Shown here: positions 1-64,000 of the stretch, in pieces
Numbering within the stretch: position 1 is the stretch's first letter
How the letters are laid out: each line of letters begins with the position of its first letter
Source: Pilasporangium apinafurcum
Taxonomy: Eukaryota; Oomycota; Peronosporomycetes; Pythiales; Pythiaceae
NCBI GenBank assembly: GCA_001600495.1
Contig: BCKE01000009.1
Location: 93,834 to 157,833, forward strand
Length of the DNA stretch: 64,000 nucleotides
Reading direction: 5' to 3'
Program-made: the position numbers and the translations under genes
The notes under the pieces: generated by a model
What the model was told of the DNA's origin: nothing
Database searches by the model: none
The model's input: only the letters and a program-made list of their open reading frames with translations

Positions 1-998
1 TTGAAGCAAAAAATGAATGGAAGGAAGAGATTTCACATCCAAGGTTGGTCATCACTTTTCTTCTTTTTCTGCTGCAAGTTGCGCAACTGCTGTAATGAAA
101 AGCTATGTGCTAAAGGGCAGCTGCAAAAGAATTTGTTAATATCAAAGCTACATCAGTACGAGGGTGTATACTTAGGCGAGAGTTGTTCTTCATTTTTTGT
201 TGTGTAATCTTTGGCAACATAGATTGCAATCAGATTACCCACCCTTCCATCATCATATTTCCTTTTATGCTCCATTTTTTGTTGCACGACTTGAAGATCT
301 ACATGACCAGCTCTTTGGTCCAAATCCAACAAGATTAGAAGCATTTGAATATATCTCGCCTCGAACCTTCTGAGATCGAACGCCTGACGTATCAGAATTC
401 CACTTAACGGTCAAATGCCTTGTTTCATGTATTGCTTGTGATAAGCATGGAAAATCCATTCACGTCGAATAGTATTTCCATATACGCGCTCGGTTTGTCG
501 CTCTTTTTTATTTCTGTACAAGGGCCGACGCAATAATGATTTCATCTGAGATGAAACTGGTTTCATCATTGGCTGCTTTAGCTGGTGACGCAGTGAGGAT
601 GATAGTCGGATACCTGTGTAGGTAGAGAAATATACTGTTCACCAGTTAAATAACCTACTCGCCCGCCCACTCCTCCCGTCTCCATATCGGTTCCATTGGG
701 TTCAGTGTGCGTCTTTATGCTACGGATATGCGGCTGGTTTGTTATGGGAAGTGTGAAAAAGGCTTAATCACTTCAAAACGAATGTCTTTGGGAGCATCGT
801 CTGGACTGATCTGCATGGATCTGTTTTCTTCGCTCTTTGGAACCTTCCTGGATGTATATGTAACCTCAAAAGATTATATGTGATACCAAAGCACCCCAGG
901 GAGGATCTCCTATTTCTTGTTTGGATCCGACTTGACCAGCAAAACCTAAGACTAGACAACCATGGAGTAGGCATCTCTGATATCTGGACTCGATAAGT
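1..998. other. No intact gene; probable transposon debris
   Basis: Only short open frames are present, none with a domain I recognise. Two overlapping minus-strand frames at about 153-459 read as protein-like stretches but are in different phases, have no convincing start and end abruptly. They may be pieces of a decayed gene. The stretch lies downstream of the Fanzor remnant at 999-1190, so it could belong to that element. No RNA gene or clear repeat was seen. Confidence 0.4.
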
Positions 999-1190
999 TC
1001 AGGGAAGTAAGTACTCATTCTTGAGAAAGATGTATCTAGAAGCGTTGACATCTTTGTCAAGGACGAACTTGCAGTGAGAACAGTCAAAGACTTTCTAGTG
1101 GTTCATTGTGTGGTTGATTCTCCTACAGTGAGAACAAATCTTTGTTGTATAGTTTTCCTTATAGTCATATGTGTGGCCTTTGCCTTCCTT
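999..1190 (-). pseudogene. Fanzor (eukaryotic TnpB-like) C-terminal remnant
   Basis: The minus strand encodes the C-terminal zinc ribbon and third RuvC motif of a Fanzor/TnpB-type nuclease. A stretch reading YTTKICSHC is followed by a second pair, FDCSHC, and then DKDVNASRYIFLKN, before a stop at 999-1001. The pattern CxxC, CxxC, then D-x-D-x-N-A-S/A is characteristic of this family, whose members are RNA-guided nucleases carried by transposons. An in-frame TAG at 1095-1097 lies between the two cysteine pairs, and no long frame continues upstream, so the copy is dead. The RuvC-I and RuvC-II regions were not found. The conserved Asp in the usual RD pair is preceded by Lys here. Confidence 0.75.
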
Positions 1191-1942
1191 TCGCACCGAT
1201 GCTACCATGCCACACTTTCCAGACAATCACTTTAATTTTCCACGCACTCGATCCTTTCAGCCATGCACTGTCATCGCTTCGCATCCGTTCTTGAAAAGAA
1301 GAATGGTGCTGAGACGAGGTCATTGTGGAGAATTGGAAACACATTTCAGCTTCTATCGATAGAGGTCTGTTCCCTTAAAAAAACACACATCAAAGTATTG
1401 GAGAAATGGGAGGTAGAGGTTAACTTCTATTACCCATTGATCCTATCAGTGGGACTTTGCCTTGGGTAATAAAGGATAAGAGAAACACGAATACCTCCAA
1501 TGTACTTATTCAGCTAACACTGATCTGCACGCTATTATTTTTGCTCACAAGTTGGGCTCAATCACTTACAGCACATGACACCATCTATGAGTCTTTTTTA
1601 CTTGGCTATTTACCATACCTCACTCAAATCTAGAAAATTCGACAAGTCTAAAACGGATACACATGATAGTCTGCAATTCTCTGTGTATGAATGTTACTGT
1701 TAGTATGCATTCTGAGTGCAATTAGTCGCTACTCGACTCGGACAATAGACCATTCGAGTTACGACGAGCAGAATAGCGTGTAGGAAGAGCATCCGTGGAC
1801 AGCGAGGGAGACAAAATCTCTCAGGTGCGTTCACACAGTTAGTCCTTACGCTGATATTTAGTAGAAGATTGGTGGGACCAGGCGGCTTTAACCAGTGGCT
1901 AAAATTAGCTCCATTGTCGCTTTTACGAAAGCACCCACCAAG
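1191..1942. other. Intergenic, no gene recognised
   Basis: Short frames only. The upstream continuation of the Fanzor remnant may run into the first 200 bases, but frames shift repeatedly and nothing could be aligned. The last 100 bases form the 5' flank of the DnaJ gene. Confidence 0.4.
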
Positions 1943-3115
1943 ATGGGTCGACCATCATTCTCCGAGAAGCCGCGTACGCAACAGAAGCGAAAGCGCCGAC
2001 AGAAAAACGAGGAGAAACTGAAGAAGACGACGAACGTCACAGCAGCAGAAGAAGAAGCAAAGAAGGAAACACAGCAGCAGCAATCAGTGGAAGCAACCGC
2101 GTGTGTGTCACCTAAAACAGAAGAAGAGCAAAGACCGCGAGTGAAGCGCAGAAGAACGACTACAACTTCACCACCACCAGAAGAAGAATCGAAAACTCCA
2201 CCTAACGAACCAAAAACAGGATCCGAAACCAACGAGCACATGGCGAATCAATTCGAATCGGACGACTACTTTATAGTGTTGGGGCTTACACGTGCAGCCA
2301 CCGACGCGGACGTGAAGAAGGCATATCGAAAACTGGCCGTGCAATGGCATCCAGACAAGAACCGCGACGATCCGCGTGCAGAAGAATATTTCAAGTTGAT
2401 CGCGGAAGCGTACGAAGTGCTGAGCAATCCAGAGAAACGCAAATGTTACGAACGCTACGGCAAACAAGGGCTTGAAGGGAGTGGAAATGAACGAGACAAT
2501 CCGTATCACGACCATTTCGGGTTTGGTGGCCATGCAGGATTTTCGGCTCGACATGCCCAGGATATCTTTGACGCGTTTTTCGGTGGCATGGACCCGTTTG
2601 AACAATTTTTCGGTGGTGGAGGATTCGGTGGTAGTCGACGCAGCAACCATCGACACCATCAGCACCGTGCATCGGAATGGGATCCATTTGGTATGCATAT
2701 GGGAATGGGGATGGGCATGGGAATGGGAATGGGAATGCGTAGTGGCTTCGGCGGTGGCATGAACAGCATGATGGATTCATTTTTCAGTGATGATTTTGGC
2801 GGAAGCGGAGGCTTTGCGTCGTTCAGTTCCAGTAGCAACTTTGGCGGAGGGTTTGGAGGTGTCTCGCAGAGCGTCAGCTCGTCTTCCTATACAGATCGCA
2901 ACGGCCACCTTATCACCCAGAAAACCACGACGACAGTCGATGCTAATGGTCGCACAGAGACACTCACGGAAGAATTTAGAAACGGCACACTGATCAATTC
3001 ATCCTCGACTTCCAGCAACCGCCTGGCCGAAGCTGGCCGCATGCAATTGGAAGGTGATGGTCACATGCGCGAATCCCAAATGCCACGTCGTACCTCGCGC
3101 CGCCGCGTTACGTAA
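1943..3115 (+). CDS. DnaJ/Hsp40 co-chaperone, DNAJB-type with G/F-rich region
   Basis: A single-exon gene of 390 residues. The J-domain spans about residues 107-179 and carries the HPD motif near residue 136 in a WHPDKN context, so it should stimulate Hsp70 ATPase activity. It is followed by a long Gly/Phe/Ser-rich region and a C-terminal stretch with a TITTKTT-like element resembling DNAJB6/B2-type proteins. The first ~100 residues are Lys/Glu/Gln/Thr rich with basic clusters, possibly a nuclear signal. I chose the ATG at 1943, in good context; the frame is open back to 1895 but only with GTG. A shorter form from the ATG at 2240, just before the J-domain, is also possible. A Gly-Met dipeptide run at about 2698-2738 is encoded by a hexanucleotide repeat. 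Confidence 0.9.
   Translation: MGRPSFSEKPRTQQKRKRRQKNEEKLKKTTNVTAAEEEAKKETQQQQSVEATACVSPKTEEEQRPRVKRRRTTTTSPPPEEESKTPPNEPKTGSETNEHMANQFESDDYFIVLGLTRAATDADVKKAYRKLAVQWHPDKNRDDPRAEEYFKLIAEAYEVLSNPEKRKCYERYGKQGLEGSGNERDNPYHDHFGFGGHAGFSARHAQDIFDAFFGGMDPFEQFFGGGGFGGSRRSNHRHHQHRASEWDPFGMHMGMGMGMGMGMGMRSGFGGGMNSMMDSFFSDDFGGSGGFASFSSSSNFGGGFGGVSQSVSSSSYTDRNGHLITQKTTTTVDANGRTETLTEEFRNGTLINSSSTSSNRLAEAGRMQLEGDGHMRESQMPRRTSRRRVT
2698..2738 (+). repeat. In-frame GGNATG hexanucleotide microsatellite
   Basis: About seven consecutive GGNATG units encode a (Gly-Met)n run inside the G/F-rich part of the DnaJ protein. Because the unit is six bases, slippage would change the length without breaking the frame. 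Confidence 0.85.
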
Positions 3116-3874
3116 GAGTATAAAAGAACGAATACACTACACTCACTCCTCCTTGGTTGTGTGTGTTTTCGTTGATTCACCCAGAAGATGTTAAGTTAAA
3201 CAAGGTATTTACATGAGCTCCGTTCAGCGCCGCATGTTTTTTTTCGGTTTGCTTTATTCTTTCCTCCAAATGCATACACAACAACTGGCGGATACCAGAA
3301 TATGGACTAACCGTGTTGACGCGTGCAGGAGGTTACTAGGCTTTTCCGCTGCCCACGTACACTCTTTCTACATTCTATTCTGCTCGTCGCAACCTGAGTG
3401 GCCTTGGAAATCCACGTAGGAGATACATGGCGAGTGTAAGAATGTTTTTCGATTCGTTGACGTTTCGCTCTCACGTGATTCTACACTCGCTGTTGTTACA
3501 GTGGGAGCTCTGGCTCATCAACCTGATGTGTGTGCTCAACGCACAGCTTGTTCTTGTGAATTGAGTAGTAGGCTATGATGGCATGATCGAATTTATTTAC
3601 ACAGCACAATACCATCCATGAGTCTTTTGGCTCCTGCTTTTCTCAGAAAACGAATTCTAAGCGATGAAATGGCATGGTCAACAAAAAAAATCGCAGACTA
3701 TCGGCTAGTGGTACGTTATTCATTTGATATAAATTTAGAAAGTTTGCGTTTGATGATGAGTGTCGTTTGCTCATCATCAAAGACCAAGAGCTGCAGCGTA
3801 ATTGGAGTAACTCAACTATCTACGTGAGAAGTCTTCTCTTGCTTGCTTCGATTTGTTCATCAAATTAACACGCG
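3116..3874. other. Intergenic, no gene recognised
   Basis: Contains T-rich stretches and short frames without domains. Its last part is the 5' flank of the secreted hydrolase gene at 3875. Confidence 0.4.
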
Positions 3875-5280
3875 ATGCGTTCTTCTCCCTTCCTTATTGC
3901 GTCTATGTGGACGCTCACGTTGTTGTGGTGCTCTGGATGCTTGGCGTTTAATCTGGATGACGCGCATGTCGAAGAGATCTTTCATTACACAGGCGACTCG
4001 CACTATGACTTTGGTTATCAATTAGGGCAGCGCTTCTCAACAAAAATCCACCAGCGCATGCGGTTGAATGCAAAACTACAGACACTACTGCTTCCATATG
4101 CAGAAACTGTCGAAGGAGAAGCGCTCTATGAAGCATATCTCAAGCGCCATTCTACCACCTTCCCTGTAAGAACTTGTCCAGTGCATTTTTAAAATTGGTC
4201 AAACATCATGATTGATTAGCTGTCTCTTGATTTTACGATATAGAAATACGTGGAGGAACTTCAAGGCATGGCGGACGGTAGTGCCGTCCCGTTCAAAACG
4301 CTCTTTGTGGCAAACATCATCGAAGAATTCGGTGATTCCATCCCTCCATCCTTTTTATCCAGAACCTCACTTACTGTCATGAAGCCAGTACTGCGCTGTT
4401 CGGATCTGGTGTTGGCGTCTGCCAATTTGCGCGTGGTAGCGCACAACGAAGATGCATCAGCACAAGACGTCAATCGCACAGCGATTGTTATCGCTAAGAT
4501 TAGTGATAACCCGATGTTTGTGGCGTATACATATTTGGGTGATTTGCCCTCTGGCGCGTTTGGCTTCAACGCAAACGGCATCGGTTTTACGCTCAATTGT
4601 ACGTGCATCGATTTGTCCATGTGTTCTTCTTGTTATTATGGCATAATGAGAGTAATAATTCTTGATTGTATGTAGATGTGGAGCCCGCCGAGACGTTCAT
4701 TACAGGCTTAGGAAGAGGCTTCATCTCTCGAGATCTCCTGAACGCACACAATGCCGAGGACGCGCTCTTCCGGATCACTCGTCCTGGTCAGGCCTCTGGT
4801 CACAATTATCAGCTTATGGATTTCCGCAGTCAGCGCATTTGGAATATCGAAGCTGCGTCCTTTGACCGCAATATCATATACGAATTCACCGACCGCTCAA
4901 GTAAGAACGTCTCGACATTTTTCCATGCAAATCAGTACCAACGGCTTGAAATCAAGCAACCGCCCTATCAGAGCAGTATCCATCGTCTCAAGCGCTATAG
5001 TGAACTGACACCGCCGACTACGATCTCTGCGGCATTAGTAGTGCTCGGCGACCAGAAAGACCGACTTTATCCAGTGTTCCATGACGCGCTTTCCCATGAG
5101 CGAGGTGAATTGTCTGGGTGGACGCTGACAACCATCGTCTTTGACCTCGTGAGGAGTAAAGCTTGGTCGTTTCGAAGTAATCCGGCTAAAAAGCAAGTCA
5201 AATTGGTCTGGGACCTTCAGGAATTGACCGTCACGCCAGTAGAGCAAGTACTGAATGCGCAGGATGCTGTGATCGAGTGA
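3875..5280 (+). CDS. Secreted C45-family Ntn hydrolase (Tan / acyltransferase-like)
   Basis: Three exons (3875-4165, 4244-4598, 4676-5280) join in phase to give 416 residues. The N-terminus is a clear signal peptide with a hydrophobic core ending near LAF. The middle holds an RCSDLVLAS stretch followed by VVAHNEDA and later YLGDLPSGAFGFNANG. This is the arrangement of peptidase family C45 (penicillin acyltransferase, insect Tan), where the Cys becomes the N-terminal nucleophile after self-cleavage and the NED segment lines the active site. It probably hydrolyses an amide between a small acyl or amino-acyl group and an amine in the secretory pathway or outside the cell. Acid ceramidase/NAAA-type enzymes share the fold and are the main alternative. 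The substrate cannot be told from sequence. Confidence 0.82.
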
Positions 5281-5411
5281 GTGAAGGATTGATGTATCAT
5301 CATCCTATTCTTAGAGTGGGTGAAGATGATTAGCTATTTTTGACAATATGAATCAGAAAACATTCATGACAAGGATTGTCAGGCGTATTGCATCTGTGGA
5401 ATGAGGAATCA

Positions 5412-6434
5412 ATGACAACACCAAAGCCAGCAACGACAGCGGCGTCTGACGATGTAGCAGCACTTGTAATAGCTGATTATTGCTCTTTAATCAGGCTGGA
5501 TTGCATATTGATCGAGTCATTTCCACTGTCTTTACCTGTATAGGAAGATGCAGTCTGGCATGAAAAGCACAGCGCGAACAGTAACGAAGACAAGGATTTC
5601 CAGTCCAGCGCCATCAACGGCCTGCTCTGCTGTCTGCGCAGTCGATGTCTTGGCTGCACGTGTGTGTTATTTCCGTTTGCGTTATTCCTTCTTGTCTCTC
5701 TCTGTCTCCCAGCAGCCAAGGCAACCCTCAAGCAGGCATTTCTCATTCTGTCACTATTACCACCAGGAGTTTACGTCGTTTCAGGAATTTTGCTGGTACT
5801 CTTGGTCTGTCAGCGGCAGATTCAAACAGATACTGAGAACGCCCAGGCAGCACATTATTATCTACGGACAGTCGCCAATCTCAAAAAAATCGCTGTCACT
5901 TCAGGCCAATCTCACGCCACTCTCGATTCTGTTCCTGGTCGCTTTGCATTATTTTTGCAAGCAGCGCGTGAGAACCACGTCGTGAATTGCCAGTGGTGTT
6001 TGGATGAGCAACAGGATCCGGATGAAGTCGATCATCTTGGCAGAAGCGCACTGCATTGGGCCGCTCTTTCAGGTTCAGATGAAATCGTGGCGCTTTTGCT
6101 GCGCAGTGGCGCGACGATCAATCTGCCCGATACACTGGAACGGCTCACGCCGCTGCATTACGCCGCCTACTACGGCCACATCAAGATTACCCGACTGTTG
6201 GTCACCGCTGGGGCTGATATGACACTAACTGATGGAAGGAAATTCAATCCACTGCAGCTAGCAGAGATGGCGAATCTCAAGCTCGCAAGTGTGCAGCCGT
6301 CACACCAGATGATCATTAAGTATCTGCGTGTGGCAATGAAAGATACAGCAACTCCCCCGCTTGAGCATATCACTGGTCTCACCGTAATGAACTACATCGA
6401 ACGACAGATCATGGCGCTTCCACAGGCAGAGTGA
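5412..6434 (+). CDS. Membrane-anchored ankyrin-repeat protein
   Basis: Two exons: 5412-5465 (MTTPKPATT...) and 5544-6434, joined in phase 0, giving 314 residues. After a short polar N-terminus comes a Cys-rich segment (LLCCLRSRCLGC), then two hydrophobic stretches at about residues 55-100 that look like transmembrane helices. At least two canonical ankyrin repeats follow, recognisable by LGRSALHWAAL and LTPLHYAAYYGH. There is no DHHC-Cys domain, so it is not an ankyrin palmitoyltransferase. The Cys-rich juxtamembrane segment could be palmitoylated (inference). It converges on ATG101 with only about 60 bases between the stop codons. Specific function unknown. Confidence 0.75.
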
Positions 6435-6493
6435 GATAAGTCAGATAGGCGAGAAAGCTTTTTTCATGTTGATAAATATATAAAATGAAGGTT

Positions 6494-7360
6494 TTATGCC
6501 ATGAGTCTGACGCTAGTGGAATAATTGTGATCGTTTTGCATGGCGTCTCGACTCCCATAGGCTGAGATCTAGAATGGGGCACAAAGTATATGCAACGGAT
6601 TAGGCCAGTTAGCCTTTATTACAAATTTTCATAATAATGGTGGGTTGCATACCTCAAAATCATACATGGCATTGGGAATATGCTCGATCGTCTGGACAAC
6701 CGATAGAATCTGTAGTAGTGAATGCTGCAGTGCAGTTTCCGTCTCCTCTGCCACCACCTCACACTCTGTATGAAATACAGCCATATAATATCATCGAGAA
6801 AATCCAAGTAGCGTCAAATTAATCAGAGAAAACCAACCTTCTGATGTCACAGCAACGCTGAGTGGCAAGACCCACTTCTCAAAGACCAGCTTCTCCTCAT
6901 TTGACATCAAGCCGAATAGTGCTTTCTTCACCTTCCGCTCGAAAAACGTCACAACCACACAGCCGGTTACCGTTGAAGCAATTGTACTCCCATATGGTCC
7001 GCCTGGTCCTGCTGGCAGATTTGTTGGATGCGTCGCATGTACACTGTCTTCGAAACTGCGCACAGCGTGGTCTACTTTACGGCTAACGTCTCCCACCGCG
7101 CACAGCGCATACGTAATGCGTGGGAACGCATGGCAGGATGCCTCGCTGGGACGTACAGGTCCTGGGGCACGCGTGAAGAGAATCGTGTGCAACAATGCGG
7201 TGAGAACATCACCGATGTCCACCAATCGCACGGGAATTTCGTCTAATACATGTTCCTTCCATGGAAGCGTGCTCGAGGAGCCGTAAAGACCGATCGAACT
7301 GGTGGATGAACCGGGTGTAGAGGCCATTTGTGTGGATGGGGCATGCATACTGTGCATCAT
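6494..7360 (-). CDS. ATG101: Autophagy protein ATG101 (HORMA-type)
   Basis: Exons 6838-7360, 6653-6765 and 6494-6568 on the minus strand join in phase to give 236 residues from the first ATG, or 225 from the ATG at 7327; human ATG101 has 218. The N-terminal block EIPVRLVDIGDVLTALLHTI matches the start of ATG101, and later segments correspond to the family's central EE and basic blocks. The last short exon ends in a YSTSVRLM-type segment like the ATG101 C-terminus. ATG101 binds ATG13 in the ATG1/ULK initiation complex. The inverted-repeat end of a transposon lies only 20 bp upstream of the first ATG, so the promoter and 5' leader must sit largely inside the element. Either start codon is possible. 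The final exon is the least certain. Confidence 0.8.
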
Positions 7361-7379
7361 TCTTGTTCGTAGACTTCTT

Positions 7380-7572
7380 CGATGTCTTCTTGTACTAAAA
7401 TTCGTCTCAGGTAATAAGCAAAATATATTTTGTCAAAACCGGGTGTTTTGGGACTTCTCCACTTTTGGCATCTTCTTGAAACAACTGCTTATTAGAGAAA
7501 GAAAAAACCTATCGATTGAGGCAAATTTTGGATCTCTGGAAGAGACAAAATCACCTCGGAAGCATGGATAAT
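7380..7572 (+). repeat. Left terminal inverted repeat (193 bp)
   Basis: Identical to the reverse complement of 8568-8760. It begins CGATGTCTTCTTGTAC and lies directly upstream of ATG101, which is transcribed away from it. Confidence 0.92.
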
Positions 7573-8019
7573 TACAACTGGAAGAATACTATCAGAGACG
7601 ACTGCATTCCCCGTCATGGTCTTTATATCAGGATCTATGGAGTTCAACCAATTTCCGCCACGCTTTGCAGCATATAGACTTAGCTGAACAGAAACACAAG
7701 TAACTATGTTTGTTTGGTTTTGTTGATTTAATTGTTTTCTGCAAATCGCGCATGGATTTTGTTGTCTCAATCTCCACGGAGCAAATGCTTGCTTCTCTGG
7801 ACACTGTGTACCAGAGCTTTATTATGTTTCTTCGTAACACCAAATTGAAGAATAAATGCGTGCACTTCTTTTTTGATTGATTAATGTGAATTGATATTTC
7901 AAGAGAAAGTGCTAATGGTTTGATCTTGACCTGTTCAAGTAAAACACAGATTCTACAAACAGAATAAGTGGCACTCTGTTTTATATGGGAATTTGTAAGT
8001 GATGTCACCGATTGATTTG

Positions 8020-8292
8020 TCAATGATTGGCGACATCTATTTCCAGGAACTTCTCTTTGACTTTAATCCAATCGTCAACATGTTTCTTCCACTCTCTTTC
8101 ATCAAAGGTATCCATAACATGGTGAGCAAACGTCTCCATCTCTGCGAGAGAAACAGTACTGTTGCGTGTCGCTACGTAATGCTTGACGTAGAAGCAAACC
8201 ATCTCAATAGGATTCAATTCTGGATGACCTATTGAGAGGAGAAGCACTTCACAGGTCCATTTCTTGCCCCAAAATCTACGCTTAATACACAA
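8020..8292 (-). pseudogene. Transposase C-terminal fragment (end of DDE domain)
   Basis: Contains GHPELNPIEMV, the hallmark end of the Tc1/mariner DDE domain with its catalytic Glu, then a basic tail of about 60 residues. The upstream Asp motifs are absent, so roughly 100-150 codons appear deleted between this and the HTH fragment. Confidence 0.8.
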
Positions 8293-8333
8293 GATCGGGT
8301 TTGTTATTCTTACAAGTCAGTGTGAGCTCTACG

Positions 8334-8576
8334 CTAGTCAATTCCACCAAGTCCTCCACAGACTTCCATTAACCTTAACCTGATGGTCTGGGCACTGATG
8401 TCAAAGGAGTCCGTCGTTCGGAGGAGAGGGTGGGAAACTTTGTGCCAGTTTTTATCCCTCTCTTCTCGCTTCAAATACGATTTAGAATCATTGATTGCGA
8501 CCGCCATGTTATGCGAGATATTCCTAACTCTACGCTTTCTCTTCGAGATCTTGCTTGCTGTATTGCGATTATCCAT
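8334..8576 (-). pseudogene. Transposase N-terminal fragment (HTH part)
   Basis: About 80 codons from the ATG at 8576, which lies in the inverted repeat. The fragment is basic and carries a WHKVSHPLLRTTDSFDISAQ segment followed by TIRLRL, resembling the second helix-turn-helix of Tc1-type transposases. It stops at 8334, before any catalytic residue. It is the front half of the broken transposase in this element. Confidence 0.65.
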
Positions 8577-8760
8577 GCTTCCGAGGTGATTTTGTCTCTT
8601 CCAGAGATCCAAAATTTGCCTCAATCGATAGGTTTTTTCTTTCTCTAATAAGCAGTTGTTTCAAGAAGATGCCAAAAGTGGAGAAGTCCCAAAACACCCG
8701 GTTTTGACAAAATATATTTTGCTTATTACCTGAGACGAATTTTAGTACAAGAAGACATCG
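8568..8760 (-). repeat. Right terminal inverted repeat (193 bp)
   Basis: Reverse complement of the left repeat. The first in-frame ATG of the transposase N-terminal fragment (8576, minus strand) lies inside this repeat, so start codon and terminal repeat overlap. Confidence 0.92.
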
Positions 8761-8979
8761 GAAACTGTCACTATTACATACATTTTCATTTTAGTGACAT
8801 AATACATTGTGATTTTTATCCAATTGTAGAGTCTGGAACAATATTTCTTTCACATAAAAAAGCATTATGCTGCGTTTATTGGCTATAATTAGTGATAGAG
8901 ATTTTTGAGTAGTTATTAATGTACTGCACTGAACCCTGAGTGTCCAAAGAACAGGGAAACCCAGTGCACACATTCAAAA

Positions 8980-11696
8980 ATGGAGCGAAGCGCAGCGGCT
9001 GCGGAGGTGCCGCTTGCATCGTCCATAATGACCACCAGGTAACATAGCAGCCGGATAATACATGATAAATTTGATGCCAATGTGTCTTTCTATTGTTTTG
9101 TAGTGCAACTGGTCCAGAAAACTCCACTCTCACAACGACAGGAGCAACCTCAGTTCTGACAAGTGGACCTCCCAATGAAAACAACAGCGCTCCACCTTCA
9201 AGTGCTTTTGTTGTGGCGGTACCATCCATCAGAGCAAGAGGACGGGCACCTCTTACTGCTAAAGCTGATAAAACAGACCAATATATTCGTGAGATTAGTC
9301 AACGGAAGCGAACAACGAACGCGCGCATCATCCAGGAAGAACTGGCCCGTCGACATAACATCAAGCTCAGTTATGAGGTGATCAGAAGGCGGATAAAGAA
9401 AGCTGCTACTGTTGCATCAGCTGCAGCTGCTACTCTTACTAGTGAAGACAGTACTTCAAGCATGACTGATAGTACTAATACTACTCGGTTAGCTGCTACT
9501 AGTGAGCCAAACCAAGTTGCTGCTCCGACGGGTAGTGTACTAACTGCTGATAGGACGAAAGAACTGCATAAATCCTCGGATGAGTCGCAAAAGAAGCACA
9601 TAGAAGATCGTGGGTTCGCAGAAATCGCGAAAGACTTGGATATGCTTGCGGAAACTGTGCGTGTGATTGTGAACAACGTCACCCAGAGTCTGAATGACAA
9701 TGACGAAGAACAAGATATAGAACCAGCAGGCCAAGATACAGGAGCACAAGTCCAAAGCGTCGGCAGTCATGTTGTTGAGCAAGAAGCTGAGGTTGTCGCA
9801 CATGTTGAAGAAACCAACGAGCATGACGAGCACAACGATACAGAGCGCTTAGATGATAATTCAATGACTGTGGAGCATGATATCGACGGAGAGCCCGACG
9901 AGGAGCCAGCAAATATAGTTAATAGTCATAACATCTCCGATGAAGCTTTTGATAATGCTCACAAACGACGCTACGGGTACTCGCCGGCGATCCGGCAGTT
10001 GTGTGTGCAGAAAAACAATTCTGGAATGAATTATCGGCAGATCGCCGCTGAGCTAAACATGCCCGTTTCGTCGGTTCAGACAATCATCCGCAAAGCCAAA
10101 GCTGCAGGCGATGCAGTACCCCCACAGCGCGCCGGTCGTCCACGAGTGATTGATGACTCAGTAGAACAGCTTATATTTAAGTTTGTGCAGAAGAACCCCA
10201 ACGTCAGTGCTCGTAGCATTCACGACGAGCTAGCAAAGACACACCAGTTGGGCGGTGTTTCTTTCGAGACTATACGGCGGCGAGTACGCGATTGTAGGAA
10301 GAAAGTTATCGAATCTGCTCTGGGTGAAACAGATCCTCCATGTGCTAGTTCCACGAGTCTGATGGCCACAAGAAACAGCAACCAAGAGCTAGGAGTTACT
10401 TCCACCAGCGACGAAAGCTATGTAATTCCACAAGCTGAGTCTAGCGTGTTATCTTCGGCCACATCAGAGCAACCTGCGACAATTGCTTCAATTCCTTCAG
10501 TTTTGCCAGCCAAGAGGAAGAAAAACAGCGAATACTCGACTGAGATACGAGAACTGTGTGTGCACAAACACGAAGTGGAAGGACTGTCCTATGTAGCCAT
10601 CGCCAATGAGTTGTTGATTCCGCATGACACGGTACGAGCGATCGTACGCAAAGCGAAAAAGACGGGCACAGTCGTCTCAGCACCAAGAAGTGGTCGTCCA
10701 CGCAAAACGAGCGGTCTCATCGACAAAGTCATACTCCAAGCCGTGAAAACGAACCAGCGCTCGACCGCTAAGATGATTCAAGAAGATCTGTGGCGAATTT
10801 TTAATGTCAAAGTGTCCAGTGAAACCGTGCGTCGTCGAGTCAAAGCCCACACAAAGCAGCGGCTGCTTCTGTCGTCAGCAGGTGAAAAAGCAGAGAGCGG
10901 AGGACAAGAACATACAATTGCCGAGCATTCGTCCGAGTTACAAAGTATTATATCACCAGCATTAACAACTCAACCCGTGATACTATCAACAGCACCAGTC
11001 AATACGAGTTATGAAATGCAAGCTGCAGGTTTGGTGATACCTGAAGAAAATACTTTACTGAATCAAGTGTCACAACCAGTTCTGAACGCAGACCACACAA
11101 ATACAATTATCGAACTGCAACCACCACCTGCTAAGAAACGGAAGAAACGTGCGGATTATAGTATTGATCTGCGGGAAAAGTGTGTAGAACTGCATGCACA
11201 AGGTCATGGATATCGACGGATCGGTCAAGAGCTAGGCATGCCACACACTACAGTGCGAGCCATCGTGGAAAAAGTGCAGCGTACGGGTACAGTGCTCCCA
11301 GCACCACGTAGCGGGCGGCCACGAAAGACGAATGACATTCTTGATAAAGTTATACTACAGGCGGTCAAGACAAACCACAAGAGCTCGGCGCGCATGATCC
11401 AGGAAGAATTACTCACTGCATACGATGTGCGCGTGTCTTGTGAGACCATTCGCCGGCGTGTAAAAGACCATACACGACAACGCTATGCCTCTTCCGTTCC
11501 CTCGGTGTTCTTACCTGACCCTGTACCAGAATCTGTAGCGATGGGAACCAATGATCCTCCTCCTATGTCCGAGTCCGTACAAATGCATCAGCCTCCTCCA
11601 GATTTCTTGCAACAGCAGCAGCAACAGCTTGCTTCACCACCACCGACATCAGCTGCAGCAATGTTGGCGTCATATGCCGAATTCGTAACATTCTAA
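8980..11696 (+). CDS. Multi-module Tc1/paired-like HTH protein, no DDE domain (probable domesticated transposase)
   Basis: Two exons (8980-9038, 9104-11696) give 883 residues. Three complete bipartite DNA-binding modules lie at about residues 310-421, 495-605 and 704-812. Each starts with a Y-S-x-x-(I/L)-R helix-turn-helix, has a GRPR AT-hook-like linker, and ends in a second helix-turn-helix closing with (S)-x-E-T-(I/V)-R-R-R-V. This is the layout of the N-terminal DNA-binding half of Tc1/mariner transposases and of paired domains. A partial set, with the second half first (79-119) and then a first-half-like segment (170-212), precedes them. Long acidic, Ser/Thr-rich spacers separate the modules and a Gln/Pro-rich tail ends the protein. 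No DDE catalytic domain is present. The frame is intact, arguing for a working host DNA-binding protein. Targets unknown. Confidence 0.85.
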
Positions 11697-12353
11697 GTGG
11701 TTGTAGTTTTCCTTATTGAATTCTACAACATTCAATGCTGCTGGTTGGATTTCAGTGACATATCGCCTTCTTATCCATGCCTCTGAATGGCTAGAAGCAA
11801 ATACTGAGAGACAGCATGGGAGAAAACCTGAGTGCTCGTCTCGTTGTGATTCTTGCAAGTACACACACCAAACAGCGGATGGTGTATGAATGGCTAGAGA
11901 GCGATTTTGATGCAGGCGGTGATTAAATGGGAATGGTTGCATGTTATTGGAAAAGGTGCTGGTACAGGAATTGGCCGAATGGGTTGCAAATGTGCACATG
12001 TTTGTCCAATCTCTCCAGATAAGCTGTCCAAAGTGGGGTCATCAAGTGATCGGAGCACCGATAATTCCTCAGGACACTGGTAGACTTGCTGCGGGAGAAC
12101 TCATCATAGAGCCAAGAGCTACAATGATGAAATAGAAATTTCATCAACGAACCCAGTACTTGTCGATCATAGCTTGTAGCATTCATCTAAAAGAATGAGT
12201 GATGGCTGTGTTCGCCAAAGGATATGCTAACAAATAATCCCGAGCATAATAGTGAAGATGTACGATTCCTTCAAGCTTGAGCAGGTTCGTCATCGATTGA
12301 AGCGATTTTTCTCCCAAAAATTTGTTATAGGATATCAACCAAATGACAAATAT
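11697..12353. other. Intergenic between convergent genes, nothing recognised
   Basis: Holds the 3' flanks of the HTH-repeat gene and TRIP13. Short frames on both strands have no domain and poor coding character. No repeat or RNA gene was recognised. Confidence 0.4.
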
Positions 12354-14447
12354 CTATGCGGATGCAAGCATGCTCTTCTGTTCGTTCTCGACCACAATCG
12401 TTCGAATGACACTCTGAATAAACTCTAAAACTGTTGCTGATCGTCTCTGGTAGAGAGTGCCAGATTAGCTAAGTAATATAATGCCACAGAAAGGTAGTTA
12501 TAACGAAATCACTCGATTTTCACGCACCTGTACAAAAAATGCATGAGCCTGGAACGGGAGTTTTCGTAGTGCTCGACCGCTGTATCCTTCCGACATTTCT
12601 GCTGCTCGAAGTAATGCTGTGGATACTGCAAGTTCTTCATCGTTATCTAGCGTAATCTCACTTATCATTTGGTCTGCCAATCGCTTCTTCGAAGCTCTTT
12701 TCTTCATCAATGTGGAATAGGACCATATTGGCGATGAGCTCGGATGGATAATACCCACACGTTGTAGCTCATCCACACAACTTCGCAATATTTCATAGCG
12801 TGCATGTGCTACTGGAAGACCAATATACCTACAGACAACTCGGTCAGATCACCTGAAGCAATACAAGGAGATCAGCAGTTGAGCTTACTGCTTGATGTCA
12901 GCTCGGTCCACGAATGCCACGTCGACAGCTTCAGTAATATTTGATGTTGTTAACACTAGAACATTCGAATAGTTCTTCAACGAATCTAATTGCGTCAGCA
13001 AGGCATTGACGACCCGAATAGCATCAGAAGGTTCTGACCCACTCAGCGCCGCTTTTCGTGCTGCGGTGAGTGATTCCACTTCATCTAAAGAGTATAATCG
13101 TATAGTTCAGTATAAATTCACAAAAGCCTTATCAGAAACAACAGGCTTACCAATAAGAACGCAAACTAGCGTTTCCTCATCTTCTACTAATTCTTGAATT
13201 TGACGAAATAGCTTCATCACTAATTTCCCACTCTCAGAAAACCACTGGTCCAGATAGGTCACTTAGCAAAAATGCCATTACACAATAAGGAAACAGAGAC
13301 ACCATTACCTTGCTGAAGAGACTGTGTGCATTGATTTCAAGCAAATACGCATTCGGATATCTACATATCGTTGGGATCAGTGTCAGCCAATCTCTCCAGA
13401 AAATTTCCAAGGTACAATACGAACCTGTCCGACAATCGAATACTGAGTTTCTGAGCCAATGCTTTACACAGACTCGTTTTACCTGTGCCAGGAGGACCAT
13501 GAAGAAGGACAACTCTAATGTAGGAGATAATAACATAAATACCCAAATGAGTTGATGTACATTTTAAACAAGAGAAATCTCCACGTTGACCAACCGGTTC
13601 CAGGAGATTATATGTGGATTGACTTTTGAATCCGAAAAGAGCATGGCTGTAGTTGCGTATTCGAGGACATTCTTCTTGACAGAAGTGTCAAATATCAAGG
13701 AATCCCATAGTCCGTCCAAATACGTCGATGGGAGAATGAGTTGTTGACAGGTAGAAACACTTTCATCGTCCTCCGTTGTTTCCTCGGCAGCTGGCTCCTG
13801 TATTGATAAAGCACAGATCATGCGGTTGTTAATTACAAATAAACACGCTCGTATTGAGCGTAGATGTCATTGCACATACGTCGCAGAGTTTAAACACATG
13901 TACAAGTAAATGCACTTCCCAGTGCGGAGTCACACTGCTTCCATCTTCGTCGCCTTCATTATCTGCAACAAAAAACAGTAGTAGCTTAAAGCGTAAGCAT
14001 AGTGCTGACAACGAAGTATGCAATTCGTACCAGTCATTACCTAAATCCGTAATCTCGATGCGCTCAATGTGTTCCACCAAGAATGGCATATCTGCAAAAT
14101 CCACTATTCCTGAATTATAAACGCCATAAAATCGTCGCAACGAGAAATTTATCATCACAATATGCATTCATAAAGCAGGAAGCAAAGATATTGCCGTGGT
14201 TTTTTCTATTCACTGTGTGTCTACCTTTGTTCAAGATGCTCGTACGGGAAGTCAAGAACTCCATCACTTGAGCCTTTATATGATCATACTCAATGACACT
14301 TTCCTGCTTTATACAGACTTCCACTGCATCCAAACACACACACACGTGAAGAAGACGATATGCCCACACACAGCAGTCATATAAATATGTACTCTGCTCA
14401 CCATGAACAGGCTTCTTCATCTGCGCATCTGCCTGCTGCATCCTCAT
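12354..14447 (-). CDS. TRIP13: TRIP13/PCH2 AAA+ ATPase
   Basis: Eleven exons on the minus strand (14402-14447, 14246-14323, 14041-14109, 13880-13962, 13595-13797, 13425-13514, 13309-13360, 13151-13244, 12889-13084, 12528-12828, 12354-12446) join in phase to 434 residues; human TRIP13 has 432. The Walker A motif GPPGTGKT sits in [20 protein letters not shown]. Walker B is CVLIDEVE, sensor 1 is TTSNITE, and [15 protein letters not shown] follows. The GLWDSL(I/V)(F/Y) and ITWNR-like landmarks before the AAA domain are present. TRIP13/PCH2 remodels HORMA-domain proteins such as MAD2 and HORMADs in the spindle checkpoint and meiosis. The start is the first ATG of exon 1; a further upstream exon cannot be excluded. 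It is one of the most intron-dense genes here. Confidence 0.93.
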
Positions 14448-14744
14448 TTTGGCGCGTACCAAAATGACAAATACGAGAATGATGGTCGACTAAGGGAAAC
14501 AACTTTAAAAAATCCCAAATTCATGGTCGATGCCATTTTTTTTGGTCACTTCAATAACTTGCAAATACTATTGGTAGAAAATAGAAATAAAGAGTGCTCA
14601 ATCGCGAAATTCAAGCACAAATGACTACTCCTTGCACACCATGGAGGATATATTCGATGTATCTACCACAAATATCATCTTACTCATGACGTTGTCAGCA
14701 AATATTACTCATCGGACACGCTTCAGTTCACGGTAGTGTGGAGT
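14448..14744. other. 5' flank of TRIP13, no gene
   Basis: No coding region recognised. Lies between the TRIP13 start and the MITE. Confidence 0.4.
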
Positions 14745-15067
14745 ATATATGAGACCAAACCAAAGAAAAGTATCCTTAATGCATTTTTGAAGTTTTTTGT
14801 AAAGTGCCTTCAAAGTTGGTGCGATTTTGAAACTATATGTAAGTCCATTCGACAGATCTCAATTTTTATGCCAAAATCAACAATAAAAAAATGACCCTTC
14901 AGACGGGCCCCTCACATCTCGTCCTAATAACTTCATGGATACTCGGCCGATTTCTATGCTTGATAGCTCAAAATGTAGCGGAAACGTTGTAGAATATCGT
15001 GGTATGCTTAGTTGAAAAAACTCAAAAAGCGTGTAAGGATACTTTTGTTTGATTTGGTCTTATATGA
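14745..15067. mobile_element. MITE-like element with ~50-bp imperfect TIRs
   Basis: About 320 bp framed by inverted repeats. The left end reads TATGAGACCAAACCAAAG and continues AAAAGTATCCTTA; the right end, on the other strand, reads TATAAGACCAAATCAAAC and AAAAGTATCCTTA. The arms match at roughly 80% over 50 bases. There is no coding capacity inside. The TA-rich edges (TATATA / TATA) would fit the TA target of Tc1/mariner-type elements, but exact limits are uncertain. Its ends do not resemble those of the larger element at 7380-8760. Confidence 0.7.
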
Positions 15068-15080
15068 TGTAGCAATCATC

Positions 15081-15146
15081 GTTTAACCTTTATTCCCTAC
15101 TTGTACAACACATCGTACAGAACACGTGGAGAATAAAGGCTAAAAG
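15081..15146. repeat. Short imperfect inverted repeat (copy 1)
   Basis: GTTTAACCTTTATTC at one end and GAATAAAGGCTAAAAG at the other form an imperfect palindrome about 66 bp long. A related sequence occurs at 56095-56155, with the same opening 15 bases followed by a similarly placed TTGTAC and GTAC. Function unknown. Confidence 0.45.
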
Positions 15147-15510
15147 TAATAATTAATAGCGTATTTAACTTTATGACGATTTCGTATGGCTTCTATTGAC
15201 CAAATAATTGACACTCAAAGGTTTTGATTCCTACTATTTTCATTGAATAGCAGACTCTTCGACGAGTAGAACTCTAGTTTCTGTTCTCCCTTTTGGTATT
15301 TTTGATTCCCCATAAATAATATTTTCCTTAGGGTTCGCTTTCAGCCAAAACTTGGGCACTTTAGATTACGATGTTTAAAACATTATGTCTTTTGTTATAA
15401 GTATTCAAAGGTAAAGGATTATGGTGCTTTATTTAGAATATGGCTACATTTCGTCGCTGGTGGGACCTTTTCAAATGATAATGCTCGCATATTGAGGTAG
15501 CATAGAACGA
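15147..15510. other. AT-rich 5' flank of the GAF/IQ gene
   Basis: AT-rich with no coding region. Presumed promoter for the gene at 15511; no specific motif identified. Confidence 0.4.
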
Positions 15511-18049
15511 ATGGTTCAAGTGCATACGAACGAAGATCCACAGCCCAGTGTCACTGTCACGGACGAAAGCGCAAGCGATATCTTAAGCAACAGAGATGTT
15601 TCACAGTGGTTGCGAAGACCAACAGGACTGTCAGTGCTGAAGAAGGCAGCATTTGATGCACTGACAGTCTTACCTGCGGAACGATGTATTGTGTTTACGT
15701 ACGATCGGAATGCGAATTTACTCAGCCCACAGGTGTCGAGTCATTTAGAGGACGATTCGAGCGAGGGACATGCAGATGAAGTAGCTACAGGTGTGAGTTT
15801 TCCGCCCGTCATGGGCATGATCAGCGCCAGTTTTTTGCAAAAGAGATGTTTGCGGATGCAAGAACCGAACATGGTAATGCGTAGGTCGCCATATTTTTTT
15901 TACCGAAGTTACTTCTTAAGTGATTGAGCTAATTGTGGATATGCGCTATCATTTCTATAGCATCATCCATTTTATCGTGAGTACGATGTACCAAAGAGTA
16001 TGGTAGTGAACTCGATTATTTGTGCTCCAGTCATCCTGCATCATCGTGTCGTGGCTGTGATGGAGGTTAGTTACTTTCTGTGGATCCATTATTCGCCCCG
16101 CTGATGAGTAGTTAGTTGGTACTCACTTAATGTGCATCCAGTAGCTCCTAAATCGTGTCGATCCTGTAAGTGTCCAACCTCATGACAGTCAGCACCCACC
16201 AGGAAGGTCGAACAGTTTGCTCGACAACGAGAACGATATTAAATTACGTCGGACGAAAATGGTGAAGACTGGATTTTCGGCAAAGGACGAACAGAAGCTC
16301 ATCCAACTTGCCAGTCATACTGCTGTAAGCTTGCAAATTCATTTGGAACTGATATTTGTGTTACAATTGTTAAAAGTTCTTTTTACTGATTCTACTGGAG
16401 TGCTTGTGCAGAAAACCATTGAGGCTAAGATGAAGCAGCGAGGAAATGGCGAGACCCAAGAAAAACAACGGGAAGTGCAGGCACAAAGCGCGATCGAGTT
16501 TCTCAACATGCTGAACCAGACATTGGAGCGCAGAATCAACCCAGAGTCAATGCTAGTCCAATTTACAGACAGCCATAACAGAGAGCCTGAAACCGAATCT
16601 CATCATGTTTTAAAGCAAATATCAGAGCCATCGCCTATGATCGTCAATATTATCGACATCACTATCGCCATTATGAAGGTACAAATGGCATTTCGACGCC
16701 GTCGTGTTCGTAAACGTAAATATCTCGGCAAAGCACTGGAAATTTACCGCGTCCATCAAGAACGGGCCAACTCTGCTATCACCCTTCAGCGGATAACTCG
16801 AGGCTGGCTCGTGCGTCGACAGAAATCCAAGGAAAAGCAAGCTGGAACTGTTCTTGCTCGTGGCTACAAACAATACAAAACTCGTGCTAGCCAGCATGTG
16901 ACAAATCGGAACTTCAAACAGCCTGTCAAGCCATCCTCACGATGGAAACAGCCTACAGGCGCAAGGCTCATGAAGGGAGTCGACATGTTTCGAGTGAGGT
17001 CAATCGGTGCTACATCCATTCAAAAGCATTTTCGCGGGCATCTTGTGCGGAAGGAGATCAAGCGGACATTCGGATTTACCAACATCTCGAAAGGATTGAG
17101 GAATCTTGTCAAGATACAAGCGTTTGTACGAGGCAATCTAGTCAGGAAAAAATTCCAGCGAATACGGAAAAAGCAGCAATCTACTCCAAAACCGACCATC
17201 ATCAACATGGTACGTTCATTGCGCAATTGTCTTAGCTTGTTCGCTTTTGTTAATATTATTTGCATATTCATCCAGCGAATTGCGACGTCATTGACATCGA
17301 ACCAACTGAATCAGGACAATAAAAGTTCTTTTGACCGCGCAAGAATTATACAGAGTCGATGCTGTACATATCCGCTGCCAGGACGGCAAAGCAAAGGATT
17401 CTTGGCGCAGCACCGTTCTGTTTCGCCTCGATGTCAATTGGAAAGCCTGTTTGGTCAGTCTCGATCATTAACCATTCACCACAAAGCCGTAGTAGAACAG
17501 TCAACATCAATTGGATTGGAAACCAGTGCACCGAATGGATTTGACGTTGAGTCGAGAAGACTTGCGACAGTAGTTAAACATCAAGAGCAGCCACGACATC
17601 GAATATACCAGTCTCTTCAGGATGCCCAATCTGTATCAGCTTCATCTAAGCCCATGCCAGCGTTCATTTTGGACATCGCTATCAACAAGAAAGGTAATAA
17701 CAGCCCACCTGGCGTCGAATTCGTTCCTGCAACAAAAAATAACACCCTTCGCCATCCCCAAACATGCATACAACCACCTGGAACAATCAACTTGCACACA
17801 CATAACAAATCATACGAGTTGTTCCGCAGGCAAGCGTTTGAATCTGCCGTGGAGATACGCAACCCGACCACCGCTGGATCGACATCTACACTGACGTTGC
17901 CTCGATTGCCACTTGAACAGCAAAGAAGGAGACCGAACAATGGCGGTGCACTTCTGTGCTGCTTGCTCCCAGCCAGTCCCAAGCCACAGCATTCCATTCA
18001 TCGCGAAAGTATAATGTCTCTAGTATCGTATCCTTTTCCCCCGAAGTAG
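15511..18049 (+). CDS. GAF-domain and IQ-motif protein
   Basis: Five exons (15511-15873, 15961-16065, 16145-16324, 16412-17209, 17276-18049) give 739 residues. The first ~180 residues look like a GAF sensor domain, seen in segments such as IVNSIICAPV-like and VVAVMELLNR. Four IQ motifs follow at about 301, 338, 415 and 447 (AITLQRITRGWLVRR, ATSIQKHFRGHLVRK, LVKIQAFVRGNLVRK and a first weaker one), predicting calmodulin or myosin-light-chain binding. The C-terminal third is Gln/Ser/Pro-rich without a domain. Introns 3 and 4 (87 and 66 bp) are multiples of three and contain no stop, so unspliced forms would still be translated; I treat them as introns because both have GTAAG or GTACG donors and good AG acceptors. 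Confidence 0.75.
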
Positions 18050-20650
18050 AAAACAGCATGGTCATAACACGTCATCATCACTAGAGACAGTTTTTCTTCG
18101 CCATGCATTCCATGCTTCGTATCAATGCAGTGGTGGCTTTTCCTATTCCAAATCCATCAAGAACCGATGGCATGGTATGGATTCCCAGATGGACACTAAA
18201 CTAGCATGTGTCAATAACGAATGGGTCTTCTTGTCCGTACCTCGACTTAAAATGTTGAAGTTGAATTAAGTTAATCTAGCACAGATGCTCTACCCGCCCT
18301 CCCACTCTACTGACGTTGATGGAACGATTAAAAATCTCAGTAGGGTTGTGCAAACTCGATTGTTCCGAAGCAGCAAGCCGAACTGCAACTCTGTTGGTCT
18401 GCTTGTCCATCCACAAGACGAAGGTACTGGATATCTATCAGCTGACAGATGGATTGGCAAAGTGACAAAAGAATGACAAAAATAATTTTTTCCCACTATA
18501 AATCATGTGCATTATCTTTGCTGATGGATTCAAACCAGTATGTGAATGTATTGGTGGTACGCAAGTTGAACGAGGTAGCTGACAAAAATCCGAAACGTAA
18601 GAAGAAATTGTCAAGGCGTTGCCATCTTTTTATCCTTCGATCAGACCATCATATCGTGTCAGGATCAATTCTTCGTGTTCTAAAATATCAGATTTAGAAA
18701 CTGACTCTCCAGTTCTTGACTTGATATCAAACTCAAACAAATCCGATTCTTTGTGAGACTTGGGAATTGTGAGTTAATCGACGAGTTAATCGAACGGAAT
18801 GGGCATCTGAGTCGCCGTGCTTTACTGGGTGTTGTGAAGTCGAAGATACCAACAAGCATGACGGCTTCAGCGCAAATTTTCACCATGTTGACCATCACAA
18901 GGGTACAAGATGATGGATGTAATCACGGAATTACGTTTCTACTTTCTGTAACGGAAGGCTCAAGTTGGCAGGTGCCATTTTTTTGCTTTGTTAAGAAAGG
19001 TGATTCTGTGAAAGATTTGCGGCTTTGTACATAAAGACGTGCAAAGTTGTGAAATCTTACAAAAGAGAAGAAGGAGAGCCTTGACTTTCATGATCTCATC
19101 CCGCCGCATCCCCCCTTCACCTGCAATGAAACACGCCACTGGTTAGTTGGAAACGTCCAATAGAACTCAGATCCAGTTACACTATAGAAAACTGAATCTC
19201 TATGCTTTGATTGAGTTGAATAGATCAAGCAGGACTCTTGAGTCTACTAATGATTATTTGGCGAACAGGGATACATCAGGAAACAAATTTAATGGAAGCG
19301 CATTCCAGTTCCTGGCTACACGACCGTTACGGTGTCCTTCTTCCCTCTCATCCCATCCGACTATGCACAGCTTGCATTTGCATTAAGATTCGATGTTGTG
19401 AGTGGCGCAAAGCCGAGCCAAGGAAGCGCACAGAGTTGTGCAATGGAGTGCACTGTATTTACCTATTGAATTTCATAAAACTTACCCCCTGCAGAAGAGC
19501 CAGGAAAAAAATTGAGCAATGGAGTCAACCGATTGTAACTTTGCAGTACGCAACGGAGCAGCATGAAACACTTAATGCGCGACGTCCATGTATACATACA
19601 CGTCTACTCTCCAGCTCATCGTGTCTCTTAATCATTTTGCGCCTCGATATGTCGCCTGTTTTACAAGTTTGATTTCGTTATTTTCTATGCTCGTAATACT
19701 GAAAATTTCGCATCGCCCCTATTTTATGAAACGAGTAACTGCCTCTCCATTGGCTAAAATTTTGATGGATAACTCCATTCCACCCTACCGTTTTCTTGTT
19801 TCCATCAGGATTTTATCAGGGTTTTGAATTTAGCGACACGCCGCTAACCGTGTAAAACCAACACATGAAGCATAATCGAGATTCATTGCTATCCTGGACA
19901 GCAACAACAAATCTAATTTTCTCAGCGGAGCGATGACAAACTCTTAACATCGTTGTGATAGGTGGAAAATGTCGTCGATCCATGCCATCCACCGTGAACT
20001 TGGCAGGCCTGCCTCACCAAGTAAGCACTTGTTGTTTGTTCCTCCTTCATATATATATGTGTGTTTTGTAGTTGTTTCTTAGTAAGGGGTAGGTCATTTC
20101 CTTTGTTTTTTCGAGTTTAAAACATATGGGTATGTCTGTTTTAATTCAGGCGGCCCCCTTCCTCGTTGCTTGATAGTTGCTTGTTGAGAGGAGTCGAGGG
20201 AAAGAGCAGAGGTCATTCATTTCCGCATTTTCACATCACACCCCCGCGCACTTGTCGGTTTGTTGCGTGTGCGTATCTGAGAGAAAGAGAAGGAGAAGGA
20301 AAAACAGAACAAAGCAACAAAACAAAAAAAAACGGGAGAGAAAGAAAGCGAAGACAAGAGGAAAAACAATTAGATATTATAAGGTATGTGGCAGTTTGCT
20401 ACCATGCATCTACTTCCTATTCGTTTTTACAAAAAACGTAGAGAGAAATGGTTGAAGCAAAACCAAACACTTCTTTCCTATGGTGCTCGATGATGATGAA
20501 TCAGACTAAAGATGATTTGCTTTTGTGTGTAATCTGTTGTACATGTAATTTTCCCCAGTTTACCAAACGTCGCTTCATCTTCGATTCGTGTGTCCTGTTA
20601 CTTCGTGCTTAACTGTTGACGACTCGCATAGAACAACAACAACAGCAACG
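18050..20650. other. 2.6-kb stretch with no recognised gene
   Basis: The longest gene-poor stretch in the window. A plus-strand frame at 18753-19034 (93 codons) and another at 18449-18697 have some protein-like character, with a basic run near NPKRKKKLSRR, but no family is recognised and frames break between them. They may be remnants of one decayed gene. The last 500 bases, rich in AAC/CAA and GA tracts, are the probable promoter and 5' leader of the kinase gene. Confidence 0.4.
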
Positions 20651-23239
20651 ATGGCGCATATTATGGACACCCGGGTGCTCCATAACATGCGCACGAATAA
20701 CGGCGCCAGTAGCGTCGGAAGCAGTAGCGATGGTGCGTCGCGTGCCTCACTTTCTGGTTCCATCCGCCTCAGTCGCCGCAAAGGGTCGGTCAGTGGGCCG
20801 TCAACGGGCACCTCTGGTCACTCGATGACGTCATCGGTATCATCTTTATCAAGTTCTGCCCCCAAATCATCCTACTTAACGCGCCGCCCGTCGTTTTCGC
20901 GATCGCATTCTGTGACACATGCGCCTCCGTCCTCCTCCAATTCTCACAACAACTCTGCGTCGTCGTTGCCCACACCGAATTTAATTGATCTGAAGACCAT
21001 TTCACATGAAGAAGTCGAATGGGAGGGCTATCTGTACAAGCAACGGAAGATCGTGAAGAACTGGACGCCGCGATATATTACATTGCAGAACCGCACGATT
21101 ACCGTGTATAAGTCCAAGAACCAAGCGTTGGGTAAGGACCAACATCGCGGCAAGTGGGCAATCAAGGAGATTTTGAGCTCGCTGCCATCGGCTGGGTTTG
21201 GTGGATCCAAGTTGCAACCAGATTTGTTGGGGTTCAGCTTCTTGGCGACGAATGGCAATATGATTCATTTTATTGCTGCCTCAGCGGTCGAGAAGGCGAT
21301 GTGGATGCATATGATGCAGCTGAGTTTGCATCGCGCCTCGGCAGAAGCAACGTCATTATTACATGTGGGCAAACCGCGTGAATTGGTCAAGACCCATTCA
21401 GTTGAAGACATTGTTTCCTTGGAGTCATCCATTTCCAAGCATTTGGCGGACAAATTTCTGGACGAATTGCTGCAATTGATGAGTGTGACATCGTCGGAGA
21501 AGGTGATCGAGAAACTCCCGAGTTTTTTACGCCAATTGAGCAAAGACGTGGAGGTGTTGTTTGATCTGGAAACGGCAGAAGTGTCACAGCCGTCGTGTGT
21601 ATTCAAAGGCATTTATCATGGTCGTGAAGGGTTCGTGCACTTTGCTTCATTATATTCTAGCAAGTACGCTTTGATCTTAGACGAAGAGGAAGAAGCAAAC
21701 CACAAGTCAGATGATGATGATCATCACTACTACACTTGTGTGCAGCATCGCCTGACCAACACTGTCTCGGGCTCTACCACAGGCGGAAAGTTGGGTTTGC
21801 AAATTACGTTTACTCCAGCACGTCGTGTCTCGCGAGTGGTGTTGTCGTTCCGCCAGCGTAGCTCGTCATCGTCGTCAAAGGTGCGTCGCGTGATGTCGAA
21901 TCCTATGGTGATTGCGGAGCATGCACCGTGCTTCCATCAATGTTTCCTGACGAAGCGGTCCTTGGCGCTTTCGTTCTCAGATTTTGATGTTGTTGGTGTA
22001 CTTGGTCAAGGTGGGTTCGGTACGGTCGTGCTGGTAAAGCGCCACCTGAGCGAAGACGAATATTTTGCTATTAAAATCATTGATAAGCACTCAGGTGCAG
22101 AAAGCGCGTTGAAAGAACGGCGTATCTTGTCTGGTGTGCGTCATCCCTTCATGGCATGCCTGCGATTTGCGTTCCAAACGCAAACGAAGCTGTATCTTGG
22201 CTTGGATTACTATAAAGGCGGTAATTTATATTTGCACATGCACTCATCGAAGATGGATCCAAATGTGTCGACAAGTTCGGGACGGCGCTTTTCTCTTGAA
22301 CGCGCTCGTTTTTATGCGGCTGAATTGGCGATCGCGTTGGCGTATCTGCATGCGCATGGTATCATCTATCGCGACTTGAAACCGGACAACGTGATGCTCG
22401 ATAAGACAGGACACATTCGTCTTGTGGACTTTGGTATCTCGAAGCAGCTTGTGCATGATGACGCAAATAACTATGCTCCAACTGGGACATTAGCAGGATC
22501 ACCTGCTTATATTGCCCCAGAGCAGCTGCTTACACAAAAGCCCCAATATGGTATGGAGGCGGACTGGTGGAGTTATGGTGTACTGCTCTATGAAATGCTA
22601 ACGGGCTCAACTCCGTTCTTTGATCCGAACATTTCTACGATGTACAAGAAGATTCAAACGGCTGATGTGAAATACGACCGTTATCCGCCGATCGACCAAA
22701 CAGCAATAGATCTCTTGAAGAAGTTGCTGGTGCGTGATCCTGCTGAGCGCATTAACTTTGCGGAGCTACAGCATCACCCTTTCTTTGAATCGATTGATTG
22801 GCGAAGATTAGAAGTAAAAGATGTCGATGCGCCGTTTATTCCTCCTGCAGAAGAGTTGATGCAAAATGTGCATGAACATTTCCGTAATATGAAGGTCGAG
22901 GAAACGATTGGCGATCTCAAGAACCCCAACGGGCGGAAGGCCACGACTGTCGCAAACACGTGTGACGACGACTCACATTTCGATGAATTTAGCTTTGCAT
23001 ACGACACGACGCGGAATACATTTGATGGGCTGTCGATGGCTGACGACGGATGGCTCATGCGGCAATTGCAGGAAGGTGCGGCGCGACGTGGACGTTTCCC
23101 GGATGACGATCCGGAACTTGGTGCTACTTCGGAAGATCAGGGCAGTGAAGAAGATACGGGGCCAACGCTGGGTACACAGGACAGCGGGGAAGAAGTGGTC
23201 AGCGACGAAGACGCACCATTATCTGGCAGCAGGAAGTAA
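20651..23239 (+). CDS. PH-domain AGC-type Ser/Thr protein kinase
   Basis: A single-exon gene of 862 residues from the ATG at 20651; the frame extends to 20588 only with GTG. A Ser-rich N-terminus precedes a PH domain at about 122-223 (EWEGYLYKQRK...WTPRYITLQ). The kinase domain runs from about 444 to 717. It has the glycine loop GQGGFG, the Lys in AIKIIDK, the catalytic loop YRDLKPDN, DFG, and an APE-type segment SPAYIAPE. After HPFFESIDW comes an AGC-type tail with FIPP. The C-terminus is acidic. The PH domain suggests phosphoinositide-dependent membrane recruitment, as in AKT, but the unusual spacer between PH and kinase and oomycete lineage divergence prevent a one-to-one assignment. Confidence 0.93.
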   Translation: MAHIMDTRVLHNMRTNNGASSVGSSSDGASRASLSGSIRLSRRKGSVSGPSTGTSGHSMTSSVSSLSSSAPKSSYLTRRPSFSRSHSVTHAPPSSSNSHNNSASSLPTPNLIDLKTISHEEVEWEGYLYKQRKIVKNWTPRYITLQNRTITVYKSKNQALGKDQHRGKWAIKEILSSLPSAGFGGSKLQPDLLGFSFLATNGNMIHFIAASAVEKAMWMHMMQLSLHRASAEATSLLHVGKPRELVKTHSVEDIVSLESSISKHLADKFLDELLQLMSVTSSEKVIEKLPSFLRQLSKDVEVLFDLETAEVSQPSCVFKGIYHGREGFVHFASLYSSKYALILDEEEEANHKSDDDDHHYYTCVQHRLTNTVSGSTTGGKLGLQITFTPARRVSRVVLSFRQRSSSSSSKVRRVMSNPMVIAEHAPCFHQCFLTKRSLALSFSDFDVVGVLGQGGFGTVVLVKRHLSEDEYFAIKIIDKHSGAESALKERRILSGVRHPFMACLRFAFQTQTKLYLGLDYYKGGNLYLHMHSSKMDPNVSTSSGRRFSLERARFYAAELAIALAYLHAHGIIYRDLKPDNVMLDKTGHIRLVDFGISKQLVHDDANNYAPTGTLAGSPAYIAPEQLLTQKPQYGMEADWWSYGVLLYEMLTGSTPFFDPNISTMYKKIQTADVKYDRYPPIDQTAIDLLKKLLVRDPAERINFAELQHHPFFESIDWRRLEVKDVDAPFIPPAEELMQNVHEHFRNMKVEETIGDLKNPNGRKATTVANTCDDDSHFDEFSFAYDTTRNTFDGLSMADDGWLMRQLQEGAARRGRFPDDDPELGATSEDQGSEEDTGPTLGTQDSGEEVVSDEDAPLSGSRK

Positions 23240-23526
23240 GTTGGTACGATAGAGAAAACACAAAAGAGAGTCCATCTTGGAGCAATGAAAAAGGAATATG
23301 GTAGAAACTGGATCAAAAGACAAAAGAAACGATCAAGCAGCGTTTTTGTGTATGGAGGTATGTGCGAAATGGATATAGTGTTAGTGCTGTTAGCCGTTTT
23401 TAACAATCAGAAAAAATATAAGAAAGACAGGATGAAGACACGAGACACAGGCTTCTTACATAAGTTTGATATTTGCTGCGTATGCTACTACTCACTGCTT
23501 GCCACATGAATATCTCCGTGAATACA
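23240..23526. other. Intergenic between convergent kinase and RB genes
   Basis: Presumed 3' flanks of both genes; nothing else seen. Confidence 0.4.
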
Positions 23527-26500
23527 TTAGCCGGTCCTTCGTTTCTTGTTGGCTGCGGCTGTCGTCGGAGTGGTCGACGCGCTGGTGCTTGTGCTTTCGC
23601 TCGTGTCATCATCATCATCGTCGTCGTCTTGGTTCACATTTGGATTCGTCAGCGGATATAGCGGTGGTGGCACTCGTGCCCGAGTAGTGTTGGTATTTAC
23701 AGCTCGATTGATTAATGCAAGGTCCTATACCAAATCCAAAACAGGTTTATGAGTGTGGTTGAATTGCGAGAATGTTGAGAGCTTATAGTGAACTTACCCG
23801 CGACGGACTTTCACCAAACGCATAGAGCGCGTGTGATCGTGGTGTCAAATGAGTCCGATGATGCAGCCTTGCCTGCTGAAGTGGCGACATGTATACGTTC
23901 GAGGCGAGCACACGTTTTGGAGAGGTATGATGCACAGACACTGGTAGTGATTGCACCTCCGCGGTCGTAAACAGTTGCAAGGAAGAAAGCGGCGATCCAA
24001 ATGGCTGTGGTGATGCACCAGTGCGCGAGCTAGTCGGGCGCCTCGGTGTTCGTTGAGGAGTCGATGATCGTTGACCATAGGACTGCATTACCTTCTCTAC
24101 CGCGTCTGCTGCCGCTTCCGCCACAATCTCTGTGTCTGAAGTCGATGCTGCAACAACACTTCCTTCCCTTCGCGGAGTAAACCCTGGCAGTGCTAGCGAC
24201 TCCGTGCCATGCGAGCCGGTAGCTTTGGCTACAGCGGCATCCGCGGCAGCCATTTGAGTGTCTTGTAGCTGAAATTGAAGCAGGAACACCTTCATAGTGG
24301 GGATATAATGGCGGTTGTAAAACTTGATGATGTCACCGAAGGTATTTTCGTCTAGCTTGACGTTGCGAATCACATCATGGCTGCTGCTCTTCGATACCCC
24401 ATGTGCCGACTGCAGCAAGTGCATTTTCTTGTAGCATTCATTGACACGCTTAAACGATACATCCGGTTTAACATGATTCACTTTACACACGCCGTAGATA
24501 CTGCACAAAATAATGACATCCAAGTGCCGGTCTTTCAGCAAATGATGTTGCGAGCTCAGGCATTCCTTAATTGCTGTCCACACCTGATTCAGATATTTCG
24601 CGTCCAGCTCCAGGATGTTTCCCAAACGGAAGATTCGCGATGCCGCGAGTGATAAAACCTTTCGAAAGAAGAGCTGGAGGACACTATTTCTCGTAGATCC
24701 TGGTTGAGATTGTTGGTTTCCACCGCTATTACCAGAAGAATTTTCGTTCTCTACAGCCAAAATCCCTGTTGTCGTCGGTGCTGGTGGCTTTGATTCGCCG
24801 CTGAGCAAAATATATAATCCCGAATCCGAGCGCCAAGCCAGCGAATCCAAGATCGTCTGTTCCAGGTCACGCATATGACGTTTCAAGGCATTTGGTAAAC
24901 TGGGCACATGTTTGACAAAACTTTCGATCACTTTCCCAAAATCAAACGCATTCACTCCAATGTTGTCGAGCAGAAAAGGAAACGACAATGTGATCAGACT
25001 GTGTGCCTTCAGCACCACTTCCAGGCTGCATGCAAAGAGTGACGAAATGAATGTCTCATTGTTGAGCAGAGTAGAAAAATTGGAGACATGCAATCGGTTA
25101 CGTTCCGAGATCAAAAGCGCCTCCAATACAGTGTAGAACAACGCGATAGCGAGCGTTTTGGTTTTCTTCAAACTGCCGTCCACTTCGGAGTGATCGTTGG
25201 ACACCTCCTGAGGCATGTTCTCAAGTCTGCCCATAGGTTCATCCCTATCAACCAGTGTGGCTGACGCAGTTGCTTGTCGCCGTCGTGCCATCATAAGTCG
25301 ATGAGAAAGTTGGCTCAAATGCTGAGCAATACTTTCTGTCGGGTCATTTGTGCACTCGCTGAAAAATGCCTTGAGCTGAGGTGACAAGAAGAGCTTCGAA
25401 TCGGTAAGGGTATCACGGACCCAATTGCTTGTTTCAACAGCCGCAGTCACTGGAGTTTGTGCTACTTGAGGGGACGATTGATGGTTTCCACCGTTGAGCA
25501 CAAACGCTCTCGTTTTGGGTGTATTGATTGGCCTCGAACCCGATAAGGACATGGACGGGGGAGGGGATGATCCATTCCACTGCCATGCTTGTCCAGTAAA
25601 TGGTGAAGGTGGAGCTGAATTTTGATCCATCATCACGGAACTAACTGATGATCCACTTTCTCGTCGTCTAGGTGTCATTCGAACGCGAAGAGGGGAAGTC
25701 ATGGGGTTGGGAGCAATGAGACGATCCGTACGACCACGGGCCTTCATAGACAAGTTAAACGGACTGTTGGCTGCACTTCCTATGACTGATGGTCGCTGTT
25801 GCAACGGTTGCTGTGGTGTCGATGTTGGCCCCATAATCACGCTGTGGACGTTTGTATCCAAGTAAAACCGCTCATCCAGCTTACCACAGCCATCTACGTA
25901 TTCTTCTCTGTAATACTCTGACAACCTAGTGAAATTCACCTCAAGCACATCCGGACTAAAAATTGCAGTTATAAGTGAGTCTGGAGGACCAGTAGATGAC
26001 GACCCAGAGCCATTGGATGTTGCAACTTTTAACAATCCACTTTCTTGCATGTGCTGAAGTACCTTCATCAAATGACCAGACGCTCGAGTGACTTCATTCT
26101 GGTCAACCTTGGGATTGCTGCACAAAATCTCAAGAATGTCTGTATTTCCATTTCGCTTCGCTTCGCCATGGGCGCTATCACTCAGTTTCGTCGATCCTAA
26201 AGCGCTCAGTGCCGCTGCGACTTCTGCTTCTACTGATGGCATCTCGACATTTTTTAACATTACCCACAGAACAGCCAGAAGTAAGTAATATAGCTGTCCT
26301 AAACCAGCGTATTGCGCCGTCAACCGTCGCTTGGCGACGAGAAAGAGAATCCACCCGCACTCGTAGAGCAATTCCTGTCGTACTTTCATCATCATTCGAG
26401 GAAGCAATGTATTTAGATTCTTTTGGTGTTGTGGATTCTCTGGTTCTTTTTCTCTCTCAACTTCGTCTTCTATTGCTGTTGCGGTCGTCTGTTGAGTAGA

Positions 26501-27256
26501 GTGATGCTGCGGCTGCGTTAACTCTTTCTGCCCAGCATTAACCGGAGGCACCACTTTCTTCCATAAAAATCGATATTTCATGAACAGTACGGACGCAATG
26601 GTGAATTCTTCCTTCACTTGCGTCGCAACTTCCAGTAATTCCGGTTCTAGGAGCAAACGGTCGAACAGACTCGTGAGATATTTCAAAAACACGCTCAAAC
26701 TCACGTTGGCGGCAGCAAGCAGCTCAACCAGGTGCCACGTTGTTGTTGTATTTATCTTGTCACCAGCTGCTTCATCATTCCTTGTGCCTTTTTCATCCCT
26801 GTCATACGTATTCTGCTTGGAACCATTTGTTTTCCCGGTCTGTTCGCTGTCTTCCTCCGACTCGGCGCCTTTCCCGCCATTTTTGGCCACGGCCGCCCGC
26901 TTGCGCTTCCCTGTCGCTTTTGATGGTTCCGATGCGATGGCGGCGCGTTCCTGCTGCATTTCTTGCGAAATGCCCGTAGCAACCACGGCAACGAGAGCCC
27001 AGATCTTCTCTGGCGGTGCTGTTTCCTGCGGATTGTCGGTGTGTGACTGCTTCACACCTTCGGTGCCGAAAAGCGTATGTGCAGGCGTCTCCAGTGGCGA
27101 TGGACGCGCTGCTAATTGCTCAAAGAGCGTCTGTGCCTCACTGATAAGTTTGGTGTCACGTCTGATGGCAGTATAGACGGCTGGTTGGTCTTCTGGCGGC
27201 GCATTTTCGTCACGAATGTACCGCTCCAGTGCAGGTTTCCGCGTAGTCAGCGCCAT
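23527..27256 (-). CDS. RB1: Retinoblastoma (RB) pocket protein homologue
   Basis: Two exons on the minus strand (23798-27256, 23527-23724) join in phase 0 to give 1218 residues. The A half of the pocket is at about 611-817, with a block around IESFVKHVPSLPNALKRHMRDLE. The B half at about 855-995 contains LFFRKVLSLAASRIFRL, DVIILCSIYGVCKVN and IIKFYNRHYIPTMKVFL, all typical of the cyclin-fold B box. The C-terminal region holds S/T-P sites as expected for CDK phosphorylation, and the last exon ends in an Asp run then a basic NKKRR. RB proteins bind E2F/DP and chromatin regulators to restrain the G1/S transition. The ~1218 length exceeds human RB1 (928), mainly through low-complexity insertions. 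The DLALINRAV segment after the intron fits RB C-termini. Confidence 0.92.
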
Positions 27257-28311
27257 TTTTTGCTGGTCTTGCGAGTGTTTGTTATGGGAGGAAGAATCAA
27301 AGCAAATACATCATTTGCTGAACCTTAAATTAGGACAGAAGTCTCTGCTTCCATACAAAGAAACTCATCTACAAACATTATTTTTACATCTTCCACCTTA
27401 TTTTATATTGTTCCACCCTATCTCAGGAAATTCTTATTTGTAAAATAGTGTGAGTTGAAGTGAAATGATGATGGATTCGGCATGAAGCAAGTAGCTTTGC
27501 GTATGACTGCTGTGGGAGGTAGAGTTTGGCTGGATTGACATGATTGCAGTCTTTGCTCGGTATTTGCCTCTTTCTGTGGTCTCCAAAGAATAATCTATGG
27601 ATCATGTAGCACTTGCACAATTACGGACGTTCAATCCTGCTGATCAGCTATTCCTTCAAGCAGTAACGACATGAAAAAGGACTAAAACCAAAAAATGGAG
27701 TATATTATTTGAATTCTACTGTCGCCGGTATATTTGGTGCGGGTAGGCAACTAGACTAGCGAGAATTAAAGCATTGAGAACGCGTTTTCATAACTGAATG
27801 TGCAGCGGAAGTGCATTTATGCCTGCACAAAGAGTATTGACCATCAACATGTAATAACAAATCATAGAAATCATTTATAACTGAAAGGAACAGCTCTTCA
27901 TGGAAACACCATGATCGGTGCGAAAGTACGCGAATAAACAAGAAGAGTTGTCACTGATGGTTATGTGCCTTCGAAACCGTGGTTGACATGATGTATGTCC
28001 AGGAAATCAATTCTCTTATTTAGCCCATCATGCATATGACGACATGCTAAGTTACGAAGGAGTTACATCTAGGAAAAAAATTGACTCAAAATCACCCTTT
28101 GCGTCGATATAAAAAAATACTGCTATTCGTCCATATGCGCTGCTTGTGTTCTGTTATGGGTACATAATGGATTTAATGGATTCATTCCTGTGGTCGAACA
28201 AAAAAGAAAAGTATCCACCTGGAAGGTATTTGTTCTCTGGTCGCAGAAATATAAATCAGGAGGAAGTGAGTGAAGAAAACCCCCATCGAGAACGAGAAGA
28301 AGAAGAAGAGA
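27257..28311. other. 1-kb intergenic region between divergent genes
   Basis: Lies between the RB start and the helical-repeat gene. No coding region with a recognisable domain. A short plus-strand frame at 28146-28361 overlaps the next gene's start in another phase and is probably leader. Expected to hold both promoters. Confidence 0.4.
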
Positions 28312-30408
28312 ATGGTGAAATTGGAGCATGTGTTCCATATTTTGCACGCTTGCAGCAATGAGCAGAAGCTGTTTCAGCTACAGACACTACTGAAGAGCCC
28401 AGATCGACTACCACTGTACATAGAACAAGGGTTATTGGACCTCTTATTCCCAGCAGCTATGGGATGCGATTATGCGAGTTTACCAGAGGGGAATACAAGC
28501 GATGTTCAATATTTGAAACTCGTGTGGGAGATGCTGATTCATTGTGCCAAAGACCAATCGTCATTGACGAGAGAGGAGTATACACGTCTGTTGGACAACT
28601 ACCCGAATGCATATTCCGTCATGTTTCAATTGTTGCTTCATCCAACCGACTACCGATGGGTTGACGTCGTTATTCGGTTCCTGCAAGCGTTGCTATATCA
28701 AGACACTATTCCCATTTTACAGTATCCAGAGCTGATGCACGCACTGGTCACCATCGTGGAACGAAATAACTTCAAGTCCGCGAAAGTGTTAAACACTATA
28801 GAACATGTCGTCAGTCCATACTATGAAGAGATTAGAGTATATGAGCCAGAACGTTTTGATTCTCAGTTCTTTCGTGAGTTTTCTACCGAGCGAGACAAAT
28901 CAACCGAAATTATTGTTGTTGACGAGGAACGCGTGGATGAACATACCAAGAAACTCGCAGACACTCTCTTGGATTACTTGGCAGATAAAGGAGAAGAATA
29001 TGCCACAGAAATTGCAAGATTGAAGGATCAAGGCTCGTTAAAATGCGATGATGGTGGCAAGACAATCAATTATGGATCATGTCTTCCAGCATGCGTGAAA
29101 ATTTTGCAGCATTCGAGTCCTGTCGAGAAGACGCGCGTGGTCAAATATCTGCTTACTCATGCCGAAGCTATCAAATACGAACCAGTACTCCTTCAAGATG
29201 ATGCATTTATTCATGCACTTGCTGAGTTGATTAAGACTCAAGACATTATGGGGACTATTACAGAATTGGCCATCGATGTGCGCCAAATTCTATCAATATT
29301 TATGAAAGCCAGTGAGGTGTGGCGAGTCAGGATTGTGGAATACGAAACCATGCATGAAGGAATCAAGCTCATCCCTTCTGAGTTCTACAAGCAAGTTGTA
29401 CCTGCAGAAACCTTCATGTCAACCAGTCAACTAGAGCAAATAATCGTTTGCTTGCATAATGGAACAGTTGCGATGCAGCTTGAGACACTCGAAAGACTGG
29501 GAAATGCATCAACAGCAGTACTGGATGCAGCTATCGAGGGGGATTTGTTGGAAGTACTACTCCAGCTCGAACATACTCGTCATGATGACGACAAATTTCG
29601 GGCTTGTATATGGAAACTACTCGTGTGCTTTCTTCACCTATTCCCACGAGTTGGTGTGGCAAATTATAAAAAACGCGAGCAACTAATCCAAGCGACTATG
29701 GAAGTATTGGCAAGGCAAACACATAATGATCGACGCTATGCACTCGAAGTACTGCTGGCTCCCATTCATCAACGCAAATCCGTTTATGATGTGATTGCGA
29801 ATCGCAACGGGATCGCCTTTTTGATTGCTTTACTTTGTTACGAAGAAGATGACAATACTATAGATTATTTGGTGATGCTCATCCGTAAATTGATAGCAGC
29901 TAGTCAAAATTACGCTGTGGATGTGGATGCAAGCGTTCGAAATACCTTGCGATCTCATGGGAGCACGGTTTCTTCTTTTTTAGTCCAGGAAGTTAAACAC
30001 AATAGCGACATGATTCCAGGCAAGTCCGTGAATTATGAGAATTTGATGGCTTTGTATCGTGCAGAATCGGAGTTTCGCATGAAGCCACATGATCACAACG
30101 ATTACAGCGATATCTTTGACTGCATCGGTTTTTTTGTGGATGTACTGCACTCTGGCAACGAGCTTGAACAGTGGCTCGCACTGCGTATTCTTCAAAAGAA
30201 TCGCGTCCAGTGTCTTCATTACGGCTTTTTCCTTATTCAGGACTCACTCTTCCGGAGTTTGCTGCTCAAAGATACACCACATCTGAGCGACCTCGCGATG
30301 GACATTTGCAGTGATTTGGCTCAAGGAAACGAAGTATTTCGGAAAAATTTGCTTGAATTCCAAGAACGGAATCGGAGTCGGATATTGCACTTTCTACCAG
30401 CACATTGA
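28312..30408 (+). CDS. Large all-helical (ARM/HEAT-like) protein, family not recognised
   Basis: A single-exon frame of 698 residues from the ATG at 28312 (MVKLEHVFHILHACS); upstream in-frame extension has only GTG. The whole protein is made of amphipathic helices with repeated Leu spacing, such as VIRFLQALLYQ and WKLLVCFLHLF, like armadillo/HEAT scaffolds. No enzyme motif, signal peptide or membrane segment is visible. I cannot match it to a named family with confidence; candidates such as PSMD5- or PP4R3-type scaffolds were considered but do not fit well. Probably a protein-protein interaction scaffold. Confidence 0.7.
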   Translation: MVKLEHVFHILHACSNEQKLFQLQTLLKSPDRLPLYIEQGLLDLLFPAAMGCDYASLPEGNTSDVQYLKLVWEMLIHCAKDQSSLTREEYTRLLDNYPNAYSVMFQLLLHPTDYRWVDVVIRFLQALLYQDTIPILQYPELMHALVTIVERNNFKSAKVLNTIEHVVSPYYEEIRVYEPERFDSQFFREFSTERDKSTEIIVVDEERVDEHTKKLADTLLDYLADKGEEYATEIARLKDQGSLKCDDGGKTINYGSCLPACVKILQHSSPVEKTRVVKYLLTHAEAIKYEPVLLQDDAFIHALAELIKTQDIMGTITELAIDVRQILSIFMKASEVWRVRIVEYETMHEGIKLIPSEFYKQVVPAETFMSTSQLEQIIVCLHNGTVAMQLETLERLGNASTAVLDAAIEGDLLEVLLQLEHTRHDDDKFRACIWKLLVCFLHLFPRVGVANYKKREQLIQATMEVLARQTHNDRRYALEVLLAPIHQRKSVYDVIANRNGIAFLIALLCYEEDDNTIDYLVMLIRKLIAASQNYAVDVDASVRNTLRSHGSTVSSFLVQEVKHNSDMIPGKSVNYENLMALYRAESEFRMKPHDHNDYSDIFDCIGFFVDVLHSGNELEQWLALRILQKNRVQCLHYGFFLIQDSLFRSLLLKDTPHLSDLAMDICSDLAQGNEVFRKNLLEFQERNRSRILHFLPAH

Positions 30409-30629
30409 CGCATGATATTGCATAAAGAGCACAAGACGATAAGACAAAGAGAGAACAACTGGGTCCATCATTACCAGCTGAAGTGATGCTTGATCGAATT
30501 CACTCACTCATATAATCAGATCTTGAAATTGCCTGGTTAACTATTATTAGTGTGTATTTTGTTAAATAGTGTTAATACTCTTAATTTCTGAGAAGACCCA
30601 ACCTTAGAAGAAGAGCAGATAGCGTAGAA

Positions 30630-31162
30630 ATGCTGCGTGCCAAAGTGCTGCCAGAAGTTTTGGACCAAATCGTTGGCGATGGCGTGAATGCATCGATGCT
30701 GACGACCATCGACGGTGCTCTCATGGGGGCTGTGGGAGACGTGGGCGATATTGATCACAAAGTTGTGGGCGCTATTGCGTCACACACGTGGAACGAATTT
30801 GCGCAAGCGGGCAAAGAATTCAATGCTGGCAACGCGCTACAGACGCTACTTGTGGAACTAGAGGTGTGTGGTAGATATGTCTATGAACCTGTCATACAAA
30901 TTTACACACAATCAACGTTTTATTGATGACTCTTGGTGCAAATAGAGAGGTCGATTGGCGGTATCGCCTGCAGGGAAAGGTTTCCTAGTTTGCGCCTACT
31001 CGAGTGGCGAGGCGCCAGCTGGAATTCTCAAGGCCAAGGTGCGTTTGCCTATAACAGTCATCTGCTGTTGCATCTCTCACGTTCTCTATCTATTTGCGGT
31101 GATGGTAGGTGGAAGCACTAGGGGAGTATTTGTCGTCGTCTCTGGATCAGATTAATGTCTGA
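30630..31162 (+). CDS. LAMTOR2: Ragulator subunit LAMTOR2 (roadblock/LC7 fold)
   Basis: Three exons (30630-30863, 30946-31038, 31109-31162) give 126 residues; human LAMTOR2 has 125. The start MLRAKVLPEVLDQ closely parallels the animal protein, as do AIASHTWNEF, FLVCAYS and a C-terminal ILKAKVEALGEYL. LAMTOR2 pairs with LAMTOR3 in Ragulator, which anchors Rag GTPases and TORC1 on lysosomal or vacuolar membranes in response to amino acids. Splice sites are clean GT-AG. It converges with the PPR-like gene. Confidence 0.9.
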
Positions 31163-31284
31163 ATGTGGTTATTTCACAAACCAAGAAGACAAGAAGATAA
31201 AGAGAGGTTTTGGAATGTATTGGTGTGCTATTGTTGTGCTCTTTTTTTGTGTATCTATCTTTTTATTTGCCTGTCTGTCTAAGC

Positions 31285-34076
31285 TCACGCCACTCTGGTG
31301 ATGCGGAAATCATCAATAGATTTACCCATTTGCGCCAATCGACGCTCTAGCCACACAGTCGTTGCTGGTGTCAACCCCCCATCCATCGTTTCCAGGATCT
31401 GCAGCAACCGCTTGAATTCGTGAAAGTCCTTCAGTGCCAACAGACGCGCCAGCACCGGTACGACGGTCTTGCCTGGAGGTTTGACACCATAGAAATTGTA
31501 CCAGTCCTGTAGGAACGTTGGGATGTCCGTCAGATCAGACGGCGCTCCCGTGCCCATGATGAGGCTGGCAGACGAAGATGAGGAGGAGGCACTTCCATCG
31601 AGCGAGTCGTCTTCAAACACCAAATCTTCATTGAACGAGAGCTCACCTTCGATCGTGTCTTTGTCTGAAGATTGCAGCACGTGGTTGATTTCCGAACGGA
31701 AGGATGCTTCATCTTCAACCGACTCTTCCCCTTCGAGACTCAAAGCATTGGTAATGGTAGTAGTAGAAGTAAAGTTTGCTGCCTTCTGTTCCTCTGGATG
31801 TTTAAATTGTTGATGCAGCAGACCCAGCACGATACGATGAATGGAGTCTTGCGACGGTGGCATGCCAGCATTATGCATCTCATGTAGCAAAGCATACGCA
31901 CCATGGAGATCGCCATTGGCTACTTTCAAAAAGATCAGCAAGTCATACTCGCGTGGATCCAGCAGCTTTCGCTTCATCACACTTTTCTTCTTGCGCACGA
32001 TCTTCTCGGCTTCCTCGGCGCGCCAATACAATACAGCAGTACGAATCGCCAAGTAGAAAAACTCGTTCAGTTTCTGTTGGTTGTCTGGATTTTTGATCGC
32101 GTTCTCGTTAGCTGTGAGCGATTTGATGGCGCGGAATACACGACGCATGACTTGTGGTGCCACGTCCCTTCGACGATCGCGTAGCCGCTGCTCGTATCGG
32201 CTCGCACACGTCATGTACTGCTCCATGAGCTTTAGAGAGACGTCAATATCGCCTTCGAGTCCTTCGACACAAGCGCCAGGGATATCAAGCAGCTTATTCA
32301 AAATTGCATCTATGGATTCATCTGCTTCTTCGAAGAGTTTTTGAATCTGTAACTGGTAGCTTTTCAACACGCGTGCCTTGTGCAGACGGCGTTCCAGTTC
32401 CTTCACGGTTTTGATGTTCCCCATTACCAGCCGTCGCTGTGCCTCCAGTTCTTCTTCAGTCGTTTCACTATTTGCAGTCATTTGCTCCAGCTTTTTCTCT
32501 GATGTTGGCAGTGTTTTCTGGACCATGCGTGAGTGCATGCGCGCCAATTCGGCCACACGGCGTGATTTTGACACCTCTTTTCGATTCGCACGTGCGTGAA
32601 TCTGTTCCTTTGAGAGATTAAGAATCTCTAACTGCGACGAAGTAAATAGCTCCATCGCACACAAGAATGCATCTTTCTTCAGTAATCCAGAAGCCGCAGG
32701 CGGTGCGAGCTCCACGTAATCATCCAAAATCTTCATAGTATTGGCTTTTAGGCCACACGTGGCTGCTGCTTTTGCGCGAATTGTATAAACCTGCTCATGC
32801 TCGTTTATGGTCTGAAACTGGAACTTTGGGAATGCTTGCATCAGTAGTTTCTCGACAAATACAAACACTTTCTTCAATTCCGCGACGTCACCAGGATGTA
32901 CATCCATCGTTCGATCAAAGAATCGATCGGTGAACGAGTTCACGACGGCTCGCATGGCATTTACCCAGATCTGGTGCACGTACTGACTCTGCTGTTCTGG
33001 TGTCAACGACGCTCCATTTTCGCTTGCAATCGAAGAAAGTTTCTCGACGAATCCGGACTGGAGGAACTGACTAATAGTCGCTGGGATTTCCGTCCAGCGT
33101 GCACCTTGGAGCAATGCCACGTAGGTTTCAATGTCCACAACCAGCGATCGATCTACAACCAATTGCAACATCTTGTCAAATGGAACGCCGTTGGATGCGT
33201 ACACACGCAATGCTTCGTTATACGGCACAGTCGTGCGTTGCTCCTTCGGCACGACGCGCTCGTAATCATCTAATTGCACTTCTACCCCCTCGATGAGCTG
33301 CTGATAGAACACGTCGCGTTCCATGGCAGTCTTTCGATAGTGCTTGCCAATCGCTTCGAATTTAATCACCTCCAAGAGACCACGTTCCCACGTAGAATCC
33401 GATAGAAACTCCTGAATCCCCTCTGTAGAGGAAGTTTTGGCTTTTGCTAGCAATTCCAGCGCGACGTCACGGATCAGATATTGGTACGTTGTGTCTGTGG
33501 GTACTAGGCCACTCGGTTGAAATTCGTGCATTTGCTCAAACAGTCCCCGTACCAAATCGAACTGCCGTTGTTTCGAGGCAATGGCGATGCCGCTTTCATA
33601 CGCACGACGTAATTCTTCCACGATCGACTGACGTTCAAAAGGTGTAGCGGCCTGATCTTCATTGGTAGTGGACTGAAGAGGAGGGAGATTGGCATAGAGA
33701 TTGGAGATGCAGGCACGCCATTGTTCAATCGACTCATCCACGGGCGGAGCTTCCCTCCGATCATTACGGAGTCCATTGCAGAGCGTCTTCAATTGCTGCA
33801 CTACACTCTCCTGTGTCTACGAAGCAACCGATACACATAATCGTCATCATAAACCTCCTGCTACACTCTAGAGTATGTCACACGTACCAGTGTCTGCGCA
33901 GCGGAGCTCATCCACCGTTGCGTCAGCTGCGAGTTGCTATTCAAATTAGCCAGAGACGAGCGCGCATGAACAAACAGACCCCCTTGTGGTTGACGAAGGG
34001 ATGATTGACGCACAGCGACGGTGATCGGCCGCGTCGTCGCTTTCCATCGACGCCACCGTATGACGCGATGCATCAT
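31285..34076 (-). CDS. PPR-like protein, predicted mitochondrial
   Basis: Two exons on the minus strand (33888-34076, 31285-33816) join in phase 0 to 906 residues. Exon 1 encodes a strongly basic, Ser/Arg-rich N-terminus lacking acidic residues (MMHRVIRWRRWK...), a typical mitochondrial presequence. The body is helical, and the C-terminal part contains pentatricopeptide-like units such as DLHGAYALLHEMHNAGMPP and FDLVRGLFEQMHEF. A coiled-coil-like stretch lies in the middle. PPR proteins usually bind organellar RNA or act in mitoribosomes; here the repeats are too degenerate to count or to predict an RNA target. Confidence 0.75.
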
Positions 34077-34165
34077 TTTCAGCCAAACAAATGCAACTCA
34101 AAAGGAGCTCCTCAGTTGCAGGTCACACGAAAGTTGCGCATTTAACGGATACATAAACGTTATAA

Positions 34166-34732
34166 ATGTGTTACGTTGCAATATTTCATTTAACGATTTT
34201 GTACCCGATATTAGGTACACTGGTGAAGAGTGTCATGCTTCCAACTAAAATTTGGCGCACTCTGAGCAACATGTTGAGTTTCCTGCTATCCGTTCTTGCT
34301 TCGCTGTGCTGGTGGCTGCTTCTAGCCGCTGTGGCCGCTGTAAATGCGCTGTTTGTGGCAGGTGGTGTTATGGGTACCGTCATGATTGCGCAATTTCTTG
34401 AGTATGGCGTGGTCACAACGCTTCATCATTCGAAATGGGGAACTACCAAGACTCACACACAACTTCGAGTGTTGTTTTACCGCTGGTATTGGGGAATTTC
34501 ATTGTTGTATCTGCTTGGTGCAGCCTTGTGGGTGTACCTGTCGGAACGAACGACATCAAAAGTCGCGTATGGTGTGGCATTTGTGTTTCTGTGGGAACTT
34601 TTTCAACTAGTGATTGCGGTCATGCTGAGCTCATGGGAGGACGGGTTGCTCAAGATGAAGGAGCTAGGCAAGACATCATGGATGCGCACTCTACTCGCGC
34701 GATTGACATCGTTGAAACAGTCGTCGTTATAG
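34166..34732 (+). CDS. Small multi-pass membrane protein, unknown family
   Basis: Single-exon frame of 188 residues from the ATG at 34166, or 165 from the ATG at 34235. About four hydrophobic stretches are visible: around LLSVLASLCWWLLLAAVA, the FVAGGVMGTVMI region, LYLLGAALWVYL, and VAFVFLWELFQLVIAVM. The C-terminus is basic and polar. No known family recognised. It is divergent from the PPR-like gene, with about 90 bp between the starts, so they may share a promoter. Confidence 0.6.
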   Translation: MCYVAIFHLTILYPILGTLVKSVMLPTKIWRTLSNMLSFLLSVLASLCWWLLLAAVAAVNALFVAGGVMGTVMIAQFLEYGVVTTLHHSKWGTTKTHTQLRVLFYRWYWGISLLYLLGAALWVYLSERTTSKVAYGVAFVFLWELFQLVIAVMLSSWEDGLLKMKELGKTSWMRTLLARLTSLKQSSL

Positions 34733-35294
34733 TGATATCATATGCGAACTGATCTGACAAGAGAGGATACCTTGCGATGATACAAAGATCGGGCCGCTAC
34801 TTGACAGCATTATGCTGGACGAAACTGCATCAAGACGATCATAAGCGTTGCAGATTAGAGTCGCAGTATATTGGCGGATTTTAATAGTGCCTTTATACGT
34901 TTGAAATAGAGCACGAATATCGAATGTAGTCGAGTGGTGTACAAGTGTTTCCAGCAGGCAATTTCATTCTCCACTATTTCGTGTGAATTACAGCCGCTTA
35001 CTACCGTGTTATTCATAAACAACAAAGCTTGACCACTTTCCTTATTACTTGAGAATAATGAAAGAGATTTTTTTCGATTATCCTCACGAAAGAGTCGTCA
35101 TCCATTCGCTTGTATGCATCCATCAGTGTCATCGATCCCATAGTAAATCTCAAAATATGGCGATAGTTGTCTTTTCTCAATGCAAAAGTGTTCTCGTTGT
35201 TTTTGAAAGCACACATTTTTAATCACTATATGGCCAAATTTGCTTGACATACCTCATTTCGCTCCCATAAACTTTGGCACCTCCTGTCGTGTTG
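34733..35294. other. Intergenic, nothing recognised
   Basis: 3' flanks of two convergent genes. A 67-codon minus-strand frame at 35013-35216 has no recognisable feature. Confidence 0.4.
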
Positions 35295-35810
35295 TTACAT
35301 ATTATCCTCTTTCTTCTTGTCCTCTGGGACGTCGACAATAACTACTTGGGTTTGTGTCGTTGCAATTGTTTCTTCTTGGGAAACGTCATCAGCGTTCTTC
35401 GCTTCCACCACTACTAACAGTTCGTCAGTCACTGTGATTATCTGCTTCTTTTCCTTCTCTTCACGTTCAATGGATTCCTTTGCCGCCGCTGCCAATGCTT
35501 CCATTTCTTTCTTCTGTTGTTCTTTCAGCACTAAGTACTGTGCGTATGTGGTGTTGTTTGTGATCAATTCATGTGCGTCTTTTGGCAGCAACACTGAGAT
35601 TTCTTGCCCAGGAAAACCTGCTCGCTCCAATTGCTGGCGCATGTTGCGCGTGATCATAAACGGCACGGACGCGACCGACGAGGCACTGTTGTTACGCTCA
35701 CCATACCACACACGCTCGGCCCATTTGGAGCCATCATATTGCCATTTATTGAGGTAGTAGCGACTCAGTTGGTGCCACCGGTGCACTTTCGAGCGAAGTT
35801 GTTGCACCAT
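35295..35810 (-). CDS. Small conserved-looking protein with Glu/Lys-rich C-terminus
   Basis: Single-exon frame of 171 residues. The N-terminal half is basic and aromatic (RWHQLSRYYLNKWQYDG), then a compact segment ITRNMRQQLERAGFPGQEI with a DAHELI stretch. The second half is a charged coiled-coil-like run of Glu/Lys/Ala. No family recognised. The N-terminus could be a mitochondrial signal (Arg/Trp/Tyr rich, few acids), but this is weak. Confidence 0.6.
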   Translation of the reverse strand: MVQQLRSKVHRWHQLSRYYLNKWQYDGSKWAERVWYGERNNSASSVASVPFMITRNMRQQLERAGFPGQEISVLLPKDAHELITNNTTYAQYLVLKEQQKKEMEALAAAAKESIEREEKEKKQIITVTDELLVVVEAKNADDVSQEETIATTQTQVVIVDVPEDKKKEDNM

Positions 35811-36761
35811 TGCTACTCACCGCCATTCATAGTAAGTTTGGCATCGAGATATGCAACACCGACAAAGGCTAAATGTTTTATACAGTTTTCAACATTATAA
35901 TACTCTACTGTGTCGATTAAACGACCGGTTTTTATTGAAATCAATTTTCGAAATTTGCTATCTTGCATCAGAAAAATGCGCCAAAATGATCACCCACATT
36001 CGTGGTAGTTACCTGGTGCATCATCATGGAAAAAGAACTGGTCTGATAACCGGTAAACCCCGATCGTTTCTGATCCTGCACGTTTTTGGGAAGTGATGTT
36101 GGAGTGTCCTCCTGCAGTGACTTAAATTGAGAACACTCACACCCACACACTCACACATCTGCGACTTTGTGCAGCGTCCGGTTGCAGTAGAGCGTGTACC
36201 CAACGATTCAGTATTGTGGCTGCCAAATGCGGTTTTAAGAGAAACGAGCGGGTCAAGAACGTGGAACATTGAAAATATTTTTTTAACATTCACCCATTTG
36301 ACTTTCTTAGTACGTATTTTATTGAGATAAACGCTCCTTAACATCCACTAACATTCATCTGGTCTGCTCGAACCATCTCCCCCACACACCGAATGCTGAG
36401 GAGCTACGAATAAACCGTAACCTCCAGTCCCTACCCCGCACCCGACCATCTTTTTCCATATTCTAGGTCATTTATTAGCTGAAAATAAATATATAAACGT
36501 TTCTATTGGACAAAATTAATATTTTGGCTTGTCGCTTGCACGAACGGGAGCTCCGCGCAAGAGTCAGTCCTGTCCCTAGACCATCCCAAAGTTGCGAAGG
36601 ACGGAAGGAAAACACGGAAGAGCGAGAGAGAGCACAAACTCGCGTTACTCTCTCATTTTCACCGACTCGTTCGAGTACATTCACAACCAGCGAGGTGCCT
36701 CAGATAACACGGAGGACACTTCTCTGATCTTCTTTGTCTCTCTGTGTGGGTGTTTATCGCC
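35811..36761. promoter_or_regulatory. 950-bp upstream region of the HECT ligase gene
   Basis: No coding region. Contains a CA-rich run at about 36126-36160 and, near the start codon, purine-rich and CTCTC-rich stretches at 36600-36740 that look like a 5' leader. No specific factor site identified. Position between divergent genes implies promoter content. Confidence 0.4.
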
Positions 36762-39125
36762 ATGACGACCATCTTTGGGCAGGAGTTGAGTCCGACGATG
36801 GCCATCCTCGTGTACGCCTTTCTTGCGATTGCGCTGTTCATTCTCATTGGGAGCATATGGTATTACTGGAGCTACGCCAAGAAAATTGAGCGGTTCCTGG
36901 CGCGGGATAATGTCAATAACAATATGATGCGGCAGGATCTCGTGGACAGGTATAGTGAAGAAGCTGTTGAAACTGCTCAACTTATAATTGATAGAACGCA
37001 GACTGATTGATGAAGTTATATCTCTCTTTCTACAGCTTTCTTCAGCGGGGTGAGGAAGAATGGCCGTGTTCGATCTGTTTTCACGACAATCACCCGAGCA
37101 AAACCACGTGTGTCATGTGTGGTACTCCTCAGAGTAAGCAAGGCAGTTCCTTTCCTACGTTTTTCTATCTATCCTCACACTCAAATATTTATCTGCTGTA
37201 AACCACTAGTCCTAACGAAACAAAGCCCATCCATCGCACGAGCGTCCGGCCTTCGAAAGCGTGATCTCGTGGAATTTAGCGCCACGATGCTCAACAACCA
37301 GTCGCGTATTCGATCGTTCCATGTGCGGCGGCTAAAACAAATGGACCTGACATCGCGACAGAAGGCAGCGGTGCGGCGTCATCTCTGGCGACGTAAGAAA
37401 GGACCTGACGGAATTGTCCGCTGGGTACGCATCGACGCCAACAACGACCACTACAGCGAAGCACACACACCTAAGACCGGAACAGGAAGAGATTCTGAGA
37501 CCGACAATCGCTCCTCGGCTTCTTCTTCCGCCTCTTTGCGTGAACATAACGTGCACATTGAACTTGCACTGCGCGATTTCGCGGAGGCAGATGGCGGTAG
37601 CAACACGTTGCTTTCGGCGGAGGGTGATTTTGGACGTCCATCGTTCCAACCACTGCGTGCCACGGCACTGAAACGTCTAGAAGAAGCAGAAGAACGACCG
37701 ACGATGCTCCACCATCCGTACGGTAACCCATACAACACCAGCGTTCCGATCCTCAGTGGAATCCAGGAAGATGATGACGACGAACTTGAGCGCAGAATGA
37801 ACGACACGGTTGTGTCCACCGGTTACGTTCGCCACGAAGACGGACAGGGTGGTTACCAATGGGCACCAGCAGGGACTGTGAACGTCACACCCGCTGGGAG
37901 AAAAATTGAGTGTGATGATGATCTGGAGGAAATCGCAGCCTTGACATTTCACGAGAAGAACCGTTGGTTCTTGGCTGAAGTACAGAAGCGTTGGCGTAGC
38001 TACGAAGAAGGACATATCCAATTCGTGGTGCGGCGCGAGCATCTCGTGCCGGATTCGATGGAGCAAATGCTGAAATGTCCGGCAAGTCGTTTCTGGGAAC
38101 GATTACGTATATATTTTGAAAACGAACCAGGACTAGATGCCGGCGGATTAATCCGTGAGTGGTACGAGGTTTTGAGCGAGTCACTATTCAACGATGACTT
38201 TGGGTTGTTCATTTCCACCAAGGGTGAGAACATGGGCTACTGGATCAATCCGGCATCAGCTTCAAAAGTCAAAGACCACTTACAGTACTTTGAGTTTGTC
38301 GGACGGTTGCTGGCGAAGGCACTGATCGAGGGGTATAACATGAAGATGTCGCTGTGTTTGCCGCTGATCAAGCACATGTTGGGCGTCCCCATTTCTTTTT
38401 CTGATTTGGAGTTTTTGGACGAAGATCTGTACAAGAACGCGCTCTGGATGAAGAAGAACGACCACGCGGAGCTGCTCAACATTGATTTTACGGTGCAAGT
38501 GATCACATCCGAGGGCAAGTCGGCGACAGTGGAGCTCGTCCCGGGCGGCAGCAGTATCGACGTCACGGATAAAAATAAGAAGGAATACCTAGAGCTCCTG
38601 CTAAAGCACTACATGTTTGGCAGCATTTCCGATCAGCTTGGCGCGCTGCTAAAGGGTTTTTACGATATTATTCCACCATTTTTGGTGACGGTCTTTGATT
38701 ACCAAGAATTTGATTTGTTGCTTTCGGGTATCCCAGACATTGACGTCAACGACTGGTATACGTACAGTGAAGTCCGATGGATCAAGTTGGAAAAGCCAAC
38801 GCCGGCCGAGCAGCGTGTGTTGGAATGGTTCTGGGAAGTATTGGCAGCGTTTTCAGCTGAAGAACGCGCGCGACTTTTACAGTTCGCCACGGGTACTTCG
38901 CGTGTCCCTGTTCAGGGCTTTAAGGCATTGATGAGCAGCGATGGCCGCGTTCGGAGGTTTACAATTCAGTTCGTACCGCGTGGACCACCACCGACGGGGC
39001 TGATGCCAAAAGGACACACGTGCTTTAATCGCATTGATCTTCCGCTTTACCACACGATGGAAGAACTTATGAACTACCTGACGCTCGTGATCAACATGGA
39101 AATCTCGGGATTCTGGCTTGAATAG
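36762..39125 (+). CDS. Membrane-anchored HECT E3 ubiquitin ligase with RanBP2-type zinc finger
   Basis: Three exons (36762-36949, 37036-37133, 37210-39125) give 733 residues. Residues ~10-35 form a transmembrane helix (MAILVYAFLAIALFILIGS). Exon 2 encodes a RanBP2-type zinc finger, WPCSIC then N and CVMCGT. The C-terminal ~350 residues are a HECT domain; the predicted catalytic Cys is about residue 700 in HTCFNRIDLPLY, and the protein ends ISGFWLE, as HECT ligases do. A GLDAGGLIREWY segment is the family's N-lobe hallmark. HECT enzymes accept ubiquitin on the Cys, then pass it to the substrate. The combination of TM helix, RanBP2 finger and a NEDD4-like HECT without C2 or WW domains is unusual. 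The acidic/Ser-rich linker may bind substrate. Confidence 0.9.
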
Positions 39126-39286
39126 TAAGGAAGGAAAAATATGCATGTGAGGAGTAGTGAGTGGGTATAGAAAGCTGGTGTGGAGAATGCGTAGCTGCTG
39201 CTTTTGTAGTCTTTTCTTTCGGCAAATTTAATATAAATATGTGTTTCCGCGAACTTTTTTTGCTTCTAGCATTTGATTTTCCGTCG

Positions 39287-41044
39287 TCATTTGTGAACAG
39301 CAAAACAGTTCGGAGTCTTTTGGATTAGTGCTTCGCATTCAGCGTACCGAATCATAAATGAACTGCAGATCTCGTCCGTGTGGTGCTCACCGTCCATCAT
39401 TTTCAAAACGTCCTTTTCAAGCTGTGTCGCCTTCGCCGCAAGTGCTGCTCGCTTGTTGGCATTCGTGCCGTTGCGTTCGTTGCCGCTTGTTCCCTGCGGT
39501 GGCGATGGTGAAAGAGACGGAGATGACGACAAAGCAAAAGGGCGTGGTTGCTGCTGTTGCTGCTGCTGTTGGGTGGAGGCGGCGCCATTAACTGATCGAT
39601 CAATATGCACCGGATATCGATGCACACGTCGTAGAAAGCCATGGATAAGCCCAAATGTGATGAACCGCCGCACATCGACGCTTGCAAGCGATTCCACGTA
39701 CACTACACAAAAATCGCTCATGCGTAAACTCGGCTGAACCGAGCAATAAAGTGCGAATATCTTGGCAAACGACGGTGGATTGTGTCCTGATTTCGTAATG
39801 TACAACGCGCATTCTGCCTGTAACTTCGGGTCATTCGCAAGGGTCGCGATCCGTGGTGTCGTTCCGTAGATATTTGAGTGCAAAAAGATGTCAATCATGG
39901 TCACGCAGCCATAGTAGAGTAGCTGACGGATGCACTTCTTCACGATAGCGATTTCGACATCAGCCTCGATACTGATTCGCTTGACGTATCGGACACCGTC
40001 AATGAAAGGCACGATTTGTTGCAGCGCTAGATCCCAATCCGCTACGGATAAAAAACCAATAACTTCGATTACACTTCTGGACTTGAGCAATAACACAAGT
40101 GAATGATATCGTTGTTATAATCCTCACCATTGTTTTCTTGCAGTAGTCGTAGATCTCGAATCGCTACAGGCACTTGATAATCAAACACTGGCGATGGATT
40201 TTGGAGCTTGGGGAAAACCTTGAGATTGATGATATTGGCACGATCGACAGGGATGGTACACTCGCCATATTTCGTCAGATCACGTAAAATACGCGGTAGA
40301 ATATGCGCGAGCGTTGCTTTGCTCTCGGGATTGGAGAGGAATCCACTTTCCTTTTCCATACTTTCCACCAGTGCACCCAACTAATACAGAAGAACAGCAA
40401 ATGTTAGCAGCTCCTTCAAAGCGCGAAGAGCTACGATTCATGAACAAGCAGATCCTTTCCCACCTTGCGTAGAATTGGGCGGTATGACGAAGACTCCACA
40501 TGCATGTCAAACACAAAACCTACACGATAGCCACTACTAAAAGTCAAGCAACCATTTATGCACTCTTGAGTACAGTCCTATGCGCATATTTCGCACCGAT
40601 ATTGAAGAGCAACGCATTTCGGTGATATTTGTCATCTTCAATGCATACAGGGTATCCGACGATCTTCATCTGCTGTACGCGCACTGTGTAAACGCACATA
40701 TCCATGAGCAAACTATATAGATCGCAAAAAAATCTAGCGAGAGTGAAACGAACCAGTGATGATCTTCCCACAGAGTGGTTTATCGATGATAATGTATCCG
40801 GACACACTGTCAAAGGCCTCATTGCTCAATACACTTACAGGAAAAGAAAACACATAAACGACGCCATTACAGATTCATTCGCGCGCAAATAACACATCAA
40901 AGGAAGACAACGATACTTTTCTGGCGCCTGGAAGACGATCTGCGGGCCGGCGATGTTGTCAAACTCGCTGTAGAACACGCCCTTGAGCATATCTGCGCTC
41001 GCATGAGGCCCCATGGTTACCTTGTTTCTCTTGTTCCAAAACAT
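39287..41044 (-). CDS. NPRL2: NPRL2, GATOR1 subunit
   Basis: Six exons on the minus strand (40917-41044, 40754-40833, 40597-40683, 40464-40519, 40128-40380, 39287-40041) join in phase to 452 residues. Landmarks: GVFYSEFDNIAGPQIVFQAPE at the longin-like start, YPVCIEDDKYHRNALLFNIG, CTIPVD, ALQQIVPFIDGVRYV with KRISIEADVEI, and FITFGLIHGFLRR near the end. These match NPRL2 family blocks throughout. GATOR1 is the GAP complex that switches off Rag GTPases and so TORC1 under amino-acid shortage. An inserted Gln run and Ser/Pro-rich stretch separate the last two conserved blocks. The first of two in-frame ATGs is used; the alternative is 41014, ten codons in. Internal splice sites were chosen by family fit, and exon 4 is the least certain. 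Confidence 0.9.
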
Positions 41045-41214
41045 GAGGCAGGCGGGTTCGCAAAACCCTACTTCACGTAGTTACAGTCCAAGAACCCATA
41101 ATCTCATAATATAATCAAGATATTTGGAAATATGGGTGTGCTGTAAAGAGTTTTAGACCCACCCGGGTTTTCGGCGACATTTGCCTCCAAATTTTGCATC
41201 AACCTGCGCAAAAT
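41045..41214. promoter_or_regulatory. Compact divergent promoter (NPRL2 / PCGF-like)
   Basis: The two start codons of head-to-head genes lie only 170 bp apart, so both promoters must overlap here. No TATA or CCAAT box could be assigned with confidence. Confidence 0.55.
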
Positions 41215-42339
41215 ATGGCGGCAGCGCGAACGGTGCAGGCTGCATGCGCACTCTCTTTCCTTCTCTCTGACTAGAATGCTCACACTTTGCTTATTCTATT
41301 TGTGGATGTGTGCATATAGATTGCGCTCCGCCCTAGTGAACTGACGGAGCATCTGTCGTGCGTGCTCTGTCATGGAATGCTTCGAAACGCCCAGACAATC
41401 CCCGAGTGTCTGCATTCCTGTACGACAACAGCTATGTGTCTTAATTACATACATCTTTACAAGGTGATTGACACCCGCTACTGTATGTGTATAGTCTGTA
41501 AGAGTTGTATTTATCGGCATTTCCTGGTACAAGGCAGTCGCAAGTGCCCCAAATGTCACTTGACACTCAAACCACGCCCTATTACGACTCTAATGTACGT
41601 GCATTTGCAACCGTAGTCGATCGATACGTCGTGACATATATGTCAATTTTCCTGCAGACCGGACCAAAAGTTACAGGATGTAGTGGATAAAATTTTTCCC
41701 GAATACAAAATGCAGGAAGTGGTGCAGGAAGAGGAATTCTATGCCACACACAATTTTAAGAAGAAACGGAAATCTGATGACACACAACAGGAGACAGAGC
41801 CACGTGAGAAACAATATAAGCAGCAGTCGAACCGCTCACCTCCACACAATAACACAGCAAATCCACGATCCAATGGGAATGTCAAAGTACCTGATGGGCC
41901 TGTCAAGCAATGGTCCATTGAAGTCCACCCACATAACTGGTAGGGTATTCATGTCAAATACTGGAACTGAAGCAAAGTTCATATGTGCAGTTTACGTATT
42001 ATGGGCGTAGGGATGAGCGTAAACTGCCGCCATTGAAGCAGCCGTTTCTGCAAGTGGAAGGCCACTTTAAAGTGAGCATCATTTGTATTTTGCTGTTGGT
42101 TGATCTATCAAAACTAACAATCGGAAAATTGCACATGGATTACTGTCATGCAGATGTACGACCTGCGTAGATTTATTTGCAAGAAAATTGGGATTGTAGA
42201 CCCAGAGGAATTAGAAGTGACGTGTATGGGTGCGATAGTGGGACCAGAACTGTCAGTGCAATTCATCCAGCGCACGATCTGGCAAACACAGCACCAAAAC
42301 GAGAGCTTGGTGTTGCACTATCAATATATGACTCCCTGA
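41215..42339 (+). CDS. Polycomb-type RING/RAWUL protein (PCGF-like)
   Basis: Six exons (41215-41232, 41320-41419, 41495-41594, 41658-41939, 41978-42071, 42154-42339) give 259 residues. The RING finger reads CVLCHGMLR, CLHSFCKSCI and KCPKCHL, the C3HC4 spacing used in PCGF/BMI1-type proteins. It is followed by a PDQKLQDVVDKIFPEY segment equal in place to the PCGF segment after its RING. The last exon resembles the RAWUL ubiquitin-like domain. PCGF proteins pair with RING1 to form PRC1, which ubiquitinates H2A. The N-terminus is very short (MAAART). The intron after exon 4 is only 38 bp (an alternative donor at about 41911 gives a longer intron with the same phase), so that boundary is uncertain. 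Plant DRIP-type ligases share this fold and are an alternative. Confidence 0.75.
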
Positions 42340-42529
42340 CCTATCAATTGATGGTAAACACTGGAATTAATTTTGTAGAATTGACCACTATTTGTTTTAG
42401 TTCACATGCTTTATCGGATGATCGAAGAAAAAATACAGCCATCGTGCATGCTCTAGCATGTTTTGTTGTTTTCAATTCCTACCCTACTTGGCCACCAAAA
42501 GTGTGCCCACTACATTGGTGCGTAATGCG

Positions 42530-45518
42530 TTATCGAATTGTAATAATATTTCTTTTAAATCTTAGCTGCCTGCTCTTCTTGTCTTCCAGAATCGTTTGCA
42601 CCAGCCGATGCTTATACTGTTTCCACTCGGCCTCGTTTGCACGTTTCTCTAGCAAGTCGTTGCTCTGATTATGCTGCTTATACAGCAACCACGACGAGTT
42701 CCGTTTTTGTGTGCCGGCAGTCAGACAATGTGTAGAATCCCACCGAGTTGCAGCGGCAGGAGAAGTTTCACATTGCAAGATATTTTGATGGAGCAGGTCA
42801 CGGCTTGGTGCCGAAAGTGACTGCACTAAATCTGTTGATGTAAAAAACAGAATCTCTGCAGATACACTGGTAATCAATGCACTTTTTGCGCATGCGACTC
42901 CGTGATCGAGCATTAAATACTCACGTGATGTTCGTGGCGGAATCCAAGATGAGCTAGCGCAGAAGAACGCTCCTCTCGGTATCGTAACTGCTGTCATTGG
43001 AATTGCAGTTGTCGCAGAATTGCAAATGGTCTTGTCAGGTGTGACATGCATTGCTTTGTTTTTCTGAAAGAGCTTTAGTCGATCTTCGAGGTAGCTATTG
43101 GGAAGGAAACCATGGATAACGCCGCTCATTTTCAGAAATCCGAGTGGGTCTCCGGTCTGTTCCAACTTAGTAAAAAACACCAATCCAGCTTTCTCGCGGT
43201 TGTGGTGCTCAGTGATGAGCGAACCGCAGAGATTAAACGCGATAGATGGGTCTGGCGGAAGTCTTATACCAGATGGAGATATTTGGAAAAGCTCACCTTC
43301 ACGGACGATAATGAGACCATCGACAAATTGTTCCTCGCAACAAATGACCTTTGATCCCACGATTTTGGATGATTTTGCCTGTATTCAGGAAAGCAGACAG
43401 GATGTTAGTGATCGACGTCCTAAATCTCCTTGTTGAAGGAATTGTTACAGACTTTTAGAGCTAGCTGCTTCAATTCATTCGCTGGGATGCCTTCAAAGAC
43501 CGGAGCCATACAAAGAAAACGAACAATTGAAGCTTGCTGCAGCAGTTGTTAAAGTCAGAATACTCCCAAACCGGCGTTGCGCGCAAAGAAGTGCAATCTC
43601 ACCTGGGCTTTCGCTTGAGCTTCTTCGATCTCAACCAAATCGTGCCACGAAAGCATGATAATGTCACACGCCTGTGTGGTTATGACAGAGTAAGTGCTGT
43701 AACAATCAAAAATCAAGCCAACATAGCGAGACATTTCATCAGCTATCTGTTCAAGAACATACTGATACTCCATGGCCTTTACCGTGCAGCGTCATTGAAT
43801 CGACCTTGCGCTCCAACGATAGTTCCTGCACCGAGCTCACATAAGTGCATTTGCCTATCCTTCCACCTCGCTGGTCGCGACTGTATCAAAAATTGGTCAA
43901 GGCTCTTTGATTCGTTCTTGGTTTTCGTCGTGGCTGCTACTAATTGCTCTAATGAGAAGTGACTGTAATCATTGTCCAGATCCTGATTGTCTGCTAAAGG
44001 TTCTTCAGATGCATTATCGTCAATCTTAGCTTCTTGATCATCAGCTATACCTTGAACTATCGTCTTGGATGCTGATATCCGGCCTTTGCAGATAAGAAAA
44101 ACGTGTGAACCTTCGGTGTTTTCCAATAACAGCGGCGTTTCTTTAGCGATATTGACAAATCCAATCACGTTCGCACACAATTGCAGACACACTTGGGGTT
44201 GCAACGCTGCGCAGAATGGGAATTGCTTCTGCAAGTAATCCATCAGAAACTCCAAATCCTCAATCGACCGCGTATCTTGAGGTGAACTAGCAACCTTCAT
44301 GCTGCGTTTGTGCGTCCATGCTTCAAAAGGGATCTCAGGTTTATCCGATATTCCATCAACAACCCTATAGACCGGCTCAGAAGTATACATGTCACCTATT
44401 GACGTTAGAGCAAGTGCTTCTTTCACTGGTTGACGCTCTCCACATTGATTATCACATGTAGATGTTTTGGAGCACGTATTCATTTCCTCAAGGTCATGTA
44501 GCGGAAAACTTGGCTCATGGCCATGTTTGTGGCAATATGCAAAATCTCGTGCCGCTCGCTCAAAATCTCCATTTATCCTGTAGGCTGCGGCGCGTTGGCG
44601 ATAGAAGAGCAATTGCTCTTTGGAATTGGTTTTGCTGTTCAAGATTGCACGTGTATAACAGTCGATAGCATCTTTCACTCTTGATGTGCGCATTAAGATG
44701 TTGCCCATGTTATAGTGAGTGAATGGATCCTCTTTATCCAATGCCAGCACTTTTTCGTACGTGGTGAACGCACGTTTGTAATCACCAATCTTTTCGTATG
44801 CAAGCGCGAGTTGAAAGAGCGCTACTTTGCGCGTGCTGGTAGTGTTGCTACATTTGACGAGATTTGCATAATACTCGATCGCTTCACGGTAGTTTCCTTT
44901 GGCTCGTGATTGGAAAGCTTTTACGCGATAAAATTCTGGAAGACTCACAGCGTTTGCGACGGATGCGCTTGATCGATGAAGTAGTTCTTTGTTTTTCAGT
45001 TCAACACTCTTCGCCAGCAGTGGACTCGTATATTCTACTTGATCTAATTCCTGACGTGCTGCTTCTTTGAGAACTCGTCCACCCAATGAGGAACTTCTCG
45101 GGGTGAAGCTTTTCGATGCATCAATAGTAGACGGCTGACGAGTTCTAGTTCGACACGTCGCAGGACGCTTTGGCAAATTCACAAACAGTTTCATATTATG
45201 TCCATTGTTTGTTTCCAAGTTTCCTCGTGCTGTAGCTGGCCGCTGCTGGCGAAAGGCGATGCTATGGTTCTGGGTATGAGTTTCCGTGGCGGATTGACTG
45301 AGAAATGTCCATTCTGACGTTGGGTGGTGAACGTGACGTCGATATGAAGCCGAGGACCCACAGCGAGTACTTCTTGGACGTGGAATGACGTTGTCGCTGT
45401 GTGAGGCTATCGGTCGAGACGGACGAGTGACAGAGTACAAATGCTGTGCAACTGGACAGCCAGGAGAAGCAATTGGAGGTCCAATCTCAGTCTGGTGAGG
45501 ACCATGGTCCTTCTCCAT
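42530..45518 (-). CDS. TPR and cyclic-nucleotide-binding-domain protein
   Basis: Four exons on the minus strand (43783-45518, 43603-43696, 43453-43536, 42530-43378) give 920 residues. Tetratricopeptide repeats occupy about 193-333 (GNYREAIEYYANLVK, GDYKRAFTTYEKVLAL, KDAIDCYTRAI). One cyclic-nucleotide-binding fold lies near 423-610 (FCAALQPQ, then ETPLLLENTEGSHVFLI), interrupted by an acidic insertion. A second starts near 611 (FLCMAPVFEGI, ELKQLALK) with a VDGLIIVREGELF strand pair. The canonical phosphate-binding cassette FGE(L/I)AL(L/I)x(N)xPRxA is not recognisable, so ligand binding is uncertain. Exon 3 ends at a weak donor (GTCTGT), chosen because it keeps frame and fold. TPR-cNMP combinations are seen in flagellar and signalling proteins; function unknown. 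Confidence 0.75.
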
Positions 45519-46117
45519 CGCAGTCAATTCCTTTGTTAGCTAGTTTTTGCTGCTGTAGTTGCTTGACAGCTTTCAAAACCTATTCTTAGCTGATTCAATT
45601 CATCAATGACAACATTCCAACTTCAACGTCTATCCATGCTTGAGATGCAAGAAATTTACGCCGACATTGCTGTCAAGTCGTATTTCACAAATATCATAAC
45701 CACATATTCCCACAAAAGTCCAAGATTTGCATCCATAGAGCTATCTAACTAGTTGGAATACTTCGAACTTCATGATTGCCTTCTGTATTTGTTTCAAGAG
45801 TTTGTCCCTCTCATCCCATGATACCACGGCAAAGAGTTCGATCGCTAGCTATTGTATCATACGGTATATGAATTCGCTTCTTTTCTGAACTAGCGCAAAA
45901 TACTGTTAACCCTCTGCAATAGAGCAGATCTTGTCGAGTCCATAATGAGCATGTTGTCAGGTTTGGCATCACCCAATCATGGCTACAACTTCACAACGTA
46001 CCCATATTTGTCAGATGACAACAGATCCGGGTTACGTTTGAGGTTACATTGTACCCCAAACGTTGCGTGTAACTCCATCATAACTACTGGAAGCAGGAAG
46101 AGCACAAGAAAGCAGCA
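45519..46117. promoter_or_regulatory. 600-bp divergent intergenic region (TPR-cNMP / EFL1)
   Basis: Both neighbours are transcribed outward, so this holds both promoters. No coding region or named motif recognised. Confidence 0.4.
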
Positions 46118-49100
46118 ATGGGTTCGCAGATGCGAGTGACGCCGGACGTCCTGCGCGGATTCCAGCATGCAACAGATCGTATTCGCAATATATGCATTCT
46201 CGCACACGTCGATCATGGTAAGACCACTCTCAGCGACAGTCTCGTCTCAGCGAACGGCATCATCTCCGAGAAACTCGCGGGCAAAGTACGAACAGCTACA
46301 TTCTATTTGGGTTCGCTTGTATAAGTTCTGATGTTTCATTGTACCTGCTGTGGTTTTGTATGCTTCTGCCCACAGATTCGCTATTTGGATAACACAGAAG
46401 AAGAGCAAATCCGTGGGATTACGATGAAATCCAGTGCGATTTCGCTCGTATATCAACCCGAACCAGCACCAGGAGCAACTTCCGAAGAATCAGCCACGCC
46501 GTCACTGCCATTTCTGATCAACCTGGTGGATTCTCCAGGTCATGTCGATTTTTCATTTGATGTATCGACGGCTGTGCGGCTATGTGATGGGGCATTGGTG
46601 GTCATTGACGCAGTGGAAGGAGTTTGTGCCCAGACCCATGCAGTGTTAAGACAGGCGTGGCATGAAGGCATTCGACCATGTCTTGTGATTAATAAGATGG
46701 ATCGACTCATCTTCGAATTGCAATTCTCTGTAGAAGAAGCCTACCAGCGGCTAAACCGGATTTTGGAACAAGTGAACGCCGTGCTCAGTTCGCTCATTCG
46801 CATGGACGTGCTGGCCAAATATGAGGGTGATGATGATGATGAGAACGAAAACGAGAAGCGTGAGATCGATGAAGAAGCCATTACGAACGAAACTGAACAG
46901 CTCGAGAATGAACTTTTGTTTTCACCATCGAACGGCAATGTCGTATTTGCGAGCGCTGTAGATGGCTGGGCGTTCAGCATCGGCTTCTTCGCCCAATTGT
47001 ATGCCAAGAAACTCGACCTACCGTTTCGAAAAGTACGACAGGCACTCTGGGGAGATTACTACTATCATGGCGTGAGCAAAAAGATCGTCACGAAACCACC
47101 AACTTCAAACAGTCAGACCATGTTTTGCTCGTTCATCCTCGAGCCCATTTGGACTACATACACGACGCTGGCGAATCCAGTGCAATCTGATGCTGACTTT
47201 GAAGCCGCTCGAAAACTGACAAAGCAGTTGCGTGTGGCCAAGCTTGTGTCTGATCGAGAGTTAAAACACACCGACCGAAAACTGACGATCCAGGCCGTCA
47301 TGCGGAAATGGCTGCCACTTGCCTCAAGTGTCTTGAAGATGGTGACGCGTGCGCTGCCCAGTCCAGTCGCAGCACAGGCGAAGCGCGCTGAAAAGCTCTG
47401 CGCCACCTCGTCGCTGCGTTTCGATAACGATACACGTCATGCTGCAGTGTTTCGCTCGCTGCAAACCTGCCAGATCTCACCTGAAGCGCCAGTGATCGTG
47501 TACATTTGTAAGATGATCTCAGTCGAAGCCAATGTGTTATCGGATTTCCAACGGTGGGGTCTGCAACAATCAGGCGGTGAAGAAGTCTATGTGGGGGTCG
47601 GCCGTGTGTACTCAGGCGTCTTACGTGCTGGCCAACCGATTTACGTTTTGGATCCGAAATTCCAAGGTTATTATGGTGAAACAGAACACGATGACGACAA
47701 TCCAGCCAAATTAGACGCCATCAAACACGTCACGCGCGTGGATAGTGGCATTATTCGTCCATATATGATGATGGGGCGAGAACTGCATGCACTAGAAGCA
47801 GTTCCTGCGGGAAACATCGTGGGGATTGTGGGATTACACGAACACGTTTTGAAAACAGCCACGCTCTCGTCAACCCTGGCTTGCCCGTCATTGACGAAGA
47901 TGCCCTATCAGGCCAAGCCTATCGTTCGTGTTGCTGTCGAGCCAGAAGATCCTCGTAACTTTGCAGCACTAGAAGCTGGTCTTCAACGTTTGTATCGATC
48001 GGACCCAACAGTGGAAGTGCAGGTACAGGAAACAGGAGAACACGTCATCGTAGCCCTGGGTGAATTACACTTGGAGCGATGTATCAAAGACCTGAAGGAA
48101 CGATTTGCTAAGGTAGCAGTGCATGTATCCGAACCGCTTGTTGGGTTCCGTGAAAGTGTCGTCGATGGCAACATCACGGCTTTCCAGGAGCAAGTTGTCT
48201 TCAAGGATTTGCTAGCGGCTTATTCTACAAACTCCTCGTCAACGACAGATAATCAGGCAGCGTCAACAGAACCTGAAGATCCGAAAGTGGCAACTGCGAC
48301 GACTCCAGACGGTACCCTAACGCTCAAGTTACGTGCTGTCCCCCTTCCGTTAGCTACGGCTCAATTATTGGAAGAGAATGCCGAGCTATTGAAGCGCATT
48401 GTGTCTAGTACTAGCAATGAAAGTACTAGTGTTGGTGATAGCGATGCAGTCGCTGATACAGGTGCTGGCGATGAAGATGGATCCATGAATGATACAGATA
48501 TACCAGTAAAAGCAGCAACGGACGAGTTTAAGAACAAATTGGAGGAATCCTTGCGTGCAAGCGCAGATCCATTCTGGAAAACCATTCCATTGAATCGACT
48601 TTGGTGCTGTGGACCACGCCGGGTTGGTCCTAATTTGCTGGTCAACAACATTCCAGGTTATGAGACGACATTGTCGCTCTTCTCATCCTCATTACCAGCC
48701 GCTTCAGAGCCAGAACATTTTCAGATGCTAAGAAAATTGGAAAGTAGCATCGTCACGGGGTTCCAGATGGCATCATCGGCTGGTCCATTGTGTGATGAGC
48801 CTGTGTGGGGCGTCGCATTCGTGATCAACAACATCATTTTTCATGAAAAGAAAGAGGCTATGGTTGCGAGTAGTGAAGGTGATGCGGTTGGGACAAGCGA
48901 AGATAAAGACAATGGGGATGAGGGCAGCAAATACGGTCCACTGAGTGGACAAGTAATCTCGCTCATGCGCACACTTTGCCGCGTGGCGTTCGTGAAGCAA
49001 CCTGTGCGACTCGTTGAGGCAATCTACGAGTGTACAGTGCAGTGCTTGTCGGAGCAACTAGGTAAACTATATAGCGTCATCTCAAAACGGCGTGGTAATA

Positions 49101-49438
49101 TCATCTCAGAGGAGCTATCTGATGGCACAGCGCTATTTACCATCAAGGCACACATGCCGGTCGTTGAAAGTTTTGGCTTTGCGACTGATTTGCTCATCCA
49201 GACCTCTGGCGCTGCAAGCAACCCGCAGCTCATCTTCTCGCATTGGAGTGTCATGGAGATGGATCCGTTTTTCCAGCCACAGACTGAGGAGGAGCGTGAA
49301 GACTGGGGAGAACGCATTTACGAACACAATTACGTGCGCCGGTACATCGAGGCCATCCGCAAGCGGAAAGGACTCGCACGTGATGAGAAAATCGTCGTCC
49401 ACGCCGAGAAACAGCGCACATTGAATCGAAAAAGATAG
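46118..49438 (+). CDS. EFL1: EFL1, ribosome-biogenesis GTPase
   Basis: Two exons (46118-46285, 46376-49438) give 1076 residues. It is an EF-2-like translational GTPase: G1 AHVDHGKTT, switch [10 protein letters not shown]3 [10 protein letters not shown]4 NKMDR. Unlike EF-2, it carries an acidic, Asn/Glu-rich insertion after G4 ([10 protein letters not shown]) and lacks the diphthamide loop of EF-2, as EFL1/RIA1 proteins do. The C-terminal part ([24 protein letters not shown]) is the domain IV/V region. With SBDS it releases eIF6 from late 60S subunits in the cytoplasm. The length fits the family (human about 1120). Confidence 0.9.
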
Positions 49439-50165
49439 AGTTGTTTGGTGATTTTGCCTTTGGTCTTGTTTGAACAGCGAGATGCTTTAGATAACGCCGA
49501 AAAAAAGACGTGTGTTGTTAAGTAAAAAATCTTCTAGGATTACTAGTTCCTGTACACTTTCAAGCATGCTGCACAGTTTTAAAGTAGAAACAAGGATAAC
49601 ACAAGATGAGGATCGTTCACCAACGACGAACGATTAAGGCGAAGATGGACGTAGCATGATACTCCACTATAAAAGCGCCAAGACGGCGATAGTATATATA
49701 CAATGTTTATTATCGAGAAGGCAGATGGCTTGCAGATTTTGTCCGTCAATTCAAATTGTTTGAATCGGATCTGATCCACAGAGAGCAATCATTCCTCATT
49801 TGTGAATCAGAATGATCAACGAATGGAATTTCCCTCATCAGTGCGTCCTGTATCAACGAAGAGGAGGAGGCACAGAAGAAAAGAAAGTACATAGATATTG
49901 ATGGCACGATGATTATCTCCATAAAGGGATCCGTTTGATTAGCATATCTTCCAAGCACATTGTACCATCATTCCGTTAATCTGGAGCAAAAGTACCAAGA
50001 GAGACAGACGTATCAGCTTTGACAATATCCTTGCATATCATTCTGCATGCACCAATTGTTAGTTGTCTCACTCTTATTCACAAATCTCGCTCGAGCCAAA
50101 CCATATAGACGGGTGTTTTTCAGTCGCATTAGTATCCAATTTGTTATTCTTAGCGAGATAGAAGT
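49439..50165. other. Intergenic upstream of the COMT array
   Basis: No gene recognised. Contains the 3' flank of EFL1 and the promoter of the first COMT-like gene. Confidence 0.4.
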
Positions 50166-50967
50166 ATGGACAAGATCAATGCCTGGGTCGTTGGTGCCGC
50201 AGCCGTCCTGGCTGCAACGCTTTACGTGAATCGCCACAGTATCTTCTGGCCATTCATCGACAACTCCGCCGCTTGTTTAGAGTACGTGGAGAAGAACGCC
50301 ACACGTGGTGATCCGGCGTCGGTCATCGCCGCGATCGACGAGTTCACCAAGACACGGCACATGATGAACGTTGGGAAGCACAAAGGCGCGGTTGTGGATG
50401 AAGAGATTCGAAAGAAAAAGCCGCTGATTATGGTAGAACTGGGAGGCTACACGGGCTACAGTGCCGTGCGGTTCGCGAGCTTGCAGCGTGCGGTGGCTGG
50501 CGATAAAAAATCGCACTATTTTTCGTTTGAGTACAGCCCTGTGTACGCCGAGCGGATCCGCAAAATGGTCGAGTTTGCTGGTCTGGCTGACCAGGTGACG
50601 GTTGTGGAAGGTGCTTTCTCAGAGAAGTATCAACTGCTCAAGGACAAGACTGTCGATGTACATGACCACCAGTCTGTTTTAACGAATCTGTATTCCTGTT
50701 GCTGACTCGCTTTTGTTATTCGATTTGTAGCTCTATTTTATTGATCACGACAAGCGTGCGTACTTGTCGGATGTCAAGCTGATCATCAATAGCGGAACAT
50801 TGGCGAAAGGGTCGGTGCTCACAGCTGACAATGTCATCATCCCCGGGGCTCCTGATTACCTTGAGTTTGTGGAAAACCACCCACAATTCAACACGATCCG
50901 TCACTATGCGCAGCTTGGCAATGGACCATTGCAGGATGCGATTTCAGTGGCAGTCTTCAAAGGATGA
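50166..50967 (+). CDS. COMT-like O-methyltransferase 1, membrane-anchored
   Basis: Two exons (50166-50657, 50731-50967) give 242 residues. An N-terminal hydrophobic helix (VVGAAAVLAATLYV) suggests a single membrane anchor, as in the long isoform of animal COMT. The core matches catechol O-methyltransferase: MMNVGKHKG, VELGGYTGYSAVRFA, FSFEYSP for SAM, YFIDHDKRAY (the metal-ligating Asp and catalytic Lys) and TADNVIIPGAPDYL (second metal-site Asp/Asn). It should move a methyl group from SAM to a catechol-like diol using Mg2+. The glutamate found near the end of human COMT is replaced by DAISVA. It lacks the introns 1 and 2 present in its neighbours. Confidence 0.9.
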
Positions 50968-51361
50968 AGGGTGCACATGAGGAAAAATAGGCAGATATCA
51001 GGGATGCAATTAGTCTTTTAGTACTTGCAGGATTCTAACAAAATTTACTGGTAATGCAAATACTCGGCTAATGAGATATAAGCCAACATCGTTGAGCATA
51101 ATGCTGCGTAACTATGCCAATTTGCCTGATCATAGACGGTCTACAATGAGCTTATAAGTAATTACAAGTTATTCAATTTCATAAACGTGGGATATCCGTG
51201 CTTTCACAGGTGACATGCATTCGAAAGCCCAGGCGCGTGTATTGAAGGTGCATGGACTGTCCCTCCTCAGATAAGATGCGTTCACTCATTTTCCGATTTC
51301 CACCGCCAGACACACCACTACAAGAAAACTCACGCAAGAAACAACGCGAAACCAAATAATC
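50968..51361. other. Spacer between COMT genes 1 and 2
   Basis: No gene. Promoter of copy 2 is expected here. Confidence 0.4.
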
Positions 51362-52218
51362 ATGAATCAAGAACGACGAGGACCTCCACCAGGTCAACCT
51401 GTCGATCAGTACGCTTTTATTGTCGTTTATCCATTTTTTCCCTTCAACTTTGCTAGTTGATGTAAATATTCCTGTTCATTCGTTTATGTATTTCCAGCTC
51501 TGCTGCTTGTCTGGAGTATGTGAAAACTCACGCGACACGTGGTGATCCGGCATCTGTGGTTGCCACGATCGACGAGTTCAAGAAAACGCACCACATGATG
51601 AACATTGGCCCGTTCAAAGGTGCAATCATTGACGAAGAAATCCGCAAGAAACAGCCGCTCATCATGGCCGAACTGGGCGGATATGCTGGCTATAGCGCCG
51701 TCCGGTTCGCCAGCGCCCAGCGTGAAGTTGCAGGCAGCCAAGAATCGCACTATTACTCGTTTGAGTTTAGCCCCGAGTATGCTGCGCGTATCCGCGAGAT
51801 GGTCGAGTATGCGGGACTTCAAGATCAAGTGACAGTTGTTGAAGGCGCCTTCAGTGACAATTATGAGATTCTCAAAGGCAAGACCGTGGATGTAAGTTGG
51901 TTAAAGTGCAATTTCTATCCGTATTTGATGAGTGGTATAGTCATTTGCGCTGCACTGTTTGGATAATTAAATTTGTTGTAGATCTACTTTATTGACCACG
52001 ACAAGAGTGTCTACCTGTCAGACGCCAAGCTGATTGTGGAGAGCGGAACGCTCGCGCCTGGTTCGCTGCTCATTGCCGACAATGTGTTGATTCCAGGTGC
52101 ACCGGACTACCTCGAGTACATTGAGAACTCCAATCCGCAATTCGTGACGACTCGGCATGATGCCAAGCTCGGCGAAGGTTGGATGGATGCCGTCTCGGTC
52201 GCCATCTTCCAATGCTAG
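51362..52218 (+). CDS. COMT-like O-methyltransferase 2
   Basis: Three exons (51362-51408, 51498-51891, 51982-52218) give 225 residues. A short polar leader (MNQERRGPPPGQ) replaces the hydrophobic N-terminus of copy 1, suggesting a soluble cytosolic form. The core is intact: MMNIGPFKG, ELGGYAGYSAVRF, FEFSPEY, IDHDKSVYL and ADNVLIPGAPDYL. It keeps intron 1 and the last intron but not the middle one. The first intron donor was picked by phase (a GTACGC site at 51409). Confidence 0.88.
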
Positions 52219-52725
52219 TAAAACGAGAGAAATTGATACATAGCTCAATTGTACGGTGTACGTAGCTAATGTCAATGCCAAATTTCTAATATTTGAGTGA
52301 CCACATTCTGGACAAAAAGCACTCGTGCGACTTTATCATAAGTTTTACTGACTTATACATGGAGGAGCAGATCAGCCTATCTGGATCACAGTGTCCATGG
52401 TCAATGTCGAGCAACACTCCGCTTCATTGGCACATCCCTTGCTTGCGGAGCAACTTGGTAACATGTGGTGTCCAGAGACCAAGATCCGTTTACGCTGCTG
52501 CAAGTTGCATCTACATTCATGTCATTGCAAACATTCTGAATTTACTATTAAATTAAAGATATATTCATTTATAAAGGTATAAAATGTTATTTTTTAAGAA
52601 GAAATACTACTGAATCACGCTGTACATTTATTTATAAAGGTATAGGTAACAAATGCATTCCTTCAGCTGAATTCGTTCGCCTTATTCCCCAAATTTCTCT
52701 GTGCACGATACTCCTGTGAGGCGAT
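52219..52725. other. Spacer between COMT genes 2 and 3
   Basis: AT-rich, with the word TTTATAAAGGTATA repeated around 52570-52650. No gene seen. Confidence 0.4.
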
Positions 52726-53678
52726 ATGAGCACTGCTTCATCTCCCACTAAAGACAGGAAGCATGGCTCTCCCAACTGGCTTGCTGGCGGGTTCCTCGAA
52801 GAAACGTAAGTGGCTCCTCACTCTTCTTTCACTGCAACCTCCAACTCTGAGACGAATTGGATTTTGCTGCTGTGTATTGTAGCTGTGCTGCGATGCTTCA
52901 ACATGTACTGGAACACGCCGAACGTGGTAATCCGGCATCTATCATTTCCACGTTGGATGAATTTTCCCGAAAAATGATGAATGTGGGTAAGGAAAAAGGA
53001 GAGATCGTTGATGCCGAAGTGCGCAAGAAGAAACCAACCATCATGGTCGAATTGGGCGCCTTCGTTGGCTACAGTGCTGTGCGCTTTGGTGCATTGCAAC
53101 GCGAATTGGCTGATGGCAAAAAGTCGCACTACTACTCGTTTGAGTACAATCCAACCTTTGCCGACCGAACGCGTCAGGTATGTGGAAATAATCAGATTGA
53201 TGTAGCTGGAGTTGTGATAATTAGGTATGTTTGATCCATGCGTAGCTGGTCGAGTTTGCTGGGCTATCAGATCAAGTGACGGTCATCACCGGTGCCTTTG
53301 CTGACCAGTGTCATATCCTCGAGGGCAAGACTGTGGATGTTCGTACTTCTTTTTCCATTAAGAATGGAGTATCACAGCTACATATTGATGCGAGTTGCTC
53401 ACATTTATTGCTTGTCCTTTGATGTTCAGTTGTACTTTATTGACCATGAGAAGAGCGTCTACCTCTCCGATACTAAGCTCATTGTCGAAAGCGGCACGTT
53501 GGTACCAGGATCTCTGCTCGTCGCGGACAATGTGCTCATCCCTGGCGCGCCCGATTACCTCGAGTACGTGGAAAATACTCCACTCTTCTCGACCGTTCGT
53601 CATGAAGCGTATCATGGTATGTTTCCGCACAAGGACGCCATTTCTGTGGCGACGTATCTTGGATCTAGCAGCATGTAA
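52726..53678 (+). CDS. COMT-like O-methyltransferase 3
   Basis: Four exons (52726-52805, 52883-53177, 53246-53338, 53430-53678) give 238 residues. A short soluble leader (MSTASSPTKDRK) is followed by the conserved core: MMNVGKEKG, ELGAFVGYSAVRF, FEYNP, IDHEKSVYL and ADNVLIPGAPDYL. It lacks one of the residues before MMNVG that the other copies have (one-residue gap). All three introns of the array are present. The most divergent core of the first four copies. Confidence 0.88.
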
Positions 53679-54288
53679 AAGAATACTATATAATATAGAT
53701 GGCGCTTTATCATTGGTCATATTCACCTCCATTTATATATCAACCATGCGGCTGTTGTTTCCTTTGATATTTGAGCTGGAGACGTCACGCTCTTCGCGTG
53801 AATCTAATGAACATTGCATCCGACATGCCGCATCATTCAAGGTATCAATGGCACAACATCGGTGGAGCCTGGATACGCAATCATGAGTACATATGATGCA
53901 TCTTCAGTACCTACATTCGTGATAGAGTATCACGAAGGTTCTGTTGCCGTGATGGCGGTGCCACTTTCCTTACTTCCATTGGGGTTTGCCCACAAACGCA
54001 TCTAATCTCGCAAATGCAGATCGATGGGTTCTCTTGATGTTGAAAATGCGAATGGTGTTAAAGACCAGACAGAGATTGTGCGACAAATGAGATGATTTGT
54101 TCGTATGCAGATGCGCATACTGTTGCAGCTCTTGAGTGATTAGCACGCGTAAAGAGTTGCTTTACGACGCCAGGGAACAAGCACTCGTACAGGTTCACCA
54201 TCATTCCCATTGAGGCACACGCCCTCGCATTGATGATTACACATCAGCTTTTCCACATATCTAGTAGAATCTAGAAACGGCAATACGC
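53679..54288. other. Spacer between COMT genes 3 and 4
   Basis: 610 bp with only short frames and no recognised product. Promoter of copy 4 expected near the end. Confidence 0.4.
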
Positions 54289-55411
54289 ATGCAAGCGTTG
54301 AAGCGGCTTCGAAGAGCTGGTATTAATACAGCTACTCATCCTGGACGTATCCTGATTCGCCCACTGGCGCCAGGGACTCGCTTCGCAACCAGCTCATTTA
54401 CACATTTTCCAGCTATTTTAACAGCAGCAACCTATTCGACCGCTACTACTACTGCCATGACTACCTCCGCACCACAGCGAAACTTTGATCGCTCCGACTG
54501 GGAGAAAATTGCCAACGCCAGGTATGCAGTAGATAAACACCCGACTATTTTGTCAGTTACCACTTGAAAGTGTTTGTATTGTTACCAACTTGTTCGGCTG
54601 TGTATTTGCTTGTTTAGCTCGGAAGCGTGTTTGGCGTATGTGAAAGAGCATGCCACACGTGGTGACCCGGCGTCAATCATCGACACCATCGAAAAGTTTA
54701 CGGAAACGAACCACATGATGAATGTCGGTCCCACGAAAGGTGCCTTCGTCGACGAAGTGATCCGCAAGAAGACACCATTGGTTATGGCGGAATTGGGGAG
54801 CTACACGGGCTACAGCGCCGTGCGGTTTGCAAGTCTGCAGCGCCAAGTCACGGGCAACAATAGCTCGCATTATTATGCATTTGAGTTCAATCCCGTCTAT
54901 GCTGAGCGTGTGCGAGAGGTAAAGGGTATCCTTCTTGTTCTGAGTAGCTATGAAAAGATGAATTGAATTTTTTTGGCTTGATTACTTGCTATGTAGATGG
55001 TAGACTTTGCTGGTCTGAGCGACCAAGTGACCGTCACGGTTGGACCATTCTCTGAAAACTATCACATCCTCAAGGGCAAGACCGTCGATGTAAGTGTGAA
55101 GTTGTGCTGCTTTCCTCTGTATGAATTAGAACACTTCATTACCATCGTCTTGCTTTTTGTAGATTTACTTTATCGATCACGAGAAATCTATCTACCTCTC
55201 GGATGCCAAACTTATCGTTGAGAGCGGCACGCTAGCGCCAGGCTCCATCCTTGCAGCGGATAACGTCATTCGCCCCGGAGCTCCAGACTACCTCGAGTAC
55301 GTGGAAAATAGTGGTCTGTTCTCGACCGAACGACATTACGGACAACCTGGACGTGATGGCGTTGCGGACGCTATTTCCATCGCTACCTATCTTGGAGAAA
55401 ACAAATCTTAG
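54289..55411 (+). CDS. COMT-like O-methyltransferase 4, presequence-like N-terminus
   Basis: Four exons (54289-54521, 54618-54918, 54997-55089, 55163-55411) give 291 residues. About 60 extra N-terminal residues are rich in Arg, Ser and Thr with almost no acids (MQALKRLRRAGINTATHPG), typical of a mitochondrial targeting sequence. The core is complete: MMNVGPTKG, ELGSYTGYSAVRF, FEFNPVY, IDHEKSIYL and ADNVIRPGAPDYL. An internal ATG at about 54457 could produce a short, non-targeted form. Confidence 0.9.
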
Positions 55412-55696
55412 GAACTCTAGGAGCTGGAAATGAAGATTTCTCTAACCTAATGAAGAGGCAATACCATTTTTTTGAACGATTTACTTGTGTATATTGTTCT
55501 TTGTGATTTACTGTAAATGGCTAACAGAGATGTAAATCTTATTATCAATTGGTGGGGATCGATATTCTTATAAGCAACGTCCGTGTGACTGGAGTAGCAT
55601 ATCGAGCATTATCGCAGAATAGCAACTTCTCTGGTGGATGAATTAGAGTTCTATCGACAGGTATGAAAGTTGACTAAGGCTTATATAACCGCTTCT
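55412..55696. other. 3' flank of COMT 4
   Basis: No gene. A short stretch near 55600-55660 (DELEFYRQ-like reading) may be the upstream exon of the decayed gene that follows. Confidence 0.35.
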
Positions 55697-56035
55697 GATG
55701 GTCAACATGATGAAGCAACAGATGAGGAGCTCGAGGATAACAACCACATGGAACGGTATATTCGGGTCAAAGATGAAAGAGATGCACAGCATGAAGACAC
55801 ATCGGAAGCACTCAATCAAGATGCGCTATGAATGCGGGATGATAACGACGTAGGCCACCAACCAGCAGTAACGGAATCGGCAGCAGCAAATAAAAACATG
55901 CTACATGATTCTATAGCACACGATCGAAATGAATTTGAACAGTAGCAACCTGCGATAGAAACATTGCAGGAACATGCAGTAACCAATAGGCTTCTTTCCT
56001 CCATTACAGACAAGCTCAGCCCTCCAGCTCCATAG
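55697..56035 (+). pseudogene. Decayed coding fragment with two in-frame stops
   Basis: A 113-codon frame with clear protein-like composition (charged, Asp/Glu/Asn/Gln rich) is interrupted by TGA at 55829-55831 and TAG at 55943-55945 and ends at TAG 56033-56035. No family recognised. It sits between COMT 4 and the Fanzor remnant, so it could be host or transposon cargo. Confidence 0.5.
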
Positions 56036-56094
56036 AAGCAGCATTAAACAGATTGCACATGTGTTTGAATTATGCATTTGATGTCATCCCTTGC

Positions 56095-56155
56095 GTTTAA
56101 CCTTTATTCCTCACATCATTGTACTATGCGTGGTACAAATGGGAAAATAGTTACA
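56095..56155. repeat. Short repeat (copy 2), next to the Fanzor remnant
   Basis: Begins GTTTAACCTTTATTCC like the inverted repeat at 15081, and then carries TTGTAC and GTAC at similar spacing. It lies about 45 bp beyond the 3' end of the Fanzor frame. Confidence 0.4.
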
Positions 56156-56198
56156 CTCATCCGTTCCCGGAATCATAGCAGTGAGGACTTTTATCACC

Positions 56199-57179
56199 TC
56201 AGTTTCTGATTTCGAGTATCAATTCATTCTCTTTCCTCGTGAACGCCTCGAATCTTTTCTTTTTCTTCACTTGGTCGATGAATAGTCTCAAAATGCTGAT
56301 TGCGGCGTTGATGTCACGGTCCCACAATGTGTGATGGCATTCACTATTTTTGCAGTATCGCACACCATAAAGACTGTCACTGACAACTTTTCCGTCAAGG
56401 ACGAACCTCTTCATCTTCTTGTGGCAAGCACAACACGACACCTGGAACCAATTTTTTCCATAGGGTCATTATGGGAACATTAATGTTGCCTTTAGCTGAG
56501 CTTGTGAAACTTGCGTTTCCATACGCGAGCATCTGGCCGAATAAGCTATACTGGGTCTGGGTGCTTGCACGGACCAGCAGTGAAACAGCACTCTTGATTA
56601 TCTTGCCTTGGTGCTTTTCAAAATAGTCACTGTTGTGAAGACGTATCTGCAGGTACATCCACTTACACAATCGGAAGTAGAACGTCACTCGGTTGCTGAC
56701 TTGAAAATTCTGCCTTGCTTGTTGAGCAATCATAACCAACATCTGAGCCATGTGGGGTCTTCGTTCTGTCATTTCATAAACTGAAGGATGCCGGGTCCTG
56801 TAAAGGTCTAGGCTGGTTTCCACGTCAGAATGAATCTCTTCACTGCCGGTCAAGTTGGCTATTGCAGATGAGCATCGATTGAAAAAGTTATTATCCAATG
56901 GAGTTCTTCGCCAACTTCCAATAATCGCAGAATATGGACAGACGCCAGCATGGATGCCTCACATGCTATTCTTGAACAAAGTCGTACAGCCTCATCAATC
57001 TTTTTTGTTATTCTTTTGTCTTTGCAAAACTTTCGCCACCCAGTCTTCACCGTTGTGTAGACTATTTGCTTTTGTCGAGCTTCCCGCTCCGCATAATCCG
57101 GGCAGGGTTTCTGCTTTTTAGCGGTGTTCTCTTCAGTATCGTTGCTCGTTGATGCTATTTCACTACAACGTTCAAACAC
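56199..57179 (-). pseudogene. Fanzor remnant (internally deleted, frameshifted)
   Basis: Three minus-strand frames read in order as pieces of one Fanzor-type protein. 56859-57179 is the N-terminal part. 56395-56898 continues it after a frameshift and contains FTSSAKGNINVPIMTL. 56199-56441 holds the C-terminal zinc ribbon CCACHKK, then RYCKNSECHHTLWDRDINAAISIL, with the D-x-D-x-N-A-A signature of the last RuvC motif. The segment between the middle and end pieces is far too short, so the RuvC-I and RuvC-II core is deleted. The copy cannot be active. It lies inside the COMT array between copies 4 and 5. Confidence 0.75.
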
Positions 57180-57496
57180 AAGAACACCTCGTAGCTGGTT
57201 TGATCTTTTCGATAGTTTTAATTATACTGTTCCTCAAAGTTGCGGTTCTTTCTATCTTGGCAAATGGTGTTGAAGCGATACTCAATAGATGGACGTGAGG
57301 TGGCAAATATTTGAATTCAATATCCTTCGCTATTAAGAAGCCCAGTAGAAACTAACACTGCAAAACAATGTCTACTTCATACACTACAACTGCACTTCCT
57401 CTACTACACCTGCGGAAAAAAGGTTAAATCAACGTGTTGGAGTAACTTGTCGAATTCGATACTGTGGTTAGTGGTTGGCAGTAATTTTAGGGTAAC
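57180..57496. other. Flank between Fanzor remnant and methyltransferase gene
   Basis: No gene seen; probably includes the end of the Fanzor element and the promoter of the gene at 57497. Confidence 0.35.
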
Positions 57497-58723
57497 ATGG
57501 CTATTGACAAGCAAAGTGAGGAAGTGCATGTGGAGGAAGAGGACAATGTTGTGGGCGCGCTGTTCCAGTTGAACGGCGAAGACAACACATACAATCGGGA
57601 TGACTGGATCCAGGACATCGCCATCAACGACTCGACCTCCTTCCGTATCTCACTTGCCGAGGATGACGGCGCGATTCCCGGTTCCCTCTTTGCCTGTGCG
57701 CTCTGGAATGGCGCGGTAAGGCTATTATAATCCGTCGTACGTACCGATTATCATGATAGTTGTCGATTCACTAAAATGTATCTATATGCAGCGATTCATT
57801 GCCAAGTACTTTGCTGATCATTCGACGCTGGTAAAAGGGAAAACCGTCGTGGAATTCGGCGCTGCCTCGTACGAACATCACCATATGCATCAATTGCCTA
57901 TCTGACTATTTCGAAAGAGCTAACGCACTTGCTTTGTATACGTTTTGTGTGTGCAATAGAGCACTTCCGTCGCTGGCGGCACTGCATTTAGGCGCCAAAG
58001 TGGCTGTAATGACAGGTAAAAGAAGGATGAAATGCTGCAGTGTACTAATGAGGGATCAATGATACCTTGACGATTAAAATGAGGTGAAATGGAATGGATA
58101 ACAATCTGTAGACTACCCGAACGAATTCTTGCTGGATAATATGCGACAGAACATCGCGCGCAATCACCACTTGCTTGGCACAGGAGCTGCGCATGTGCTT
58201 GGCCATCTGTGGGGGAGTAGTACCGAAGAAGTACTGTGTTGTGTGGACCAAGATGACAAAGGGTTTGATGTTGCAGTCGTGGCCGAGTGTCTATGGCTGC
58301 ATCACCTGGTGAGTTGCGTAGTTGCACATTTCTTTTTTTGCAGTATTGATTTCTTATGAGTTAATGTTCCTCTCTCTGCTTTTTCCGCATAGCATGTTGA
58401 TCTCCTCAAGTCAATCCATTCGTGTCTCCGCGTTGGTGGACAGGTACCATCTATATCTTCGTCTTTCTTCGGATTACTGTTCACCTGTAGCCTAATACTA
58501 ATGTTGTTGTTGTTGCTTCTGCTGATGATTTTGACTGCAGGCATACGTGAGTTTTGCACACCATGTACCTGGTCACGAAGAAAATGACCTCTCGTTTTTC
58601 CAGAAAGCCAAAGATCTCTACGGATTCGAGAGTGAGTATCTCGACACTCTCGCGGCTCCGCACGTGTTTAATGCCGACAAGCTCGTGGATCAATATTTAT
58701 ATCGACTCACCAAGACAAGATAG
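57497..58723 (+). CDS. eEF1A-lysine / NNMT-type protein N-methyltransferase
   Basis: Six exons (57497-57715, 57792-57868, 57960-58015, 58112-58308, 58393-58443, 58541-58723) give 260 residues. It has a class I SAM fold: VVEFGAASALPSLAALHLGAKVAVMTDYPN is the classic motif I-II block of the nicotinamide N-methyltransferase-like family (yeast EFM7/Nnt1), with the adjacent aromatic-rich WNGA and FDVAVVAECLWLHH segments. Members methylate the N-terminus or Lys of eEF1A; related enzymes target other proteins. EFAAS-type replacement of the usual LGAG (GAAS here) makes the SAM loop atypical. It is unrelated to the COMT copies despite lying inside their array. Confidence 0.82.
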
Positions 58724-59131
58724 GAACGATAAACAGTCTGAGGAAATTGCCAATTGTGGTAAAGGTAGCAGCAAAACTATAATGATGTAACTATTCACTC
58801 TTCCCCAGGTCATTGAGGCGAGAGGAATGTCTACGCTCAGTCTCATTTACATCCATTGCGTTCTTCCTTCCTTTTTGAGGTGTAGCCCCACAGAATGATT
58901 GTGTCGTTCGCTTTCGCAGCTTTGCTTCAACTCAATACCCATAATAGAAAGAACAGGGTATTATATAGTAAAGGTTATTTTCATGTTAATAAACATATTG
59001 AGTATTTTGAGTACATTCTATTCATAAATTTACAAAGGTAACAAGCATTCCGTACTTCTACCTAATGAAGTCACTGCATTTGCAGAGTTGCCACCGCCAA
59101 GACAAGACGAGCAAGAGGAAGAAGAACGAAT
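58724..59131. other. Spacer before COMT 5
   Basis: No gene. Promoter of COMT copy 5 expected. Confidence 0.4.
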
Positions 59132-60074
59132 ATGAGCGATTCTTGGACGCAAACTGTGGTCGCGGGCGTCGCGAAATGGGTGCATGCTATCGGCGGACCA
59201 CTGGGATTGAATCGGAAAATGGACACCAAGTGCGTATCTATCTACTGTTCACCTGCTTCAATTGTTTTGAGTTCTAACCATTGCGTATTCGTCATCTGTT
59301 AGTTCGCTGGCATGTCTGGAGTACGTCAAGCAGCACGCAGAGCGAGGGAATCCGTCCTCTATCGTGGCAGCAATTGATTCATTCGCAGCGAAACACATGA
59401 TGATGAACGTCGGTGACCGGAAAGGTGCGATCGTGGATGACGAAATCCGCGCAAAGAAACCGAAAGTTATGGTCGAGCTTGGCGCGTATACGGGATACAG
59501 CGCTGTTCGATTTGCGAACATTCAGCGAGAAGTGAGTGGTGCACACTCGCATTACTATTCGTTTGAGTATTCACCAGTGTTTGCAGCGCGCGTGCGAGAG
59601 GTACGTACGGAAGAGTAGTGTAAGCTTAAACTACAGGTGTGCGGACTCTAACAAGTTTTCGCTTCGTAGATGGTCGAATTTGCTGGGTTATCGGATCAAG
59701 TGACGGTGATTGAAGGTTCCTTCGCAGATCAATTTGAGGCAGCTCTCAAAGATAAGCATGTGGACGTAAGTTGCGGTCGTACTCGGTTATATGATGGATC
59801 TGTTTGGTATGCTCATTTATTCCTCGTTACGATGCAGATTTACTTTATCGACCACGACAAGAGTCTTTATCGCACTGATGCTGAGCGTATCGTATCTAGT
59901 GGCACACTGAAACCAGGATCGCTGCTGATCGCAGACAATGTCTTGTTCCCGGGAGCCCCAGACTACCTCCAATATCTTGAAGAGAGTTCTCACTTCACGA
60001 GCACACTACACCGAGTAGAAATGGATATGGCATCGATCGTCGATGCTGTGTCTATTGCTACCTACAGGGGATAA
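59132..60074 (+). CDS. COMT-like O-methyltransferase 5
   Basis: Four exons (59132-59229, 59303-59600, 59670-59765, 59838-60074) give 242 residues. The N-terminus (WTQTVVAGVAKWVHAIGGPL) is amphipathic and moderately hydrophobic, perhaps a membrane-associated leader. The core is complete: MMMNVGDRKG, ELGAYTGYSAVRF, FEYSPVF, IDHDKSLY and ADNVLFPGAPDYL. All three introns of the family are kept. It is separated from copies 1-4 by ~3.7 kb of inserted material. Convergent with DIS3, with 70 bp between stops. Confidence 0.9.
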
Positions 60075-60144
60075 CGAAAGTGTCTAGCATTTCAAAAGTG
60101 TACAGGATGAAAGTGAATGCATCTATTGGTTAGTAACTCCTAGC

Positions 60145-63100
60145 TTATGCCACTTTTCGTTTCTTCAGAGCTGGCGATGGACTATGGCCACTTTTCTTCT
60201 TTTTAGCACTGCTACTTTCTTTCTCATCTACTTCGTTGTGTCCTTCCTCAAGCAGGTCCATCTTCAGCTCCTGACGGCTCCCAAAGGTCAATGTAACATA
60301 GACCTTGACCTGAATTTTATCAAACACCTTCAGTCGACGTCCATTCTGCTTCATGAGAGTGATTGTATGCTGGTCTGCATCATATCGCACCACTTGGTCA
60401 TCGTCTTGCTCGTCCTTGTCACAAACAAAGATCATGCCTTCAATACCAAAGCGTGGTAAGAGCACCCCCACACCGTTATTCTTCACCTTCGTGATGACCG
60501 CATCCGTCACTGTGGGAAACTGCGCAAAGTATAGCAATGTGTGCAAGGCCACCGAGGCACGTCCAGCTAATTGAGCAGCATGATGTCGTCGATTCAATTG
60601 CTCACTAATCTCATGTAGATGTGATTTGCTCTCTAGGTAACTTGGTAACGGCGCGACTCCAATAGCTGCTGCTAATAGCCGATGTACCACCACATCTGCA
60701 TATCGTCGAATAGGAGATGTGAAGTGCGTATAAATGGGGGCTGCCAGACCGTAGTGATGGAATTCCTTTGGCGTCACTTCACCAGAACTGAAATAACTGG
60801 CAGGCATCATACATCGCGTACATAGGATCCGAAGCAGCTTGTTGAAGTACTTATTATTGTTCTTGTTGGCTTTGTTTGCGGCTTCTTCTTTAGCCTGAGC
60901 GGCGTCAAGAGAATCTTGTAGTTGCTTGGATGTATCAACATGTAAATCGACGTTAACTGCCTTAGCTTGACTGATCAGCAAATCGAACTGACGCTTCGAT
61001 GGGGCTGGATGTCGTCGCAGCATGGAAAACGTTGGGAAGTGACGCACAATCTTCTTCGCCACAGTGATATTGGCAAGCAGCATGAATTCTTCCACAAGAG
61101 CATTTGTATCGCGCAATGTGTACATCTGGACGTCTAGCGGATTCTGGGTCTCTGTATCAAGCACAAAACGCACTTCTGGAGACGCCAGTGTTAATGCACC
61201 AGCTTCAATACGTTTCGCACGGAGACGCGTCGCAATAACGTTCAAGGTCTTGATGCCGCCACCAAGCAGTTGACGTCGAGCCCACTCCTTGTCGTTCTTT
61301 GCTTTGTTGGTTTGTGCCTTCAGTTTCTCATCTTCTTTGCTTCCAAGCACTGCTCCCGCCTCCGGGTCATCCAGAAAAACCTGGGCCTCCTGATACGACA
61401 ATGAGGCGATCGATCTGATGATACTCTTGCAAAATGAAACGTCTACAATCTGGACATCACGGTCACCAACGAGCTGCATTTCCCATAAAACACTGAAGGC
61501 AAAGTGATCTTCGGTGGACGTCAATGAGCAGAGCTTTGTGGTCAACAGACCTGGCAGCATATCCAAACGACGGTCAACAAGATAAGTAGATGTACCACGA
61601 TCAGCAGCCTCTTCATCCAAAGCCGACCCAGGTGCAACAAAATGAGTCACGTCAGCAATGTGTACACCCACTTGCAGGTTTCCATTCGGCAACAGACACG
61701 CATGGAGTGCATCATCAATATCTTTACAATTAGGAGGATCGATACTCATCACTGGCAGGCCACGCAGATCACGTCGTCCAGTCGAGTTCTCCGCCGTAAT
61801 TTTCCAGTCTTCAGGTGGCAAACACCGCAAGACCTCATCACTGAATTGATCACAGGGGATATCGTGCTCAATCAGCAATACATTCGTCTCGGTTTCTTTG
61901 TCTCCAATTACGCCAAGCGTGCGCACGTAATGGCCAAGAGGAAACTTACTATCAGCTGGCCACGAATCGATCGACACAAGAATGCGTTTATCCATCAATG
62001 TCTCCTGTTGACGTGTTTGAATCTTGATCTTTGGGACCTTGCGATCCACAGGAATAACAAGGCAATACCCCGAGGCAGATTGGATCGCAGATGCAGATCG
62101 TGGTGGTTCAAGAGATCCACAAAATTTACGCCAGTTCCGTTGAATGATACCAACAACGCGACCTGCTGGCTTCAGACTCAATGTTAGATCACTTTCAACG
62201 AGCGCCGCTTGTTCCAGTGGAATCGTAGGCTCAGCAATTCCCGCTTCTTCCTGTCGATCATTGTCTTCGTCTTCAGCTTCTTCGAGCGCTTCCGCTGCGG
62301 CAGTTCCATTGGCTGCAAATGAATCGGAAGGTTTCTTCCACTGAGCCTTAGGCAGTAACTGAATTGCGACGACATCGCCATCGATTGCACGATTAATATG
62401 TTCATGACCTTGGATCAGAACCGGTACTCTCGCATTGTCAGCACCATGAATAAGCACGTGACACTCTAACCAGTGGTCACGATTGCATCGAATTACACCC
62501 TGGAAGAATCGTTTGTTTTTTATACCGGCCAGGACTTCAGACATGGGAAGATGCTCAGGGTACAGGTTCTTGCGCTTCTTGCTGCTACTAATGCCTTCGG
62601 ACGTTGTCGATGTCGTTGCTGAAGGATCTGTTGCAGTGCTAGACATCAAATCGCGAAGCTCGGGACACTCCTTCTCTAATGGACGCACAAAATCTTCAAT
62701 GGTTGTGCCATTGGACACACCGTACCGAGCCGCATTCTCCAAATCGGCGGCGTTGTTTGCCACAAACAGCACTTTGATATCGCGACGTTGTAGCTCTAGT
62801 AGATGATCGGCATACCATTTCCAGGCAACAGCCACTGCACGTCGGTTGCGCTCTTCGTCACTCTCTAGTTCGGCGCCTCTATCTTCACCAGAAGTATGCC
62901 CATCGATATCGTCATTGTCCGCTGAAGACACTGGCAATTTGCGCTTCTTTTGCACATAACTCACGCGATGATGCTCATTTGCAAACACGACGAATCGGCG
63001 ATCTGAGTTCATGATCAACGCACGCAGACGGTTGTAGGCACCCAAGTCCTGACGTTTGACGAATTCCCAGACCGTTTCCAGGATAATGACATCGCAAAAC

Positions 63101-63414
63101 ACTTCGACGCCACATTTCTTCCGCGTTGAGAACTCTAACACGTCCATTTGATTCAAGACCACCTCCATCGATGGTAGTATGTAGATGCTGTTGTGTGGCG
63201 TGGTCGACAGGATGGATTTCGTCATGCCCATGACCTGTGTTGAATGCGTCATGTCATTGTCGGTCATGCAGAGTAAGCAATTTGGCACCGAACAGCTTAA
63301 ATCATCGCGCAAATACCGTTCGCGCACCGTGCGGATGATCTTTCCGCGCTTGGTTGCGAAATTCTTTTCATCCACACACCACAATACCGGATTCTCCACA
63401 TCAGTCTCCGCCAT
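60145..63414 (-). CDS. DIS3: DIS3/RRP44, catalytic exosome exonuclease
   Basis: Single exon, 1089 residues from the ATG at 63414; the frame extends three bases further only with GTG. The N-terminus carries the Cys-rich CR3-type motif (CSVPNCLLC), then a PIN endonuclease-like domain (IYILPSMEVVLNQMDVLE through RRFVVFANEHH). Cold-shock-like domains follow. The RNB exonuclease domain near residue 555 has MSIDPPNCKDIDDALHA, supplying the catalytic Asp set, and YLVDRRLDMLPG. A C-terminal S1 domain and a basic tail (KKKKSG, KKRKVA) close the protein. DIS3 is the processive 3'-5' exonuclease of the RNA exosome. The C-terminal basic run could act as a nuclear signal. Lack of introns contrasts with its neighbours. 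Confidence 0.95.
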   Translation of the reverse strand: MAETDVENPVLWCVDEKNFATKRGKIIRTVRERYLRDDLSCSVPNCLLCMTDNDMTHSTQVMGMTKSILSTTPHNSIYILPSMEVVLNQMDVLEFSTRKKCGVEVFCDVIILETVWEFVKRQDLGAYNRLRALIMNSDRRFVVFANEHHRVSYVQKKRKLPVSSADNDDIDGHTSGEDRGAELESDEERNRRAVAVAWKWYADHLLELQRRDIKVLFVANNAADLENAARYGVSNGTTIEDFVRPLEKECPELRDLMSSTATDPSATTSTTSEGISSSKKRKNLYPEHLPMSEVLAGIKNKRFFQGVIRCNRDHWLECHVLIHGADNARVPVLIQGHEHINRAIDGDVVAIQLLPKAQWKKPSDSFAANGTAAAEALEEAEDEDNDRQEEAGIAEPTIPLEQAALVESDLTLSLKPAGRVVGIIQRNWRKFCGSLEPPRSASAIQSASGYCLVIPVDRKVPKIKIQTRQQETLMDKRILVSIDSWPADSKFPLGHYVRTLGVIGDKETETNVLLIEHDIPCDQFSDEVLRCLPPEDWKITAENSTGRRDLRGLPVMSIDPPNCKDIDDALHACLLPNGNLQVGVHIADVTHFVAPGSALDEEAADRGTSTYLVDRRLDMLPGLLTTKLCSLTSTEDHFAFSVLWEMQLVGDRDVQIVDVSFCKSIIRSIASLSYQEAQVFLDDPEAGAVLGSKEDEKLKAQTNKAKNDKEWARRQLLGGGIKTLNVIATRLRAKRIEAGALTLASPEVRFVLDTETQNPLDVQMYTLRDTNALVEEFMLLANITVAKKIVRHFPTFSMLRRHPAPSKRQFDLLISQAKAVNVDLHVDTSKQLQDSLDAAQAKEEAANKANKNNNKYFNKLLRILCTRCMMPASYFSSGEVTPKEFHHYGLAAPIYTHFTSPIRRYADVVVHRLLAAAIGVAPLPSYLESKSHLHEISEQLNRRHHAAQLAGRASVALHTLLYFAQFPTVTDAVITKVKNNGVGVLLPRFGIEGMIFVCDKDEQDDDQVVRYDADQHTITLMKQNGRRLKVFDKIQVKVYVTLTFGSRQELKMDLLEEGHNEVDEKESSSAKKKKSGHSPSPALKKRKVA

Positions 63415-63484
63415 CACAACTTGTCTGTATGTAGCTTTTCACTTGAGCGATCCGCCGCTTCCACCACTTTCGCTCATACTATTT

Positions 63485-63575
63485 TCAGCCAATCACATCA
63501 TCATTTCATTTTAAATATTATTTTTGTCCAATGAATAAATTTATAGTTAATTTATTATATTTTATCCAATGAAAA
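63485..63575 (+). promoter_or_regulatory. Three evenly spaced CCAAT boxes upstream of DIS3
   Basis: CCAAT occurs at 63489-63493, 63528-63532 and 63566-63570, a spacing of 39 and 38 bp, in an AT-rich stretch 75-155 bp upstream of the DIS3 ATG. NF-Y-type factors bind CCAAT. Regular spacing, about 3.7 helical turns, would place them on nearly the same DNA face (inference). Confidence 0.5.
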
Positions 63576-63626
63576 AAGTCTAGATGATGACGCTTTAGCG
63601 ATTAGGGGAGTCTGCATCCTACTCAG

Positions 63627-63653
63627 ATTGAATCAGATAAAATCTGATCCAAT
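63627..63653. repeat. 12-bp-arm hairpin near the third Fanzor
   Basis: ATTGAATCAGAT, a 3-base loop, then ATCTGATCCAAT form arms that pair at 11 of 12 positions. The site is about 170 bp beyond the Fanzor stop at 63822 and may belong to the element's end. Confidence 0.5.
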
Positions 63654-63821
63654 TTCTTTCCTGTCTGCTGTAGACTTTATTGAAGATTCCTTCACCTAAG
63701 GAGATCGACATAGATGCCAAAGATACCAAAGTACCGGACACCTACTCCCTCTTGGGCCTATAACACCAGTAAAACTGGCAGGACTCCTCGAAGAAGGCGA
63801 CTTCGATATTTTTTTGCTTTA

Positions 63822-64000
63822 TCAGGCGAAGTGTTCGCGNAAGATAGATCCGCCGATATTCTTGTGGAAGATGTTCTTTGCGGCACTTACATCACGATCG
63901 TGATCAAACGTACACTTCTTGCATTTGAATGTCTCGCTTCCACTGAGTCTCTTGTTGATCTTCCCGCAGCGTGAGCACGAGATGGACGTGTATCTCTCAC
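63822..64000 (-). CDS. Fanzor C-terminal end (partial, runs off the window)
   Basis: The minus strand from 64000 reads ERYTSISCSRCGKINKRLSG, then FKCKKCTFDHDRDVSAAKNI, and ends at a stop at 63822-63824. This is the intact zinc ribbon (CxxCG ... CxxC) and last RuvC motif (D-x-D-x-S-A-A-K-N) of a Fanzor/TnpB-type RNA-guided nuclease. No stop occurs in the 58 visible codons, so this copy may be functional. One base (63840) is ambiguous (N) but falls at a third codon position. The rest, including RuvC-I and -II, lies beyond the window. Confidence 0.8.
   Translation of the reverse strand, partial: ERYTSISCSRCGKINKRLSGSETFKCKKCTFDHDRDVSAAKNIFHKNIGGSIXREHFA

Follow-up and report, generated by a model that had tools for sequence, protein, structure and literature searches.

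A candidate domesticated Tc1/Sleeping Beauty-type DNA-binding protein with three tandem modules in the oomycete Pilasporangium apinafurcum

Introduction

Can the DNA-binding half of a Tc1-type transposase, repeated several times within one protein, have become part of a host gene? This question is raised by a locus of Pilasporangium apinafurcum located in the window, i.e. the whole stretch of 64,000 nucleotides analysed here (contig BCKE01000009.1 of assembly GCA_001600495.1, positions 93,834 to 157,833 of the forward strand); all positions given below are those of the window. A first-pass annotation had described a spliced, 883-residue open frame at this locus, with three full modules of two helix-turn-helix (HTH) units joined by a GRPR linker, a permuted partial fourth set and no catalytic half, and had regarded it as a host regulator under selection.

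Gene structure

The 883-residue frame was reproduced. Joining 8980–9038 to 9104–11696 on the plus strand yields 2652 nt and 883 amino acids with no internal stop codon, and the main exon sits inside a stop-to-stop frame of 873 codons.

8980..9038, plus strand: proposed exon 1, which supplies the start codon and spans 19 codons and two further bases, joined in frame to exon 2
9039..9103, plus strand: proposed intron of 65 nt, GTAACA...TTTTGTAG, one of 56 stop-free start/splice combinations
9104..11696, plus strand: main exon including the stop codon, 873-codon open frame

The proposed intron is plausible but unproven, being one of the 56 stop-free combinations obtained within the limits set for the enumeration (introns of 40–200 nt and a start after 8761). 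Its acceptor at 9103 has the best pyrimidine run among the acceptors, as judged by eye, and its donor, GTAACA, is weak relative to the consensus. A RED-like unit (see below) precedes the next in-frame ATG (9462), and translation of that unit would therefore require some start farther upstream; for this reason, we do not favour an intronless product of 744 aa starting at 9462, from which the unit would be absent. A chance open frame is ruled out by the 873 codons together with the independent Pfam matches. Codon usage provides weak coding support, the score of the gene being 0.012 compared with −0.044 and −0.040 for its other two reading frames and lying near the low end of the values of 11 neighbouring frames (−0.013 to 0.07).

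Three Tc1/Sleeping Beauty-type modules

Three full modules, each of ~118 aa with two HTH units flanking a GRPR linker, were confirmed by independent Pfam profiles.

9960..10307, plus strand: module 1, PAI, GRPR linker, RED (aa 306–421); HTH_SB, HTH_32
10509..10865, plus strand: module 2, PAI, GRPR linker, RED (aa 489–607); HTH_SB, HTH_32, HTH_Tnp_Tc3_2
11133..11486, plus strand: module 3, PAI, GRPR linker, RED (aa 697–814); HTH_SB, HTH_32, structural model, Foldseek

In the whole-protein scan, HTH_SB scored 124.3 bits (three stretches), HTH_32 100.2 bits (four stretches), and HTH_Tnp_Tc3_2 60.1 bits (four stretches), the cut-offs being 43, 33.7, and 31.5 bits, respectively. When the modules were compared with Tc1/mariner and paired-domain profiles, as the first-pass annotation had suggested, each of them matched these three families in the order of the Tc1/Sleeping Beauty DNA-binding half. 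Taken singly, module 1 exceeds both cut-offs (HTH_SB, 44.2 bits; HTH_32, 43.2 bits), module 3 scores 52.7 and 36.1 bits, and module 2 scores 37.4 bits with HTH_32 but misses the HTH_SB cut-off (36.7 bits), whereas the HTH_Tnp_Tc3_2 scores of modules 1, 2, and 3 (20.5, 30.0, and 29.8 bits) are all below the cut-off. The PAX profile (PF00292; cut-off 22 bits) is matched by the whole protein at 27.9 bits and by modules 1 and 3 singly at 19.2 and 18.2 bits, and module 2 is absent from its matches at E <= 10; in the genome search, the PAX scores of this gene were 17.6 and 17.1 bits, below the cut-off. The amino acid sequences of modules 2 and 1 are 60 and 39% identical, respectively, to that of module 3, and GRPR is identical in all three. 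The RED recognition helix is well kept (6–8 of 10 residues between module pairs), and the PAI recognition helix varies more (9, 3, and 6 of 14).

Additional units, acidic stretches, and the tail

Outside the modules, the following segments were identified.

9240..9404, plus strand: extra RED-like HTH unit (aa 66–120), with GRAP replacing GRPR; 29.8 bits, shuffles
9588..9686, plus strand: degenerate PAI-like unit (aa 182–214), doubtful; 9.6 bits, shuffles, two-helix model
9717..9953, plus strand: acidic stretch (aa 225–303), net charge −23 by charge count
11487..11693, plus strand: Pro/Gln-rich C-terminal tail (aa 815–883), 13 P and 8 Q, net charge −6

The permuted partial fourth set described earlier is thus reduced to one clear stray RED unit and a doubtful PAI unit. 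Against a profile built from the three modules, the RED-like unit scores 29.8 bits; the observed score of aa 1–150 (33.8) was reached by none of 5000 shuffles, the best of which scored 9.7. Its HTH_Tnp_Tc3_2 score (20.3 bits) is below the cut-off of 31.5. The PAI-like unit scores 9.6 bits against the three-module profile, and the observed score of aa 131–305 (13.1) was also reached by none of 5000 shuffles, albeit narrowly (best shuffle, 10.7). Since the AlphaFold2 model of this unit has two helices rather than three (mean pLDDT 71.0) and the surrounding segment, aa 168–224, is acidic overall (net charge −7), we doubt that it binds DNA. In the order RED, PAI, and then three PAI–RED sets, the first two units may be what is left of one or two older modules.

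The modules carry net charges of +14 to +16, and the linkers between them −7 and −9; the acidic stretch at aa 225–303 is a possible activation region. A 21-nt direct repeat (95% identity) connects 9321–9341 in the stray RED-like unit with 11388–11408 in the RED unit of module 3. Its occurrence despite near-saturated third positions between the full modules may be coincidental or may stem from gene conversion or from a common choice of codons.

No catalytic half detected

In agreement with the first-pass annotation, no catalytic half was detected: a DDE domain was found neither by Pfam nor by a DDE_3 search of the genome. The best 25 of 31 Pfam matches listed for the whole protein include no DDE family, nor do the complete Pfam lists for its five pieces, and none of the 59 DDE_3 places found in the genome (a lower bound) is located on the contig of this gene. 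In addition, the HTH_Tnp_Tc3_2 match in this gene stops at profile position 41–43 of 72, which indicates that the segment leading into the catalytic half is missing; elsewhere in the genome, 22 of the 25 places listed extend to position 61 or beyond.

Predicted structure

Module 3 alone was modelled by AlphaFold2 with a three-row alignment (mean pLDDT 76.0, pTM 0.44). The model contains two three-helix subdomains in paired-domain order, with helices at 11–22, 27–34, and 38–51 and at 68–80, 86–97, and 103–117. These predicted helices are close to the positions given for Sleeping Beauty in the available text of PMC7827188 (12–22, 29–33, and 39–55 and 67–77, 84–93, and 100–109). The first five Foldseek matches of the model were, in rank order, Pax5, Prd, Pax6, Tc3, and SETMAR, with TM-scores of 0.34–0.43 by query length and rmsd values >10, as expected if the two subdomains sit differently; only 1 of 701 matches, that to Pax5, had E <= 0.001. 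In a sequence profile search of the PDB, two Sleeping Beauty PAI entries ranked at the top (4.1e-09 and 8.3e-08), followed by Pax5 (0.012) and Prd (0.016).

Age of the duplications and coding constraint

The modules are homologous but not identical, and the view that their duplications are not recent is borne out by the codon positions. Third positions differ by 66–69% in all three module pairs and second positions by 26–38%. Between modules 2 and 3, third positions differ at 82 of 118 codons and second positions at 31 of 118 (p 3.6e-11); p was 2.1e-5 for each of the other two pairs. Since NG86 and LWL85 gave dS values between the modules that were either undefined or well in excess of 1 (dN, 0.39–0.64), counts by codon position were used. 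Under drift like that of third positions, the identity to module 3 would be ~8% (1000 draws, maximum 19%), compared with the 60% observed. Third positions that differ by 66–69% while amino acid identities of 60 and 39% persist indicate that the duplications are old and that the protein has been kept by selection, and a recent tandem duplication is ruled out. This constraint is measured between modules within one gene and therefore bears on their longer history rather than on the very recent past, in which function may have been lost, although the frame is intact.

Genomic context and copy number

Within the window, Pfam recognises ATG101 (6791–7360, opposite strand to this gene) and a HECT-domain protein as neighbours; DnaJ-like and kinase-like frames nearby were named by eye. 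An element at 7380–8760, with 198-nt inverted arms that are 99% complementary, lies between ATG101 and the gene, with ~20 bp separating it from the first ATG in the frame of ATG101. Similar DNA gave at least 39 matches on 10 contigs (its own place, arms, and contig counted in). Its minus strand has a decayed stretch that, by eye, looks like the terminal part of a DDE transposase; two pieces of this stretch matched no Pfam family at E <= 0.01. The gene is not a part of this element, the arms of which end at 8760, ~220 bp before the start codon at 8980, but the element may have altered a promoter shared with the gene. The inverted pairs found around the gene (6500–14000) were all weak, one of 26 nt at 73% and another of 20 nt at 80%, and, with the single full copy found (see below), the gene shows neither the terminal inverted repeats nor the multicopy state of Tc1/mariner elements.

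The search of the 36.5-Mb genome, some stretches of which were replaced by N, scores the best candidates only, and all counts are therefore lower bounds. Long frames on contig C11 owe their length to such N stretches and were set aside. With the 744 aa from 9462 as query, one full place was found, i.e. the gene itself; the only other match listed was weak and partial, at the end of contig C48. This single full copy is consistent with a host gene, as is the presence in the window of the Pfam-recognised cellular genes ATG101 and HECT. HTH_SB was found at at least six places, three of them inside this gene, and the two above the cut-off are both in this gene. For HTH_32, at least 16 places were found, and the three above the cut-off are all in this gene. 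At least 28 HTH_Tnp_Tc3_2 places were found, including three in this gene (none of the three above the cut-off) and at least five within open frames of 407 aa. One of these 407-aa frames (339 aa from its first Met) matches DDE_3, HTH_38, HTH_Tnp_Tc3_2, and HTH_32 in Pfam, and HTH_SB was not matched in the same 339 aa at E <= 1.

Two further frames that resemble transposase-type HTH proteins lacking a catalytic domain were noted. A 231-aa frame on contig C76 (~95.6–96.3 kb; L032 564–1259, minus strand) matches HTH_Tnp_Tc3_1 at 27.0 bits (cut-off 21.1); its RED-like second half, as seen by eye, is interrupted by an insert rich in proline and glutamine, and no DDE family was found by Pfam at E <= 1. 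It is a candidate for a second domesticated DNA-binding half. A 349-aa frame on contig C12 (~273 kb; L050 955–2004, minus strand) matches PAX at 20.0 bits, below the cut-off of 22, and has one PAI-like HTH after a basic stretch, a second HTH not being seen by eye; the genome search placed no DDE_3 match there. Judging from these two frames, transposase DNA-binding halves may have been re-used repeatedly in this genome; neither frame is multiplied, however, and among the frames inspected only the present gene has multiplied modules. On contig C8 (~22–27 kb; L054 and L055), adjoining related frames with a CENP-B-type HTH, as judged by eye, are apparently tandem duplicates.

Scans of viral and prokaryote contigs yielded 69 and 115 pattern matches, respectively, and no relatives; a bacterial or viral origin is unsupported in both scans, a weak test with two strict peptide patterns each.

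Discussion

The gene is intact and, as a lower bound, single-copy, with coding constraint between its modules and no catalytic domain, a combination that characterises a domesticated regulator. We consider it probable that it encodes a domesticated DNA-binding half of Tc1/Sleeping Beauty type, amplified in tandem, and that the protein now acts for the cell as a multivalent regulator with sequence-specific DNA binding. The earlier suggestion of a selected host regulator is thereby sustained as to the constraint and the single full copy, which fits a host gene, while DNA binding, multivalency, a nuclear location, and a regulatory output are what we infer from the sequence. More tentatively, the protein may be an independent, non-animal counterpart of Pax, in which a Sleeping Beauty-type half took on a regulatory role and was amplified, yielding a reader of clustered sites with three modules.

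In such a reader, the PAI recognition helix would lie in the major groove, as in Sleeping Beauty or Pax, with GRPR in the minor groove and the RED helix in the following major groove. The three basic modules, connected by acidic and presumably flexible linkers, could hold several neighbouring or looped sites together, which would raise affinity and favour clustered sites; related RED and partly differing PAI half-sites would make clustered composite targets likely. The acidic and Pro/Gln-rich stretches might then recruit or block the transcription machinery, and the sequence is compatible with either activation or repression. In Sleeping Beauty, according to the sections of PMC7827188 available, base recognition depends mainly on the PAI unit, and protein contacts are made by both units. 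Similar PAI/RED protein contacts could assist the modules here, too.

The most serious, though unlikely, alternative is a repressor of transposition, i.e. a catalytically dead, multivalent binder on Tc1-like terminal repeats that blocks the transposase or marks the elements for silencing. The DNA-binding half of a transposase alone can compete with the enzyme in other elements, and the genome is rich in DDE_3-type sequences (at least 59 places) and contains the 407-aa open frames, which hold at least five HTH_Tnp_Tc3_2 places. However, among the HTH_SB places found, only those of this gene exceed the cut-off, which also leaves the earlier idea of binding to inverted repeats of related elements unsupported; the 407-aa frame without an HTH_SB match suggests that the sites of its transposase probably differ, and long acidic stretches would be unnecessary for competition. 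A chromosomal structural protein that binds and bridges arrays of repeated sites in the manner of CENP-B is less probable still, even though several modules that resemble one another and retain the RED recognition helix would suit arrays of like sites and CENPB-type proteins are present in Phytophthora infestans, as stated in the available text of PMC11267843. A transposon gene without a host function, be it one for an accessory protein or several insertions that decayed into a composite, is very improbable: the sequence is transposon-derived and a dispersed element adjoins it at 7380–8760, but that element stops before the gene starts, the flanking inverted pairs are weak, one full copy was found, and 873 open codons with constraint between modules would not be expected.

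Comparison with known systems

Other HTH proteins and domestication events in the literature were compared with this gene. Psq and CENPB are the two HTH families described for P. infestans in the portion of PMC11267843 available, where 'paired' occurs once, in 'paired-end' only; these are oomycete HTH proteins as well, but of another HTH family. F-box genes have captured a Tc1/mariner HTH domain, likewise a host capture but as an F-box fusion (PMC12062965, in the main text of which the terms 'tandem' and 'oomycet' are absent). In the available texts, the paper on Crypton domestication, PMC3212892, covers oomycete Cryptons and contains neither 'paired' nor 'Tc1', and PMC10027918 contains neither 'pax' nor 'paired'. 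Among the titles and abstract openings of the open literature found, there was no multi-module Tc1-type DNA-binding protein from an oomycete, and those of the papers examined for 'HTH_Tnp_Tc3_2' did not contain the term. The three-module architecture as such was not encountered in that literature either, and, if our interpretation is correct, it adds a DNA-binding type undescribed in the accessible text of the P. infestans survey (PMC11267843).

The closest relatives are the Sleeping Beauty/Tc1 transposases (PF25787 and PF01498), with which the protein shares the bipartite HTH DNA-binding half in the order PAI, GR-rich linker, RED, six similarly placed helices in the predicted structure, and, in Sleeping Beauty, the best PDB sequence match of the profile. 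It differs from them in having three modules and no detectable DDE/D domain, and its linker is GRPR instead of the GRRR of Sleeping Beauty (PMC7827188, available text).

With the Pax family (PF00292; Pax5, Pax6, and Prd), the protein shares a DNA-binding half with no accompanying catalytic domain and, judging from the model of module 3, a bipartite two-HTH fold; it differs in that its single modules are below the PAX cut-off and are triplicated in tandem, and no homeobox family is present among the best 25 of 31 Pfam matches listed for the whole protein. Pax proteins are widely thought to have descended from a Tc1-like transposase, and the domestication proposed here would parallel that supposed origin. 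If this parallel holds, the gene would be a second Pax-like case, outside animals and with the module multiplied, with which it could be tested how such a domain turns into a regulator and whether multiplication substitutes for the partner domains of Pax.
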